56,213 nucleotides of DNA from positions 1-56,213 of the forward strand of contig JAFTZJ010000008.1 of NCBI GenBank assembly GCA_017461045.1, written 5' to 3'. The translations under genes were made by a program, and so were the position numbers. Shown one piece after another: positions 1 to 56,213 of this stretch (position 1 is the stretch's first letter; every line of letters begins with the position of its first letter). This DNA comes from Lachnospiraceae bacterium. Lineage in GTDB: Bacteria > Bacillota > Clostridia > Lachnospirales > Lachnospiraceae. The notes under the pieces were generated by a model. That model made no database searches. It worked only from the letters and a program-made list of their open reading frames with translations, and was not told where the DNA came from.

Positions 1-2
1 AT

Positions 3-1184
3 ATAACAGAAGAAGAAATAGAAGCAGTTGCAGAGGCTTTGCGATCAGGTTGGATTACAACCGGACCTCGAACGAAGGAGTTGGAGCAAAAAATAGCTGA
101 GTATTGTGGTACACCGAAAGCCGTTTGTCTAAATTCCTCTACAGCCTGCATGGAAATGACATTGCGATTGTTGGGGGTAGGACCGGGAGATGAGGTCATC
201 ACCAGCGCATATACCTATACGGCATCAGCAAGTGTTATTTGTCATGTCGGGGCAACTGTGAAGTTGGTAGACACCCAACCTGATTCCTTAGAAATGGATT
301 ATGACCAATTGGAACAGGCAATTACAGAAAAAACCAAGGTCATTATACCCGTGGATTTGGCAGGAATTATATGTGACTATAACCGGATTTTTGATATTGT
401 AGAACGCAAAAAATCATTGTTCCGACCGGCCAATGAATTACAGGAATTATATGGAAGAGTAGTAGTGTTAGCAGATGCTTCTCATTCCTTTGGCGCAGTG
501 CGTAACGGAAAGCGGAGTGGTAGTATTGCAGACTTTTCATCCTTCTCCTTTCATGCAGTTAAGAATTTGACAACTGCAGAGGGCGGTGGACTGGTTTGGA
601 ATCCGCTACCGGGCATGGATGTAGAGGCTATTTATCGTCAATATATGTTATTGTCCCTCCATGGACAGTCGAAAGATGCGTTGGCTAAGACTATGCTTGG
701 AGCTTGGGAATATGACATAGTTGAACCGTACTATAAATGTAACATGACAGACGTACATGCAGCTATCGGTTTGGTCCAGATGAAGCGTTACGAAGGATTA
801 ATGCAACGTCGTCATGAGATATTAGCAAGGTATCAAAAGGGTTTGGCAGATTTGCCTGTGCATGGGTTGAAGCATGTGGGAACCAACTATCGTTCCAGTG
901 GACATTTGTGCTTAATTTGGTTAGATGGAAAGGATATGGAATTCCGGAATCAGTTGATCACAAAACTGGCAGAGGAAGGTGTAAGCAGCAATGTGCATTA
1001 TAAGCCTTTGCCGTTACTGACTGCATATCAGAAGTTGGGATTTCGGATAGAGGATTATCCAAATGCTTATCAGCAGTTTTCAAATGAAATATCATTGCCG
1101 TTGCATACCTGCTTAACCGATGAACAGGTTGCATACATTATTGAGAAGTTCCATACTTGCTATGAGAAGCTTTGTGGCGAGTAA
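3..1184 (+). CDS. DegT/DnrJ/EryC1/StrS-family sugar aminotransferase, 5' end outside the window
   Basis: PLP-dependent aminotransferase of the family that aminates keto-sugars for surface polysaccharide building blocks. The reading frame is open from base 3 to the stop at 1184. The first visible residues (ITEEEIEAVAEALRSGW) match the usual N-terminal region of this family, so the true start lies upstream of the window and the TTG at 39 is not a start. The PLP lysine sits in SFHAVKNLTTAEGG, and the preceding ADASHSFGA segment carries the cofactor-binding Asp. The C-terminal half has the usual YKPLPLL segment. The next gene is a glycosyltransferase on the same strand 62 bases downstream, which supports a capsule or exopolysaccharide locus. 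The sugar substrate cannot be told from the sequence. It could equally be a polysaccharide-biosynthesis C-4 or C-3 aminotransferase. Confidence 0.9.
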   Translation: MTEEEIEAVAEALRSGWITTGPRTKELEQKIAEYCGTPKAVCLNSSTACMEMTLRLLGVGPGDEVITSAYTYTASASVICHVGATVKLVDTQPDSLEMDYDQLEQAITEKTKVIIPVDLAGIICDYNRIFDIVERKKSLFRPANELQELYGRVVVLADASHSFGAVRNGKRSGSIADFSSFSFHAVKNLTTAEGGGLVWNPLPGMDVEAIYRQYMLLSLHGQSKDALAKTMLGAWEYDIVEPYYKCNMTDVHAAIGLVQMKRYEGLMQRRHEILARYQKGLADLPVHGLKHVGTNYRSSGHLCLIWLDGKDMEFRNQLITKLAEEGVSSNVHYKPLPLLTAYQKLGFRIEDYPNAYQQFSNEISLPLHTCLTDEQVAYIIEKFHTCYEKLCGE

Positions 1185-1246
1185 GTGATATAGATAATCA
1201 GAATAGCAAATATGAGTGATAGATGATTCAGGAAAGGAAAGCAACC

Positions 1247-2275
1247 ATGTTACAGGTTCCAGAGCAAACGAATAAATCAGATATGACCGTATCCTTGGGC
1301 GTGGTAGCATACAATGAAGCGGCAGTTATTGAGTCTATACTAAAAGACATAGCTGGGCAGGACTATCCCCATGACCAAATGGAGATTTTATTAGTAGATA
1401 GTGCATCTTCTGATGATACCCGTAAGAAGCTGGAACTGTTTGCACAACAGAACCAAGAATATGGTTTTCGCAGAATACTGGTTTTGGACAATCCAAAACG
1501 AAAACAGGCAGCCGGTTGGAATGTAGTAATTGCAGAAGCAAAAGAGGATATACTGATTCGAATTGATGCCCACGCATCCATACCAAAGGATTTTGTAAAA
1601 AAGAACGTAGAATTGCATATGGAAGGTGAAATGATTACCGGTGGTCCAAGACCCAATATTATTGATGAACCGACTCCTTGGAAGGAAACCTTATTCTTGG
1701 CGGAGAGTTCTATGTTTGGCAGTAGCATTGCTCCTTACCGGAGAGAAAGTGAACGAAAATATGTTAATTCCATGTTTCATGCCGCCTATCGACGAAGTAT
1801 TTTTGAAGAGGTGGGAGGCTTTAATGAAGCCTTGGGGCGAACAGAGGATAATGAATTACACTATCGAATGCGGCAGGCAGGGTATCAATTTTGTTACGAT
1901 TCGAATATTGTGTCTTACCAACATATCCGGAATTCCTTTTCCGGAATGATAAAGCAAAAATATGGTAATGGATACTGGATTGGAAAAACAGTAAAGGTTT
2001 GTCCCGGATGTCTTTCCTTGTATCACTTTGTACCATTTGCATTTATACTGGGGATTTTGATTACAACAGTTTTGTGTTTTGTTTCATTTCCATGGCTGGC
2101 AATTGCAATGTGGGGATTATATTGGCTTTTAGCAATTGCTATGGCGGTAGTGGGAATTATCGGACAGAAGAAATTTCGGATGAGCGATTTGCTATTACCT
2201 ATGTTATTCTTGATACTTCATGTATCTTATGGCGTGGGAACCGTCATAGGGTTGTGTTCCCCAACGAAAAAGTAG
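1247..2275 (+). CDS. Family 2 glycosyltransferase, ExoA-like, membrane-anchored
   Basis: Transfers a sugar from a nucleotide-sugar donor during polysaccharide assembly at the inner face of the membrane. The GT-A fold begins with SLGVVAYNEAAVIESIL and a DSASSDDT nucleotide-binding segment. An acidic metal-binding motif follows in RIDAHASI, and the catalytic region is GRTEDNELHYRMRQAGY. Two hydrophobic segments near the C-terminus (FVPFAFILGILITTVLCFV and a second one ending in VGIIG) should anchor it in the membrane. The arrangement recalls ExoA-type succinoglycan glucosyltransferases. I place the start at ATG 1247 because AGGAAAGGA lies 7-8 bases upstream; an in-frame ATG at 1223 would add eight residues but has no good ribosome site. 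A perfect terminator follows the stop. Donor and acceptor are unknown. Confidence 0.85.
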   Translation: MLQVPEQTNKSDMTVSLGVVAYNEAAVIESILKDIAGQDYPHDQMEILLVDSASSDDTRKKLELFAQQNQEYGFRRILVLDNPKRKQAAGWNVVIAEAKEDILIRIDAHASIPKDFVKKNVELHMEGEMITGGPRPNIIDEPTPWKETLFLAESSMFGSSIAPYRRESERKYVNSMFHAAYRRSIFEEVGGFNEALGRTEDNELHYRMRQAGYQFCYDSNIVSYQHIRNSFSGMIKQKYGNGYWIGKTVKVCPGCLSLYHFVPFAFILGILITTVLCFVSFPWLAIAMWGLYWLLAIAMAVVGIIGQKKFRMSDLLLPMLFLILHVSYGVGTVIGLCSPTKK

Positions 2276-2279
2276 TACG

Positions 2280-2318
2280 AAAGCTATAGATTTATGAAGA
2301 ATCTATAGCTTTATTTTT
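2280..2318 (+). terminator. Rho-independent terminator after the glycosyltransferase gene
   Basis: A perfect 13-bp stem (AAAGCTATAGATT at 2280-2292 and AATCTATAGCTTT at 2300-2312) with a 7-base loop is followed by TATTTTT. It begins 5 bases after the stop codon. Confidence 0.9.
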
Positions 2319-2377
2319 AAATTTACATTAATTTCAAGTTATTCCTATAAATATGGATAGAATTATTCCTGTTTTTT

Positions 2378-2386
2378 TGCTATAAT
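2378..2386 (+). promoter_or_regulatory. Extended -10 promoter upstream of the clpX-like gene
   Basis: TGCTATAAT at 2378-2386 is a perfect extended -10 element. No good -35 hexamer lies at the usual distance, which is common when the TGn extension is present. It is about 70 bases before the clpX-like start. Confidence 0.55.
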
Positions 2387-2453
2387 TCCACTAGTATAGA
2401 AGGACTATTAACAAAAATAAGCTGACGGTAAACCGTTATTTGTGGAGGATACT

Positions 2454-3836
2454 ATGTCAAAAGATATAATTGATAATAATGAAACTGTAGATGATGAAAA
2501 TGAATATGAAAAGTATTGCTATTTGTGTCGCAGACCGGAAAGCACTGTAGGTAAATTGATTTATTTACCAAACGAAATTTATATTTGCCCGGATTGTATG
2601 CAGAATACCTTTGATACATTCAGCAATACCAGTAATATGCAGTTTATGGATTTAAGCGGAATGGATATGTCGCAATTTAATATGAGTGGTGCCCATGATA
2701 TTCCAAAATCCCAGAAGGTAAAGAAAAAGAAGAAAGCAGAAAAGAAGGAACAACCGGAGTTGGATTTGAAGACTATACCGGCACCGCATATGATGAAGGC
2801 ACAATTAGATGAATATGTCATTGGACAGGATTATGCGAAGAAGGTAATTTCTGTTGCTGTATACAATCATTATAAGCGTGTGTTAACAGATACCGTAGAT
2901 GATATTGAAATTGAGAAGTCCAATATGCTGATGATTGGACCGACGGGAAGTGGTAAGACTTATCTGGTTAAAACCATTGCACGCTTGCTCAATGTACCGC
3001 TTGCCATTACAGATGCAACTACCTTAACAGAAGCAGGATACATAGGCGATGATGTGGAAAGCGTATTGTCGAAGCTTTTGGCAGCGGCAGATAATGATGT
3101 GGAAAAGGCTGAACGAGGCATTGTATTTATTGACGAAATTGATAAGATTGCAAAGAAGCGAAATACCAATAGCCGTGATGTAAGTGGTGAATCGGTACAA
3201 CAGGGGCTACTTAAACTGTTAGAAGGAGCAGAAGTGGAGGTTCCGGTAGGTGCCGGAAGTAAGAATGCCATGGTTCCGTTAACAACCATTAATACCAAGA
3301 ACATTTTGTTTATTTGTGGCGGTGCGTTTCCGGATATTGAGGATATTATTAAAGCACGGTTGAATAAGCAGGCATCCATTGGTTTTAAGGCGGATTTAAA
3401 GGATAAGTACGACAAGGAAGAGAATTTGTTAAAAGAGGTAACCATCGAGGATTTGAGAGAATTCGGTATGATACCGGAATTTCTGGGTCGTTTGCCGGTG
3501 ATTTACACCTTGGATTCGTTGGATAAAGAAAAGATGATTCAGATATTGAAGGAGCCGAAGAATGCAATCTTAAAGCAGTATCAGAAACTGTTAAGTTTGG
3601 ATGAAGTAGACCTTCGATTCGATGATTCTGCCTATGAAGCCATTGCAGAAAAGGCGATGGAGAAAAAGACCGGTGCCAGAGCTTTGCGGGCAATTATTGA
3701 GGAATTCATGTTGGATATTATGTATCAGATTCCAAGAGATGAAAGTATTGGCCGGGTAACCATTACTGGTGATTATATTCGGGGAACTGGTGCGCCATTA
3801 ATTGATATGCGGGGAGTATTGGCGCTAGAAGACTAG
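2454..3836 (+). CDS. clpX: ClpX-like AAA+ unfoldase, divergent paralogue
   Basis: ATP-driven protein unfoldase that would feed ClpP. Residues 22, 25, 45 and 48 are the four zinc cysteines of the N-terminal ZBD. After a long Met- and Lys-rich linker (about residues 60-95) comes the AAA+ core: Walker A GPTGSGKT, pore-1 loop GYIGDD (usually GYVG), Walker B IVFIDEIDKI, a recognisable IGF loop (ASIGFKA) for ClpP docking, and the GRLPVI sensor region. The second pore loop, normally carrying RKH, reads GAGSKNAMV here, so that motif is lost. At 460 residues it is longer than the usual 410-430. The start at ATG 2454 is set by GGAGG at 2444-2448; a GTG at 2442 is inside the ribosome site. No clpP is adjacent. 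A two-component system follows after 13 bases, probably in the same operon. It is a ClpX family member with confidence, but perhaps not the housekeeping one. Confidence 0.88.
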   Translation: MSKDIIDNNETVDDENEYEKYCYLCRRPESTVGKLIYLPNEIYICPDCMQNTFDTFSNTSNMQFMDLSGMDMSQFNMSGAHDIPKSQKVKKKKKAEKKEQPELDLKTIPAPHMMKAQLDEYVIGQDYAKKVISVAVYNHYKRVLTDTVDDIEIEKSNMLMIGPTGSGKTYLVKTIARLLNVPLAITDATTLTEAGYIGDDVESVLSKLLAAADNDVEKAERGIVFIDEIDKIAKKRNTNSRDVSGESVQQGLLKLLEGAEVEVPVGAGSKNAMVPLTTINTKNILFICGGAFPDIEDIIKARLNKQASIGFKADLKDKYDKEENLLKEVTIEDLREFGMIPEFLGRLPVIYTLDSLDKEKMIQILKEPKNAILKQYQKLLSLDEVDLRFDDSAYEAIAEKAMEKKTGARALRAIIEEFMLDIMYQIPRDESIGRVTITGDYIRGTGAPLIDMRGVLALED

Positions 3837-3849
3837 TGGAGAAGAACAT

Positions 3850-4575
3850 ATGATAAAGATTGCAATTTGTGATGATGAGCTACTGTTTCGGGAACAGATG
3901 CAAAAAATAATAGCAACCTATATGGAGTTACATGGGTATGCATATCAGATTGATTTATTTTCTTCCGGACTTGAGTTGATCGAAAAAGCAGAAAAGATAA
4001 GGGGATACCAGGCAGTGTACTTGGATATTGGAATGGATGAATTGAATGGTATTCAAACAGCCGAATGTATTCGTCAGTATTCTCAGGATATTCATTTGGT
4101 ATTTGTTACATCCTATTTTCTGTATGCGTTAGAAGGTTACAAGGTTAAGGCGATTCGCTACATTATGAAAGATAATGAGAGCATTGAGGCAAAAATGAAT
4201 GAAAGTCTGGATGCAATCATGGCTTTGTTGGATCGCACGAACTATACGGAACTGTTGGGTTTTCGTGAAGGAGATTTGGAAATATGTTTGGATGATATCA
4301 AATATATTGAAAGTCGGTTGCATATGCTGTTTTTCGAAATGGATATAGAATCGGAAAACACCTATACATTAGTAGAGCGCTTAGACACTTTGGAGGAACG
4401 ATATAAGCAGTATGGGTTTGTAAGGATTCATAAAAGTTATCTGGTGAACTTAAAGTATATAAAGTCTATTAGCCGTTATCATGTGACATTAAAAGATGAA
4501 ACGGTATTAAATATTGCAAAGCCTCGATATATGGAGGTGAAGAATGCATTTCTTAGTTATCGGGGGCGCATATGA
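3850..4575 (+). CDS. LytTR-type response regulator (AgrA-like)
   Basis: DNA-binding response regulator of 241 residues. The receiver domain (about 1-120) starts with IKIAICDDE, has the phospho-acceptor Asp in AVYLDIGMDELNG, and the switch Thr in VFVTSYF. The usual C-terminal receiver Lys is in KAIRYIMK. The second half (about 135-240) is a LytTR domain, with DDIKYIESRLHM and a KSYLVNLKYIKSI segment typical of AgrA, VirR and ComE regulators. It overlaps the following kinase gene by four bases (ATGA), so the pair is translationally coupled. Such regulators usually answer to a peptide-sensing GHKL kinase. Target genes are not evident here. Confidence 0.9.
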   Translation: MIKIAICDDELLFREQMQKIIATYMELHGYAYQIDLFSSGLELIEKAEKIRGYQAVYLDIGMDELNGIQTAECIRQYSQDIHLVFVTSYFLYALEGYKVKAIRYIMKDNESIEAKMNESLDAIMALLDRTNYTELLGFREGDLEICLDDIKYIESRLHMLFFEMDIESENTYTLVERLDTLEERYKQYGFVRIHKSYLVNLKYIKSISRYHVTLKDETVLNIAKPRYMEVKNAFLSYRGRI

Positions 4576-5873
4576 TAGTTGATAGAATTGTAGATATAAT
4601 TACCTTAGCAATTGATATTATAATAAAATTTCGTTTTTTCTTTTTGTTTGCAAATGATAAGCGTAAGCGAGGGAAACCACAACAAATCGGTATGCTGATG
4701 GCATTTTTTAGCGGATACTTGTTTATTACTCTGGCATTTCGACGAATCTTTCCGATTAAAATATCGGTTGGAACTCTGCTTTTGACAATGGTCATGTGGT
4801 GGTTTTTTAAGCAATCTTTTTGGCGGACATTGGCGCTTAGCTTGATATGCATGATGTTTACAATGGTGTGGGAATTACTATATGTAACGGTGATACAGTT
4901 ATTTTTTTCCTTGGAAGCCTTGAATAATCCATGGGTGGGAGGAACGATTACAGTTATTGGTTTTATGATAGAATTATTCCTACTGGAGATATTGGGGCGA
5001 TTCTTCTCGAAGAAGAATACCAGATTTTTTAATTTGCGGGAAAGCTTGATTTTGTTTGTTATCCCATTTTCAGAATTGGTTTTAATCGTTGCAGTAGAAG
5101 AAACCTTTGGAATTATTACATATGCTAAAGAGTCTGTTATTTATGCAGTTTCTGCTTTTTGGTTGATATTAATGAATCTGATTTTTTACTATCTTCTGTA
5201 TTGTATTCTACAACGGGAAGATAAGGTACGACGGTATCAGGATTTTGAACAGCAGATGAAGAAGGAATTGCAAATGTACAATACGATTTCTGAGAACTAT
5301 AATCAGCAACGGAAGCGTACACATGAATTTCGGAATCATATGCTATGTATTGAATCCCTTGTAAATGCTAAGGAATACGATTCTTTAGAGGCTTATATGA
5401 AGAATCTGAATCATGAGCAACAGCAACGGGTGGAGCATATTGATACAGAGCATGTAATTGTAAATGCAATCTTGAATTCAAAGTTTCAGGAAATGCAGAA
5501 AAAGGAGATTATGTTCGTTCCGGTGTTGAGCGGATTAAATCATATTCCGTTGGATGATAAAGATATTGTAATTGTGCTTTCCAATCTGTTAAATAATGCA
5601 ATTGAAGCCTGTGAACATGCAGAAACGAGAGTTATTAAGTTGAAGTTTGTACGGGAGGAAGATGAAATTGTTCTTGCTGTGCAGAATACATGCAAGGAAG
5701 CACCTCGCAAAAACGGTGTAGGCTTCCAAACTACGAAAGCAGATGCAGAGAATCATGGCATTGGAATTGAAAATATTGTAACCACTATAGAACGATATGA
5801 TGGGGAATACAATATGGAGTATAAGGATGGATGGTTTTACTTTTGGTGCCTCCTGCCTTGTACGAGAAAATAA
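4572..5873 (+). CDS. GHKL-family sensor histidine kinase (AgrC-like)
   Basis: Membrane sensor kinase partner of the preceding LytTR regulator. The first about 210 residues hold five to six hydrophobic segments, as in AgrC-type peptide sensors. The phospho-accepting His lies in RTHEFRNHMLCIESL. The ATPase domain has the N box NLLNNAIEACEHAE and a glycine box in NHGIGIENI. The HPK10-like layout (membrane domain, short His helix, GHKL ATPase) is known from quorum-sensing receptors. The start ATG overlaps the regulator stop. No agrD/agrB-like signal peptide or processing gene was found nearby, so the ligand is unknown. Confidence 0.88.
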   Translation: MIVDRIVDIITLAIDIIIKFRFFFLFANDKRKRGKPQQIGMLMAFFSGYLFITLAFRRIFPIKISVGTLLLTMVMWWFFKQSFWRTLALSLICMMFTMVWELLYVTVIQLFFSLEALNNPWVGGTITVIGFMIELFLLEILGRFFSKKNTRFFNLRESLILFVIPFSELVLIVAVEETFGIITYAKESVIYAVSAFWLILMNLIFYYLLYCILQREDKVRRYQDFEQQMKKELQMYNTISENYNQQRKRTHEFRNHMLCIESLVNAKEYDSLEAYMKNLNHEQQQRVEHIDTEHVIVNAILNSKFQEMQKKEIMFVPVLSGLNHIPLDDKDIVIVLSNLLNNAIEACEHAETRVIKLKFVREEDEIVLAVQNTCKEAPRKNGVGFQTTKADAENHGIGIENIVTTIERYDGEYNMEYKDGWFYFWCLLPCTRK

Positions 5874-5882
5874 AACGAGCAC

Positions 5883-5911
5883 TTGACAGTTGGACATTTC
5901 AAGGCTATTAT
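5883..5911 (+). promoter_or_regulatory. Strong sigma-A promoter of the pheST leader
   Basis: TTGACA at 5883-5888, a 17-base spacer and TATTAT at 5906-5911. Transcription should begin near 5918, upstream of the T-box leader. Confidence 0.8.
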
Positions 5912-5949
5912 AAGAACAGTGCAAAAAGGTTTAATCAAATACTTATAGT

Positions 5950-6190
5950 ATATCAGCATGGAAGGTGCAAGAAGGAATCTGTTTCCCTGCCAGAGAATAG
6001 AGGTCATCGGCTGGAAGCCTCTTAAGAAGGAGCAAGTTCTTAGTTTCACACCGGAGCTTTCTGTTTGAAATTATAGTAGGACAGAACGTGTGATGACGTT
6101 ACACATCACTTAAGTGTCTGTCATTGACAGGAATTAGGGTGGTACCGCGAACTTATAGCTCGTCCCTTTTAGGGGCGGGCTTTCTTTATG
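5950..6190 (+). promoter_or_regulatory. T-box riboswitch, phenylalanine specifier
   Basis: Leader RNA that senses uncharged tRNA-Phe and controls pheS-pheT by antitermination. The 14-nt T-box AGGGTGGTACCGCG is at 6136-6149. In the 3' side of stem I the specifier context TTCACACC gives codon TTC at 6045-6047, matching Phe and the downstream genes. The distal stem I region (about 5995-6022) contains the CTGGAAG type loop. The terminator arm GCTCGTCCC ... GGGCGGGC at about 6158-6180 competes with the T-box antiterminator. The 5' boundary is approximate. Confidence 0.93.
6158..6188 (+). terminator. Regulated terminator of the T-box
   Basis: GC-rich hairpin (GCTCGTCCC / GGGCGGGC, with G-U pairing) followed by TTTCTTT. 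Its 5' arm overlaps the sequence that can pair with the T-box bulge, so it forms when tRNA-Phe is charged. Confidence 0.85.
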
Positions 6191-6265
6191 CTTGTAGATA
6201 GCAACGCAACACCGAGCAACTGTTGTTGCAAGATAGAAAGGACAAATAATTAGGAGGAATAAAGA

Positions 6266-7285
6266 ATGAAAGAGAAACTGCAAGCCATTCAGGCAGATGC
6301 CATTGCAAAAATCGAAGCGGCAAATGATCTGGATGCATTGAACGAAATTAAGGTTAATGTGTTAGGTAAAAAAGGTGAACTGACACAGGTATTAAAAAGT
6401 ATGAAGGATGTTGCACCGGAAGACCGTCCGAAGGTTGGTCAGATGGTAAATGATACCCGTTCAGCTATTGAAGAAAAATTAGAAGCAGTGAAGAAGGATA
6501 TAACCAAGAAGCAACGGGAAGAAAAGATGAAGAATGAAGTCATCGATGTTACCCTTCCGGGCACCATGCATATGAAGGGACATCGTCATCCGAATCAAAT
6601 TGCTTTAGAAGAATTAGAACGCGTATTTATAGGTATGGGCTATGAGATTGTAGAAGGTCCGGAAGTAGAATATGACCGCTATAATTTTGAGTTATTAAAT
6701 ATTCCTGCCAATCATCCGGCAAAGGACGAGCAGGATACATTCTATATTACAAAAGATATTTTGCTTCGTACCCAGACTTCACCGGTACAGGCACGTATTA
6801 TGGAAACCGGAAGAATGCCGATTCGTATTCTGGCGCCGGGACGTGTATTCCGTTCAGATGAGGTAGATGCAACCCATTCACCATCCTTCCATCAGGTAGA
6901 AGGTCTGGTAGTGGACAAGAATATTACATTTGCAGATTTAAAGGGAACCTTAGAGCAGTTTGCTCGTGAATTTTTTGGGCCGGAAACTAAGATTAAGTTG
7001 CGTCCGCATCATTTCCCATTTACAGAACCAAGTGCGGAAGTAGATGTAAGCTGCTTTAAGTGTGGCGGTAAGGGCTGTCGTATGTGTAAGGGTAGCGGTT
7101 GGATTGAAATCTTAGGCTGTGGTATGGTTCATCCAAAGGTATTAAAGGATTGTGGAATTGACCCTGAAGAATATTCCGGATTTACATTCGGTATCGGTTT
7201 GGAACGTGTAGCATTGTTGAAGTATGAAATTGACGATATGCGTTTGTTATACGAGAATGATATGCGTTTCTTAAAACAGTTCTAA
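6266..7285 (+). CDS. pheS: Phenylalanine-tRNA ligase alpha subunit
   Basis: Catalytic alpha chain of the alpha2-beta2 enzyme that charges tRNA-Phe in the cytoplasm. At 339 residues it has the normal bacterial length. The N-terminal part is the helical coiled-coil that contacts tRNA (about 1-85). The class II core includes TQTSPVQARIM, motif 2 around GRVFRSDEVDATHSPSFHQVEG, and motif 3 in FGIGLERVALLKY. The CFKCGGKGCRMCKGSGW segment before motif 3 is a cysteine-rich insertion seen in many Firmicutes. A good AGGAGG site precedes ATG 6266. It is controlled by the T-box leader and followed by pheT. Confidence 0.98.
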   Translation: MKEKLQAIQADAIAKIEAANDLDALNEIKVNVLGKKGELTQVLKSMKDVAPEDRPKVGQMVNDTRSAIEEKLEAVKKDITKKQREEKMKNEVIDVTLPGTMHMKGHRHPNQIALEELERVFIGMGYEIVEGPEVEYDRYNFELLNIPANHPAKDEQDTFYITKDILLRTQTSPVQARIMETGRMPIRILAPGRVFRSDEVDATHSPSFHQVEGLVVDKNITFADLKGTLEQFAREFFGPETKIKLRPHHFPFTEPSAEVDVSCFKCGGKGCRMCKGSGWIEILGCGMVHPKVLKDCGIDPEEYSGFTFGIGLERVALLKYEIDDMRLLYENDMRFLKQF

Positions 7286-7350
7286 ACAGATAACAAAGAA
7301 TAATGAATGAAAATGACAAAAAGCAATTCGGAATTTAGGAGGTAAATAAA

Positions 7351-9780
7351 ATGAATACACCAATTTCTTGGTTAAAAGCATATGTGCCGGATTTAGATGT
7401 GCCGGTAGAGAAATTTGTTGAAGATATTACAATGTCCGGTTCTCATGTGGAAAGCTATGAGAAAAAGGATAAGAATTTAGAGAAAATCGTAGTTGGTAAG
7501 ATTGAGAAAATTGAACGTCATCCGGATGCAGATAAGTTAATTATCTGTCAGGTGAATATTGGAGCAGATGCTCCGATTCAGATTGTAACCGGTGCACCAA
7601 ACGTAAAAGAAGGAGATATGATTCCGACAGTATTAGACGGTGGCAAGGTTGCAGGTGGACATGACGGTGGTCCGTTGCCGGAAAACGGAATTAAAATTAA
7701 GAAGGGTAAATTACGGGGTGTGGAATCCTTTGGTATGATGTGTGCCATTGAAGAGTTAGGTTCTAGCCGGGAGTTATATCCGGAAGCACCGGAAAATGGC
7801 GTATATGTATTCCCTGCAGATGCAGATGTAAAGCCGGGAGATGATGCAATCGAAGCATTAGGTTTACATGATGCAGTTGTGGAATATGAGATTACTTCCA
7901 ATCGTGTAGATTGCTTTAGTATGGTTGGTATGGCAAGAGAAGCAGCAGCTACCTATGGTTTGCCGTTCCATCCGCCGGTAGTGCCGGATACAGTTAAGGG
8001 CGGTGATGTGTTAAACTATGCTTCTGTTGAAGTTGAGGCAACAGATCTTTGCCCAAGATATTGTGCAAGAGTTGTTAAGAACTTAAAGATTGGTCCTTCT
8101 CCAAAGTGGATGCGGGAGCGTTTGGCAGCACAAGGAATCCGTTCCATTAATAATTTGGTTGATATTACCAACTATGTTATGGAAGAATATGGTCAGCCGA
8201 TGCATGCCTTTGATTTGGACACAGTTGCCGGTCATAAGATTGTTGTAAAACGTGCGAAAGACGGAGATACCTTCGTAACCTTAGATGGACAGGAACGCAC
8301 CATGGATTCCGGCGTTTTGATGATTTGTGATGGTGAAAAGGAAATCGGTATTGCAGGTATCATGGGTGGTGCAAATTCCATGGTTACGGATAGCATTTCT
8401 ACCTTGTTATTTGAAGCAGCTTGCTTTGACGGAACCAACATTCGTTTGGCATCTAAGAGAATTGGTCTTCGTACAGATGCTTCTTCTAAGTTCGAAAAGG
8501 GCTTAGATCCGAATCTGGCATTGGAAGCTATCAATCGTGCTTGTCAGTTGGTTGAAGAGTTAGGCTGTGGTGAAGTGGTAGAAGGTGTCATTGACATTTA
8601 CCCAAATCCGGTAGATCCTTGGGAATTGCCGTTTGAACCGGAGAAAATGAACCGCTTATTAGGTATGAATATACCGGAATCTACCATGTTAGAATATTTT
8701 GACCGCTTGGGTCTGACTTATAACAAGGAAACCAATCAGTTAGTAATCCCAACCTTCCGTCAGGATTTACACTGTATGGCTGATTTAGCAGAGGAAGTGG
8801 CTCGTTTGTATGGCTATGACAAACTTCCTTCAGCACTTCCATGTGGAGAGGCAACAGTTGGTAAGAAGTCTTTTGAAATGTTGGTAGAGGACATTGTTCG
8901 TGATGTATGTGAGAACAATGGTTTCTCCGGTGGTATGACTTATTCCTTCGAGAGTCCGAAGGTATATGATAAGTTGTTGATTCCGGAGGATTCTGAATTA
9001 AGAAAGGCCATTGTAATCTCTAACCCATTGGGTGAAGATTTCTCCATTATGAGAACCGTTTCCTTAAATGGTATGATTACCTCCTTGGCAACCAATTATA
9101 ATCGTAGAAATAAAGATGCTCGTTTATATGAAATTGGTAATATCTATATTCCAAAAGCATTACCTTTGACAGAACTTCCGGAAGAACGTAAGAAGCTGAC
9201 ACTTGGTATGTATGGCGAAGGCGATTTCTTTACCATGAAGGGTGTAGTAGAGGAATTGTTCCAGAAGCTTGGATTGTATCAGGCATTTACTTATAATCCG
9301 CAGGGCGGATATCCGTTCTTACATCCGGGTCGTCAGGCTGCTATTCAGAAGGGTGAGGACGTAATTGGTTATATCGGACAGTTACATCCGGAAGTAGTGG
9401 ATAACTATGACATGAAGGGTGAAGCTTATGTAGCAGTGATTGATTTGCCTATGCTGGCATCTCTTGCCACCTTTGATCGTAAGTATGAAGGAATTGCCAA
9501 ATTCCCTGCCAGCACCAGAGATTTAAGTATGGTAATGGATAAGAGTATTTTTGTTGGTCAGATTGAAGAAATTATTAAGAAACACGGCGGTAAGCTGTTA
9601 GAGAGTTATAATCTGTTCGATGTCTATGAAGGTGAACAGGTTGGTGCCGGTAAGAAGTCAGTTGCTTATAGTATGACCTTCCGTGCAAAGGATCGGAATC
9701 TGGAAGCAAATGAAGTAAATGCAATTACAGATAAGATTGTAGAAGCATTAAAGAAGTTAGGCGTAGAATTGAGAGGTTAA
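7351..9780 (+). CDS. pheT: Phenylalanine-tRNA ligase beta subunit
   Basis: Beta chain of phenylalanyl-tRNA synthetase, 809 residues, full length. An N-terminal EMAP-type tRNA-binding domain (about 40-150, with [14 protein letters not shown]) is followed by the B3/B4 editing region ([34 protein letters not shown]), the B5 domain, a degenerate class II core, and the C-terminal anticodon-binding FDX-ACB domain ([13 protein letters not shown] to the end). It lies 65 bases after pheS with an AGGAGG ribosome site and shares its T-box control. A terminator follows directly. Confidence 0.98.
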
Positions 9781-9786
9781 AAATAG

Positions 9787-9830
9787 AATCTGCACAGGTG
9801 GTGACATAATCATATCTGTGCAGATTTTCT
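9787..9830 (+). terminator. Terminator after pheT
   Basis: AATCTGCACAG at 9787-9797 pairs perfectly with CTGTGCAGATT at 9816-9826, followed by TTCT. The U-tract is short, so some read-through into queA is likely. Confidence 0.7.
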
Positions 9831-9847
9831 ATGACAGGAATTGTATT

Positions 9848-10873
9848 ATGAAATTAAGTGATTTTAATTATAATCTTCCGGAGGAGCTGATTGCGCAGGA
9901 TCCTTTGGAAAAGCGGGATAACTCCAGATTGATGGTGCTTCACAAGGATACCGGAGACGTGGAACACAAGCATTTTTATGAGATTATTGATTATTTACAA
10001 GCCGGAGATTGTTTGGTTGTAAACAATACCAAGGTTATTCCTGCACGCTTAATGGGTGTGAAGGAAGGAACCGGAGCATCTATCGAAGTACTTTTGTTAA
10101 AGCGGGTAGAAGAAAAGGTATGGGAAACCTTAGTGAAACCGGGGAAAAAGGCACGGGTAGGTGCCAGAATCAGTTTCGGCGATGGTCTTCTGGTTGGAGA
10201 AGTGATTGATGTGGTAGAAGAAGGTAATCGCCTGATTCGCTTTGAGTATGATGGTATCTTTGAGGAAATTCTAGACCAATTAGGGCAGATGCCACTGCCG
10301 CCGTATATTACCCACCAGTTGCAGGATAAGAACCGCTATCAGACTGTATATGCAAAGCATGATGGTTCTGCTGCAGCTCCGACTGCAGGATTGCATTTCA
10401 CAGAAGAGTTGATGCAACGGATTGAAGCAAAGGGAATCCGAATTGCGAAGGTTACCTTGCATGTAGGTTTGGGAACCTTCCGTCCGGTAAAAGAAGAAAA
10501 TGTCTTAGATCACCATATGCATTCGGAATTTTATATGGTAGATGAAGAGGCAGCACGTATTATTAACGAAACAAAAGCAGCTGGAGGTCGGGTGATTTCT
10601 GTTGGAACTACCAGTACCAGAACTCTGGAATCCGTAGCAGAGATGGATGGACATATTCCGGTAAAGAGTGGATGGACAGATATCTTCATTTATCCGGGAT
10701 ATGAATTTAAGGCTGTGGATTGTCTGATTACCAACTTCCATTTGCCGGAATCTACATTGATCATGCTGGTTTCTGCGTTGGTTGACAGAGAAACAGTATT
10801 GAAAGCGTATGAAACAGCAGTAGAAGAACAATATCGATTCTTTAGCTTTGGTGATGCAATGTTTATTGTATAA
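9848..10873 (+). CDS. queA: S-adenosylmethionine:tRNA ribosyltransferase-isomerase
   Basis: Builds the epoxycyclopentane ring of queuosine on tRNA by transferring the ribosyl part of SAM to 7-aminomethyl-7-deazaguanine. The 341-residue protein carries family hallmarks: [17 protein letters not shown] at the N-terminus, the [14 protein letters not shown] segment, [11 protein letters not shown], and [17 protein letters not shown] near the C-terminus. I choose ATG 9848 because it matches the family N-terminus; the open frame extends to a GTG at 9818, but that lies inside the pheT terminator. No other queuosine genes are present in the window. Confidence 0.97.
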
Positions 10874-10910
10874 AAAAATCAAAATCGAATAGTAGCTTTG
10901 GCTATTAGGG

Positions 10911-10916
10911 TATAAT
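10911..10916 (+). promoter_or_regulatory. Possible promoter -10 box for the small 11017 gene
   Basis: A perfect TATAAT lies about 100 bases before the small gene start and after the queA stop. No convincing -35 hexamer is seen 17 bases upstream, so this is tentative. Confidence 0.35.
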
Positions 10917-11016
10917 AACTATCTAAGTCGAAAAATTACGAACACTTACGATGGGATTCGAGGCTCATTCAAGGTACAATAAGAGTACAGAACACAGAAT
11001 GAAGGAGCTGAAAATA

Positions 11017-11217
11017 ATGATTCGTTATGCCATGACCGTTTCGAACAGTACCAAGGATGAACAACAGGAATTAACCAGTTATGGACTTCGAGCGATGAAT
11101 GAAAAGGGAGAGGAGTTATTATCCATTCCCAATATCAGCACCAGAGAGGAAGACGTAGCATATTTACTGGACCATTTTAATCAAGTACGAATACAACGAA
11201 ACCGGTTGTATGGTTAA
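11017..11217 (+). CDS. Small conserved-looking protein, possibly DUF6514-like
   Basis: A 66-residue soluble protein starting MIRYAMTVSN and containing YGLRAMNEKGEELLSIPNIS, then a C-terminal helix (REEDVAYLLDHFNQVRI). The strand pattern followed by an IS(T/R)-helix resembles small clostridial proteins grouped as DUF6514, but I cannot confirm that. ATG 11017 is chosen because AAGGAG lies at 11002-11007 with a 9-base spacer; the upstream in-frame extension to 10951 has no ribosome site. Function is unknown. A bidirectional terminator follows. Confidence 0.7.
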   Translation: MIRYAMTVSNSTKDEQQELTSYGLRAMNEKGEELLSIPNISTREEDVAYLLDHFNQVRIQRNRLYG

Positions 11218-11220
11218 ATT

Positions 11221-11258
11221 AAAAAGTTCTTGCACCATTGATGATGCAAGAACTTTTT
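11221..11258. terminator. Bidirectional terminator between the small gene and aroA
   Basis: AAAAAGTTCTTGCA (11221-11234) pairs perfectly with TGCAAGAACTTTTT (11245-11258). It has a U-tract on both strands and serves the convergent genes on either side. Confidence 0.92.
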
Positions 11259-11261
11259 GTC

Positions 11262-12539
11262 TTATAATCGTTCTAAATCCTGGTAGAAATTCGGATAGGA
11301 AATGTTCACGCATTCAGCCCCCTGGATTTCGGTAGTTCCTTCAGCGTTCATACCTGCAATGGCAAAGCTCATAGCAATGCGATGGTCAAGCTTGCTATCA
11401 ATTACCGCGCCATGAAGGGCTTTTCCGCCACGGATAATCATGCCGTCTTCGGTAGCTTCGATATCAGCTCCCATTGCTGACAGGTTTTGAACCATAACAT
11501 CAATGCGGTTCGATTCTTTAACCTTTAATTCTTGTGCGTCTTTGATAATTGTAGTTCCGTTTGCAAAGCAGGCAAGAATGGCTATAATTGGTAGTTCATC
11601 GATTAATTTCGGTATGAGAGCACCTTCGATAACAGTGCCTTTTAAGGAACTGGTGCGAACGGTAATGTCAGCAGTTGGTTCTCCCACGTGGTTTCTAATG
11701 TTGTCCAATGTAATATCAGCCCCCATGGCTTTGCATACATCCAAGATTCCGTCTCTGGTTGGATTAATACCAACATTCTTAATTGTAATGCAAGAATCCG
11801 GAGTGATTAGGCCGGCTACAATAAAATATGCAGCAGAAGAGATATCTCCCGGAACATGAATCTGCTGTGCATCTAAGTGAGATGCCGGTTGAACGGTTGC
11901 AGTTGTGCCGTTACAGCGGATATTAACACCGAAGGATTCAAACATTAATTCTGTATGATTTCGTGAAACATACGGTTCTGTAACACTGGTTTCGCCATCT
12001 GCGTATAATCCGGCTAATAGTATTGCGGATTTTACCTGGGCAGAGGCCACCGGTGATTGATAATGAATACCATGTAAGGTCTTTCCCTGAATTCGAAGAG
12101 GAGCACAGTCATTTCCGTTTATGCTGGTAATATCCGCACCCATTAGGGAAAGAGGAGTCATAATTCGTTTCATTGGACGCTTTTGAATAGAGGCATCCCC
12201 ATTTACAATACTGGTGAAACTTTGGGCTGCCAGAATACCTGACATTAATCGGGTAGTAGTTCCGCTGTTTCCTACATCCAGCACATCTTGCGGAGCTTTT
12301 AGGTTGCGGAGTCCAAGACCATGGATGCGAACGGTATTTGTTGCGGTATTGTTCTCGATTTCTACGCCCATTTTTTGGAAACAGGCGATAGAAGAAAGGC
12401 AATCTGCTCCTTGTAAAAATCCTTGTACCTCCGTTGTGCCATTTGCCAATGCTCCCAGCATAATACTTCTGTGGGAAATGGATTTGTCACCAGGGACTGT
12501 AATTTCTCCTTGTAAGTTATGTTTTTTCGTGAATAACAT
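11262..12539 (-). CDS. aroA: 3-phosphoshikimate 1-carboxyvinyltransferase (EPSP synthase)
   Basis: Sixth step of the shikimate pathway: joins PEP to shikimate-3-phosphate. The 425-residue protein shows the two-domain EPSP synthase pattern: GDKSISHRSIMLGALANG near the N-terminus (substrate-binding Lys, Ser, Arg), GNSGTTTRLMSG (the PEP-binding loop), KRPMKRI, the catalytic Asp in LIPKLIDELPIIAI, and ESNRIDVM plus DHRIAMSFAIAG near the end. It is transcribed after tyrA, 16 bases apart, from the promoter at 13700-13728. AAAGGAC precedes the start. Confidence 0.98.
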   Translation of the reverse strand: MLFTKKHNLQGEITVPGDKSISHRSIMLGALANGTTEVQGFLQGADCLSSIACFQKMGVEIENNTATNTVRIHGLGLRNLKAPQDVLDVGNSGTTTRLMSGILAAQSFTSIVNGDASIQKRPMKRIMTPLSLMGADITSINGNDCAPLRIQGKTLHGIHYQSPVASAQVKSAILLAGLYADGETSVTEPYVSRNHTELMFESFGVNIRCNGTTATVQPASHLDAQQIHVPGDISSAAYFIVAGLITPDSCITIKNVGINPTRDGILDVCKAMGADITLDNIRNHVGEPTADITVRTSSLKGTVIEGALIPKLIDELPIIAILACFANGTTIIKDAQELKVKESNRIDVMVQNLSAMGADIEATEDGMIIRGGKALHGAVIDSKLDHRIAMSFAIAGMNAEGTTEIQGAECVNISYPNFYQDLERL

Positions 12540-12555
12540 TTTGAAAAGTCCTTTC

Positions 12556-13662
12556 TTATCGTTCGTATACGGTATAGCCGGCGTTTCGCAGCAGAGAAGC
12601 AGCGGTTACGGCAGCTTGATTCTCATAGAAGGATACCCGAAGAACACCTTCTTCGTCTTCCCGATTATGAGAGATACCAATATTCTTGAGGTTAATGTTT
12701 GCATCACTAATGCAGTTGATTACACCGGCAATTGCCCCCGGTTCATCCGGGATATCAACAAATATCTCATAATTCATACGAATAACACCGGTTGCATTAT
12801 TAGGAATCGAATCCCTGTATTGTTGTGCTTCGCTGAAAAAGCGATGGATGTATGTACTGTCTTTTTGATGAATGGCTTGTACCATTTGCTGCAAATCTTC
12901 AATATATTCTTCCAAACCGGCAACAATGTTATTGGGATTGCTAAGCAAAATGTGCTCCCAAATAATCGGATTAGAAGAAGCAATTCGTGTAATATCCTTA
13001 AAACCACCGGCAGCTAATTGGCGGAACATGCCCTTTGCATCATCATGCTCCTTGGCCAGATTAACCAGTTCGGATGCGATGATGTGAGGGATATGACTGA
13101 TATAGGCTGTCATTTGGTCATGACGGGCCGGAGAGTAGATAATGGTAATTGCCCCTAAATCCTCAATAAAGGTACTGAATTCATCCACTTTCTCTTGGGC
13201 AACGGAAGCAGAAGGTGTAATGAAATAATAAGCATTTTCAATTAAATGATCATTGGCTGCTTCGTAACCGGAACGTTCTGAACCGACCATCGGGTGTCCG
13301 CCAATAAAGAAATCGCTTAATCCAATATCTAACACTGCTTGATAGATATCGGTTTTAACACTGCCTACATCCGTTAGAATACAGTCCGGTTTTATGAGTG
13401 CTTTTAAGGTTGCTAAATATTCAATGTTATAATGCACCGGTGCACATAAGAAAATGTAATCACATTTTGTAAATGTGGCATCTATCTGTGAAACAGGAGT
13501 GGTAACAGTACCATCCTCCACGGCTGCAGAAAGTGCACTTGCATCTACGTCAAAGGCAATGATTGTATAATCCGGGAAAATACGGCGGATAGACTTGGCA
13601 ATGGAACCACCAATTAATCCAAGACCGATAAATCCAACTGTAAATGATTTTGCTAAATTCAT
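12556..13662 (-). CDS. tyrA: Prephenate dehydrogenase with C-terminal ACT domain
   Basis: Oxidatively decarboxylates prephenate to 4-hydroxyphenylpyruvate for tyrosine synthesis. The N-terminal NAD-binding fold begins VGFIGLGLIGGSIAKSI. The catalytic region includes IGGHPMVGSERSGYEAA, with the conserved His. The helical dimerisation domain covers roughly residues 175-280. An ACT domain (about 295-368, FVDIPDEPGAIAGVINCI) probably binds tyrosine for feedback control. First gene of the tyrA-aroA operon, with its own consensus promoter upstream. Confidence 0.96.
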   Translation of the reverse strand: MNLAKSFTVGFIGLGLIGGSIAKSIRRIFPDYTIIAFDVDASALSAAVEDGTVTTPVSQIDATFTKCDYIFLCAPVHYNIEYLATLKALIKPDCILTDVGSVKTDIYQAVLDIGLSDFFIGGHPMVGSERSGYEAANDHLIENAYYFITPSASVAQEKVDEFSTFIEDLGAITIIYSPARHDQMTAYISHIPHIIASELVNLAKEHDDAKGMFRQLAAGGFKDITRIASSNPIIWEHILLSNPNNIVAGLEEYIEDLQQMVQAIHQKDSTYIHRFFSEAQQYRDSIPNNATGVIRMNYEIFVDIPDEPGAIAGVINCISDANINLKNIGISHNREDEEGVLRVSFYENQAAVTAASLLRNAGYTVYER

Positions 13663-13699
13663 AATGAATTCCTTTCTAATGCTCTTTTGTTCTTTACCG

Positions 13700-13728
13700 A
13701 TTGTATCGCTAAAACTTTAATATGTCAA
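13700..13728 (-). promoter_or_regulatory. Consensus promoter of tyrA-aroA
   Basis: On the minus strand TTGACA (13728-13723), a 17-base spacer and TACAAT (13705-13700). It lies in the 70-base gap between the rsuA-like gene and tyrA. Confidence 0.82.
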
Positions 13729-13732
13729 TGCG

Positions 13733-14437
13733 TTAGTGTAGTAAAGTGTCTAATTCTTGTGCTGTAAGTGACCGATAAGCTCCCGGCGGTAAATCCGAAT
13801 CTAATACTAAGTTACCCATTTGAATACGCTTTAAGTAAGTTACTTCACATCCGATGCCGTGAAACATTCGCTTGACCTGATGGAACTTGCCTTCCTGTAT
13901 GGTAAGATGTGCACTTTGAGGGGACAATAGTTCCAACTTCGCCGGTAATGTGAGTTTATCTTCGCCAATATCCATGCCGTTCGCAAAAGTTTCATAGGCG
14001 ATTTCCGGAATTACAGAATCCACTTCTACATAATAGGTTTTATCAACGTGCTTCTTTGGTGATAATAAGCGATGGGCTAATTCTCCATCATTTGTAATAA
14101 GTAACAATCCTTCAGTATCCTTGTCTAATCGACCTACCGGAAATAAATCAGAATGGGTAGTGTCCTGAATGAGAGAAATCACCGTAGGACTAATATTATC
14201 TGAAGTTGCACTCACATATCCGGCAGGCTTATGTAGCATATAGTACACATAGTCTTCTCTGGCAATGACCTTTCCTTGAAAAAGGACGATATCGGATTCT
14301 GAATGTATCTTTTGGTCCCCGGAAGTAACTGTGGTGCCATTTACGGCTACCATTCCCTTTCGGATATATTGTTTTACCTGACTGCGGGTGCCAATGCCGG
14401 AGTCTGCTAAGTATTTATCTAAACGAATCTGTGCCAT
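13733..14437 (-). CDS. RsuA/RluB-family pseudouridine synthase
   Basis: Converts a specific uridine in rRNA to pseudouridine. An N-terminal S4 RNA-binding domain (IRLDKYLADSGIGTRSQVKQYI, about 1-60) precedes the catalytic domain with the essential Asp in VGRLDKDTEGLLLITNDGE. The C-terminal part has IQEGKFHQVKRMF, usual in this family. The 234-residue length fits RsuA (16S U516) better than the longer RluB. It ends 5 bases from the tyrA promoter and is probably transcribed separately. A GAGG ribosome site precedes the start. Confidence 0.92.
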   Translation of the reverse strand: MAQIRLDKYLADSGIGTRSQVKQYIRKGMVAVNGTTVTSGDQKIHSESDIVLFQGKVIAREDYVYYMLHKPAGYVSATSDNISPTVISLIQDTTHSDLFPVGRLDKDTEGLLLITNDGELAHRLLSPKKHVDKTYYVEVDSVIPEIAYETFANGMDIGEDKLTLPAKLELLSPQSAHLTIQEGKFHQVKRMFHGIGCEVTYLKRIQMGNLVLDSDLPPGAYRSLTAQELDTLLH

Positions 14438-14505
14438 TTTCTTACCTCATTATTGCTTGTTTAAAACTCACAAGTTTCCTATGAATCATTATGACATAGG
14501 CCAAC

Positions 14506-14534
14506 TTGACACGCAAGCGGGAATCTGTTATAGT
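14506..14534 (+). promoter_or_regulatory. Strong promoter of the cell-wall hydrolase gene
   Basis: TTGACA at 14506-14511, a 17-base spacer, and TATAGT at 14529-14534 with a TGn extension (TGT at 14526-14528). The 5' untranslated region would be about 90 bases. Confidence 0.85.
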
Positions 14535-14632
14535 TGGTTTGTAATAAAAATGTAACAATTCATAACAGATTATTAACAGAAATTTCTGACAATTTATGAA
14601 ATGTTTGGAAAAATCTAGATGGAGAAGTTATT

Positions 14633-15793
14633 ATGAGACGAATGAGTTATGTGCAACGTCGGATGATTGGAAGATTAATACTTGGAGTATCAGCGCTGGG
14701 TGTTTTGGCTGGTGGAATTACTTTAATGGTATCCAATAAGCAGTCAAAGAACTTGGAAGCACCGGGTATTCAAATGGCGTCTATGACATCCGTAGAAGGC
14801 AGTGCAGTGTATGAAGGTTTTCTTGAAAGTTCAACAGAATCTGTGGATGTACAGATGGTTGCAACTCAGGAGACATCACCATATGATGGAAAATTTATTG
14901 CAAATGTTACGGATACACTGAATGTTCGTGCAGAGGCAAGTGCCGATTCTGAATTGATTGGAAAACTGTATCCGGGATGTGCCGGTGATATTGTTGGTAC
15001 AGCAGGTGAGTGGACACAGATTACCTCCGGCAATGTCAATGGTTATGTTAAGACCGAGTTCATTGTAACCGGTAAAGATGCAGAACCATTAGCAGAAGAA
15101 CATGGTAAGAATATAGGAACTATTACTGCAGATACCTTGCGTATTCGTCAGGAAGCAAGTACAGATTCTTCCGCTATTGGATTATTGGCAATGAATCAAG
15201 AGGTAACCGTTACAGAAACACTGGATGGTTGGTATAAAATTACTGCAGATGATGGAACCGAAGGATATGTATCCTCTGAATTTGTAACAGTAGAATTCAA
15301 GTTAGGAACTGCGGTTACAATTGAAGAAGAGCGAGAGCGTCTTGTTGCAGAAGAAGCAGCACGTCAGGAACAGGCAAGAGCAGAAGCACTGAGTAATTCA
15401 ACTACAGTAGCTACAACACAGCAGGCTCCGATGGATGCTAGTTATGATGATGCTTATCTTTTGGCTTGTTTAATTAGTATGGAAGCCGGATATGAACCAT
15501 ATGAAGGACAGTTGGCAGTTGCTAATGTTGTTCTGAACCGTTTGAGAAGCGGTCGTTTTGGCGGTACAATGACAGATGTTATTTATGCAAAGGGACAGTT
15601 TCCATCTGTAAACGGAAGCGTTATGGTAGGGTATTTGAACAACGGACCATTGCCACAGGCACAACAGGCAGCGAATGAAGCATTAGCCGGTGTGAATAAC
15701 ATTGGTGATTATATGTATTTCAACAATGTAAAGTATTGTAGTGTGGAATCATATAGTAGCTATACGATTATTGGAAATCACTGCTTCCATTAG
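14633..15793 (+). CDS. Secreted cell-wall hydrolase: two SH3 domains plus SleB/CwlJ-type domain
   Basis: Exported or membrane-anchored peptidoglycan hydrolase of 386 residues. A basic start and hydrophobic segment (about 10-30, LILGVSALGVLAGGITLMV) act as signal or anchor. Two bacterial SH3 domains follow, each with the RxEAS/RQEAS pattern and a GYVK/GYVS end (about 84-145 and 158-220). An Ala/Glu-rich helical linker (about 225-260) leads to a SleB-like hydrolase_2 domain (about 268-386), with the LISMEAGYEPYEGQLAVANVVLNR segment that carries the catalytic Glu. Such proteins are often spore-lytic enzymes, but the SH3 modules suggest vegetative wall binding. It has a consensus promoter and its own terminator. 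Confidence 0.9.
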   Translation: MRRMSYVQRRMIGRLILGVSALGVLAGGITLMVSNKQSKNLEAPGIQMASMTSVEGSAVYEGFLESSTESVDVQMVATQETSPYDGKFIANVTDTLNVRAEASADSELIGKLYPGCAGDIVGTAGEWTQITSGNVNGYVKTEFIVTGKDAEPLAEEHGKNIGTITADTLRIRQEASTDSSAIGLLAMNQEVTVTETLDGWYKITADDGTEGYVSSEFVTVEFKLGTAVTIEEERERLVAEEAARQEQARAEALSNSTTVATTQQAPMDASYDDAYLLACLISMEAGYEPYEGQLAVANVVLNRLRSGRFGGTMTDVIYAKGQFPSVNGSVMVGYLNNGPLPQAQQAANEALAGVNNIGDYMYFNNVKYCSVESYSSYTIIGNHCFH

Positions 15794-15836
15794 TTTTAAG
15801 AAAGAAGATAATTAGTAAATTATAATGATAAGTAGA

Positions 15837-15873
15837 ATAAAGGTGCACTTCAATGAAGTGCACCTTTATTTTG
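15837..15873 (+). terminator. Terminator after the cell-wall hydrolase gene
   Basis: ATAAAGGTGCACTTCA (15837-15852) and TGAAGTGCACCTTTAT (15854-15869) form a near-perfect long hairpin, with an effective CAATG loop, followed by TTTTGTTT. The minus side lacks a good U-tract. Confidence 0.88.
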
Positions 15874-15911
15874 TTTCATATTGAATGATTGTGTGTATTT
15901 CGTTTTTAATA

Positions 15912-18347
15912 TTATGACTGACTAATTTCAACAATGTTACGATAACCTTCATCCAATAATGGTTTGCTGAACAGATAACCTTGCATAATATCACAGGCAT
16001 TGGCCTCCAGAATGTGTAACTGATCGGTAGCTTCAACTCCTTCAGCCACAACGGAAATATTCAACTTGTGTGCCAAAGAAATAATGGTTTCTGCAATATA
16101 ACAATCCTTGGTATTGGTACTAATATTGTCTACAAAGGACTTGTCTATTTTTAAGGTATCAATTGGCATTTGAGTCAAATAATTAAAGGAAGAGTAGCCG
16201 GTTCCAAAATCGTCCAAGGCAATTCGGATGCCGTGTTCTCTTAGTTTGTCAATGAAATTAATATTGGTATCAAAGGATTGCATTAATACACTTTCAGTTA
16301 CTTCTAACTCCAAGTATTTTGGTTCCAATTGTGTGCGCTCTAATATATCTAGAACTAAGTCTACAAAACCGGGACTCTTTAATTGTTCCGTTGATATATT
16401 TACGGAAACGGTCAATGGTCCCAAGCCGGCATCTAATAACTGTTTATTAAAACCACAGGCTTGTTCCAATGCCCAAGTGCCTAATTCGTTAATTGCACCG
16501 CATTCTTCAGCAATTGGTATGAATTCTGCAGGAGAAATCTGACCCAAATAACCGTTGCGTAATCGCATAAGTGCTTCACAACCGGTGATGCGGCCACTCT
16601 TAATATCACACTGTGGTTGATACATTAGGTATACTTCCCGATTCTCGATGGCATGATGTAAGATGTCTTCAATTTCATTTTTACGATTTAATTCGTCTTC
16701 CATGGAACTGTCGAAGAAGCGATAACTGTTCTTGCCGGCCATTTTTGCCGAATACATAGCGATGTCCGCATTTTTAATTAATTCATTTACGGTCAAACCG
16801 TTTTGTGGAAAGACTGCGACGCCCACGCTCATAGAGACATGGACAATTTCTCCGTCCAAATCAAATGGATGGTGAACGATGGTTGTCAATTCAGCAGCGA
16901 ATTGGTCTAATTCCTCGTTGGATTCCACTTGTTTTTTCAACACTAAGAATTCGTCTCCTCCGGTTCGGGCAAGGAGGTCATCCTCTGACATATAACTGGA
17001 TAACTTCTTGGCAATTTGTTTTAAGAGCAAATCACCATAGTCGTGACCTAAGGTATCATTTACATTCTTAAAATTGTCCAAGTCAATAAAGAGAATAGCG
17101 CGATTTACAAAATTACCGGCTTGATTGAAAATCTCATGAGCTTGCGTCATAAAAGCAACACGATTGGCAAGGCCAGTTAGTGTATCGGTAAAAGCCAGAG
17201 TTTTAATCTGGGTATAATTTTCTTCTAATTGTGCTTGGCTCTGTTCCAACTGCTCCTTTGTGGTAGTCAGCTCGGAATAGTTGGTGGAAATGATTTCCAT
17301 CATATCATTAAAGTGTTCCGATAATTCGCCAAATTCATCATTGGAATCAATTTGACAATGTACATTTAAATCACCATTGGAAGCTTGTAACATCTTTTCC
17401 TTTAACAAATAAATCGGTGTTGAATATTTCTTTGCTAATTTTGAACTTACTATAATAGTGAAAATCATGAAAAAAGCTAGGACGGCAATCATCAGTATTG
17501 GAATGGAACGGCTCAGGGACTGATACATGGCTGTGTTTTGCTGCACCAGATAAACCCAATGATATTCCGGCATGATGCTGTATCCGTACATTTCAAAGGC
17601 TAAGCCTTTGCGAATTAGGATGGTTCCGGTTAATTCGCTGGAATCGCCGGTATATAGACGTAAATGTGTAACTGCTTCTTTACGTGCATCTGCATTTTGT
17701 ATTTCGATTCCGAACAAACTGTTAGAAGCGTTGTCCAGAAGAAATGTATTATCACCTTTAGAAATAAAACTACCAAAATAATCAGCATCTACGCTGGCAA
17801 CCATTACACCTACATAATATTTATCCTTTACAGAAACAGGCGTCATAATATGTATCGCATTGGACATGCCATTTAGTGTAATAGAAGAATTTACCTGAGT
17901 TTTTTCCAGAGTGGCTGACATGTCTTCTACATAATGGCTGTAGCCACCAACTAAAGAATAGTTGGAACTGTAAACTAGATTTCCTTCCATATCGAACACG
18001 CTGTATGTTACATGATTACCAAAGGCATTGGAAGTCTGGCTTAATAGTGCGTGCATGGAAGCTCCGGTAGCGGAATCAGCAAGCAAGTCCATTTCCGGAT
18101 TGTTGTATTTTTTAACAAGGTTTGTAATAATTTCATTATTATTAGCAATTGCTTCCAGTTCAACAATTTGCGTATTTAGTTGGGCTTCAAAGCCTTTTTG
18201 ATAGTTTTCGGCAGTTGAACGAATCGCTTCTTTTGTTACATTTATATAGTTATTGTAAGCAACCACAATGGCAAGAATTGTAAATATAACAATTGGAATA
18301 CTTGCTACGATTGCCATAGATGATTGCAATGATTTCTTTATCGACAT
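15912..18347 (-). CDS. Membrane GGDEF-EAL protein (cyclic-di-GMP metabolism)
   Basis: Bifunctional-looking cyclic-di-GMP enzyme of 811 residues. TM1 is at about 10-32, followed by an extracytoplasmic Cache-like sensor region (about 35-275), TM2 (IPILMIAVLAFFMIFTIIV), a HAMP domain and a coiled coil. The GGDEF motif is intact (ARTGGDEFLVL, about residue 462). The phosphodiesterase domain has GCEALMRL (about residue 590), DDFGTGYSS, IDKSFV and QGYLFSKPL, so both activities could be real. The start at complement 18347 is set by AAGGAG seven bases upstream and by the match of MSIKKSLQSSM to a cytoplasmic leader; an upstream in-frame start at 18371 lacks a ribosome site. It likely adjusts motility or adhesion to an external signal. 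Confidence 0.93.
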   Translation of the reverse strand: MSIKKSLQSSMAIVASIPIVIFTILAIVVAYNNYINVTKEAIRSTAENYQKGFEAQLNTQIVELEAIANNNEIITNLVKKYNNPEMDLLADSATGASMHALLSQTSNAFGNHVTYSVFDMEGNLVYSSNYSLVGGYSHYVEDMSATLEKTQVNSSITLNGMSNAIHIMTPVSVKDKYYVGVMVASVDADYFGSFISKGDNTFLLDNASNSLFGIEIQNADARKEAVTHLRLYTGDSSELTGTILIRKGLAFEMYGYSIMPEYHWVYLVQQNTAMYQSLSRSIPILMIAVLAFFMIFTIIVSSKLAKKYSTPIYLLKEKMLQASNGDLNVHCQIDSNDEFGELSEHFNDMMEIISTNYSELTTTKEQLEQSQAQLEENYTQIKTLAFTDTLTGLANRVAFMTQAHEIFNQAGNFVNRAILFIDLDNFKNVNDTLGHDYGDLLLKQIAKKLSSYMSEDDLLARTGGDEFLVLKKQVESNEELDQFAAELTTIVHHPFDLDGEIVHVSMSVGVAVFPQNGLTVNELIKNADIAMYSAKMAGKNSYRFFDSSMEDELNRKNEIEDILHHAIENREVYLMYQPQCDIKSGRITGCEALMRLRNGYLGQISPAEFIPIAEECGAINELGTWALEQACGFNKQLLDAGLGPLTVSVNISTEQLKSPGFVDLVLDILERTQLEPKYLELEVTESVLMQSFDTNINFIDKLREHGIRIALDDFGTGYSSFNYLTQMPIDTLKIDKSFVDNISTNTKDCYIAETIISLAHKLNISVVAEGVEATDQLHILEANACDIMQGYLFSKPLLDEGYRNIVEISQS

Positions 18348-18381
18348 AAAGTACTCCTTATATACAAGCATTAGTATTATA

Positions 18382-18410
18382 ATTATACGGGATTTTTAAA
18401 AAATATTCAA
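18382..18410 (-). promoter_or_regulatory. Promoter of the GGDEF-EAL gene
   Basis: On the minus strand TTGAAT (18410-18405), a 17-base spacer and TATAAT (18387-18382), about 35 bases before the start codon. Confidence 0.75.
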
Positions 18411-18490
18411 TGGAATATGTGTGAATAATCTATAAAAACAGAGAAGAAAGAAACGGGTTTCGCTTAAGACTCCTAGAAGCAATAAATCCC

Positions 18491-18519
18491 TTGATTTTGC
18501 TACTAAGGTTATGTATAAT
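18491..18519 (+). promoter_or_regulatory. Promoter of the CheX-like/CheY-like pair
   Basis: TTGATT at 18491-18496, a 17-base spacer and TATAAT at 18514-18519. Confidence 0.75.
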
Positions 18520-18565
18520 GATACTTAACTAGGGTGTTAAAAAACAAAAGTTGGAGGAGATACGA

Positions 18566-19462
18566 ATGTTTGGGATTTATTTTGGAAAATACCTTCAAGA
18601 TAAGGGTGTAATTACGAGCGAACAGTATAAAGAAATGCTGGAAGAGATTAAGAGTGCAAGACTTCGTATGGGATTGCTTGCAATCGTGAATGGCATGATG
18701 ACAGAAGCACAGGCAGAAGAAGTCAATCAGTTACAGCAGGTACAGGATCGGAGATTTGGTGACATTGCTGTAGACAAGGGTTATTTAACGGATGAACAGG
18801 TTGGTTCTCTGTTAAAGATGCAAGGAGACCAGTATCTGTTGTTTGTTCAGGCATTAACAGATCATGGATATTTATCCTTAGAAGGTATTCAGAAGGAACT
18901 GAAGAACTACAAAAAGGATGAACGCTTTAGTGCATTAGACTTGGATGCAATTAAGAGTAGTGACTTAGATAAGATTGTGCCGGTATTCACTAAGGAAACT
19001 TCTATTCCGCCGGTTATGAAGGATTACATAGCATTAATGGCAAGAAATATTCTTCGATTTATTGATACAGATTTGCGTTTGGAGCAGACACAACGTGTAA
19101 ATAGTTATTCTGCACCATTTATGGCAAGTCAGGAATTAGAAGGCGAATTCAATTTCTTTGTTGGATTCTCTGGTGATAAGGAAGCGGTTTTAGCCGCGGC
19201 ATCTACATTTGGTAAAGAAGATTTTGAACAGATTGATGAAGATTCATTGGATGCAATTTGTGAGTTTATCAACTGTAATAATGGATTGTATGCAAGCAAG
19301 TTATCGGAAGATGACATTGAGTTAGAATTGATGCCACCAATGATGTATGTAAAAGATACCAAGATTCAGACTGATGGACCGATGTACACAATTCCAATGT
19401 ATATTTCCGGTAAGAAGTTGGAGTTGGTAATTTGTTTGGAAGCCAGATGGTCGATTAATTAA
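18566..19462 (+). CDS. CheX-like chemotaxis phosphatase domain protein with N-terminal helical repeats
   Basis: A 298-residue soluble protein. The first half has repeated short helical motifs (FGKYLQDKGVITSEQYKEML, FGDIAVDKGYLTDEQVGSLL), which resemble repeats in type IV pilus and GspE-type N-terminal domains. The C-terminal half (about 145-298) is CheX-like, with the helix LDAICEFINCNNGLYASKL matching the ExxN phosphatase signature. It may dephosphorylate the CheY-like protein encoded 35 bases downstream. ATG 18566 follows GGAGGAG; the earlier in-frame start at 18551 overlaps that site. No other che genes are present. Confidence 0.75.
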   Translation: MFGIYFGKYLQDKGVITSEQYKEMLEEIKSARLRMGLLAIVNGMMTEAQAEEVNQLQQVQDRRFGDIAVDKGYLTDEQVGSLLKMQGDQYLLFVQALTDHGYLSLEGIQKELKNYKKDERFSALDLDAIKSSDLDKIVPVFTKETSIPPVMKDYIALMARNILRFIDTDLRLEQTQRVNSYSAPFMASQELEGEFNFFVGFSGDKEAVLAAASTFGKEDFEQIDEDSLDAICEFINCNNGLYASKLSEDDIELELMPPMMYVKDTKIQTDGPMYTIPMYISGKKLELVICLEARWSIN

Positions 19463-19497
19463 TAAGGTTAGAAGAATACAATAGAGAGGTGTAAAAA

Positions 19498-19860
19498 ATG
19501 GCTAATTTTTTGATTGTAGATGATTCCAGAACTTCCCGCAGAATATTAAAAGGTATTTTAGAAAATGCAGGACATACCGTAATAGGGGAGGCTACGAATG
19601 GTCAGGAGGGATATGACCGCTATGTAGAATTACAGCCAGACGTGGTAACAATGGATATTACAATGCCGGTATTAGATGGTATTGGCGGTTTGAAGAAAAT
19701 TAAAGAAGCATATCCGGAATCAAAGGTGGTAATGGTAACTGCAGCCGGTCAGAAGAACAAAATGGTAGAAGCAGTACAGTGCGGAGCAGATGAATTCATT
19801 CCAAAGCCTTTTGATGCAGAACAATTAGTAGCAACTTTGTCGAAAGTAATTGGTGCATAA
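19498..19860 (+). CDS. Stand-alone CheY-like receiver protein
   Basis: Single-domain response regulator of 120 residues. It has the acidic pair in LIVDDSRTSRRI, phospho-acceptor Asp in VVTMDITMPVLDGIGG, switch Thr in VVMVTAAGQ, and conserved Lys in IPKPFDAEQL. There is no output domain. Its sequence is close to motility CheY proteins of Clostridia. It sits directly after the CheX-like gene with a GAGAGG ribosome site, so the pair probably forms a phosphorylation/dephosphorylation module, though it could belong to a non-flagellar pathway. Confidence 0.9.
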   Translation: MANFLIVDDSRTSRRILKGILENAGHTVIGEATNGQEGYDRYVELQPDVVTMDITMPVLDGIGGLKKIKEAYPESKVVMVTAAGQKNKMVEAVQCGADEFIPKPFDAEQLVATLSKVIGA

Positions 19861-19897
19861 GCCTGATATACAGGTGATGATTCTGATGATAGTAAAT

Positions 19898-19951
19898 GAG
19901 GCTGACCTGAATTGCAGATGAGATGTCTGAGTTTCGGGACAGCCTCTTTCA
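19898..19951 (+). terminator. Probable terminator after the CheY-like gene
   Basis: GAGGCTG (19898-19904) pairs with CAGCCTC (19940-19946), extended by CC/GG, followed by TTTC. The large loop has additional internal pairing. Moderately convincing. Confidence 0.6.
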
Positions 19952-19967
19952 TTAAGGAAGTGAGAAC

Positions 19968-20909
19968 ATGATTGATACAGTTGTATCGGTAGAAATGCTG
20001 GTGGAAGAGGTTCTGCGAATTAAAAAGAACCGCTTGGCACCGGATGAATGTACAGGAACTGAAAAACGATTATGCTTAGCGTCCGGTAGTCATGGGGATG
20101 AATTATCCGGACAATATATTTGTTATCAGGTTATACGAAGAATTAAGGAAGAATTTCATAATTTGACCGGTATTGTGGATGTATACCCGGCAATGAATCC
20201 ATTGGGCCTGGATGCACAGACACGAGATTTTCCGCTGTTGGATGTGGATATGAATACTGTATTTCCGGGAGATGATGATGGAGCTATATTAGAGCATGCG
20301 GCTTCCAGAATTATTAAAGATATGGCGGGGGCGGATATTTGTCTGGATATTCATTCCAGTAATTCATTGATTCGTGAGATTCCTCAAGTTCGATTAAATG
20401 ATGATGTGATTGAATCAGTAATGCCTTATGCAAAGATTATGAATACGGAATTGGTGTGGATTCATCCATCTACTAGTGTTCGTCCGGGTAGCTTGGCATA
20501 TGCACTGAATACAATTGGTGTAAAGACAATGGTAATTGAAGCCGGTGTAGCATTGCGAATTGATTATGATTACTGTGAGCAGATTGTGGACGGTATCTTT
20601 TCTTTGATGAAACAAATGGGAATTTGGGCCGGAGAGGTAAAACCGGTTCGGCAACCAATGATTGCAACGGATGGTGACGTCTGGTTTGTAAATGCAGAAA
20701 GCAGCGGATTATTTGTACCGAATATTAAACACTCCATGAAGGTGAAGAAGGGTGAAAAGATCGGTACCATTGTAGACGTAATAACCGGTTCTGTTGAAGA
20801 ACGGATATATGCTCCGTGTGATGGCTTGGTATTTACGTTTCGGGAATATCCGGTAATAGAAGAAGGCGCGTTAATCGCCCGGATTTTTGGAGGCGATTTA
20901 CATGAATAA
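19968..20909 (+). CDS. Succinylglutamate desuccinylase/aspartoacylase-family zinc hydrolase
   Basis: M14-like metallo-deacylase of 313 residues. Metal ligands are visible: His and Glu in ASGSHGDELSG, and His in ICLDIHSSN. The catalytic Glu is likely in TMVIEAGVA. The segment that normally reads DLNR-FPG, where Arg binds the substrate carboxylate, is DMNTVFPG here, so the Arg is replaced by Thr. A C-terminal beta domain (about 230-313) follows. The gene overlaps the next aspartoacylase-family gene by 8 bases, so the two products are probably made together. The substrate is unknown; deacylation of an N-acyl amino acid is the family role. Confidence 0.88.
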   Translation: MIDTVVSVEMLVEEVLRIKKNRLAPDECTGTEKRLCLASGSHGDELSGQYICYQVIRRIKEEFHNLTGIVDVYPAMNPLGLDAQTRDFPLLDVDMNTVFPGDDDGAILEHAASRIIKDMAGADICLDIHSSNSLIREIPQVRLNDDVIESVMPYAKIMNTELVWIHPSTSVRPGSLAYALNTIGVKTMVIEAGVALRIDYDYCEQIVDGIFSLMKQMGIWAGEVKPVRQPMIATDGDVWFVNAESSGLFVPNIKHSMKVKKGEKIGTIVDVITGSVEERIYAPCDGLVFTFREYPVIEEGALIARIFGGDLHE

Positions 20910-21837
20910 AGAAATAATTTTTAATATGAGTACAGCCTTTCGAGGTGAGTATGCCATTCTTGGATATCGGTTTGGACATGGGGAGAAAGCAGCCTGCATT
21001 ATTGGAGCTATGCGGGGAAATGAATTTCAACAGCTCTATATGTGTTCCCAACTAATTGCGAAACTGGAACAATTAGAAGCAAAGGGAGCAATTGTTGCAA
21101 ATAAAGAGATTTTAATTGTTCCGTCTTTGAATTACAATTCCATGAATGTAGGAAAAAAATTCTGGGTGGCGGATAATATGGATATTAATCGTTCGTTTCC
21201 GGGAAATCCGGAGGGCCCTGCAACCAGTCGGATTGCGGCAGCCATATTGGAACGGGTCAAAGGGTACAGTTACGGTATACAGTTTGCCAGTTTTTATATG
21301 GGTGGCGAATTCATTCCCCATATAAGATTGACGGAGGAAGGCGCCCATAATGTGAGTATGGCCAGTTTGTTTGGTATGCCATATATCTTAGCGGCGTCGG
21401 AACGGGCATTTGATGCCACGACCCTTGCTTATAATTGGCAGAAGCAAGGAACCAGTGCGTTTTCCGTATATACCGGTGCTACAGAACGTATTGACGAGGA
21501 ACGAGCCAGACAAGGTGTGGCGGCAATTCTTCGGTTCTTGACGAGAATGGGTATAATACGATATAACTGTCATGGTGGATACATTTCATCTGTGGTAGAA
21601 GAAGACGATTTATTATCTATTCGGGCAGATATGCCGGGGTTCTTCCGAAAGAAAGTATCTACGAACACAGAAGTGGCGAGAGGGCAACTGTTAGCGGAGA
21701 TTGTTGATTCTTTCCGGGGAGATGTGATTTCCCGAATGGTGGCACCTACCGATGGTATTATTTTTTACCAGCAAGTACAACCGATGGTATTCCAGAACTC
21801 GGTTGCATTCAAAATGATAAAACGGATTCATGAATAA
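20902..21837 (+). CDS. Aspartoacylase-family paralogue lacking metal ligands
   Basis: A second member of the same family, 311 residues, coupled to the first by an 8-base overlap; GGAGGC precedes ATG 20902. The fold is recognisable: GAMRGNEFQQ at the first ligand position, VPSLNYNSMN, and MDINRSFPGNPEG, which keeps the substrate Asn-Arg pair. But the His of HGxE is replaced by Arg, the DxHS motif reads QFASFY, and the catalytic Glu segment reads FSVYTGATE. It therefore looks unable to bind zinc on its own. It may be a non-catalytic partner of the first protein. The following gene purL starts 23 bases after the stop. Confidence 0.82.
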   Translation: MNKEIIFNMSTAFRGEYAILGYRFGHGEKAACIIGAMRGNEFQQLYMCSQLIAKLEQLEAKGAIVANKEILIVPSLNYNSMNVGKKFWVADNMDINRSFPGNPEGPATSRIAAAILERVKGYSYGIQFASFYMGGEFIPHIRLTEEGAHNVSMASLFGMPYILAASERAFDATTLAYNWQKQGTSAFSVYTGATERIDEERARQGVAAILRFLTRMGIIRYNCHGGYISSVVEEDDLLSIRADMPGFFRKKVSTNTEVARGQLLAEIVDSFRGDVISRMVAPTDGIIFYQQVQPMVFQNSVAFKMIKRIHE

Positions 21838-21859
21838 TTTACAATATATGGAGGTCATT

Positions 21860-24800
21860 ATGAGCAAAGTAAAACGAATCTATGTGGAAAAGAGAAAAGA
21901 GTATGCAGTAAAGGCAGGAGAGCTTTATGAAGAAATCAGAAGCTATCTGGATATTCCGGTAGAGGGTGTACGTGTCTTGGTACGCTATGACATCGAGAAT
22001 TTGTCAGATGCTACTTATGAAAAGGCATTGGGAACTGTGTTCTCAGAGCCGCCAGTAGATATTTTATATGAAGAAGCATTTGCTATGAGCGACAAAGAGC
22101 AGGCATTTAGCGTAGAGTATTTGCCGGGACAGTTTGACCAGAGGGCAGATTCTGCAGAGCAGTGTGTAAAACTGTTAAATGAAGTGGAAGAGCCTGTAAT
22201 TCGTTCTGCAACTACCTATGTGATTGCAGGAAATGTATCTGCAGAAGCAATGGATCGGATTAAGGGTCATTGCATTAATCCGGTGGATTCCAGAGAAGCT
22301 TCTATGACAAAGCCGGAAACACTGGTAACTGTATTTGAAGACCCTGCAGATGTTGCAATTTTTGATGGTTTTCAGAATATGCCGGAGGCAGAATTAAAGG
22401 ATTTATATGATTCTCTTGGACTGGCAATGACCTTCAAGGATTTCTTACATATTCAGAATTATTTTAAGGGAGAAGAACAGCGTGATCCTTCCATGACAGA
22501 AATTCGTGTGTTGGATACTTATTGGTCTGACCACTGTCGTCATACAACCTTCTCAACCGAATTAAAGAATGTGACCTTCCAAGATGGATATTATAAAGAG
22601 ACAATCGAAAATAGCTTCCGGGAATATGAAGCAGCAAGAGACGTGCTTTATAAAGGAAGAGATGATAAATTTATCTGCTTAATGGATATTGCATTAATGG
22701 CAATGAAGAAGTTAAAGTCAGAGGGCAAATTGGCTGATCAGGAAGAGTCAGATGAAATCAATGCATGTAGTATTGTAGTACCGGTTGAAATTGATGGTGT
22801 AACAGAAGAATGGTTGGTAAGCTTCAAGAATGAAACCCACAACCATCCAACTGAAATTGAGCCATTTGGTGGTGCGGCTACCTGCTTGGGTGGTGCAATT
22901 CGTGATCCGCTGTCAGGACGTTCTTATGTATATCAGGCAATGCGTGTTACCGGTGCGGCTGACCCAACCAAGTCTCTTTCTGAAACTATGACAGGTAAGC
23001 TACCACAGCGTAAGATTGTTACCGGTGCAGCTGAAGGTTATAGTTCATATGGTAACCAGATTGGTTTGGCTACCGGTTTGGTAAATGAGATTTATCATCC
23101 GAATTACGTTGCAAAACGTATGGAAATCGGTGCTGTTATGGGTGCTGCTCCAAGACGTTGCGTAATCCGTGAGAATTCAGACCCGGGCGATCAGATTATT
23201 TTATTAGGCGGACGTACCGGCCGTGATGGTTGCGGTGGTGCAACCGGATCCTCTAAGGCACATACAGTTGAATCAATTGATACATGTGGTGCAGAAGTTC
23301 AGAAGGGTAATGCGCCGACAGAACGTAAGATTCAGCGCTTATTCCGCCGGGAAGAAGTTGCTCATTTGATTAAGAAGTGTAATGACTTTGGTGCCGGTGG
23401 TGTATCCGTTGCAATCGGTGAGTTGGCAGCAGGTCTTCGTGTAAACTTGGATTTGGTACCTAAGAAATATGCAGGTTTGGATGGTACGGAATTGGCAATT
23501 TCAGAATCACAGGAGCGTATGGCAATTGTGGTTGATGCCAAGGATGTACAGCAGATGTTGGATTATGCTGCAGAGGAGAACTTGGAGGCAATTGTTGTTG
23601 CAGAAGTAACAGAAGACCCTAGATTAGTTCTTTGCTGGAGAGGTAAGGAAATTGTAAATCTGTCCAGAGCATTTTTGGACACCAACGGTGCACATCAGGA
23701 AACCAATGTTGTAGTTGAGATGCCGGAACAGAAGGAGAATTATTTTGAACAGATTCCGGAAGTGACAGATGTAAAGGCAACTTGGTTAAATACATTAAGT
23801 GATTTGAATGTATGTTCTCAGAAGGGCTTAGTAGAAATGTTTGACAGTTCCATTGGAGCAGGAACCGTTACTATGCCATATGGTGGTGTATACCAGTTAA
23901 CACCGACCCAGACTATGATTGCAAAGCTCCCGGTATTAAAGGGAAAGACGGATACCGTTACTATGATGAGTTATGGTTATGACCCATTCTTATCAAGCTG
24001 GAGCCCATATCACGGAGCAATCTATGCAGTGATTCATTCCGTAGCTAAGATTGCTGCTTCTGGTGGTGATGTATCAAAGATTCGTTTTACCTTCCAGGAA
24101 TACTTTGAACGTTTGGGTGATAAGCCGGAACGTTGGGGTAAGCCGATGGCAGCATTGTTAGGAGCATATGATGCTCAGGTAGGATTAGGTTTGCCTTCGA
24201 TTGGTGGTAAGGATAGTATGTCCGGTTCCTTTAATGAAATCGATGTACCTCCTACATTGGTATCTTTTGCTGTTGATGTTGCAAGCTCTAAGAATGTAGT
24301 AACACCGGAATTGAAAAAGGCCGGTAATGTATTGGTTAAGGTTGATATTAAAAAGGATGCGTATGACATTCCAGATTATGCATATGTATTGAAGATTTAT
24401 GATGATTTGTATAAGGCAATTCAGGCCGGTAAAATCGTATCTTCTTATGCGATTGGATACGGCGGTATCTTAGAAGCAGTCAGCAAAATGGCATTTGGTA
24501 ATAAGCTAGGTGTGAAATTAGAAGGCGTTTCTAAGAAAGCGTTACTTGCAAGAGATTATGGTTCAATTATTTTAGAGGTTGCACCGGAAGCGGTAGCAGA
24601 TTTAGGTGTAGACGCAACTGTAATCGGACAGGTAACAGACAAGGCTGTCTTCGAATATGAAGGCACAGAGATTACTATGGCAGAAGCATTGGCTGCATGG
24701 ACCAAGACCTTGGAAAAGGTGTTCCCAACCCAGTCAGATGTTGAACAGAAAGAAATCAAGACGGATGTTTACGATACAAAGGATATTTATGTATGTAAGC

Positions 24801-25609
24801 ACAAGGTCGCAAAGCCAAAGGTATTTATTCCGGTATTCCCGGGTACCAACTGTGAATATGATTCAGCAAAGGCATTTGAACGTGCAGGCGCAGAGGTGCA
24901 GACAGCTGTATTTAAGAACTTAGATGCACAGGGTATTCGTGATTCGGTAGAATTATTTGCAAAGGGAATTCGTGATGCACAGATTATCATGTTCCCTGGT
25001 GGATTCTCAGCGGGTGATGAGCCGGATGGTTCCGGTAAATTTATTGCAACTGCTTTCCGTAATGAGAAGATTAAGGAAGAGGTTATGAAACTCTTAAATG
25101 AGCGGGATGGTTTGGCATTGGGTATTTGTAATGGTTTCCAGGCAATTATTAAGCTTGGTTTGGTTCCATATGGTGAGATTCGTCCTCAGCAGGCAGATTC
25201 ACCGACTCTTACCATGAATAGCATTGGACGTCACCAGTCTAAGATGGTTTACACGAAGGTGGTTACCAATAAGTCACCATGGTTACAGAAAGCAACCTTA
25301 GGTGGTGTATACGCAATTCCTGCATCCCACGGTGAGGGACGTTTCGTTGCAAACAAGGAATGGATTGAGAAGTTATTTGCAAATGGACAGGTAGCAACTC
25401 AGTATGTGGATGTTGATGGCAATCCAACTATGGTAGAAGACTTCAATATTAATGGTTCTTACTATGCAATTGAGGGTATTACTTCTCCAGACGGACGTGT
25501 ATTAGGTAAAATGGCTCATTCCGAGCGTCGTGGGGATTCGGTTGCAGTGAATATTTACGGCGACCAGAATCAGTACATCTTTGAGTCCGGTGTAGAATAC
25601 TTTAAGTAA
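21860..25609 (+). CDS. purL: Phosphoribosylformylglycinamidine synthase, single-chain PurL
   Basis: Fourth step of purine synthesis: converts FGAR, glutamine and ATP to FGAM. At 1249 residues it is the large fused form (synthetase plus glutaminase) rather than the PurLQS complex of Bacillus. The N-terminal domain is followed by two synthetase halves, with the FKNETHNHPTEIEPFGGAAT motif in the first and ATP-binding glycine-rich segments. The C-terminal glutaminase domain has the nucleophile Cys in LALGICNGFQ (about residue 1090), with the His in IPASHGEGRF. The start ATG 21860 follows GGAGG; an upstream in-frame start at 21830 overlaps the previous gene. No other pur genes flank it. Confidence 0.97.
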   Translation: MSKVKRIYVEKRKEYAVKAGELYEEIRSYLDIPVEGVRVLVRYDIENLSDATYEKALGTVFSEPPVDILYEEAFAMSDKEQAFSVEYLPGQFDQRADSAEQCVKLLNEVEEPVIRSATTYVIAGNVSAEAMDRIKGHCINPVDSREASMTKPETLVTVFEDPADVAIFDGFQNMPEAELKDLYDSLGLAMTFKDFLHIQNYFKGEEQRDPSMTEIRVLDTYWSDHCRHTTFSTELKNVTFQDGYYKETIENSFREYEAARDVLYKGRDDKFICLMDIALMAMKKLKSEGKLADQEESDEINACSIVVPVEIDGVTEEWLVSFKNETHNHPTEIEPFGGAATCLGGAIRDPLSGRSYVYQAMRVTGAADPTKSLSETMTGKLPQRKIVTGAAEGYSSYGNQIGLATGLVNEIYHPNYVAKRMEIGAVMGAAPRRCVIRENSDPGDQIILLGGRTGRDGCGGATGSSKAHTVESIDTCGAEVQKGNAPTERKIQRLFRREEVAHLIKKCNDFGAGGVSVAIGELAAGLRVNLDLVPKKYAGLDGTELAISESQERMAIVVDAKDVQQMLDYAAEENLEAIVVAEVTEDPRLVLCWRGKEIVNLSRAFLDTNGAHQETNVVVEMPEQKENYFEQIPEVTDVKATWLNTLSDLNVCSQKGLVEMFDSSIGAGTVTMPYGGVYQLTPTQTMIAKLPVLKGKTDTVTMMSYGYDPFLSSWSPYHGAIYAVIHSVAKIAASGGDVSKIRFTFQEYFERLGDKPERWGKPMAALLGAYDAQVGLGLPSIGGKDSMSGSFNEIDVPPTLVSFAVDVASSKNVVTPELKKAGNVLVKVDIKKDAYDIPDYAYVLKIYDDLYKAIQAGKIVSSYAIGYGGILEAVSKMAFGNKLGVKLEGVSKKALLARDYGSIILEVAPEAVADLGVDATVIGQVTDKAVFEYEGTEITMAEALAAWTKTLEKVFPTQSDVEQKEIKTDVYDTKDIYVCKHKVAKPKVFIPVFPGTNCEYDSAKAFERAGAEVQTAVFKNLDAQGIRDSVELFAKGIRDAQIIMFPGGFSAGDEPDGSGKFIATAFRNEKIKEEVMKLLNERDGLALGICNGFQAIIKLGLVPYGEIRPQQADSPTLTMNSIGRHQSKMVYTKVVTNKSPWLQKATLGGVYAIPASHGEGRFVANKEWIEKLFANGQVATQYVDVDGNPTMVEDFNINGSYYAIEGITSPDGRVLGKMAHSERRGDSVAVNIYGDQNQYIFESGVEYFK

Positions 25610-25627
25610 AATAGGGTAGATTAAACA

Positions 25628-25678
25628 AGGGGGTGTCGTTTTGACGATTATAAATCGTTGAGGCGATGCCTCTTTTTC
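25628..25678 (+). terminator. Terminator after purL
   Basis: GGGGGTGTCG pairs with CGATGCCTC, enclosing a smaller ACGATT/AATCGT hairpin, and is followed by TTTTTCT. It ends just before the promoter of the MNT-HEPN genes. Confidence 0.75.
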
Positions 25679-25681
25679 TGC

Positions 25682-25710
25682 TTGTATAGAGAAAAAAGTT
25701 AGAGTATACT
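25682..25710 (+). promoter_or_regulatory. Promoter of the MNT-HEPN gene set
   Basis: TTGTAT at 25682-25687, a 17-base spacer and TATACT at 25705-25710, about 60 bases before the MNT start. Confidence 0.7.
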
Positions 25711-25770
25711 ATTAAGAAAGAATGTAAGAAAATTGTTGAATGGTTTGTATTATGAGAAGGGAGGCACATT

Positions 25771-26100
25771 ATGTTATCGGAAGAGATTAAGCAAGAGCTG
25801 ATTGAAGGTCTGTTGCATATATTCGGAAGTAGTATGCAGCAAATTATTTTATATGGCTCAGTTGCTAGAAAAGAAGAAACACCGGAGAGTGATGTTGATA
25901 TTGCTGTTGTGCTTAGTGAACCAATGAACGATACAACTAGAACACAATTTTTATCTTGGTCTACAGATATGGATTTGAAGCATGAAAAGGTATTTTCAAT
26001 AATTGATATTGAGTCTGGTAATCTTGAAAAGTGGGGAGAGCGGTTGCCGTATTATAAGCGTGTGCTAGAGGAGGGTGTTGTGCTTTGGAAGGTGGCATAA
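25771..26100 (+). CDS. MNT-type minimal nucleotidyltransferase (MntA-like antitoxin candidate)
   Basis: A 109-residue protein of the DNA polymerase-beta superfamily. The signature is complete: ILYGSVARKEETPESDVDIAVVL has the Gly-Ser motif and the DxD metal pair, with a third acidic residue possible in VFSIIDIE. Such proteins pair with HEPN proteins; in characterised HepT-MntA systems the MNT enzyme AMPylates the toxin. Its stop overlaps the HEPN start, so the two are coupled. GGGAGG precedes ATG 25771. A role as antitoxin is inferred from context. Confidence 0.87.
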   Translation: MLSEEIKQELIEGLLHIFGSSMQQIILYGSVARKEETPESDVDIAVVLSEPMNDTTRTQFLSWSTDMDLKHEKVFSIIDIESGNLEKWGERLPYYKRVLEEGVVLWKVA

Positions 26101-26495
26101 AGGAATTAGCAAATTATCGTCTTGAACGTGCTAAGGAGATGATAGAGGCATCAAAAGAGAATTTGAGAATTTCTCAAATACGAACCTCCCTGAATCGTTC
26201 GTATTATGCAATTTTTCATGCTATGCGTGCGGCAAATGTATTAAATGGTTTTGATTCTTCAAAGCATTCTGGCGTGATTTCATATTTTAATAAGACTTAT
26301 ATAAAAGAGGAAAAAATGAGCAAAGATATGGCGAGAATAATAAAAGAAGCATCATATTTGCGTGAAAAGTCAGATTATGATGATTTTTATATTGCCAGAA
26401 ATGAAGAAGCGGAAAAGCAATTATTGAATGCAATGTATTTTGTTGGTGAAATAGAAAAGTATATTTTAGGAAGCGAGAATTATGAAGAACTATAA
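26085..26495 (+). CDS. HEPN-domain protein (UPF0332-like), MNT partner
   Basis: A 136-residue helical protein that begins at TTG 26085 with GAGGAGG about 10 bases upstream, overlapping the MNT stop. It has the family motif LNRSYYAIFHAMRAANVL and SKHSGVISYFN, and the LREKSDYDD segment. The only Rx6H arrangement is Arg38-His45 in the first half; I see no clear C-terminal Rx4-6H RNase motif, so toxin activity is uncertain. The family is found with MNT proteins as toxin-antitoxin or nucleotide-transfer pairs. Its last 14 bases overlap the next gene. Confidence 0.85.
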   Translation: MEGGIKELANYRLERAKEMIEASKENLRISQIRTSLNRSYYAIFHAMRAANVLNGFDSSKHSGVISYFNKTYIKEEKMSKDMARIIKEASYLREKSDYDDFYIARNEEAEKQLLNAMYFVGEIEKYILGSENYEEL

Positions 26496-27528
26496 CGATA
26501 ATGATATTGATCGCTTGTTGGCAGAGGCAGATGATTTGCTTGCAAGTATTCAATTATATGAGACGCCGGAAGAAGAATTGGCACGAAAACAAAAGGAAGA
26601 AGAAAGGAGATTAGAGGAACTGCGCAGGCAGGAAGAAATTCAGAAACAGGAAGAAGAACGTCGACAGGAAGAAGAACGTCGACAGGAAGAAGAACGTCGG
26701 CAGGAAGAGGAACGGCAACAGGAGGAATATCGGCAACAGGAAGTAAAACAGCAGGAAGTACAACAAGAGGAAATTCCACAACAGAAAAAAATACGAGAAC
26801 CGGAAGATGTTCAGCAGCAGGAGGAAAAACAGCAAGCGGAAAAACAACAAACAGAGAAACATCGACAGGGAAATGTACTGCGGCAGAAAGAACATCGACA
26901 ATTGCCGGTTGTTGGATTGATTTTTTTAGTGTTAAGTATTGTGTTCATGGAAGCGGTTACGCATTTGAGTCTTTACAGAAACTGGGATATGACAGCGATT
27001 TATCCGATTTTGTTTGCGGTTGGTCTTGGAAGTGTGATTGCAATTGTAACCTCCTTCTTTGGAAAACGTGTGAATACAGTTTTGGCGGCATTGACGCTAT
27101 TTGTATACGGATGTTATTGTGATGTACAGATCCTGTATCATGCTACATATGAGAACTTTATGCGGTTGGCAGATGTGCGAGAAGGAATATGGCTGTTGCT
27201 AAATGACCAGACTACGGTTTTGAATGCAGCTGAACATATATTGCCGTGGTTAGTGCTTATGTTTTTGCCATTAATTCTATGGGCCGTATTAGGGCGAAAG
27301 GTAATACAATTTGAAAAAGGCACATGGTTGAATCGGATAATTTTATTATTTACCGGATTGATTGCAGTAATCCTTGGAGTGTTGTTGCTGGATATTCCTG
27401 GTTATGAATTGGCTTCTCCATATGTATGCTTTTATCATTTTGATAGTTTAGAAAATTTAGAAGCAACCGGAAAGCAGCTTGGTATGTTCATGATGAAGAT
27501 ACTGGAATTGTTGGAATTGTTGCGATAA
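26482..27528 (+). CDS. Coiled-coil membrane protein with QEEERR repeats, LTA-synthase-like membrane part
   Basis: A 348-residue protein of unknown function. Residues about 30-140 are a highly charged, Glu/Gln/Arg-rich coiled coil, including three exact QEEERR repeats. Residues about 145-320 contain five hydrophobic segments, beginning LPVVGLIFLVLSIVFMEAV and ending WLNRIILLFTGLIAVILGV. The order of these segments and the FGKRVNTVL...YHATYENF pattern remind me of the N-terminal membrane half of clostridial LTA-synthase-family proteins, and the sequence ends where the extracellular sulfatase domain would start. This is a by-eye resemblance. AGGAAG precedes ATG 26482, and it overlaps the HEPN gene by 14 bases. 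Confidence 0.75.
   Translation: MKNYNDNDIDRLLAEADDLLASIQLYETPEEELARKQKEEERRLEELRRQEEIQKQEEERRQEEERRQEEERRQEEERQQEEYRQQEVKQQEVQQEEIPQQKKIREPEDVQQQEEKQQAEKQQTEKHRQGNVLRQKEHRQLPVVGLIFLVLSIVFMEAVTHLSLYRNWDMTAIYPILFAVGLGSVIAIVTSFFGKRVNTVLAALTLFVYGCYCDVQILYHATYENFMRLADVREGIWLLLNDQTTVLNAAEHILPWLVLMFLPLILWAVLGRKVIQFEKGTWLNRIILLFTGLIAVILGVLLLDIPGYELASPYVCFYHFDSLENLEATGKQLGMFMMKILELLELLR
26647..26718 (+). repeat. 18-bp tandem repeat encoding QEEERR
   Basis: The unit CAGGAAGAAGAACGTCGA occurs three times nearly exactly (26647-26664, 26665-26682, 26683-26700), followed by a degraded fourth copy. It lies inside the coiled coil of the membrane protein gene and is likely to vary in copy number between strains. 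Confidence 0.9.
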
Positions 27529-27559
27529 TTTAAAAGTGAGGAAAGAGAGTGACAAGAAC

Positions 27560-28708
27560 ATGTTAAAGAGTAAAAAAGGAAAAGTAACAATAGCTGTAGC
27601 AATAGGCGTAGTTGTAATAGCTGCTATTGTGATAGTAATATGTAACTTAAATAGCGGGCATAGAGTGATAAAGCTTAATGCTGCTGAAGGACCGGTGTCT
27701 CTAATTCGAAAGGAACAGGAGATAGAGATTGTCGGAGGAATGAACTTAAAATCTAAGGATACTTTGGAAACCGGAAGTGAAGGTTTGGTACATTTACTGG
27801 CAGACACGGATAAGTATATTGTGGTGCTGGAAAATACATGCATTGCAATTGAAGCAAGTGGTAATGAAGAGAAAGGTCTCCTCAAAGTAGAATTGATGTA
27901 TGGCACCACTTTGATTGATATTGATAATAAATTGGAAGAAGGCTCTGCGGTAGAGTTGCACTCTCCAAATGCTACCCTCAGTGTAAGAGGAACCACCTTT
28001 GAGACTACCTATACAGAAGCAGATAATACAACTGTGGTGAAGGTAACAGATGGTGTAGTAAATGTTGCTTCCGCAACAGATGAAGAAGATGTTCCTGCGG
28101 GATATATGGCAACAGTCAAAGATGATACCATTGAAATCGATGAATTAATTCCGGAAAATGCAGAAACAGATACGGCACAGGGAACAGAAGGTTCACAGGA
28201 AGAGGAAACTACGCAGGAAGCAGTTGGAACTCCAACCGTTATTACTGCATCCGCAAGTTTAGCCCCGTATGGAATTGCGTATACAGAAAATGGTGTATAT
28301 ACGGATATCAATTTTAAGAATTTAGAAGGCTGGACGCCGGATAATGACGAAGAAGAATCGAGAGAAGCCACCGGTTTTGTGTTGAATGGACTGAGGATTA
28401 GTCATAAAAGTTATATTGAGGAACGTGTTAATAGTGAAATAGAGGAGGGCGGAGAATCCGGAGAATTGCAATCACTGGATTACTTAAAGAATGATGATGG
28501 TGACACGATTATATGTACGATTCTAAAAAGAACCAATGAAGAAGGAGAGGAAGTAACCTCTTATCAGTATTATAAGCCTTTGGAAAATGGTCGTTACATA
28601 CGAATCCGTGTGATAGAAGAAGATGGTAGTAAAGCGTTAAGTGGCACGGATTTAAGTACATTTTTACTGCTAAGTAATGATGAATTCTTTGAGATTGAAT
28701 ACAGGTAA
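27560..28708 (+). CDS. Membrane-anchored FecR-domain protein
   Basis: A 382-residue protein with a single N-terminal membrane segment (VTIAVAIGVVVIAAIVIVI, about 8-28) and an outside FecR domain (about 38-175: AAEGPVSLIRK, LETGSEGLVHLL, SPNATLSVRGTTFE). The family is best known for iron-citrate sigma regulators, but in Firmicutes such domains occur in surface proteins. A Glu/Thr-rich acidic linker (about 180-220) leads to an unknown C-terminal domain. The ATG at 27560 is chosen to place the hydrophobic helix near the N-terminus; an upstream in-frame GTG at 27536 is possible. It follows the membrane protein by 31 bases and may be cotranscribed. Confidence 0.78.
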   Translation: MLKSKKGKVTIAVAIGVVVIAAIVIVICNLNSGHRVIKLNAAEGPVSLIRKEQEIEIVGGMNLKSKDTLETGSEGLVHLLADTDKYIVVLENTCIAIEASGNEEKGLLKVELMYGTTLIDIDNKLEEGSAVELHSPNATLSVRGTTFETTYTEADNTTVVKVTDGVVNVASATDEEDVPAGYMATVKDDTIEIDELIPENAETDTAQGTEGSQEEETTQEAVGTPTVITASASLAPYGIAYTENGVYTDINFKNLEGWTPDNDEEESREATGFVLNGLRISHKSYIEERVNSEIEEGGESGELQSLDYLKNDDGDTIICTILKRTNEEGEEVTSYQYYKPLENGRYIRIRVIEEDGSKALSGTDLSTFLLLSNDEFFEIEYR

Positions 28709-28739
28709 TATAAGTAGAGAAACGGGAAGGAATGTTAAT

Positions 28740-29609
28740 ATGCAGGCAAATTCAATGTGTATGTCCTGTATGCTTTCAAAGCAGGAACAACGGGTTCGGG
28801 GATTTTCGGACGAGAAGAAAAAATCAGATTATATGCATCAGGTGTTAGAAATACTGTATACTCGTGGTCAAATGGATTCAGCACCGGCACTGGCAGAGCA
28901 AATGAATCGATTGTATGAGAAACATTGGGGTAAATTGCAAGATTATGCTCCCATTAAGCATCAATACAATCAACTGCTTTTAGAGAATGAACCGGAGTTG
29001 GAAGAATGGATTTGCAATAGTGAGGACAACCTAAGGGAATGCATTAAGTATGTATGTGCCGCTAATTATATTGATTTTTCAGCAGTTACAGATGTAAATG
29101 AGCAGACCTTTTATCAGCTGTTGGAGAAAGCCAAAGCAGAGGAGATTTCAGAAGAAGAGTATCAGCATTTTAAGAAGGATTTAGGACAGGCTAAAACGTT
29201 GGTATATTTGACGGATAATTGTGGTGAAATTGTATTGGATAAAATATTTATTCAGCACATAAAGGCAGTATTTCCGGAATTAAAGATAACAGTCATTGTC
29301 CGAGGTGAGAATGTAATAAATGATGCAACGATGGAGGATGCCAAAGAAGTGGGGCTAACGGAAGTAGTCAAATGTATTGGAAATGGCAATGGAGCGCCGG
29401 GAACGATTCGGGAGCGATTAAGCGAAGAAGCGGGACAAGTTTTATCAGAGGCAGATGTTATTATTTCCAAGGGGCAAGGAAACTTCGAAAGTCTATTTGG
29501 AGAGGGCTTAAATCCGTATTATATGTTTTTGTGTAAGTGTGAACTGTTTGTACACCGGTTTGGCTTGCAGAGATTTGAATCGGTGTTTATGAAGGAAGAA
29601 CGAATTTAG
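28740..29609 (+). CDS. DUF89/ARMT1-family protein, metal-dependent phosphatase-like
   Basis: A 289-residue member of the DUF89 family, whose characterised members are metal-dependent damage-control phosphatases. The N-terminus has MCMSCMLSKQEQR, a CxxC pair common in the prokaryotic branch. The metal-site segments are YLTDNCGEIVLDK, VRGENVINDATMEDA, and SKGQGNFESLFG. ATG 28740 is chosen because AAGGAA lies about 10 bases upstream and the conserved Cys segment begins there; the longer frame from 28677 overlaps the FecR gene. The substrate is unknown. It is followed closely by two small genes. Confidence 0.85.
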   Translation: MQANSMCMSCMLSKQEQRVRGFSDEKKKSDYMHQVLEILYTRGQMDSAPALAEQMNRLYEKHWGKLQDYAPIKHQYNQLLLENEPELEEWICNSEDNLRECIKYVCAANYIDFSAVTDVNEQTFYQLLEKAKAEEISEEEYQHFKKDLGQAKTLVYLTDNCGEIVLDKIFIQHIKAVFPELKITVIVRGENVINDATMEDAKEVGLTEVVKCIGNGNGAPGTIRERLSEEAGQVLSEADVIISKGQGNFESLFGEGLNPYYMFLCKCELFVHRFGLQRFESVFMKEERI

Positions 29610-29620
29610 GAGGAATGCAG

Positions 29621-29992
29621 ATGTCTTTATTTGCCAAACCGGAGTATGTAGAAATGCAATTACCATTTACAATTGTTACGTTTCCGGAAGATTGGGAAGC
29701 TTGTATAATAGGAATTGAAGCGTATGGAGCTGTATTGGACAGAATGCAGTATTATTATTCTTGCTTTGGTGCAAATCCGAACTATTATGATGAATTGCTA
29801 GAGGTTATGAAAAATTGTGCGGATAAGCGGATAAATATACAATTCAAGATTAAAAACGGAAAAATCAAGAATTATAAAATGGATATAGACAGCCTGGCAG
29901 ATGCCTATCAGGATGAACGAATACGAAAACTGGAACTATTGAGTTGGGGCTGTAAGGATAAGAGCGCATTGCAAATAGAAAAGGAAAGATAG
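29621..29992 (+). CDS. Small hypothetical protein, 123 aa
   Basis: Not recognised. A soluble protein with an aromatic-rich centre (AYGAVLDRMQYYYSCFGANPNYYDELLEVM split across two helices) and a charged C-terminus. ATG 29621 has AGGAGG at seven bases distance, while the ATG at 29615 is too close to it. It follows the DUF89 gene by 11 bases, so the two are probably one operon. Confidence 0.7.
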   Translation: MSLFAKPEYVEMQLPFTIVTFPEDWEACIIGIEAYGAVLDRMQYYYSCFGANPNYYDELLEVMKNCADKRINIQFKIKNGKIKNYKMDIDSLADAYQDERIRKLELLSWGCKDKSALQIEKER

Positions 29993-30004
29993 AGGGTACA
30001 AAAC

Positions 30005-30184
30005 ATGGATGATAATATGAAGAAATACATTTTATGCATGGCAGGAGCAGTGTTGTTGGCAGTATTAGGAGCGATTTTGATTTTTGTAGCAAAACTGGCA
30101 GTGTTCGGTTCAATCGTATGTGCCTTGGGAGGAATTGCTGTGTGGGTAGTGTTTTACATGTTTAACCGCAAAAATGACCGATGA
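30005..30184 (+). CDS. Small membrane protein, 59 aa
   Basis: Reading frame starts MDDNMKKYILCMAGAV and ends NRKNDR. Two hydrophobic helices (about 8-27 and 31-50) make up nearly the whole protein. AGAGGG precedes the ATG, and it lies 12 bases after the previous gene. No family recognised. It sits just before the hydrogenase operon promoter. Confidence 0.65.
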   Translation: MDDNMKKYILCMAGAVLLAVLGAILIFVAKLAVFGSIVCALGGIAVWVVFYMFNRKNDR

Positions 30185-30208
30185 CATATGTCGAAAAAGT
30201 GGTATAAT
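30181..30208 (+). promoter_or_regulatory. Promoter of the hydrogenase operon
   Basis: ATGACA at 30181-30186, a 16-base spacer, and TATAAT at 30203-30208 with a TGG extension. It lies about 65 bases before the NuoE-like gene. Confidence 0.7.
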
Positions 30209-30272
30209 AGAAGTAATTTGAGGAGGTATGTCGCCAAACAAAGTGAGGGGCAATACTAAAAGGAGGAAGGTT

Positions 30273-30749
30273 ATGTTAGAGCAATCATATTATGATAAGG
30301 CTGATGAGATTATTGCCAGATATGGTACAGAGCCTAGATGGTTAATACCGATTATTCAGGATGTGCAGACAGAATATCGATATTTACCACCGGAATTACT
30401 TACATATATTGCAGGCAAGTTGAATATTACGGAAGCAAAGGCGTACAGTGTAGCTACCTTTTATGAGAATTTTTCCTTTGAGAAGAAGGGCAAATATGTA
30501 ATTAAGGTATGTGATGGTACGGCTTGTCATGTTCGGAAATCTACAACGATTTTGGATCGTTTATATAAGGAATTGAATTTGAAAAAAGGACAGCATACAA
30601 CGGAGGATATGCTGTTTACAGTAGAGACGGTTTCTTGCTTGGGTGCTTGTGGTTTGGCACCGGTATTGACCGTAAATGATGAGGTGCATGCAGCCATGAC
30701 ACCGGAGAAGGTAACAGCGTTGATTCAGGAATTGCGAGGTGAAAATTAA
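30273..30749 (+). CDS. NuoE-like 2Fe-2S subunit of bifurcating hydrogenase (HydC type)
   Basis: A 158-residue thioredoxin-like ferredoxin subunit that passes electrons between the flavin subunit and the hydrogenase. The [2Fe-2S] cysteines are in VCDGTACHVRKS and ETVSCLGACGLAP, the usual CX4C and CX3C spacing. The N-terminal helical part has QDVQTEYRYLPPELL and AKAYSVATFYENF. AAAGGAGG precedes ATG 30273. It is the first gene of a NuoE-NuoF-HydA operon; the NuoF-like gene starts two bases after its stop codon. Confidence 0.93.
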   Translation: MLEQSYYDKADEIIARYGTEPRWLIPIIQDVQTEYRYLPPELLTYIAGKLNITEAKAYSVATFYENFSFEKKGKYVIKVCDGTACHVRKSTTILDRLYKELNLKKGQHTTEDMLFTVETVSCLGACGLAPVLTVNDEVHAAMTPEKVTALIQELRGEN

Positions 30750-30750
30750 T

Positions 30751-32658
30751 ATGCTAAAGAACAGACAGGATTTAATAGAGGCTCGCAATCAGGCGAAATT
30801 GGCGATGGAGCAGGAAAAATTCCGTATTCTTATTTGTGCCGGTACCGGATGCCTGGCAGGTGGTTCGGCTAAGATTTATGATAAGATGTGCCGATTGGTA
30901 AAAGATGCAGGATTGGATGTTCATGTGGAATTTGGCGCAGGTGTAGCCCATGGCGAAAATGGAGAATGTCCAAGTGAGGTAGCCAATGCAGGTGGCGTAA
31001 AGAAGAGTGGTTGCCACGGATTTTGTGAAATGGGACCATTGGTTCGAATTGAGCCGTATAATTTCTTATACATAAAAGTAAAAGAAGAAGATTGTGAAGA
31101 GATTTTTAATACAACAATTCTAAAGGGTGAGCCGGTAGAACGTCTTTTGTATGAAATGGATGGAGTGAAGTATAAGGCACAGGAGGAGATTCCGTTTTAT
31201 GCAAAACAAACCAGACTGGTATTAAAGAATTGTGGACATATTGATTCCGAGCATATGAATGAGTACCTGGCAATTGGTGGCTATTCCGCATTGGAAAAGG
31301 CACTCTTCGATATGAAGCCGGAAGACGTTGTAAATGAGATTTTAGAATCCAACCTCCGTGGTCGTGGAGGCGGTGGTTTCCAGACCGGTTATAAGTGGAA
31401 ACAGGTTGCCAGACAGCCGGAGAAGATTCGATATGTAGTTTGTAATGGTGACGAAGGCGATCCGGGTGCATTCATGGATCGAAGCATCATGGAAGGCGAT
31501 CCGCACAAGATGATAGAAGGTATGATTATTGCCGGTTATGCAGTGGGAGCGCAGGAAGGATATATTTATGTAAGAGCGGAATATCCGCTTGCAATTAGCC
31601 GTTTGAAGCTTGCAATTGCACAGGCAGAGGAAGCCGGTTTATTAGGTGATGATATTTTGGGAACCGGTTATAGTTTCCGGTTACATATTAACCGTGGTGC
31701 AGGTGCGTTTGTTTGTGGTGAAGGTAGTGCGTTGACTGCTTCTATCGAAGGAGAACGCGGTATGCCAAGAACGAAGCCCCCAAGAACGGTTGAACAGGGA
31801 TTGTTTGCAAAACCAACCGTTTTGAATAATGTTGAAACCTATGCCAATGTGCCGATGATTATTAGCAATGGTGCAGAATGGTATAAGGGAATTGGAACAG
31901 AAGGTAGTCCGGGAACCAAAGCATTTGCGGTTACGGGTAGTATCAATAATACCGGTTTGATTGAAGTGCCGATGGGTACAACTCTGCGAGAGATTGTTTA
32001 TGAAATCGGTGGCGGTATTAAGAATGGAAAAGAATTCAAGGCGGTTCAGATTGGTGGACCTTCCGGCGGTTGTTTAATTGGAACCCATTTAGATGTTGCT
32101 TTGGATTTTGATTCGTTGAAGAAAATGGGCGCCATGATTGGTTCCGGTGGTCTGGTAATTATGGATGAAGATACCTGTATGGTAGAAGTGGCACGTTTCT
32201 TCATGAATTTTACACAGAATGAAAGCTGTGGTAAATGTATCCCATGTCGGGAAGGTACTAAACGAATGCTGGAGATTCTGGAAGATATTGTAGCCGGCAG
32301 AGGTACCTTAGAGCAGTTAGATATTTTGCAGGAATTAGGAGAGGCCATTACAGATACGGCTCTTTGCGGACTGGGAAAGAGTGCGGCACTTCCGGTATTA
32401 AGTACATTAAAGCTGTTCCGGGATGAGTATGAAGAACATGTGGTAGACAAGAAATGCCGTACCGGTAATTGTCAGGCACTTCGAACTTACAAGATTGATC
32501 CGGAGAAATGTAAGGGTTGTTCAAAATGCGCAAGAAATTGTCCGGTTGGTGCAATTTCCGGCGAGATTCGGAGTCCGTACACAATTGATGCTTCTAAGTG
32601 TATTAAATGTGGTGCTTGTCAAAGCGACTGCCCATTTGGTGCAATTAATGTAGAATAG
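30751..32658 (+). CDS. NuoF-like flavin/NADH subunit of bifurcating hydrogenase (HydB type)
   Basis: A 635-residue subunit that binds NAD(H) and FMN and splits electrons between NAD and ferredoxin. Domains in order: thioredoxin-like [2Fe-2S] (about 20-120), NADH site LRGRGGGGFQTGYKW, FMN site NGDEGDPGAFMDRS, a SLBB-type region, a [4Fe-4S] site ESCGKCIPCREGT (about residue 490), and two C-terminal ferredoxin [4Fe-4S] motifs (CKGCSKCARNCPVG, CIKCGACQSDCPFG). GAGGTG precedes ATG 30751. This domain set matches HydB of trimeric bifurcating hydrogenases. Confidence 0.94.
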   Translation: MLKNRQDLIEARNQAKLAMEQEKFRILICAGTGCLAGGSAKIYDKMCRLVKDAGLDVHVEFGAGVAHGENGECPSEVANAGGVKKSGCHGFCEMGPLVRIEPYNFLYIKVKEEDCEEIFNTTILKGEPVERLLYEMDGVKYKAQEEIPFYAKQTRLVLKNCGHIDSEHMNEYLAIGGYSALEKALFDMKPEDVVNEILESNLRGRGGGGFQTGYKWKQVARQPEKIRYVVCNGDEGDPGAFMDRSIMEGDPHKMIEGMIIAGYAVGAQEGYIYVRAEYPLAISRLKLAIAQAEEAGLLGDDILGTGYSFRLHINRGAGAFVCGEGSALTASIEGERGMPRTKPPRTVEQGLFAKPTVLNNVETYANVPMIISNGAEWYKGIGTEGSPGTKAFAVTGSINNTGLIEVPMGTTLREIVYEIGGGIKNGKEFKAVQIGGPSGGCLIGTHLDVALDFDSLKKMGAMIGSGGLVIMDEDTCMVEVARFFMNFTQNESCGKCIPCREGTKRMLEILEDIVAGRGTLEQLDILQELGEAITDTALCGLGKSAALPVLSTLKLFRDEYEEHVVDKKCRTGNCQALRTYKIDPEKCKGCSKCARNCPVGAISGEIRSPYTIDASKCIKCGACQSDCPFGAINVE

Positions 32659-32670
32659 GGGGTACAGAAG

Positions 32671-34365
32671 ATGGATTACATGACTATAGATGGAAAAAGT
32701 GTCCCTATAGAAGGTGAAAAAAACATATTAGCGATGATTCGGAAGGCCGGAATTGATTTGCCTACCTTTTGCTACCACTCAGAATTATCGGTATACGGCG
32801 CCTGTCGTATGTGTGTGGTAGAAGATGATAGAGGCAGAATTCTCGCATCTTGCTCTGAACAACCAAGAGCCGGTATGGTCATCCGAACCAATACAACCAA
32901 GATACGAAAGTATCGTAAATTAATTATAGAATTGTTATTGGCTTCTCATTGTAGGGACTGTACTGTATGTACCAAGAACGGTACCTGTGAGTTGCAGAAG
33001 ATAGCATTTAAGGTGGGAATTCATGCAGTTCGGTTCCTCAATAATCGGAAGCAGGTGCCGATTGATATCAGTTCTCCGTCCATTGTAAGGGATCCGAATA
33101 AATGTATTCTTTGTGGTGACTGTGTACGAACCTGTGCAGAAATACAGGGAGTAGGTGCTTTGGATTTTGCGCACCGAGGCTCCAATATGGAAGTAACTCC
33201 TGCCTTTGGAAAAGAATTAAATGAGACTGATTGTGTAGGATGTGGTCAGTGTCGTGTTGTATGTCCGACCGGTGCCATTACCGTTCGTACGAACGTAACG
33301 GAAGTGTGGAATGCGATTGCGGATCCAAATGTACGAGTGGTTGCACAGATTGCGCCGGCAGTCAGAGTGGCTATTGGTGATCAGTTCGGATTCCCGAAGG
33401 GAACCAATACCATGGGCAAGATTGTTGCTGCTATGCGGTTAATGGGATTTGATAAGATATATGATACGAATTTCGGTGCAGACTTGACTATTTTAGAAGA
33501 ATCCAAGGAATTAGCGGAACGCCTAGAAAAGAATGAGAATCTTCCGTTATTCACTTCTTGTTGTCCTGGTTGGGTAAAGTTCTGCGAAACCAAGTATCCG
33601 GAGTTTGCAAAGAATATTTCAACCTGTCGTTCGCCACAGGGTATGTTCTCAGCCGTAATTAAAGATTATTTTGAAAAGGCAGATGAGGAAGAAAACAAGA
33701 AGACATTTGTAGTGTCAGTTATGCCGTGTACTGCTAAAAAGGGCGAGATTCTAAGACCGGATAACTTTACAGACGGAAGACAGGATACGGATAGTGTTAT
33801 TACCTCAATTGAGTTAATTCGTATGATTCGTCAGGCTGGTATCAAGTTTGATGAAATTGACAGTGAAGCTCCTGATATGCCATTTGGTATGGCATCCGGT
33901 GCAGCGTCAATTTTTGGTGTGACCGGTGGTGTTACCGAGGCAGTGCTCAGACATTTATCAGAAGATAAGGGATATCAGGCACTTTCCAGAATCAGCTTCT
34001 CCGGTGTTCGTGGCATCGATGGTATCAAAGAAACATCTGTTATGCTTGGCGATAGAGAAGTGAAGATTGCTGTGGTAAATGGACTGGCCAATGCAGCATT
34101 GTTGTTGGAAAATATCAAATCCGGTGCAGCATCCTACGATTTTGTAGAAGTTATGGCTTGCAGACGTGGTTGTATCGCAGGTGGCGGACAGCCGCTTCCA
34201 ATGGGACCAAGAACCAAGGCTGGAAGAGCAGAAGGAATCTATGCAGTAGATCGGGAGTCTCAGATTCGTTTTGCAACCGATAATCCGATTATTTGTCAGG
34301 TATATGAGGATGTAATTGCCGGTAAAGAACATAGACTGTTACATAGAAATTTTGAGGGGAAATAA
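32671..34365 (+). CDS. hydA: [FeFe] hydrogenase catalytic subunit, HydA
   Basis: Reduces protons or oxidises H2 at the H-cluster. The 564-residue protein begins with a [2Fe-2S] domain (FCYHSELSVYGACRMC), then a His-Cys [4Fe-4S] segment (SHCRDCTVCTKNGTC) and two ferredoxin clusters (CILCGDCVRTC, CVGCGQCRVVCPTGA). H-cluster motifs: L1 TSCCPGWVKFCE (about residue 295), L2 MPCTAKKGE (about 350), L3 MACRRGCIAGGGQP (about 494), where RRG replaces the more usual PGG. It is the third gene of the operon, 12 bases after the NuoF-like gene, so it probably forms a bifurcating complex with both. Confidence 0.96.
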   Translation: MDYMTIDGKSVPIEGEKNILAMIRKAGIDLPTFCYHSELSVYGACRMCVVEDDRGRILASCSEQPRAGMVIRTNTTKIRKYRKLIIELLLASHCRDCTVCTKNGTCELQKIAFKVGIHAVRFLNNRKQVPIDISSPSIVRDPNKCILCGDCVRTCAEIQGVGALDFAHRGSNMEVTPAFGKELNETDCVGCGQCRVVCPTGAITVRTNVTEVWNAIADPNVRVVAQIAPAVRVAIGDQFGFPKGTNTMGKIVAAMRLMGFDKIYDTNFGADLTILEESKELAERLEKNENLPLFTSCCPGWVKFCETKYPEFAKNISTCRSPQGMFSAVIKDYFEKADEEENKKTFVVSVMPCTAKKGEILRPDNFTDGRQDTDSVITSIELIRMIRQAGIKFDEIDSEAPDMPFGMASGAASIFGVTGGVTEAVLRHLSEDKGYQALSRISFSGVRGIDGIKETSVMLGDREVKIAVVNGLANAALLLENIKSGAASYDFVEVMACRRGCIAGGGQPLPMGPRTKAGRAEGIYAVDRESQIRFATDNPIICQVYEDVIAGKEHRLLHRNFEGK

Positions 34366-34429
34366 AGGAGCATCTATCGTTTACAACAAAGGACAACTCC
34401 TGGAGTCGATATTTGATTGGAGGTTTTCT

Positions 34430-35770
34430 ATGGGAGAGAATAAGATAAATCGTAAAAACTGTTGTGAACAATCACATAATACAATTTTGGCAGCCTTTCA
34501 GACGGTACTGGATAATACGAATGATATGATGTTTGTAAAAGATGCGAAACTTACGTATTTGGCAGCATCCATGCCATTTGTTCGAATGACCGGAAAAGAA
34601 CGCATAAACGAAATTGTTGGAAAGACAGATTTGGAAATCTTTGAAGATGAAGAGTTGGCAAAGCGTTATATTGCAGATGACCGGAAGTTAATGCGTAGTG
34701 GAAGGAATCAGGTTGACTACATTGAGCCGATTGCAGAAGAAAATGGTCAAGTTCGATATGGTTCTACATCTAAATATTTACTTTTAGATGAGGATAATGC
34801 AATTATCGGTGTCTTGGGAGTCACCAAGGATATTACGAAGGATTATTTAGCCCGTCAGCATTACCAGCAGGAAATTAAGTATCTTTTTGAACTTCCGGAG
34901 GATACCTATGCTGTATCTTATATAGATGTGGATAGCTGGCGTATTATTAGTCAACGTAGGCAGAAGATAAGTGACGGAACTGTTCAGGCTTGTCATTCCG
35001 TAGAATCCTTATGTGAAGCAGCAATAGAATCTATTTTAGATGAAAAATGTGATGCTTACGAGTTCTATAGCAATTTTAATGCAGAAACCCTGCGGGAGAT
35101 TTATGAAAGCGGCAGAACGCTTTTGACATTTCGTTATCAACGTTGTATGTCAGATGGTTCTCTTCACTGGGTAAGTAATGATATACGTTTTCGGACAGAT
35201 ATCGATAGCGGTCATCTATGCGTTATGTTATCAGCAAGAAATATTGATAGAGAAAAACAAGAAGAGCAGAAGCTGGTGTTGGCAGCCAAAATGGATAAGA
35301 TGACGATGGTATTGAACCGGGCAACTACCATGGATAGCATTCGGAAGATTTTGGCAGAAGAAACAGAAACGAAGCATGTATTATTCATGGTGGATGTAGA
35401 TAACTTTAAGACACTGAATGATACTATGGGGCATCAAACCGGTGACGAGTTTTTGGTTGCATTGGCAACAGAAATCCGAATGAATTTCCGGGAAACGGAT
35501 GTAGTAGGCCGGGTTGGTGGTGATGAATTCTTCGCGTTAATGCGAAATGCCACGGAGATGCAGACGATTAACAAAAAGGCAGAAGATTTGTTGAAGGCAA
35601 TTAATAAGGTATGTGAAAAATATGCGTCTGTTCAATTGTCAGCCAGCATAGGAATCAGCATCTATCCGGAGCATGGCAAGACATTGGATGCCTTGTATGC
35701 CAAAGCGGATAATGCATTGTATCAGGCAAAACGCAAAGGAAAAAATCAGTTTGTATTTGCATCACTGTAG
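34430..35770 (+). CDS. PAS-GGDEF diguanylate cyclase
   Basis: Soluble 446-residue sensor enzyme. A PAS domain (about 15-140: VLDNTNDMMFVKDAKLTYLA, ending in GVLGVTKDIT) is followed by a second PAS-like region (about 150-280), and then a GGDEF domain with an intact motif (GRVGGDEFFALM, about residue 362). No I-site RxxD is obvious before it. ATG 34430 follows GGAGG; the open frame upstream to 34316 overlaps hydA. It is 64 bases after hydA. It may read redox or metabolic state, but the ligand is not evident. Confidence 0.9.
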   Translation: MGENKINRKNCCEQSHNTILAAFQTVLDNTNDMMFVKDAKLTYLAASMPFVRMTGKERINEIVGKTDLEIFEDEELAKRYIADDRKLMRSGRNQVDYIEPIAEENGQVRYGSTSKYLLLDEDNAIIGVLGVTKDITKDYLARQHYQQEIKYLFELPEDTYAVSYIDVDSWRIISQRRQKISDGTVQACHSVESLCEAAIESILDEKCDAYEFYSNFNAETLREIYESGRTLLTFRYQRCMSDGSLHWVSNDIRFRTDIDSGHLCVMLSARNIDREKQEEQKLVLAAKMDKMTMVLNRATTMDSIRKILAEETETKHVLFMVDVDNFKTLNDTMGHQTGDEFLVALATEIRMNFRETDVVGRVGGDEFFALMRNATEMQTINKKAEDLLKAINKVCEKYASVQLSASIGISIYPEHGKTLDALYAKADNALYQAKRKGKNQFVFASL

Positions 35771-36649
35771 TATATAGTTTAAGAATTGCATAGTTGCTTT
35801 GGAAGGAGCGTGGGATTTGGAATAAGCGAATCCCACGCTCCTTGCTTCAATAGGATTCTTTATAGGTAATTCTACTAAATGTCCAGTATTCAATTCATCA
35901 TTAACAAATTCCCGTATAACACAGGCAACGCCGAGCCCTATCTTAGCAAATTCGATTAACAAATCCATGGAACTGACTTCTAAGACTTGATTAGTTTTGA
36001 TCTGATTCCGGTAAAAATAATCATTAATATATTGTCTGGTAATGTTTTCTTCATCCAACAACATAAGGTTCGCAGATGAAAATAAATCCTGCTGATCCTG
36101 TTCCCGAATAGACAGATTGTCCAGATAGGTTTGTGTGGCAACAAAGGTATCTTGGATTTGTTTGATTTCATTGAAAATAATACTATGCTTGTTCTTTGGC
36201 ACGCCAATTAAACCAATATCAATGGAACCATTTTCCAGCATTTCAATAGTGTGTAAGGTGGATTGGCATTCAATGGTTATTTTGATGTGCGGGTGCTCCT
36301 TAATAAAATCCTGTAAATACGGCAGCAGAATATACTTACATAGAGTAGTACTAACTCCGATTCGAATTTGACCGATACCCAATTCGTTAATATGGCGGAT
36401 TTCCTCTTCCCCGGAATCAATAACCTGAAAAGCTTCTCGAATACGTTCATACAGAATTTGCCCCTCGGTGGTTAATGTCACACCTCTGGAAGTACGATGG
36501 AACAGACTACAACCCAGGTTTTCCTCTAATTTGGAAAGTGTTTTGCTGATGGCAGGCTGACTGATAAATAAAGCATCTGCTGCTTTTGAAATATTCTTGT
36601 ATTTAGCTACGGTGTAAAATACCTTGTAGTGATTCAAATTTTGGTTCAT
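35762..36649 (-). CDS. LysR-family transcriptional regulator
   Basis: DNA-binding regulator of 295 residues. The N-terminal helix-turn-helix (about 1-60) has FYTVAKYKNISKAADALFISQPAISKTLSKLEENLG, the typical LysR pattern (quoted in two parts here as FYTVAKYKNISKAADAL and FISQPAISKTLSKLEENLG). The C-terminal co-inducer domain covers about 90-290. It is divergent from leuC across about 600 bases; LysR regulators often control such neighbours, so control of the leucine genes is a reasonable guess. Its end overlaps the PAS-GGDEF stop region by nine bases, with a perfect hairpin inside the coding sequence. AAGGAC precedes the start. Confidence 0.93.
   Translation of the reverse strand: MNQNLNHYKVFYTVAKYKNISKAADALFISQPAISKTLSKLEENLGCSLFHRTSRGVTLTTEGQILYERIREAFQVIDSGEEEIRHINELGIGQIRIGVSTTLCKYILLPYLQDFIKEHPHIKITIECQSTLHTIEMLENGSIDIGLIGVPKNKHSIIFNEIKQIQDTFVATQTYLDNLSIREQDQQDLFSSANLMLLDEENITRQYINDYFYRNQIKTNQVLEVSSMDLLIEFAKIGLGVACVIREFVNDELNTGHLVELPIKNPIEARSVGFAYSKSHAPSKATMQFLNYILQ
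35803..35843 (+). terminator. Perfect hairpin inside the 3' end of the lysR gene
   Basis: AAGGAGCGTGGGATT (35803-35817) and AATCCCACGCTCCTT (35829-35843) form a perfect 15-bp stem with an 11-base loop, followed by GCTTC on the plus strand. It could end transcripts of the PAS-GGDEF gene although it lies in the coding region of the convergent lysR. Confidence 0.55.
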
Positions 36650-36670
36650 ATGAAGTCCTTTCTTATAAAT

Positions 36671-36862
36671 TGTGGCTTGTTGAAGAGAACAAACTATGTG
36701 GCTCAGAATATATATACTTATCGCAGACCCGCTTTCGCTTCGGCCAGTACGTAGCGGTACTAGGATTGCAAAAAACGCAATCCAAGGACCGACGTACTTC
36801 TAGAGTCTGCTCACAAGTATATATATACATTCGCCACCAATATGTACTAAAAGCAAGCCACA
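36671..36862 (-). ncRNA. Structured RNA-like element, copy 1 (toward lysR)
   Basis: A 192-base element with strong secondary structure. It is closed by TGTGGCTTG (36671-36679) pairing with CAAGCCACA (36854-36862) and an inner AT-rich stem around 36709-36720 and 36815-36827. The core (36723-36810) reads, on the minus strand, TAGAAGTACGTCGG, a GGATTGC/GCAATCC hairpin, GTACCGCTACGTACTGGCC, and a GC-GAAA-GC tetraloop hairpin, closed by GCAGAC/GTCTGC. Copy 2 shares this core with compensatory changes. In this orientation it would be the 5' leader of lysR. I do not recognise the family; a dispersed palindromic repeat is the main alternative. Confidence 0.6.
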
Positions 36863-36879
36863 TTTTATATGTATCGTTA

Positions 36880-36932
36880 GTAGTAAGCTCCGCAATGTTA
36901 TAGTAGTTTACACTTGCGCGGAGCATTACTAC
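36880..36932. promoter_or_regulatory. Inverted repeat with divergent promoter-like elements between the two structured copies
   Basis: GTAGTAAGCTCCGC (36880-36893) is mirrored by GCGGAGCATTACTAC (36918-36932). Each arm begins TTGCGG or TTGCGC on the outward-reading strand. Outward from the arms lie CATATA on the minus side and TATAAT (36939-36944) on the plus side, at 18-19 bases. The centre therefore looks like a duplicated divergent promoter, though the spacers are slightly long. It may instead be a binding site for a dimeric regulator. Confidence 0.45.
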
Positions 36933-36947
36933 AGTCACTATAATTGT

Positions 36948-37143
36948 GTTTATCTGTTTGTGGAAATATGTGGTCGCAGCGAATGAGGATATGTGTTCCT
37001 GCAAAGACCGTAGAAGCACGTCGGCACTTAGGCTGCGTTTTGTGCAGCCTTATGTACCGTTACGTGCTGGCCAGAGCGCAAGCGTGTCTGGCAGGAATAC
37101 ATATGCCTCGAAGCTGCGGTTGTAGATATTCAAATAGATAAAC
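36948..37143 (+). ncRNA. Structured RNA-like element, copy 2 (toward leuC)
   Basis: A 196-base element closed by GTTTATCTGTTTG (36948-36960) pairing with CAAATAGATAAAC (37131-37143), then GGTCGCAGC/GCTGCGGTT and TTCCTGC/GCAGGAA stems. The core has TAGAAGCACGTCGG, a GGCTGC/GCAGCC hairpin, GTACCGTTACGTGCTGGCC and a GC-GCAA-GC tetraloop hairpin. Compared with copy 1, paired positions change together (U-A to C-G) and the GNRA loop changes from GAAA to GCAA, which points to selection on RNA structure in this orientation. It ends before the leuC promoter, so it is likely separate from the leuC leader. Family unknown. Confidence 0.6.
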
Positions 37144-37157
37144 CATAATTTATAGTT

Positions 37158-37210
37158 ATAACAAATATTCGTATTATGTATTTCAATTATAACAAATCCT
37201 ATGTTATGAT
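37158..37210 (+). promoter_or_regulatory. leuC promoter with LysR-type operator dyads
   Basis: TTCAAT (37182-37187), 17 bases, TATGAT (37205-37210). The sequence TTATAACAAAT occurs twice, at 37156-37166 and 37187-37197, 31 bases apart (three helical turns). The second lies in the dyad ATAAC-N9-GTTAT (37189-37207), and the first in a weaker one, ATAAC-N10-ATTAT. These fit T-N11-A type LysR sites overlapping the promoter. Confidence 0.55.
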
Positions 37211-37245
37211 AGCAACAGATTTTAATTCAAAAGGAGGATTTTACA

Positions 37246-38514
37246 ATGGGTATGACAATGACACAGAAGATTTTAGCTGCACATGCCGGTTTGGACGTAG
37301 TAGAAGCCGGACAATTAATTGAAGCTAATCTTGATATGGTATTAGGAAATGATGTAACCACACCGGTTGCAATTCATGAAATGGAGAAATTCAATACACA
37401 GGAAGTGTTATATAAGGATAAGATTGCAATGGTGTTAGAACATATCACACCAAATAAGGATAGTAACAGTGCGGAACACTTTAAGAGCGTAAGAGAATAT
37501 GCCAATTCACACAATATCACCAACTTCTTTGATGTAGGTGAAGTGGGTATTGAGCATGCATTACTTCCGGAAAAAGGATTGGTAGTTGCCGGTGATGCAG
37601 TTATTGGTGCAGATTCGCATACTTGTACATACGGCGCGTTAGGTGCATTTTCTACAGGTGTAGGAAGTACGGATATGGCTGCCGGTATGGCAACCGGTAA
37701 GGCATGGTTTAAGGTGCCGTCAGCAATTCAGTTTGTTTTGACCGGAAAGCCTGCAAAGTGGGTAAGTGGTAAGGACATTATTCTTCACATTATTGGTATG
37801 ATTGGTGTAGACGGAGCATTGTATAAGTCTATGGAGTTTGTTGGAGACGGTATTCAGTATTTATCAATGGATGACAGATTCTCTATGGCAAACATGGCAA
37901 TTGAAGCTGGTGGAAAGAACGGTATCTTCCCGGTAGACGATATTACCATTGAATACCTGAAGGAACATTCCGTAAGAGAATATAAGGTGTATGAAGCGGA
38001 TGAAGATGCAGTATATGATGAAACGTATACTATCGATTTATCCCAGTTAAAGCCAACAGTGGCATTTCCGCATCTACCGGAAAATACCAGAACCATTGAC
38101 AATGTAGGTGATATTAAGATTGATCAGGTTGTAATCGGTTCTTGTACCAATGGACATATTACAGATTTAAGAATTGCAGCAGAGATTATGAAGGGAAGAA
38201 AGGTTGCAAAGGGTATCCGCGTAATTATTATTCCTGCAACTCAGGCGATTTATTTACAGGCAATGGAAGAAGGTTTATTAAAGACATTTATTGAAGCAGG
38301 TGCTATCGTCAGCACACCTACCTGTGGTCCTTGTTTAGGTGGTCACATGGGTATTTTGGCAGCCGGTGAACGTGCAGTTGCTACAACGAATCGTAATTTC
38401 GTTGGACGTATGGGTCATGTAGAATCAGAAGTATATTTGGCTTCTCCGGCAGTAGCAGCCGCATCTGCAATTACCGGTAAGATTTCTTGTCCATGCGAAG
38501 TAATGGGTGAGTAA
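37246..38514 (+). CDS. leuC: 3-isopropylmalate dehydratase large subunit
   Basis: Leucine synthesis: isomerises 2-isopropylmalate to 3-isopropylmalate with LeuD. At 422 residues it is the shorter HacA/LeuC type found in Clostridia and archaea. The aconitase-like [4Fe-4S] cysteines are in [10 protein letters not shown] and [11 protein letters not shown], and the active-site segment [23 protein letters not shown] (two parts, [13 protein letters not shown] and FSTGVGSTD) is intact. AAAGGAGG precedes ATG 37246. It is followed after 21 bases by leuD. Confidence 0.96.
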
Positions 38515-38535
38515 GAGAATAGGAGGGAAACGAAC

Positions 38536-39021
38536 ATGAAAGCACATGGAGTTGTACATAAATATGGAGATAATGTAGATACAGACGTTATTATTCCGGC
38601 AAGATACTTGAATTCATCTGACCCGGCTGAATTGGCAAAGAATTGTATGGAAGATATTGATCCTGATTTTGTAAAGCGGGTTAAAGTTGGTGACATCATG
38701 GTTGCAAACAAGAACTTTGGATGTGGTTCATCCAGAGAGCATGCACCAATTGCTATAAAGGCATCCGGTATCAGTTGTGTAATCGCAGAGACCTTTGCTC
38801 GTATCTTCTATCGGAATGCAATTAATATTGGATTGCCGATTATTGAGTGTAAAGAAGCGGCAGAAGAGATTGAAGCCGGTGACGAAGTGGAAATCGATTT
38901 TGACAGCGGTATGATTTATGACCGTACCAAGGGAACCGAATACAAAGGACAGGCATTTCCGCCATTTATGCAGGAAATCATTAAAGCAGAAGGCTTAGTA
39001 AATTATATTAATCACAAGTAA
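38536..39021 (+). CDS. leuD: 3-isopropylmalate dehydratase small subunit
   Basis: Swivelling domain partner of LeuC, 161 residues, the usual short form. It has the motif [15 protein letters not shown] near the N-terminus, [15 protein letters not shown] for substrate binding, and [21 protein letters not shown] precedes ATG 38536. A terminator follows the gene, so leuCD may be a bicistronic operon apart from leuB. Confidence 0.96.
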
Positions 39022-39029
39022 GAACTTAC

Positions 39030-39074
39030 GGGCTTTTATAGAGATACTGCATTTCTATAGAAGCCCATTTTCTT
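39030..39074 (+). terminator. Terminator after leuD
   Basis: GGGCTTTTATAGA (39030-39042) pairs with TCTATAGAAGCCC (about 39054-39066), one mismatch, followed by ATTTTCTT. Confidence 0.8.
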
Positions 39075-39089
39075 ATAGGGAGAAACAAA

Positions 39090-39665
39090 ATGACTACGGT
39101 GTATTTTGTAAGACATGCGCAAACGGATTACAGCAATCCGGTTGATAAAGACAGGGTATTAACGGAAGAAGGTTTGCGGGACCGTTATTTGGCAAGAGAC
39201 TTTTTACTTGCCCGGGAGATTCGGTCAGAACAGTTACATATATATTCCAGTAATTTCCGACGGGCCATGGACACGGTTCAACCTTATGCGGATGTTATGA
39301 ATGTTCCGATTCAACCATGTGAAGAATTTCGGGAATGGTCGGTAATAGCACCGGCTGAGGAGTATTATGAAGCCTGTAAACGGGCTTGGGAAGATTTTAC
39401 ATATCGATTGCCGGACTGTGAAACATTAGGAGAAGTACAGAAACGCAATGTTCAAAAACTGAAGGAACTGATAAGGCTTCATGCAGATGAAACGATTATA
39501 ATTGGTTCTCACGGAACGGCGTTAAGCACTATCATTCATTATTATAATGAAGCATATAATTATGAAGATTTGCTTCGGATAATGGAGATTAAACCATGGA
39601 TTGTGCGGTTTGATTTTGAGGGAGAGGAGTTCGTTGGATACGAGGAAGTGTTTCCAACCTTGTAA
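39090..39665 (+). CDS. Histidine phosphatase family protein (phosphoglycerate mutase-like)
   Basis: A 191-residue cytosolic phosphatase. The catalytic RHA motif is YFVRHAQTDYS, a second Arg is in SSNFRRAMDTVQPYA, the acid is likely Glu in FREWSV, and the second His is in IIGSHGTALSTI. The family includes mutases and many small-molecule phosphatases; the substrate cannot be assigned. It sits between leuD and leuB, behind the leuD terminator and before a leuB promoter. Confidence 0.88.
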   Translation: MTTVYFVRHAQTDYSNPVDKDRVLTEEGLRDRYLARDFLLAREIRSEQLHIYSSNFRRAMDTVQPYADVMNVPIQPCEEFREWSVIAPAEEYYEACKRAWEDFTYRLPDCETLGEVQKRNVQKLKELIRLHADETIIIGSHGTALSTIIHYYNEAYNYEDLLRIMEIKPWIVRFDFEGEEFVGYEEVFPTL

Positions 39666-39689
39666 AATGTGCCTTTCCAGATTTTTTTA

Positions 39690-39718
39690 TTGAAAAATCG
39701 ACAAATATGTTTTATGAT
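39690..39718 (+). promoter_or_regulatory. Promoter of the leuB-asd gene run
   Basis: TTGAAA at 39690-39695, a 17-base spacer and TATGAT at 39713-39718. About 50 bases before leuB. Confidence 0.75.
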
Positions 39719-39767
39719 ATAGGATAAAGTTTTTGTACCTTTTAATAGGTAGAAAGGAAGTTTGGTT

Positions 39768-40853
39768 ATGAACGTAAATATAGCAGTGATTAAGGGCGAT
39801 GGCATTGGACCGGAAGTCGTCACACAGGCGATGAAGGTATTGGATACCATTGGCGAAAAGTATGGACATACATTTGAATATCAGCATATCTTAATGGGTG
39901 GCTGTTCCATTGATGCACATGGAGTACCATTAACGGATGAAGCAATTGCAGTTGCAAAGGCAGCAGATGCAGTATTGCTTGGCTCTATTGGCGGAAATAC
40001 CACAACTTCTCCATGGTATCAGTTGCCACCGAATTTGAGACCGGAAGCCGGACTCTTGAAGATTCGAAAGGAACTGAACTTATTTGCTAACTTAAGACCG
40101 GCAGTGTTATATCCGGAATTAAAGGGTGCATGTCCATTGAAGGAAGAAATTTCTGACAAGGGCTTTGACATGATGATTATGCGTGAGTTAACCGGTGGTT
40201 TATACTTCGGTGAACGTAAGACGGTAGAAGAAAATGGTGTCTTAAAAGCATATGATCAGTTGACTTATGATGAAAATGAGATTCGTCGGATTGCAATCCG
40301 CGGATTTGATATTGCTATGAAGCGTCGGAAGAAAGTTACCAGCGTGGATAAAGCAAATGTATTAGATTCCTCCCGTTTGTGGAGAAAAGTCGTCGAGGAA
40401 GTCGCAAAGGATTATCCGGAGGTTACATTGGAGCATATGTTAGTCGATAACTGTGCAATGCAGTTGGTGAAAGACCCTGCACAGTTCGATGTGATTTTGA
40501 CGGAAAACATGTTTGGCGACATTTTATCGGACGAAGCTTCTATGGTAACCGGTTCCATTGGTATGCTGGCTTCAGCAAGCCTGAATGAAACCAAGTTCGG
40601 TATGTATGAGCCAAGTGGTGGTTCCGCACCGGATATCGCAGGTCAGAATAAAGCAAACCCAATTGCAACCATTCTGTCTGCAGCGATGATGCTTCGCTTC
40701 TCCTTTGACATGGATAAAGAGGCAGATAGCATCGAAGCAGCCATTAAGAAAGTATTGCAGGACAATTATCGTACCTGCGACATTATGGATGATGGTATGA
40801 CACTGGTTAGCTGTTCTGAAATGGGCGATTTAATCTGCCAGCGTTTGGAATAA
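39768..40853 (+). CDS. leuB: 3-isopropylmalate dehydrogenase
   Basis: NAD-dependent oxidative decarboxylation of 3-isopropylmalate in leucine synthesis. 361 residues. It shows [14 protein letters not shown] at the N-terminus, the LLGSIGG segment, [35 protein letters not shown], and the metal/active-site region [25 protein letters not shown] precedes ATG 39768. First gene of a tight run with ilvD (22 bases downstream). Confidence 0.97.
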
Positions 40854-40875
40854 GAAAACGGAAGGAGAAATCAGC

Positions 40876-42549
40876 ATGAAAAGTGATGCAGTAAAATGTG
40901 GCATGCAACAGGCACCTCATCGTTCCCTGTTCAATGCATTAGGTATGACAAAAGAAGAATTAGACAGACCATTGGTTGGTATCGTTAGTTCCTATAACGA
41001 AATCGTGCCGGGTCATATGAATATTGATAAGATTACACAGGCAGTAAAAATGGGTGTAGCTATGGCAGGTGGTACACCAATCATGTTCCCGGCAATTGCA
41101 GTTTGTGATGGTATTGCTATGGGTCATGTGGGTATGAAATACTCCTTAGTTACCAGAGATTTGATCGCAGATTCTACGGAATGTATGGCAACTGCACATC
41201 AGTTTGATGCGTTGGTTATGATTCCAAACTGCGATAAGAACGTACCGGGCTTGTTAATGGCAGCGGCTCGATTAAATGTTCCGACAGTATTTGTCAGTGG
41301 TGGTCCGATGTTAGCCGGACACGTACACGGACATAAGACCAGCTTATCTTCCATGTTTGAAGCGGTTGGTTCTTATGCAGCAGGTACCATGACAGAAGCA
41401 GATGTAGAAGAATTTGAAAATAAAGCATGTCCAACCTGCGGCTCCTGCTCAGGTATGTACACCGCCAATTCTATGAACAGCTTAACAGAAGTGTTAGGTA
41501 TGGGACTTCCGGGAAATGGAACGATTCCGGCTGTGTACTCTGAACGTTTGAAATTGGCAAAGCATGCAGGTATGGCGGTAATGGAAATGTATCGCAAGAA
41601 TATCCGTCCAAGAGACATTATGACAAAGGAAGCCATTTTGAATGCGTTAACCATCGATATGGCATTAGGATGTTCTACCAACAGTATGTTACATTTACCG
41701 GCAATTGCTCATGAAATCGGTTTTGATTTTGATATTGCATTTGCAAATGAAATCAGTGCGAAGACACCGAACCTGTGTCATTTGGCACCGGCAGGTCCTA
41801 CTTACATGGAGGATTTGAACGAAGCAGGTGGTGTTCAGGCAGTTATGAATGAAGTAAATAAGCTTGGCTTATTACATACAGAATGTATGACAGTAACCGG
41901 TAAGACCGTAGGCGAAAACATTGCTAATTGCGTGAATCGTAATCCGGAGGTAATCCGACCGGTTGAGAATCCATACAGTAAGACAGGTGGTCTTGCCGTA
42001 TTAAAGGGTAATCTGGCACCGGATGGAAGCGTTGTAAAACGTTCCGCTGTGGTACCGGAGATGATGAAGCATTCTGGTCCGGCAAGAGTCTTCGAATGTG
42101 AGGAAGATGCAATTGCTGCTATTAAGGGTGGTAAGATTGTAGCCGGAGATGTAGTTGTTATCCGTTACGAGGGTCCAAAGGGTGGTCCTGGTATGCGTGA
42201 GATGTTGAATCCGACTTCTGCCATTGCAGGTATGGGACTTGGTTCATCTGTAGCGTTAATTACAGATGGTCGATTCTCAGGTGCCAGCCGTGGTGCTTCC
42301 ATCGGTCATGTGTCACCGGAAGCAGCAGTTGGTGGCCCGATTGCATTAGTAGAAGAAGGCGATATTATCGAAATTGATATTGATAATTGTTCTCTGAATC
42401 TGAAAGTATCAGAAGAAGAGTTGGCAAAGAGAAAAGCCGCATGGCAACCAAGGGAACCAAAGGTAACCACCGGTTATCTTGCAAGATATGCGTCAATGGT
42501 AACCTCCGGTAACCGCGGAGCAATTCTGGAAATTCCAGGAAATAAGTAA
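40876..42549 (+). CDS. ilvD: Dihydroxy-acid dehydratase
   Basis: Fourth step of valine/isoleucine synthesis, removing water from dihydroxy acids. 557 residues. The iron-sulfur cysteines are visible in [11 protein letters not shown] and [18 protein letters not shown], and the catalytic region [19 protein letters not shown] lies near the C-terminus. GAAGGAGAAA precedes the start. It is 14 bases before ilvB, in the same operon. Confidence 0.97.
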
Positions 42550-42563
42550 GGGAGAGGAATAGG

Positions 42564-44243
42564 ATGAAACAGTTAACAGGTTCTGAAATTGTAATTGAAT
42601 GTTTGAAGGAACAGGGCGTTGATACCGTATTCGGTTATCCGGGCGGCTGTATCCTGAATATTTATGATGAATTATATAAGCACCAGGGAGAGATTAAGCA
42701 TTATCTGACCTCTCACGAGCAGGGGGCAGCACACGCAGCCGATGGTTATGCAAGAGCAACCGGTAAGGTTGGTGTTTGTATGGCAACCAGTGGTCCGGGT
42801 GCAACCAACTTGGTAACCGGTATTGCTACAGCATATATGGATTCCGTTCCGGTAGTTGCAATTACAGCAAACGTAGGTGTTTCCTTGTTAGGAAAGGACA
42901 GCTTCCAGGAGGTTGATATTGCAGGTGTTGTAATGCCAATCACCAAGCATAGCTTTATTGTAAAGAATGTACACGAATTGGCAGATACCATTCGTCGGGC
43001 ATTTAAGATTGCTCAGACCGGAAGACCTGGTCCTGTATTAGTAGATATTACAAAGGACGTAACTGCAAATGTAGCAGATTATGAGCCAATGAAGCCGGTT
43101 GAGATTCAGAGAATCACAGATACCATTGATGAAGAAGCAATTGAACGTGCAGTTAAGATGATTAACAAGGCAAAGCATCCGTTTATTATGGCTGGTGGCG
43201 GTGTTATCATCGCAGATGCAGAGAACGAGTTACGTACCTTTGCAGACAAGATTGATGCAGCAGTTTGTGATACCTTAATGGGTAAGGGTGCTGTAGAAGG
43301 AACTGCAGACCGTTATACCGGTATGATTGGTATGCATGGTAGCAAGGCTTCTAACTTCGGTATGGCAGAGGCTGATTTATTAGTTGTTGTAGGTGCAAGA
43401 TTCTCCGACCGTGTAATTGGTAATGCAAGTAAGTTTGCTCAGGATGCTAAGATTATTCACATTGATGTAGATCAGGCAGAAATCAATAAGAACATTGAAG
43501 TTGATGAAGCAATTATTGGTGATGCTAAGGTTATTTTACAGACCTTAATTGATAAGGTAGATGAATCGAAAAAGCCGGAATGGATGGCAGAGATTCAGAA
43601 CTTAAAGACCAAATATCCAATGACCTATGACAAGGGTATCTTAACCGGTCCGCAGGTAATTGAGAAGATTTACGAAATGACCAATGGTGATGCAACTGTT
43701 GTAACAGAAGTTGGACAGCATCAGATGTGGGCGGCTCAGTTCTATCAATACAAGAAGCCGCATCAGCTTTTAACCTCCGGTGGTCTTGGCACTATGGGAT
43801 ATGGCTTGGGAGCTTCCATTGGTGCAAAGATTGCAAGACCGAATGAAACCGTTGTTAATATTGCCGGTGATGGTTGCTTCCGTATGAATATGAATGAGAT
43901 TGCAACTGCAGCAAGATATAACGTACCAATTATTCAGGTAGTTATTAACAATCATGTACTTGGTATGGTACGTCAGTGGCAGACCCTGTTCTATGATAAG
44001 CGGTATTCGAATACAATCTTACAGGATTCAGTTGATTTCGTAAAATTAGCAGAAGCAATGGGAGCAGACGGTTATCGTGCGACTACCATTGAAGAGTTCG
44101 AAGAAGCATTTAAGAAGGCACAGGCTGCCGGCAAACCGGTAGTAATCGATTGTATCATCAATGAAGATGACAAGGTATGGCCAATGGTTGCACCTGGTAA
44201 GGCAATTGAGACCTGCTTCTCAGCAGAAGATTTAGATAAGTAA
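42564..44243 (+). CDS. ilvB: Acetolactate synthase large subunit
   Basis: ThDP-dependent condensation of pyruvate in branched-chain amino acid synthesis. 559 residues in three domains: PYR domain with FGYPGGCILNIYD and the catalytic Glu in SHEQGAAHAADGYAR, a central FAD-binding-type domain, and the PP domain with the ThDP motif GDGCFRMNMNEIATAARYNVP (GDG...N at about 430-460). No regulatory ilvN and no ilvC are adjacent. The residues and the operon support the biosynthetic role rather than the catabolic form. Confidence 0.96.
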   Translation: MKQLTGSEIVIECLKEQGVDTVFGYPGGCILNIYDELYKHQGEIKHYLTSHEQGAAHAADGYARATGKVGVCMATSGPGATNLVTGIATAYMDSVPVVAITANVGVSLLGKDSFQEVDIAGVVMPITKHSFIVKNVHELADTIRRAFKIAQTGRPGPVLVDITKDVTANVADYEPMKPVEIQRITDTIDEEAIERAVKMINKAKHPFIMAGGGVIIADAENELRTFADKIDAAVCDTLMGKGAVEGTADRYTGMIGMHGSKASNFGMAEADLLVVVGARFSDRVIGNASKFAQDAKIIHIDVDQAEINKNIEVDEAIIGDAKVILQTLIDKVDESKKPEWMAEIQNLKTKYPMTYDKGILTGPQVIEKIYEMTNGDATVVTEVGQHQMWAAQFYQYKKPHQLLTSGGLGTMGYGLGASIGAKIARPNETVVNIAGDGCFRMNMNEIATAARYNVPIIQVVINNHVLGMVRQWQTLFYDKRYSNTILQDSVDFVKLAEAMGADGYRATTIEEFEEAFKKAQAAGKPVVIDCIINEDDKVWPMVAPGKAIETCFSAEDLDK

Positions 44244-44281
44244 TTCAAAAAGATAAGAATAATTCGAGGAGGATTTATATC

Positions 44282-45364
44282 ATGGCAAGAGTTTACAATT
44301 TTTCAGCAGGACCTTCTGTATTACCGGAGGTTGTATTGAAAGCAGCAGCAGAGGAAATGTTGGACTACAACGGAACCGGTATGAGCGTAATGGAAATGAG
44401 TCATCGTTCTAAGGCATTTGAGGAGATTATCCAGACTGCAGAACAGGATTTACGCGACTTATTAAAGATTCCGGATAATTACAAGGTGCTGTTCTTACAG
44501 GGTGGAGCTTCTCAGCAGTTTGCTGCAGTTCCAATGAACTTAATGAAGAATGGCGTTGCTGATTATATTATTACAGGTCAGTGGGCAAAGAAAGCATATG
44601 AGGAAGCTCAGAAGTACGGAAAGGCAAATGCAATTGCGTCTTCTGCAGATAAGACATTCTCTTATATTCCGGATTGCTCAGATTTGCCGATTTCAGAGGA
44701 TGCTGATTATGTTTACATCTGCCATAACAATACTATTTATGGTACAAAGTACAATACATTGCCAAATACAAAGGGCAAATTATTAGTAGCAGATATGTCT
44801 TCCGACATTTTGTCAGAGCCTGTAAATGTATCTGATTACGGTATGATTTACTTCGGTGTTCAGAAGAATGTAGGACCTGCCGGTGTAGTAGTAGCAATCA
44901 TTCGTGAAGACTTAATTCGTGATGATGTTATGGAAGGCACACCGACCATGTTGAAGTATAAGACTCAGGCAGACAATGATTCTTTATACAACACACCTCC
45001 TTGCTATGGTATTTATATCTGCGGTAAGGTATTTAAGTGGGTAAAAGAAATGGGCGGCTTAGAGGCTATGAAGATTCATAACGAGAAGAAGGCAGCCATT
45101 TTATATGATTTCTTAGACAACAGCAAGATGTTCAAGGGTACAGTTGAGAAGAAGGATCGTTCCTTAATGAATGTACCATTTGTTACCGGAAATGATGAAT
45201 TAGATGCGAAGTTTGTAAAAGAAGCAACAGCAGCAGGCTTTGTAAACTTAAAGGGACATCGTAGCGTTGGCGGTATGCGTGCAAGTATTTACAATGCAAT
45301 GCCAATCGAAGGTGTTGAGAAATTAGTAGAATTCATGAAGAAATTCGAGGAGGAGAACGCATAA
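44282..45364 (+). CDS. serC: Phosphoserine aminotransferase
   Basis: PLP enzyme that makes phosphoserine from 3-phosphohydroxypyruvate. 360 residues. It opens RVYNFSAGPSVLPEVVL and has GTGMSVMEMSHRSKAFEEI, LFLQGGASQQFAAVPMNL, and the PLP Lys in YFGVQKNVGPAGVVV. GAGGAGG precedes ATG 44282. Its stop overlaps the serA start by one base, so it is cotranscribed and coupled with serA. Confidence 0.97.
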   Translation: MARVYNFSAGPSVLPEVVLKAAAEEMLDYNGTGMSVMEMSHRSKAFEEIIQTAEQDLRDLLKIPDNYKVLFLQGGASQQFAAVPMNLMKNGVADYIITGQWAKKAYEEAQKYGKANAIASSADKTFSYIPDCSDLPISEDADYVYICHNNTIYGTKYNTLPNTKGKLLVADMSSDILSEPVNVSDYGMIYFGVQKNVGPAGVVVAIIREDLIRDDVMEGTPTMLKYKTQADNDSLYNTPPCYGIYICGKVFKWVKEMGGLEAMKIHNEKKAAILYDFLDNSKMFKGTVEKKDRSLMNVPFVTGNDELDAKFVKEATAAGFVNLKGHRSVGGMRASIYNAMPIEGVEKLVEFMKKFEEENA

Positions 45365-46527
45365 TGTCTAACGTAAAATGTTTGAATCCAATCGCAGCAT
45401 GCGGTATGGACTTATTACCGGAAAATTATAATGTAGTAGATGAATTAGCAGATGCAGATGTTGTATTAGTACGTAGTGCATCTATGCATGAATTAGAGAT
45501 GCCTGCAAGCTTAAAGGCAATTGCCAGAGCCGGTGCAGGTGTAAATAACATTCCTTTAGAGGCATGTGCAGAGCAGGGTATTGTTGTATTCAACACACCT
45601 GGTGCTAATGCAAATGGTGTAAAGGAACTTGTAATTGCAGGTTTATTTTTAGCATCCCGTGATGTTATGGGCGGATACAACTGGGTAAAAGAAAACAGTG
45701 CAGATCCGGATATTGCAAAGGCAGTTGAGAAGCAGAAGGCAAAATACGCAGGTTGCGAAATCGAAGGCAAGAAGCTTGGTGTTATCGGTCTGGGTGCTAT
45801 CGGTGCTAAGGTTGCGAATGCAGCAGTTAGCTTAGGTATGGAAGTATATGGTTATGACCCATATGTATCTGTAGATGCTGCTTGGAATTTATCCCGTCAG
45901 GTAAAGCATATCTCTAATGTAGATGATATTTACAGAGATTGTGATTATATCACCGTTCATGTTCCTGCTTTAGACAGCACAAAGGGTATGATTAATGCAG
46001 ATGCATTTGCAAAGATGAAGAATGGTGTTAAGGTTCTGAACTTCTCAAGAGATGCATTGGTAAATGATGCAGATATGAAGGTTGCACTTGCAGAGGGTAA
46101 GGTAAGCTGTTATGTAACAGACTTCCCAAATGCAGCGATTGCAGGCGTGGATGGAGTTGTTACACTTCCTCACTTAGGTGCTTCAACAGAAGAATCAGAA
46201 GATAACTGTGCAAAGATGGCAGTAAAGCAGATTGTTGATTACATCAACAATGGTAATATTAAGAACTCAGTAAATTATCCGGCTTGTGACATGGGTGTAT
46301 GTACCAATGTAGCAAGAGTTGCAATCAATCACAAGAACATTCCGGATATGTTAACTCGTTTTACCGGTGTATTCTCTACTAAGGGAATCAATATTTCCGA
46401 TATGATCAGTAAGTCAAAGGGTGACTGGGCATATTCTATGTTGGATGTATCTGCTGAGATTACAGATGACATCGTAGCTGCATTAAGCGCAGTAGAAGGT
46501 GTTGTAAAGGTTCGAGTTATTAAATAG
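45364..46527 (+). CDS. serA: D-3-phosphoglycerate dehydrogenase with C-terminal ACT domain
   Basis: First step of serine synthesis, oxidising 3-phosphoglycerate with NAD. 387 residues. The NAD-binding motif is GVIGLGAIGAKVANAAVSLG, with catalytic residues in KVLNFSRDALVND and TLPHLGASTEES. The C-terminal ACT-like domain (about 320-387, HKNIPDMLTRFTGVFSTKG) suggests serine feedback. The short type lacking the intervening domain is common in Clostridia. It follows serC directly. Confidence 0.96.
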   Translation: MSNVKCLNPIAACGMDLLPENYNVVDELADADVVLVRSASMHELEMPASLKAIARAGAGVNNIPLEACAEQGIVVFNTPGANANGVKELVIAGLFLASRDVMGGYNWVKENSADPDIAKAVEKQKAKYAGCEIEGKKLGVIGLGAIGAKVANAAVSLGMEVYGYDPYVSVDAAWNLSRQVKHISNVDDIYRDCDYITVHVPALDSTKGMINADAFAKMKNGVKVLNFSRDALVNDADMKVALAEGKVSCYVTDFPNAAIAGVDGVVTLPHLGASTEESEDNCAKMAVKQIVDYINNGNIKNSVNYPACDMGVCTNVARVAINHKNIPDMLTRFTGVFSTKGINISDMISKSKGDWAYSMLDVSAEITDDIVAALSAVEGVVKVRVIK

Positions 46528-46544
46528 ACGTTAGGAGAAATAAA

Positions 46545-47633
46545 ATGAGTGAAAAGTTACGTGTAGGTATCCTTGGTGGTACTGGTATGGTAGGACAGAG
46601 ATTTATTGCATTATTAGAGAACCATCCTTGGTTTGAGGTTGTAACAATTGCAGCCAGTCCAAGAAGTGCAGGCAAGACCTATGAAGAGGCAGTTGGTGAC
46701 CGTTGGAAAATGGATACTCCAATGCCGGAAGCAGTAAAGAAGTTAATTGTTCATAATGTAAATGAAGTAGAAGCAGTTGCATCTACCGTTGATTTCGTAT
46801 TCAGTGCAGTTGATATGTCAAAGGATGAAATCAAGGCAATTGAAGATGCTTATGCAAAGACTGAGACACCGGTTGTTTCTAACAACAGTGCTCACAGATG
46901 GACACCGGATGTACCGATGATGGTACCGGAAATCAATCCGGAGCATGCAGAGGTAATTGAGTATCAGAAGAAGCGTCTGGGTACTACCAGAGGATTCGTT
47001 GCTGTAAAGCCAAACTGCTCTATTCAGAGTTATGCACCTGTGTTAACTGCTTGGAAGGAATTTGAGCCACAGGAAGTTGTAGTAACAACTTATCAGGCGA
47101 TTTCCGGTGCAGGTAAGAACTTCAAGGATTGGCCGGAAATGGTAGGAAACATTATTCCTTTCATTGGTGGTGAAGAAGAGAAGTCAGAGCAGGAGCCATT
47201 ACGTCTTTGGGGTGAAATCGTAGACGGCAAGATTGAAAAATGTACCGACGGACCTAAGATTACCAGTCAGTGTATTCGTGTTCCGGTATTGAATGGACAT
47301 ACAGCAGCTGTATTTGTAAACTTCAAGAAGAAGCCAACTAAGGAAGAATTGATTGACCGTATGGTGAACTTTAGCGGTGCACCTCAGGAATTAGGACTTC
47401 CAAGTGCTCCAAAGCAGTTTATTCAGTACTTAGAAGAAGACAATCGTCCACAGGTAACTATGGATGTGGATTATGAGAATGGCATGGGTGTTTCCATCGG
47501 ACGTCTTCGTGAAGATTCACTTTTCGATTATAAGTTCGTTGGTTTATCACACAATACTGTACGTGGTGCAGCCGGTGGTGCTGTTTTATGTGCAGAGCTG
47601 TTAAAGGCAAAGGGATATATTACAAAGAAATAA
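46545..47633 (+). CDS. asd: Aspartate-semialdehyde dehydrogenase
   Basis: Makes aspartate semialdehyde for lysine, threonine and methionine. 362 residues, of the fungal/archaeal-like type. NADP motif GILGGTGMVGQRFIALL, catalytic Cys in VKPNCSIQSYAPVL, active-site region TYQAISGAGK, and His in IRVPVLNGHTAAVF. TTAGGAG precedes ATG 46545; the gene closes the leuB-to-asd run and is followed by a hairpin. Confidence 0.96.
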   Translation: MSEKLRVGILGGTGMVGQRFIALLENHPWFEVVTIAASPRSAGKTYEEAVGDRWKMDTPMPEAVKKLIVHNVNEVEAVASTVDFVFSAVDMSKDEIKAIEDAYAKTETPVVSNNSAHRWTPDVPMMVPEINPEHAEVIEYQKKRLGTTRGFVAVKPNCSIQSYAPVLTAWKEFEPQEVVVTTYQAISGAGKNFKDWPEMVGNIIPFIGGEEEKSEQEPLRLWGEIVDGKIEKCTDGPKITSQCIRVPVLNGHTAAVFVNFKKKPTKEELIDRMVNFSGAPQELGLPSAPKQFIQYLEEDNRPQVTMDVDYENGMGVSIGRLREDSLFDYKFVGLSHNTVRGAAGGAVLCAELLKAKGYITKK

Positions 47634-47644
47634 TCAAGATGAAT

Positions 47645-47682
47645 GAACCCTGTTTGAACCTTGCGTTCAGACAGGGCTCTTT
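47645..47682 (+). terminator. Probable terminator after asd
   Basis: CCCTGTTTGAAC (47648-47659) and GTTCAGACAGGG (47665-47676) form a hairpin with a 5-base loop, followed by CTCTTTG. The U-tract is short. Confidence 0.65.
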
Positions 47683-47711
47683 GAGTTTCAAATTCGTATA
47701 GGGAGGTTACG

Positions 47712-48218
47712 ATGGATAATAATTTCGGAAACAATAACTCAGGTGGATTTCAGTTGAATACAGATGAAGTGACACCAAGTAACAATACAACCAACAATAC
47801 AACCAATAATACAATCAATAATACAAGTGGTACTTATAATACAAACGTACCACCATCTTACATGGATACGCCATATGATAATACCTATAGCAGTATTAAT
47901 GAACCATATGTGAGTCCTTTTGAGAGCGATTTTGCAAAGAAGGCAAAAACCGGTATGATTCTTGGTATCGTGAATTTGACTTTGAACTTGTTTCTATGTT
48001 GTTTACCATTTATGTTCGATACTCTTTTTTCACCGGGCTGGATTTTTATAGCTTTGGAAGTATGGGGTATGAAAGCATCATCTACAGGTAAGCAATCTGT
48101 TGAAAAGAAGAGTATGGCAAAAGCCGGATATATTATGAACCTAGTAGCATTGATTTTGTCTATTTTAATGATTGTATTGATGATAGTGTTGACATTTAAG
48201 AAAGCTTCAAGTTTTTAA
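47712..48218 (+). CDS. Small membrane protein with Asn/Thr-rich N-terminus (DUF4190-like)
   Basis: A 168-residue protein. The first about 70 residues are disordered and Asn/Thr-rich, built on four 12-bp repeats. Two membrane helices follow (about 83-110 and 143-163), with a conserved-looking AKTGMILGIVNLTLNLF and SMAKAGYIMNLVALILSIL, similar to clostridial DUF4190 proteins. Function unknown. GGAGG precedes ATG 47712. Confidence 0.7.
   Translation: MDNNFGNNNSGGFQLNTDEVTPSNNTTNNTTNNTINNTSGTYNTNVPPSYMDTPYDNTYSSINEPYVSPFESDFAKKAKTGMILGIVNLTLNLFLCCLPFMFDTLFSPGWIFIALEVWGMKASSTGKQSVEKKSMAKAGYIMNLVALILSILMIVLMIVLTFKKASSF
47781..47828 (+). repeat. 12-bp tandem repeat encoding NNTT units
   Basis: Four units, AACAATACAACC twice then AATAATACAATC and AATAATACAAGT. 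It lies in the disordered N-terminal part of the small membrane protein and probably varies in copy number. Confidence 0.9.
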
Positions 48219-48272
48219 ATCAGAACACTGGAAAACGATTTAACAAACCACTAGATAGAAGGAGGAAATAAC

Positions 48273-50558
48273 ATGGTAACATTGTATGAAGGTGGTGCCT
48301 ATCTCGTAAACGGAACGGAATTGATTCCGGACGGAGCAGACCAGGAGGCAATTCTGGCAAGCAAAGTGGGCACAGAGGCGATCACAAAAGAAGAGGCAGC
48401 AAGAAATACAATTGCTTACAGCATTTTACAGGCACACAATACATCTAACGATGAGAAGAAATTGCGTATTAAGTTCGATAAATTGACTTCTCATGATATT
48501 ACATTCGTAGGTATTATTCAGACTGCAAGAGCTTCAGGATTGCAGGAGTTCCCAATCCCTTATGTATTAACCAATTGTCATAATTCCTTATGTGCAGTTG
48601 GTGGTACGATTAACGAAGATGACCATATGTTTGGTTTGTCTTGTGCTAAGAAGTATGGTGGTGTATATGTTCCACCACATCAGGCAGTTATTCATCAGTT
48701 TGCAAGAGAAATGCTGGCTGCCGGCGGCAAGATGATTTTAGGTTCTGATAGCCACACCCGTTATGGTGCACTTGGTACTATGGCAGTTGGTGAAGGTGGC
48801 GGTGAGTTGGTAAAGCAGTTACTTTCTAAGACTTATGATGTAGATATGCCGGGAGTGGTTGCTGTTTACTTAGATGGTAAGCCACAGAAGGGTGTAGGTC
48901 CACAGGACGTTGCATTGGCAATTATCGGAGCTACCTTCGGTTGTGGATATGTTAAGAATAAAGTAATGGAATTCGTAGGTCCTGGTGTGGACAGTTTAAG
49001 TGCAGATTATCGTATCGGTATTGATGTTATGACTACTGAGACCACTTGTTTGTCATCTATCTGGAAGACAGATGATAAGATTCAGGAATTCTATGAGATT
49101 CATGGAAGAAAAGAAGATTACGCCCAGTTAAATCCGGGTAAGGTTGCTTACTATGATGGCGTGGTTTATGTAGATTTATCTGCAATCAAGCCAATGATTG
49201 CTATGCCATTCCATCCAAGTAACGTATATACCATTGAGGAATTGAATGCAAACTTAATGGATATCTTAGATGATTGTGAGAAGCGTGCATTGGTTAGCTT
49301 AGACGGTAAGGTTGACTTTACACTGAAGGATAAGGTACGCAACGGTAAATTATATGTAGAACAGGGTATCATTGCCGGTTGTGCCGGTGGTGGATTCGAA
49401 AACATCTGTGAAGCAGCTGATATTTTGAAGGGTGCGAATATTGGTGCAGATGAGTTTACCTTAAGCGTATATCCTGCAAGTACACCAATTTATATGGAAT
49501 TGGCAAAGAACGGTGTGTTAGCAGATTTAATTGCTACCGGTTCTATTGTTAAGACTGCATTCTGTGGTCCTTGCTTTGGTGCAGGTGATACACCGGCTAA
49601 TAATGCATTCAGTATCCGTCATTCTACCAGAAACTTCCCGAACAGAGAAGGTTCTAAGATTCAGAATGGACAGATTTCATCTGTAGCATTGATGGATGCA
49701 CGTTCCATTGCAGCAACGGCAGCCAATAAGGGTTATTTGACCGCTGCAACAGATATGGATGTGAACTTTACAGAGAGAAAGTACTTCTTTGATAAGAGTA
49801 TTTATGATAACCGTGTATACAATGGTGTAGGTAAGGCAGATCCTTCCGTAGAGATTAAGTTTGGTCCAAACATTAAGGATTGGCCGGCTATGGCACCATT
49901 GCCGGAGAATTTGGTGTTGAAGGTAGTTTCAGAGATTCATGATCCGGTTACAACTACCGATGAGTTAATTCCTTCCGGTGAAACATCTTCTTATCGTTCG
50001 AATCCATTGGGCTTGGCTGAATTTACATTATCCAGAAAAGATCCGGAGTATGTTGGTCGTGCGAAAGAGATTCAGAAGGCACAGAAGGCAATTGAGGCAG
50101 ATACCTGTCCATGCGATGCAGTTCCGGAATTAAAGCCGATTATGGATAAGATTAAGGAAAATTATTCTGTATCCAGAGCAAATGTGGGTGTTGGTAGTAC
50201 TATTTTTGCAGTGAAGCCGGGTGACGGTTCTGCAAGAGAACAGGCTGCATCCTGCCAGAAGGTATTAGGCGGATGGGCAAACATTGCCAATGAATATGCA
50301 ACCAAGCGTTATCGTTCAAACCTGATTAACTGGGGTATGCTTCCATTTATTATTCAGGAAGAGCTTCCGTTTGCAAACGGTGATTTTATCTTCATTCCGG
50401 GCATTGCAGATGCAGTGAAGAATAAGACAGATGAAATTAAGGCGTATGTGGTAAATAAGGATATGAAGGAGTTTACCCTTACCCTTGGACAGTTAACAGA
50501 CAACGAGCGTGAAATCATTTTGAAGGGTTGTTTAATTAACTTTAATCGTAATAACTAA
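48273..50558 (+). CDS. Aconitase-family hydratase, long form
   Basis: A 761-residue aconitase-superfamily enzyme with its own swivel domain, similar in layout to the YbhJ/hydratase branch. The [4Fe-4S] cysteines are in [10 protein letters not shown] and [11 protein letters not shown], and the substrate region [21 protein letters not shown] is intact. A C-terminal region (about 560-761) holds the swivel. It could serve as aconitase for glutamate synthesis, but the residues do not tell the substrate, and homologues are often annotated only as hydratase. GGAGG precedes ATG 48273. It is convergent with the minus-strand protease gene. Confidence 0.87.
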
Positions 50559-50581
50559 ATATAAAGGTAGGGAGCATAGAA

Positions 50582-51541
50582 TTATTTCGTGCCGGAAGCA
50601 CGTAATAAACGGGTAATATCCAATTGCCCCCACCCTTGTTGAAAATGAGGTAAATCTAACCGCCTTGCACAGTCGTGCAGGCGGTTTTTTACGTCTTCAT
50701 TAGTAAGATATGGTTCTTGTTCTAACAGTAAAGCGATAGCCCCGCTTACCAAAGCAGTGGACATAGAAGTTCCGGTCTTGATTGCATAACCGGAGTTGTG
50801 ATGGCTACAGCTTACAATTTGACTGCCCGGAGCTACGATTTCCGGTTTGACAGTGCTACATGTAGTAGGACCCCGACCGGAATATAAGCGGCGTGAGCCG
50901 GATTTGCTGTTTGGCAGGTCATCATCGGAAGCCCCAACGGTGATAATTAGACAGCTGTTGCCGGGGGAACTGATAGAACCGGGCTTTGGACCGTTATTGC
51001 CGGCAGAAGCACAGACAATAAGCCCTTCTTCCCAGAGCGCATCTACAGCCTGCACTAACAGATTACTGTCGGTTTGTTTGGAATCTAAATTGGTTCCGAT
51101 GGAAATATTAATAATACGAATATTAAAGGTGCGGTGATTATGGCGAATCCAACGAAGGGCCTTCATAAAAGTACTAATTGGTGCATTTCCGTTTTTGTCC
51201 AGAACCTTTAATACAATGAAATTACAACCGGGTGCGATTCCAAGATATTCCTGCTGGGTAATCGGCACTGCAGAGCCGATTTTTCCGCAGATATGAGACC
51301 CGTGTCCGGCATCGTCATAGGGTTCTTTATGATTATTTACAAAATCTTGAAAATGCTGAATTCGGTTGAAGGGTATATTTTGATTGGGAAGAGAAAGGAA
51401 ATCCTTGCGTGGCTGAATGCCTGTATCTAAAACAGCAACGCCCACTCCGGTACCATAGATATGGCGGTGGTGGGCGTATTCTGCTCCAATGATTCGATTG
51501 GGAGATAGGATTGTATCAATACTGATGTTCCGGGTAGCCAT
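50582..51541 (-). CDS. Subtilisin-like serine protease (S8), no signal peptide
   Basis: A 319-residue S8 peptidase. The catalytic triad is complete: Asp in VAVLDTGIQP, His in DAGHGSHICGKIG, Ser in KTGTSMSTALVSGAIALL; the oxyanion Asn is in CASAGNNGPKPGS. It has no signal peptide and no propeptide, so it probably acts inside the cell, as intracellular subtilisins do. It lies 41 bases downstream of the beta-CASP nuclease gene on the same strand and is probably cotranscribed. The ribosome site is weak. Confidence 0.9.
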   Translation of the reverse strand: MATRNISIDTILSPNRIIGAEYAHHRHIYGTGVGVAVLDTGIQPRKDFLSLPNQNIPFNRIQHFQDFVNNHKEPYDDAGHGSHICGKIGSAVPITQQEYLGIAPGCNFIVLKVLDKNGNAPISTFMKALRWIRHNHRTFNIRIINISIGTNLDSKQTDSNLLVQAVDALWEEGLIVCASAGNNGPKPGSISSPGNSCLIITVGASDDDLPNSKSGSRRLYSGRGPTTCSTVKPEIVAPGSQIVSCSHHNSGYAIKTGTSMSTALVSGAIALLLEQEPYLTNEDVKNRLHDCARRLDLPHFQQGWGQLDITRLLRASGTK

Positions 51542-51582
51542 TGCAACGATACCAATTCTGCTGAATTAGTATAAAGTATGCA

Positions 51583-53187
51583 TTAGCGGTCCCATTTGTC
51601 ACAAAGAGAATTAATCTGGTCTGTGAATTTAATCAGGTCTTTATTGGCTCCGCCTTCATTGTGGCGGATAACAGCAAGTAATCGTTGGCCGGCAGCCACA
51701 AGACGTAAGTAAATTGTAGTAGCACGACTGCTCTTGGCAACTGCTTTTTTCTTCTTTTGAACGCTATTACCGTCAGTCAGCCATTGCTCTGTCAGTAAGT
51801 CGAAGGAAGCACCGGTATATGGGGCCATAGCGTTGTATGCATATTCTTCCCGTAAGCAGGTAACAAAGTTATCACAAACTGTATCTTCACCATGAACAAC
51901 AAATACTTGTTTTGGCTTCGGTGAAATGGCCTGCAGCCATTCAATTAAGTGTTCCTTATCTGCATGGCCACTAATGCCTTCCAACCGTTCTATACGTGCT
52001 TTTACATCAATATGTTCACCGAAAAGTGTAACGGAAGGCACTCCTTCTAAAAGTGCACGGCCTAAGGTTCCGTTTGCCTGATAACCTACGAAGAGAATCG
52101 TACATTCCGGTCTCCACAGGTTGTGTTTTAGGTGATGACGGATTCGTCCGGCTTCACACATACCGGAAGCGGAGATGATTACCTTTGGATGCGGGTCAAA
52201 ATTAATTGCCTTGGATTCATCGCTGGTAACAGACACTTTTAATCCGGGAAAGGCAATAGGATTGATTCCCTGACGAACCAATTCCATGGCTTCCTCGTCA
52301 AAACAGCTTTCTACATTGCGGTTAAAGACGTTGGTGGCTTCTACCGCCAACGGGCTGTCTACATACACTTCGAAGTTCGCAAATTCCGGTAGGAGATTCT
52401 GCGTCTTAATTTCACGCATGAAGTATAACAATTCCTGAGTACGACCGACTGCAAACGAAGGAATTACTAAATTTCCGTTTTTCTGGAAGGTGTCCTTCAT
52501 GATTTGGACTAATTCCTTGACATAATCCGGTGTAGAACCGTGGCTCCGGTCGCCATAGGTGGATTCCATAATGACATAATCCGCATCCGTTAAATATTGT
52601 GGGTCACGAATTAGTGGCTGATTGATATTTCCGATATCACCGGAAAACGCAAGTTTTACGGTTTTATCTGCTTCCGTAGCCCAGATTTCAATGCTGGCAG
52701 AACCCAGCAAATGTCCTACGTCTGAGAACCGTACTTGTATGCCGTCGCTAATGGTAACTTGTGCATCGTAATCCAAGGAGCGAAAATGTTTGATAACATT
52801 TTCTGCATCCTGCATGGTATACAATGGAGGTACTTCCTGAAGACCGGAACGCCGAGCTTTTCGATTCTTCCATTCTGCTTCCATTTCCTGAATGTGTGCA
52901 CTGTCACGCAACATGATTTGACAAAGGTCCGTGGTTGCCTTGGTGGCAAAGATTTCGCCTCGGAAGCCCTGTGAATACAGTAGCGGAAGATATCCGCTGT
53001 GATCAATATGTGCATGTGTTAATAATACGTAATCGATATCTGCGGCAGACACCGGTAAATCCACATTCTCGTAGATGTCGGCACCCTGTTCCATACCACA
53101 ATCGATGGTAAGATATTTGCCGTTGATTTCTAAGAAATGACAGCTGCCGGTAACTTCGTGATCCGCCCCAATAAATGTTAATTTCAT
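51583..53187 (-). CDS. Metallo-beta-lactamase/beta-CASP RNA nuclease
   Basis: A 534-residue RNA-processing type exonuclease. The MBL motif HAHIDHSGYLPLL binds zinc; others include SGDIGNINQP, the beta-CASP region with SFAVGRTQELLYFM, and motif C in IISASGMCEAGRIRHHL. The last about 65 residues (from KKKKAVAKSSRATT) are a basic C-terminal tail. The start at complement 53187 follows GGGGG and yields the standard MKLTFIGADHEVTGSCH N-terminus; the frame extends further upstream to 53235 without ribosome site. It could process mRNA 3' ends or be an orphan member; the exact substrate is not shown. Confidence 0.9.
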   Translation of the reverse strand: MKLTFIGADHEVTGSCHFLEINGKYLTIDCGMEQGADIYENVDLPVSAADIDYVLLTHAHIDHSGYLPLLYSQGFRGEIFATKATTDLCQIMLRDSAHIQEMEAEWKNRKARRSGLQEVPPLYTMQDAENVIKHFRSLDYDAQVTISDGIQVRFSDVGHLLGSASIEIWATEADKTVKLAFSGDIGNINQPLIRDPQYLTDADYVIMESTYGDRSHGSTPDYVKELVQIMKDTFQKNGNLVIPSFAVGRTQELLYFMREIKTQNLLPEFANFEVYVDSPLAVEATNVFNRNVESCFDEEAMELVRQGINPIAFPGLKVSVTSDESKAINFDPHPKVIISASGMCEAGRIRHHLKHNLWRPECTILFVGYQANGTLGRALLEGVPSVTLFGEHIDVKARIERLEGISGHADKEHLIEWLQAISPKPKQVFVVHGEDTVCDNFVTCLREEYAYNAMAPYTGASFDLLTEQWLTDGNSVQKKKKAVAKSSRATTIYLRLVAAGQRLLAVIRHNEGGANKDLIKFTDQINSLCDKWDR

Positions 53188-53217
53188 AAGCAATACCCCC
53201 TTGCATCTGATAGTTCT

Positions 53218-53246
53218 ATTATAATATGTATGCATGAAATTTTCAA
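53218..53246 (-). promoter_or_regulatory. Promoter of the beta-CASP nuclease gene
   Basis: On the minus strand TTGAAA (53246-53241), 17 bases, TATAAT (53223-53218). About 30 bases before the start codon. Confidence 0.78.
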
Positions 53247-53283
53247 TGAATTATGAGATAAATGGGAAGTAGTTAGACAACTC

Positions 53284-53312
53284 TTGCGAATATGATAAAA
53301 AAGTATTATCAT
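53284..53312 (+). promoter_or_regulatory. Possible promoter of the 73-aa protein gene
   Basis: TTGCGA at 53284-53289, a 17-base spacer and TATCAT at 53307-53312, about 64 bases before the start. Confidence 0.45.
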
Positions 53313-53375
53313 ATATATGTTGCGAAAATTAGAAAATAATTGATTTTGAATACAATTAATTAGGGAGGGAGCATT

Positions 53376-53597
53376 ATGCTAAAGCGAAAGATAAAGTTGG
53401 ATTTGGACGGCAAGATGAATGAATTGAAAATCAATCTGGAGAATAATTATAAAGATTTAGCTCATGATGCATTGAAAGAATTGCAGACGGCATTAGAGAA
53501 TTACAAAGAGTCAGGAGAGATGAAAGAAAAAGATTATATGAAATATAAGCAAAAGGTAGACAGCTATGCCATGCGAATGATGAATTATCATCATTAA
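53376..53597 (+). CDS. Small charged helical protein, 73 aa
   Basis: Not recognised. A Lys/Glu-rich protein that is probably a helical coiled coil throughout (ELKINLENNYKDLAHDALKELQTALENY in two parts). GGGAGG precedes ATG 53376. It is convergent with the transglycosylase gene, six bases apart. No membrane segment. Function unknown. Confidence 0.7.
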   Translation: MLKRKIKLDLDGKMNELKINLENNYKDLAHDALKELQTALENYKESGEMKEKDYMKYKQKVDSYAMRMMNYHH

Positions 53598-53603
53598 TTT
53601 TAA

Positions 53604-54182
53604 TTATTGGTATAACGCAATATTTGCTTTTACTTTTGCAACAAAATTCTGTGTTTCAGAATAAGGCGGGATACCATTGTACTGGTCAACGGCACCGGCA
53701 CCGGCATTGTAGGCTGCAAGGATTCGGTCAATATCGCCGTTGTAGCGTTGGGATAATTCAGCAAGAAGCTTTGCACCACCCATAATATTCTGTTCCGGAT
53801 TATAAGGGTCAGATACACCCAAATAACGGGCGGTAGACGGCATTAACTGCATAACACCAACTGCACCGGCAGAAGATACGATGTTTGCCTGGAAGGCAGA
53901 TTCCTGCTTGGCAACAGCCTTTAATAATGCAACCGGGACACCGTAAGTATCAGCGGCTTTCTGGAAATATGCATCATACGCAGTTTCAGAAGTTCCGTAT
54001 GCAGTTGCACCGGATTGTTCCGCAATACTATTATTTAAAATAGAATGAAAGGATATGCTGGAGGCTTGAGCATTTGCAGCCGCTTGTGCAGACTGGCGTG
54101 TGTTTTGTGCAGCCTTAGCTTGTGCAACGGCTTCCATAAACTGTGCTTCAGTTGTATAAGTCATTGAAGTAACGTATGCCAT
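53604..54182 (-). CDS. Lytic transglycosylase domain protein without signal peptide
   Basis: A 192-residue protein with a goose-lysozyme-like SLT domain (about 75-190). The catalytic Glu is in LKAVAKQESAFQANIVSS, followed by AVGVMQLMPSTARYLG and ILAAYNAGAGAVDQYNG, which are family hallmarks. The first about 70 residues are Ala/Gln/Ser-rich and lack a signal peptide. This leaderless form is typical of flagellar or secretion-system transglycosylases that are exported through the apparatus, so a motility role is possible. AAAGGA precedes the start. Confidence 0.88.
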   Translation of the reverse strand: MAYVTSMTYTTEAQFMEAVAQAKAAQNTRQSAQAAANAQASSISFHSILNNSIAEQSGATAYGTSETAYDAYFQKAADTYGVPVALLKAVAKQESAFQANIVSSAGAVGVMQLMPSTARYLGVSDPYNPEQNIMGGAKLLAELSQRYNGDIDRILAAYNAGAGAVDQYNGIPPYSETQNFVAKVKANIALYQ

Positions 54183-54367
54183 AAGAAATCCTTTCTTTTG
54201 TATGATTTATATCTATTTTTCTTATAAGATTCTTCCATCAGAAAATTATAAATTCAGTATAGTAGAAAAATGAAAAAACTGCAATGAAAACATAATCTCA
54301 TTTTCAAATGAACCTCAATATATAAGAATTTTGAACAAAAACTCCCCTTAAGAGGAAGGGTCTTACA

Positions 54368-54396
54368 TAGACAGAAAGTCGCAAAAGGTGTATACT
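54368..54396 (+). promoter_or_regulatory. Promoter of the monomeric [FeFe] hydrogenase gene
   Basis: TAGACA (54368-54373), 17 bases, TATACT (54391-54396). It is 41 bases before the start. Just upstream (54345-54365) there is a weak hairpin with CCCCTT/AAGGG of unclear role. Confidence 0.6.
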
Positions 54397-54436
54397 GAAA
54401 TTAACTATGTAATAGACAGATTGACGGAGGTACAAC

Positions 54437-55939
54437 ATGCGTGGGTTAGAAACAGATGTTAGACGATTACGAAAGCAAGTGTTTGTAGAGGTAGCAAAAG
54501 TTGCTTACAATTCGGAGTCGATAAATGATGATATAGAAGCAATTCCATATACAGTAACACCGGGGGATACACCCCAATATTGTGATAATATTTATCGGGA
54601 GCGGGCAATTACCAGTGAACGTGTACGCCTTGCCATGGGTATGTCTCTGCGTCCGGAAGACCGTCCGGTTCATGTTACACAAGGCTTGGAGGAAAGTGCC
54701 ATTGATGAGAAGTATTATGAACCTCCATTGATGCAGGTAATTCCGTCGGCATGTAATGCCTGCGAGAATAACATTTACGAAGTTAGCAATCAGTGTAAGG
54801 GTTGTGTGGCGCATCCGTGTATGGAAGTGTGCCCGATGGATGCTATTTCATTTGTAAACGGAAAGTCTTATATTGATCAGAATAAATGTATCAAATGTGG
54901 CAAGTGTAAAGCCAATTGTCCGTATGACGCCATTTCCAATAAGCGTCGCCCTTGTGCAGATGCCTGTGGGGTGGGTGCTATTGAGAGCGACGAGCATGGA
55001 AGGGCGAAAATAAACGAGGATAAATGTGTGTCCTGTGGTATGTGTATGGTAAGCTGTCCATTTGGTGCCATTGCAGACAAGTCCCAGTTATTCCAGTTGA
55101 TTCGTGCAATGAAATCCGGTCGGGAAATTGTGGCAGAGATTGCTCCGGCATTTGTGGGACAGTTTGGGGAGTATGCTACACCGGAGAAGATAAAAGCAGC
55201 ATTACTAAAATTAGGATTTAAAGATGTGTATGAAGTAGCAATTGGTGCTGATATTGGTGCTATGGCAGAAGCAGAGCATTATGTGAATGTTGTGGCAAGT
55301 GGAGAACAGCCATTTTTACTGACTTCTTGTTGTCCTTCCTGGGCAATGTTGGCGAAGAAATATTTCCCGGAGACCATTAGTATGATTTCGAATGAATTGA
55401 CACCGATGGTTGCGACAGCGAGAATTATTAAAAAAGAGCATCCGAATGCATCGGTTGTATTTATTGGACCGTGTGCAGCTAAGAAGCTGGAAGCGTCCAG
55501 AAGAACTGTAAGAAGTGATGTAGATTTTGTTATAACCTTTGAAGAATTGGATGCTATGTTCATTGTACAAGACATTGAATTCGATGATTTCCGACAAGGA
55601 GTTCCGATGGAAGATGCTACAGGTGCGGGACGAGGTTATGCTGTTGCCGGAGGTGTGGCAGATGCCATTCAAGCATGTATCAAGGAATACCATCCGGAAG
55701 TAGAAGTAAATATCGAGCATGCAGAAGGCTTGGCAGAATGTCGGAAGATGCTGATGCTTGCTAAGGCAGGTAAGAAGAATGGTTGTTTGATTGAAGGTAT
55801 GGGCTGTCCGGGTGGTTGCATTGCCGGAGCAGGAACGAATATCCCGTTGAATCAGGCAACTGTTGCAGTGCGGAAGTTTAAGGGCGCGACACGAAAGACG
55901 ATTCCGGATCCATCAGTATTGGAGCAGGAGATTGAATAA
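54437..55939 (+). CDS. Monomeric [FeFe] hydrogenase with ferredoxin domains (group B-like)
   Basis: A 500-residue hydrogenase distinct from the operon HydA. The N-terminal half has Fe-S cysteine clusters: CNACENNIYEVSNQCKGC with CMEVCPMDA, CIKCGKCKANCPYDA, and CVSCGMCMVSCPFGA. The H-cluster motifs are TSCCPSWAMLAKKYFP (about residue 295), IGPCAAKKLEA (about 345) and EGMGCPGGCIAGAGTN (about 456). It lacks the [2Fe-2S] N-terminal domain of HydA. The variant L1 and L3 motifs fit the group B class with unproven role. The gene has its own promoter; the next gene, a membrane protein, follows in 23 bases. Confidence 0.9.
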   Translation: MRGLETDVRRLRKQVFVEVAKVAYNSESINDDIEAIPYTVTPGDTPQYCDNIYRERAITSERVRLAMGMSLRPEDRPVHVTQGLEESAIDEKYYEPPLMQVIPSACNACENNIYEVSNQCKGCVAHPCMEVCPMDAISFVNGKSYIDQNKCIKCGKCKANCPYDAISNKRRPCADACGVGAIESDEHGRAKINEDKCVSCGMCMVSCPFGAIADKSQLFQLIRAMKSGREIVAEIAPAFVGQFGEYATPEKIKAALLKLGFKDVYEVAIGADIGAMAEAEHYVNVVASGEQPFLLTSCCPSWAMLAKKYFPETISMISNELTPMVATARIIKKEHPNASVVFIGPCAAKKLEASRRTVRSDVDFVITFEELDAMFIVQDIEFDDFRQGVPMEDATGAGRGYAVAGGVADAIQACIKEYHPEVEVNIEHAEGLAECRKMLMLAKAGKKNGCLIEGMGCPGGCIAGAGTNIPLNQATVAVRKFKGATRKTIPDPSVLEQEIE

Positions 55940-55962
55940 GAGAAAGCATTGGAGTGAGGCAT

Positions 55963-56213
55963 ATGAAGAAATTCATAACCGGATTGCGGTATGGTAATTG
56001 GTTAACAAGAATATTTTTGATTTCGGTTCCGCTTTGTATAGTAGTGGCACTTGTTCTGATTGTGCTTTCTTTTGTGCTGAATCTGATTTATCTGTTGTTA
56101 ATAGGAATAGCATTTGGAATAGTTGCCGTAGCCTTAAGTCAGAGCTTTACACTGGAAGAAGTGGATGCACAGCAACCGGTGAAAAACGATTCCAAAGGTG
56201 ATAATACGCAGAT
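55963..56213 (+). CDS. Membrane protein, 3' end outside the window
   Basis: Open frame from ATG 55963 (MKKFITGLRYGNWLTRIFLI...) to the window end, with no stop. It has GAGTGAG as a ribosome site. Two hydrophobic segments are visible (about residues 16-40 and 44-60), then a polar tail (EEVDAQQPVKNDSKGD). No family recognised. It may be cotranscribed with the preceding hydrogenase. Confidence 0.7.
   Translation, partial: MKKFITGLRYGNWLTRIFLISVPLCIVVALVLIVLSFVLNLIYLLLIGIAFGIVAVALSQSFTLEEVDAQQPVKNDSKGDNTQ

Follow-up and report, generated by a model that had tools for sequence, protein, structure and literature searches.

Two inverted palindromic elements that lie between a LysR-family gene and leuC in a 56,213-nucleotide stretch of Lachnospiraceae DNA (hereafter the window) form a divergent composite (36664-37156, about 493 bp) that probably represents a single copy within a family of short MITE-like DNA transposons, non-autonomous and specific to Lachnospiraceae. 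The family itself, the covariation of its structured core, its dispersal, a strong preference for divergent pairs and, in one subfamily, target-site duplications of mostly 10-12 bp were all observed. An earlier, sequence-only reading of this region had left the choice between a non-coding RNA and a dispersed repeat; the present evidence favours a mobile DNA element with a structured core, for which one subfamily shows target-site duplications.

The two elements were delimited by extension of their palindromic arms. E1, an inverted repeat, occupies 36664-36869 on the minus strand (ends TATAAATTGTGGCTTG and CAAGCCACATTTTATA), and E2 occupies about 36937-37156 on the plus strand (ends ACTATAATTGTG and CCATAATTTATAGT); the two inverted elements with a common core that had been recognised from the sequence are present, with true ends slightly beyond the limits first drawn for them. 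Between them lies a 67-bp spacer (36870-36936), which resembles the spacers of the genome's other paired copies and contains a third inverted repeat (36880-36893/36918-36932). On the left, the LysR-family gene (35762-36649, minus strand; Pfam LysR_substrate and HTH_1) has its start codon at 36649, and on the right leuC (37246-38514, plus strand; Pfam Aconitase, the gene name being that of the earlier reading) starts at 37246. No terminator-like site was found in 36600-37260, and no target-site duplication was visible flanking the composite.

Read directly from the sequence, the shared core consists of TAGAAGTACGTCGG and GTACCGCTACGTACTGGCC on the minus strand in E1 and of TAGAAGCACGTCGG and GTACCGTTACGTGCTGGCC on the plus strand in E2. 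A covariance model (R1) whose training set includes the window copies matched these cores at 36710-36824 with 128.4 bits and at 36989-37104 with 138.2 bits, respectively, and by the consensus of 117 matches the best-conserved parts are 36750-36794 in E1 (minus strand; CGTCGGTCCTTGG - hairpin - CTAGTACCGCTACG) and 37019-37064 in E2 (plus strand; CGTCGGCACTTAG - hairpin - CTTATGTACCGTTACG). The compensating stem changes and the GAAA and GCAA loops described earlier can all be seen in the sequence. Both terminal stems had also been called perfectly paired, which is true of TGTGGCTTG/CAAGCCACA, while GTTTATCTGTTTG/CAAATAGATAAAC contains one G.T pair. The sense strands gave folding z-scores of -8.46 in E1 and -9.18 in E2 and the antisense strands gave -8.56 and -9.80, with 0 of 200 shuffles folding as well in each of the four folds. 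Open reading frames overlap the E1/E2 region, but a coding function was set aside since the stem changes are compensatory.

Throughout the family, the unit measures about 200 bp (about 205) and forms a long hairpin whose tip is the core, some 90-115 nt in length. The consensus of the 117 matches reads CGYCGGTACTTRG, a hairpin with a GTAYTTT loop, and CTTAYGTACCGYTRCG, followed by AGCGNRAGCG. The predicted fold combines a three-way junction, an internal loop and a GNRA hairpin: an outer stem (P1) leads to a long arm (P2-P4), interrupted by a bulge of two bases and by an internal loop (UU/UAY), and to a small GNRA hairpin (P5). Of the 105 tip loops found, 100 fit GNRA, and we would guess from the consensus that the UU/UAY internal loop serves as a receptor contacted by the GNRA loop.

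The sequence-only reading had staked its structural claim on covariation over many homologues, and this held. Both-side changes were found in 34 of the 34 modelled pairs in 79 copies (72 distinct), and standard pairs made up 97.7% of the cells in this alignment. The covariation score, from an alignment that was fitted to the model and so favours structure, was 0.736, compared with 0.207 when shuffled and at most 0.105 with partners slid, the gap to the slid controls being large. At the curated cut-off of Rfam 15, no match overlapped the core in the window or in 81 distinct loci (80 with the core and one TwoAYGGAY locus; 16 scanned at E 0.05, the rest at gathering), and membership of the core in an Rfam family was rejected on these grounds, in keeping with the first impression of a family without a known name. 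When 36500-37300 was searched at E 10, mir-4012 gave a weak match over E2 (25.4 bits against a cut-off of 80). The window's only Rfam match at the curated cut-off is a T-box leader (RF00230; 5950-6170, plus strand, 110.8 bits).

Chance can be excluded because the same pair recurs in its own genome and the core recurs in many others, which also bears out the earlier suggestion of a dispersed palindromic repeat. The source genome (G000; 67 contigs, about 68% complete) contains a second divergent pair (C32 51036-51479) and a solo E2 (C32 91350-91555); its pairs seen whole all have the order E1(-) then E2(+), and its units are bounded by TATAAATTGTGG-like inverted ends. A DNA search gave matches in 13 of 98 genomes, the source genome included. 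The search of Lachnospiraceae with a covariance model, called for from the outset, was carried out with R1, built from 8 own-genome cores, and found 77 of 200 genomes positive; a second model from 79 copies (R2) was positive in 7 of 291 class-wide genomes, again including the source, and all seven were Lachnospiraceae. Both proportions are lower bounds (12-18 candidates scored per genome, strict filters). Of 18 genomes searched in depth, 16 had matches, from 1 to 38 each, and the complete genome of Lachnospiraceae bacterium GAM79 (AP018536.1) had 22 model matches. A core-pattern scan of named genomes returned at least 120 stretches, 100 of which make up the alignment we call A4; many were titled Lachnospiraceae or Acetatifactor, Blautia or Mediterraneibacter, and some Clostridiales or Clostridium. 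The element was also carried by NALB_7961 bins titled Gastranaerophilales, Muribaculum or Muribaculaceae (L133, L149, L175, L209), titles that are probably mislabelled.

Copies that lie close together are almost always divergent. In the A3 and A4 loci, 29 of 30 close pairs (matches at most 800 bp apart) were (-)(+) and one, at 633 bp, was (++); further stretches, partly chosen as pair-like and judged by eye, added 12 (-)(+) pairs, one (++) and one (+)(-) at 795 bp. An exception to the divergent rule is L104 (G154:C21:12424-12914), with three head-to-tail copies at a spacing of 187 bp.

The core also pairs with an RNA already in Rfam. At the 21 of 22 GAM79 loci scanned with Rfam (L290 left out), TwoAYGGAY (RF01731) lay near the core in 13 and Clostridiales-1 (RF01699) in one, seven having neither, and all 14 mixed pairs were divergent. 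Four further divergent core/TwoAYGGAY pairs were found, two in G044 and one each in G224 and G105, so that by eye 17 of 17 such pairs closer than 400 bp are divergent; in G111 a more distant neighbour (L401, about 990 bp) has the orientation (+)(-). Seven of the 13 GAM79 composites have an AGTTAGT/ACTAACT match at both outer ends, with like flanks (e.g. TAAATGGAAAGTTAGT), and the other six have it at one end only, and in G044 the ends have TAAACTGCAG in common by eye. Clostridiales-1 at L284 (1253-1469, minus strand) lies about 30 bp from a core at 1501-1654 (plus strand), in divergent orientation, and a second one was seen at L275 (2338-2499). Six GAM79 matches of equal score, at 1501-1657 in L285-L290, four of which were read, show a core variant whose long arm has additional hairpins and whose small hairpin is longer.

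TwoAYGGAY occurs in 34 of 200 Lachnospiraceae genomes (in 9 of the 34, all 13 scored candidates were positive), namely in 20 of 77 genomes with the core vs 14 of 123 without it. Six of its seven close self-pairs are divergent and one is (++). It is itself a dispersed, often multi-copy element in Lachnospiraceae (e.g. L069 1129-1295 and L285 1263-1425). The mixed pairs are seemingly confined to some lineages, because a partner RNA was seen at just one of 28 loci from named contigs, that of GAM79, and a core lay within 1.5 kb of just 3 of 24 TwoAYGGAY loci. TwoAYGGAY is filed in Rfam as cis-regulatory; one paper has proposed it to be a CsrA-binding sRNA (PMC4333381), and a 2010 paper lists it among probable RNAs, with a cis-regulatory role judged improbable. 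As a tentative extension of our reading, Lachnospiraceae might have a transposon system built of modules, in which structured RNAs (the core, TwoAYGGAY and, at one locus, Clostridiales-1) can replace one another and sit in divergent pairs at the termini of short elements; the conserved recognition unit would then be the folded sense strand rather than the terminal sequence. Were this true, several orphan Clostridiales RNAs in Rfam would be parts of mobile elements and not regulatory RNAs.

The inverted-repeat arms that surround the core vary from lineage to lineage but resemble one another inside any one genome. Terminal inverted repeats in the family start with TATAAATTGTGG, TAGGYRATTGCGAAACT, GTAACAGTTCAGCC or TAAATGGAAAGTTAGT, and a further element end is TATAAATTRTGG. 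Among 48 elements whose ends resemble TAGGYRATTGCGAAACT (the TAGG subfamily; ends with up to 4 differences, unfiltered for the core), 20 are flanked by exact target-site duplications of 9-13 bp, in 17 cases 10-12 bp long; the other 28 have no duplication of at least 9 bp, and 0 of 2256 mismatched flank pairs reached 9 bp. In six genomes, the terminal pattern gave 119 forward and 125 reverse matches, and the reversed-pattern control gave 1. Three elements of 281-289 bp (L450 4105-4385, L453 300-588, L345 1501-1783) have an apparent additional hairpin within the core, and L345 has an 11-bp duplication and L450, by eye, a 10-bp one.

Filled and empty versions of the same site were found in sibling genomes. 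At a GHMP-kinase/gntR site (the kinase gene being ispE by eye), the source genome has a solo E2 and G001 a divergent pair, G002 and G003 have a short intergenic region from which the element is absent, and no model match was found there in G004, G005 and G007; G006, where a contig ends, is left out of the comparison. The leuC site holds the pair in the source genome and in G003 and no element in G005 and G007, and in G006 (L333, G006:C25) it shows a deletion scar, with only GACAAACCATAATTTATA of the outer right arm left; in the genus's three remaining genomes, no leuC was found with the cut-off applied. Because filled, empty and scarred sites occur in siblings, copies evidently insert, can be lost by deletion, and persist while species diverge. 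The copy in the window is old, because its site is occupied in one sibling species and scarred in another, and is thus now mostly inherited vertically.

Neither the 493-bp composite nor its units of about 205 bp contain a recognised gene of their own. No transposase or autonomous relative was found: a DNA search of the source genome gave no parent transposon with the same ends, and in 40 stretches from 4 draft genomes no ORF-bearing element with these ends was among the matches listed. Three candidate autonomous elements of 1.5-2 kb (L440, L448, L427) appeared by eye to be ordinary genes that match the ends by chance. Genes between pairs about 1 kb apart were also rejected as movers, the one in G269 being a DUF2334/polysaccharide-deacetylase gene, that in G421 alike by eye, and the pair in G024 enclosing no transposase-like ORF. 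The largest recurrent cluster of neighbouring ORFs (7 ORFs from 6 loci) fared no better, as the five members tested were ABC transporters, a very common family. Core-less derivatives of 58-59, 61, 88 and 122 bp were among the matches listed; those at L348 1460-1517, L357 60-118, L457 296-354 and L436 321-408, which measure 58-88 bp, have both ends. The core is perhaps dispensable for transposition because such derivatives occur and one of them, the 88-bp element at L436, has a 10-bp target duplication, which may reflect either deletion after insertion or a core that is not needed for movement.

In the mechanism we favour, the lineage-specific inverted arms of each unit of about 200 bp would form a long hairpin with the structured core at its tip, and units would act alone or, as at leuC, as a divergent pair behaving as one composite. 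A putative transposase encoded elsewhere would act on the inverted ends; it is probably of the DDE type, because the duplication length is nearly fixed. The core may be retained because a protein binds its folded sense strand, as RNA or as single-stranded DNA, and this protein would be needed for the spread or the tolerance of the element. Against a MITE-like reading stands the behaviour of the ends, which vary between lineages around a conserved core, the opposite of what an ordinary MITE shows.

Which strand of the core is structured, and in which nucleic acid, bears directly on the leading alternative, that the core is a mobile RNA gene. In 113 of 131 core clusters the sense strand gives a better fold than the opposite strand does (mean -6.0 kcal/mol with RNA parameters), and this advantage is kept when G.U pairs are disallowed (114/131, -2.2) and with DNA parameters (105/131, -1.6), while flanks used as a control showed no bias (63/130). 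The sense strand of the core is therefore supported as the structured one. In P1, G.U wobbles outnumber A.C mismatches by 88 to 22. In a recount with neutral scoring (107 of the 131 clusters, 24 having no anchor), P2 had 5 G.U, 7 A.C and 802 Watson-Crick pairs and P4 had 2, 2 and 513, respectively, and the outer arms, with 177 G.U and 222 A.C, had no sense preference. Two earlier counts spoke more strongly against RNA, namely that on A4 (helix 3; G.U 11 vs A.C 46) and a regex-anchored recount of P2 (9 vs 51; 89 of 141 clusters), but misregister is suggested in both because many of their cells are unpaired. The fold comparison, the regex-anchored and neutral counts and the counts of P1 wobbles and tip loops used clusters from which duplicates were dropped, with one of any two sequences sharing more than half of their 8-mers. 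RNA helices usually hold more wobbles than P2 and P4 show. The structured strand may thus also be single-stranded DNA, because P2 and P4 are near-purely Watson-Crick and the outer arms lack a sense preference. For the conserved RNA structure proposed at the outset, this means that the conserved covarying fold stands, with 34 of 34 pairs, while its action as RNA does not follow, as P2/P4 and the outer arms are without a sense-strand preference.

A mobile RNA gene, in which the core would be a transcribed structured RNA working with a protein in an RNA-dependent step, like wRNA, HEARO and bridge RNAs, with the arms as a mere vehicle, is possible but the less probable account. The sense-strand folding bias (113/131 cores), the excess of G.U over A.C in P1, the GNRA tip loops (100/105) and the divergent partnership with TwoAYGGAY, a predicted RNA, all favour it. 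On the other hand, wobbles in P2 and P4 are scarcer than is usual for an RNA helix, no protein partner was found, and 25 spacers showed no promoter-like enrichment (8.16, vs 7.85 shuffled and 8.36 in the outer flanks).

It is unlikely that the element is a chromosomal structure element (a cruciform, nucleoid or replication site) spread and kept for a function in the host. Its persistence at some sites between species would agree with such a role, as would its chromosomal appearance: neither the window (36600-37250) nor the relative L189 had a match in the plasmid collection, the window had none in the phage collection, and the core pattern gave 0 matches in viral_contigs. L189 had four matches in the phage collection; the three that were fetched (MT836432.1, MT838426.1 and MT836394.1; L386-L388), deposited as bacteriophage, contain the element together with bacterial genes that look like housekeeping genes by eye. 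A phage or plasmid origin was rejected on the missing matches for the window and the core pattern and on the bacterial look of these records. Insertions with perfect duplications speak against maintenance by the host, as does the lack of a match in 123 of 200 Lachnospiraceae genomes, a count made under strict filters that undercount positives.

We consider it very improbable that this is an element of the REP/REPIN type, mobilised in single-stranded form by a Y1 transposase (RAYT) resembling that of IS200/IS605, even though it is dispersed, intergenic and palindromic and favours inverted dimers, as REPs do in the accessible account of them (PMC3733652). Y1_Tnp (PF01797) was found in 37 of 77 core-positive genomes vs 75 of 123 negative ones and had no match in the element-rich G044, G119 and G132; being no commoner in positive genomes, the Y1 transposase was rejected as a partner. 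The unit is moreover about 200 bp and not 20-40 bp long, and Y1 enzymes are not known to generate target-site duplications. Equally improbable is a cis-regulatory or terminator RNA controlling leuC or lysR, which would suit the position in their common intergenic region, occupied in G003 too, but not the same gene pair without the element in G005 and G007, the lack of a terminator-like site in 36600-37260, or the other copies, which adjoin other genes in every orientation (29 ++, 26 --, 12 -+ and 11 +- in the element's frame for the 78 of 117 copies classed with a simple ORF caller; 16 lay inside called ORFs and 23 had no gene on one side).

As an MITE-like transposon, the element is of a known kind. 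It is short and non-coding, reaches 38 matches per genome and has terminal inverted repeats and, in the TAGG subfamily, target-site duplications. Bacterial MITEs such as RUP, Correia/NEMIS and MIC231 are short, non-coding and hairpin-forming, with terminal inverted repeats and target-site duplications, and the Lachnospiraceae element shares this build and the duplications; it differs from them in its conserved interior and in ends that vary between lineages. HEARO and the IS605 wRNA (RF02033, RF03065) are structured RNAs on mobile DNA with non-autonomous copies, but neither model matched in the Rfam searches of the window and loci, and no nuclease gene was seen. TwoAYGGAY resembles the core in being structured and branched, in occurring in Clostridiales and in having no known function. 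Its hairpin loops are AYGGA(Y), whereas the core has the long arm CGYCGGTACTTRG/CTTAYGTACCGYTRCG and a GNRA hairpin, with GTAYTTT and GNRA as consensus loops in place of two AYGGAY hairpins; RF01731 did not match the window at its 43-bit gathering cut-off, nor 36500-37300 at E 10.

The accessible text on REP, REPIN and BIME elements likewise describes intergenic, palindromic, non-autonomous sequences that favour inverted dimers, and defines the REP as a 20-40 bp unit with a GTAG or CGTC tag beside the hairpin (PMC3733652). Here the unit is about 200 bp, there is no Y1 association, target-site duplications are present, and CGTC lies inside a core helix, with no unpaired GTAG or CGTC at the foot of the hairpin. 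Another multi-copy structured motif, MRSC-65-2, has been read as a selfish element; as described in the available part of its source, it is a single long stem with UYCCGG repeats from diverse phyla (PMC11109978), while ours is branched, has another consensus and was found in one family only. No prior description of the core was found in the main text, as far as accessible, of the open-licence PMC literature, including PMC11109978, PMC8040213, PMC3733652, PMC6006769, PMC2864571, PMC11701678 and PMC4333381. The family of mobile structured elements is real and widespread and apparently undescribed; within the reach of these searches, both its branched conserved core and the pairing of that core with an orphan Rfam RNA are new.

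Present in many copies in one of the major groups of gut bacteria and unmatched in its core by any Rfam model, the family merits a name. It matters because in some Lachnospiraceae an element of the same kind bears an orphan RNA with no known function, which suggests a mobile-element explanation for TwoAYGGAY, and it raises the puzzle of a transposon family that keeps its folded interior while its ends change. Such repeats also break draft assemblies: in the source genome, partial copies stand at the left ends of contigs C14 and C36 and at the right ends of C58 and C64, all of which stop inside E1, and we read these four ends as two more pairs split by the assembler.
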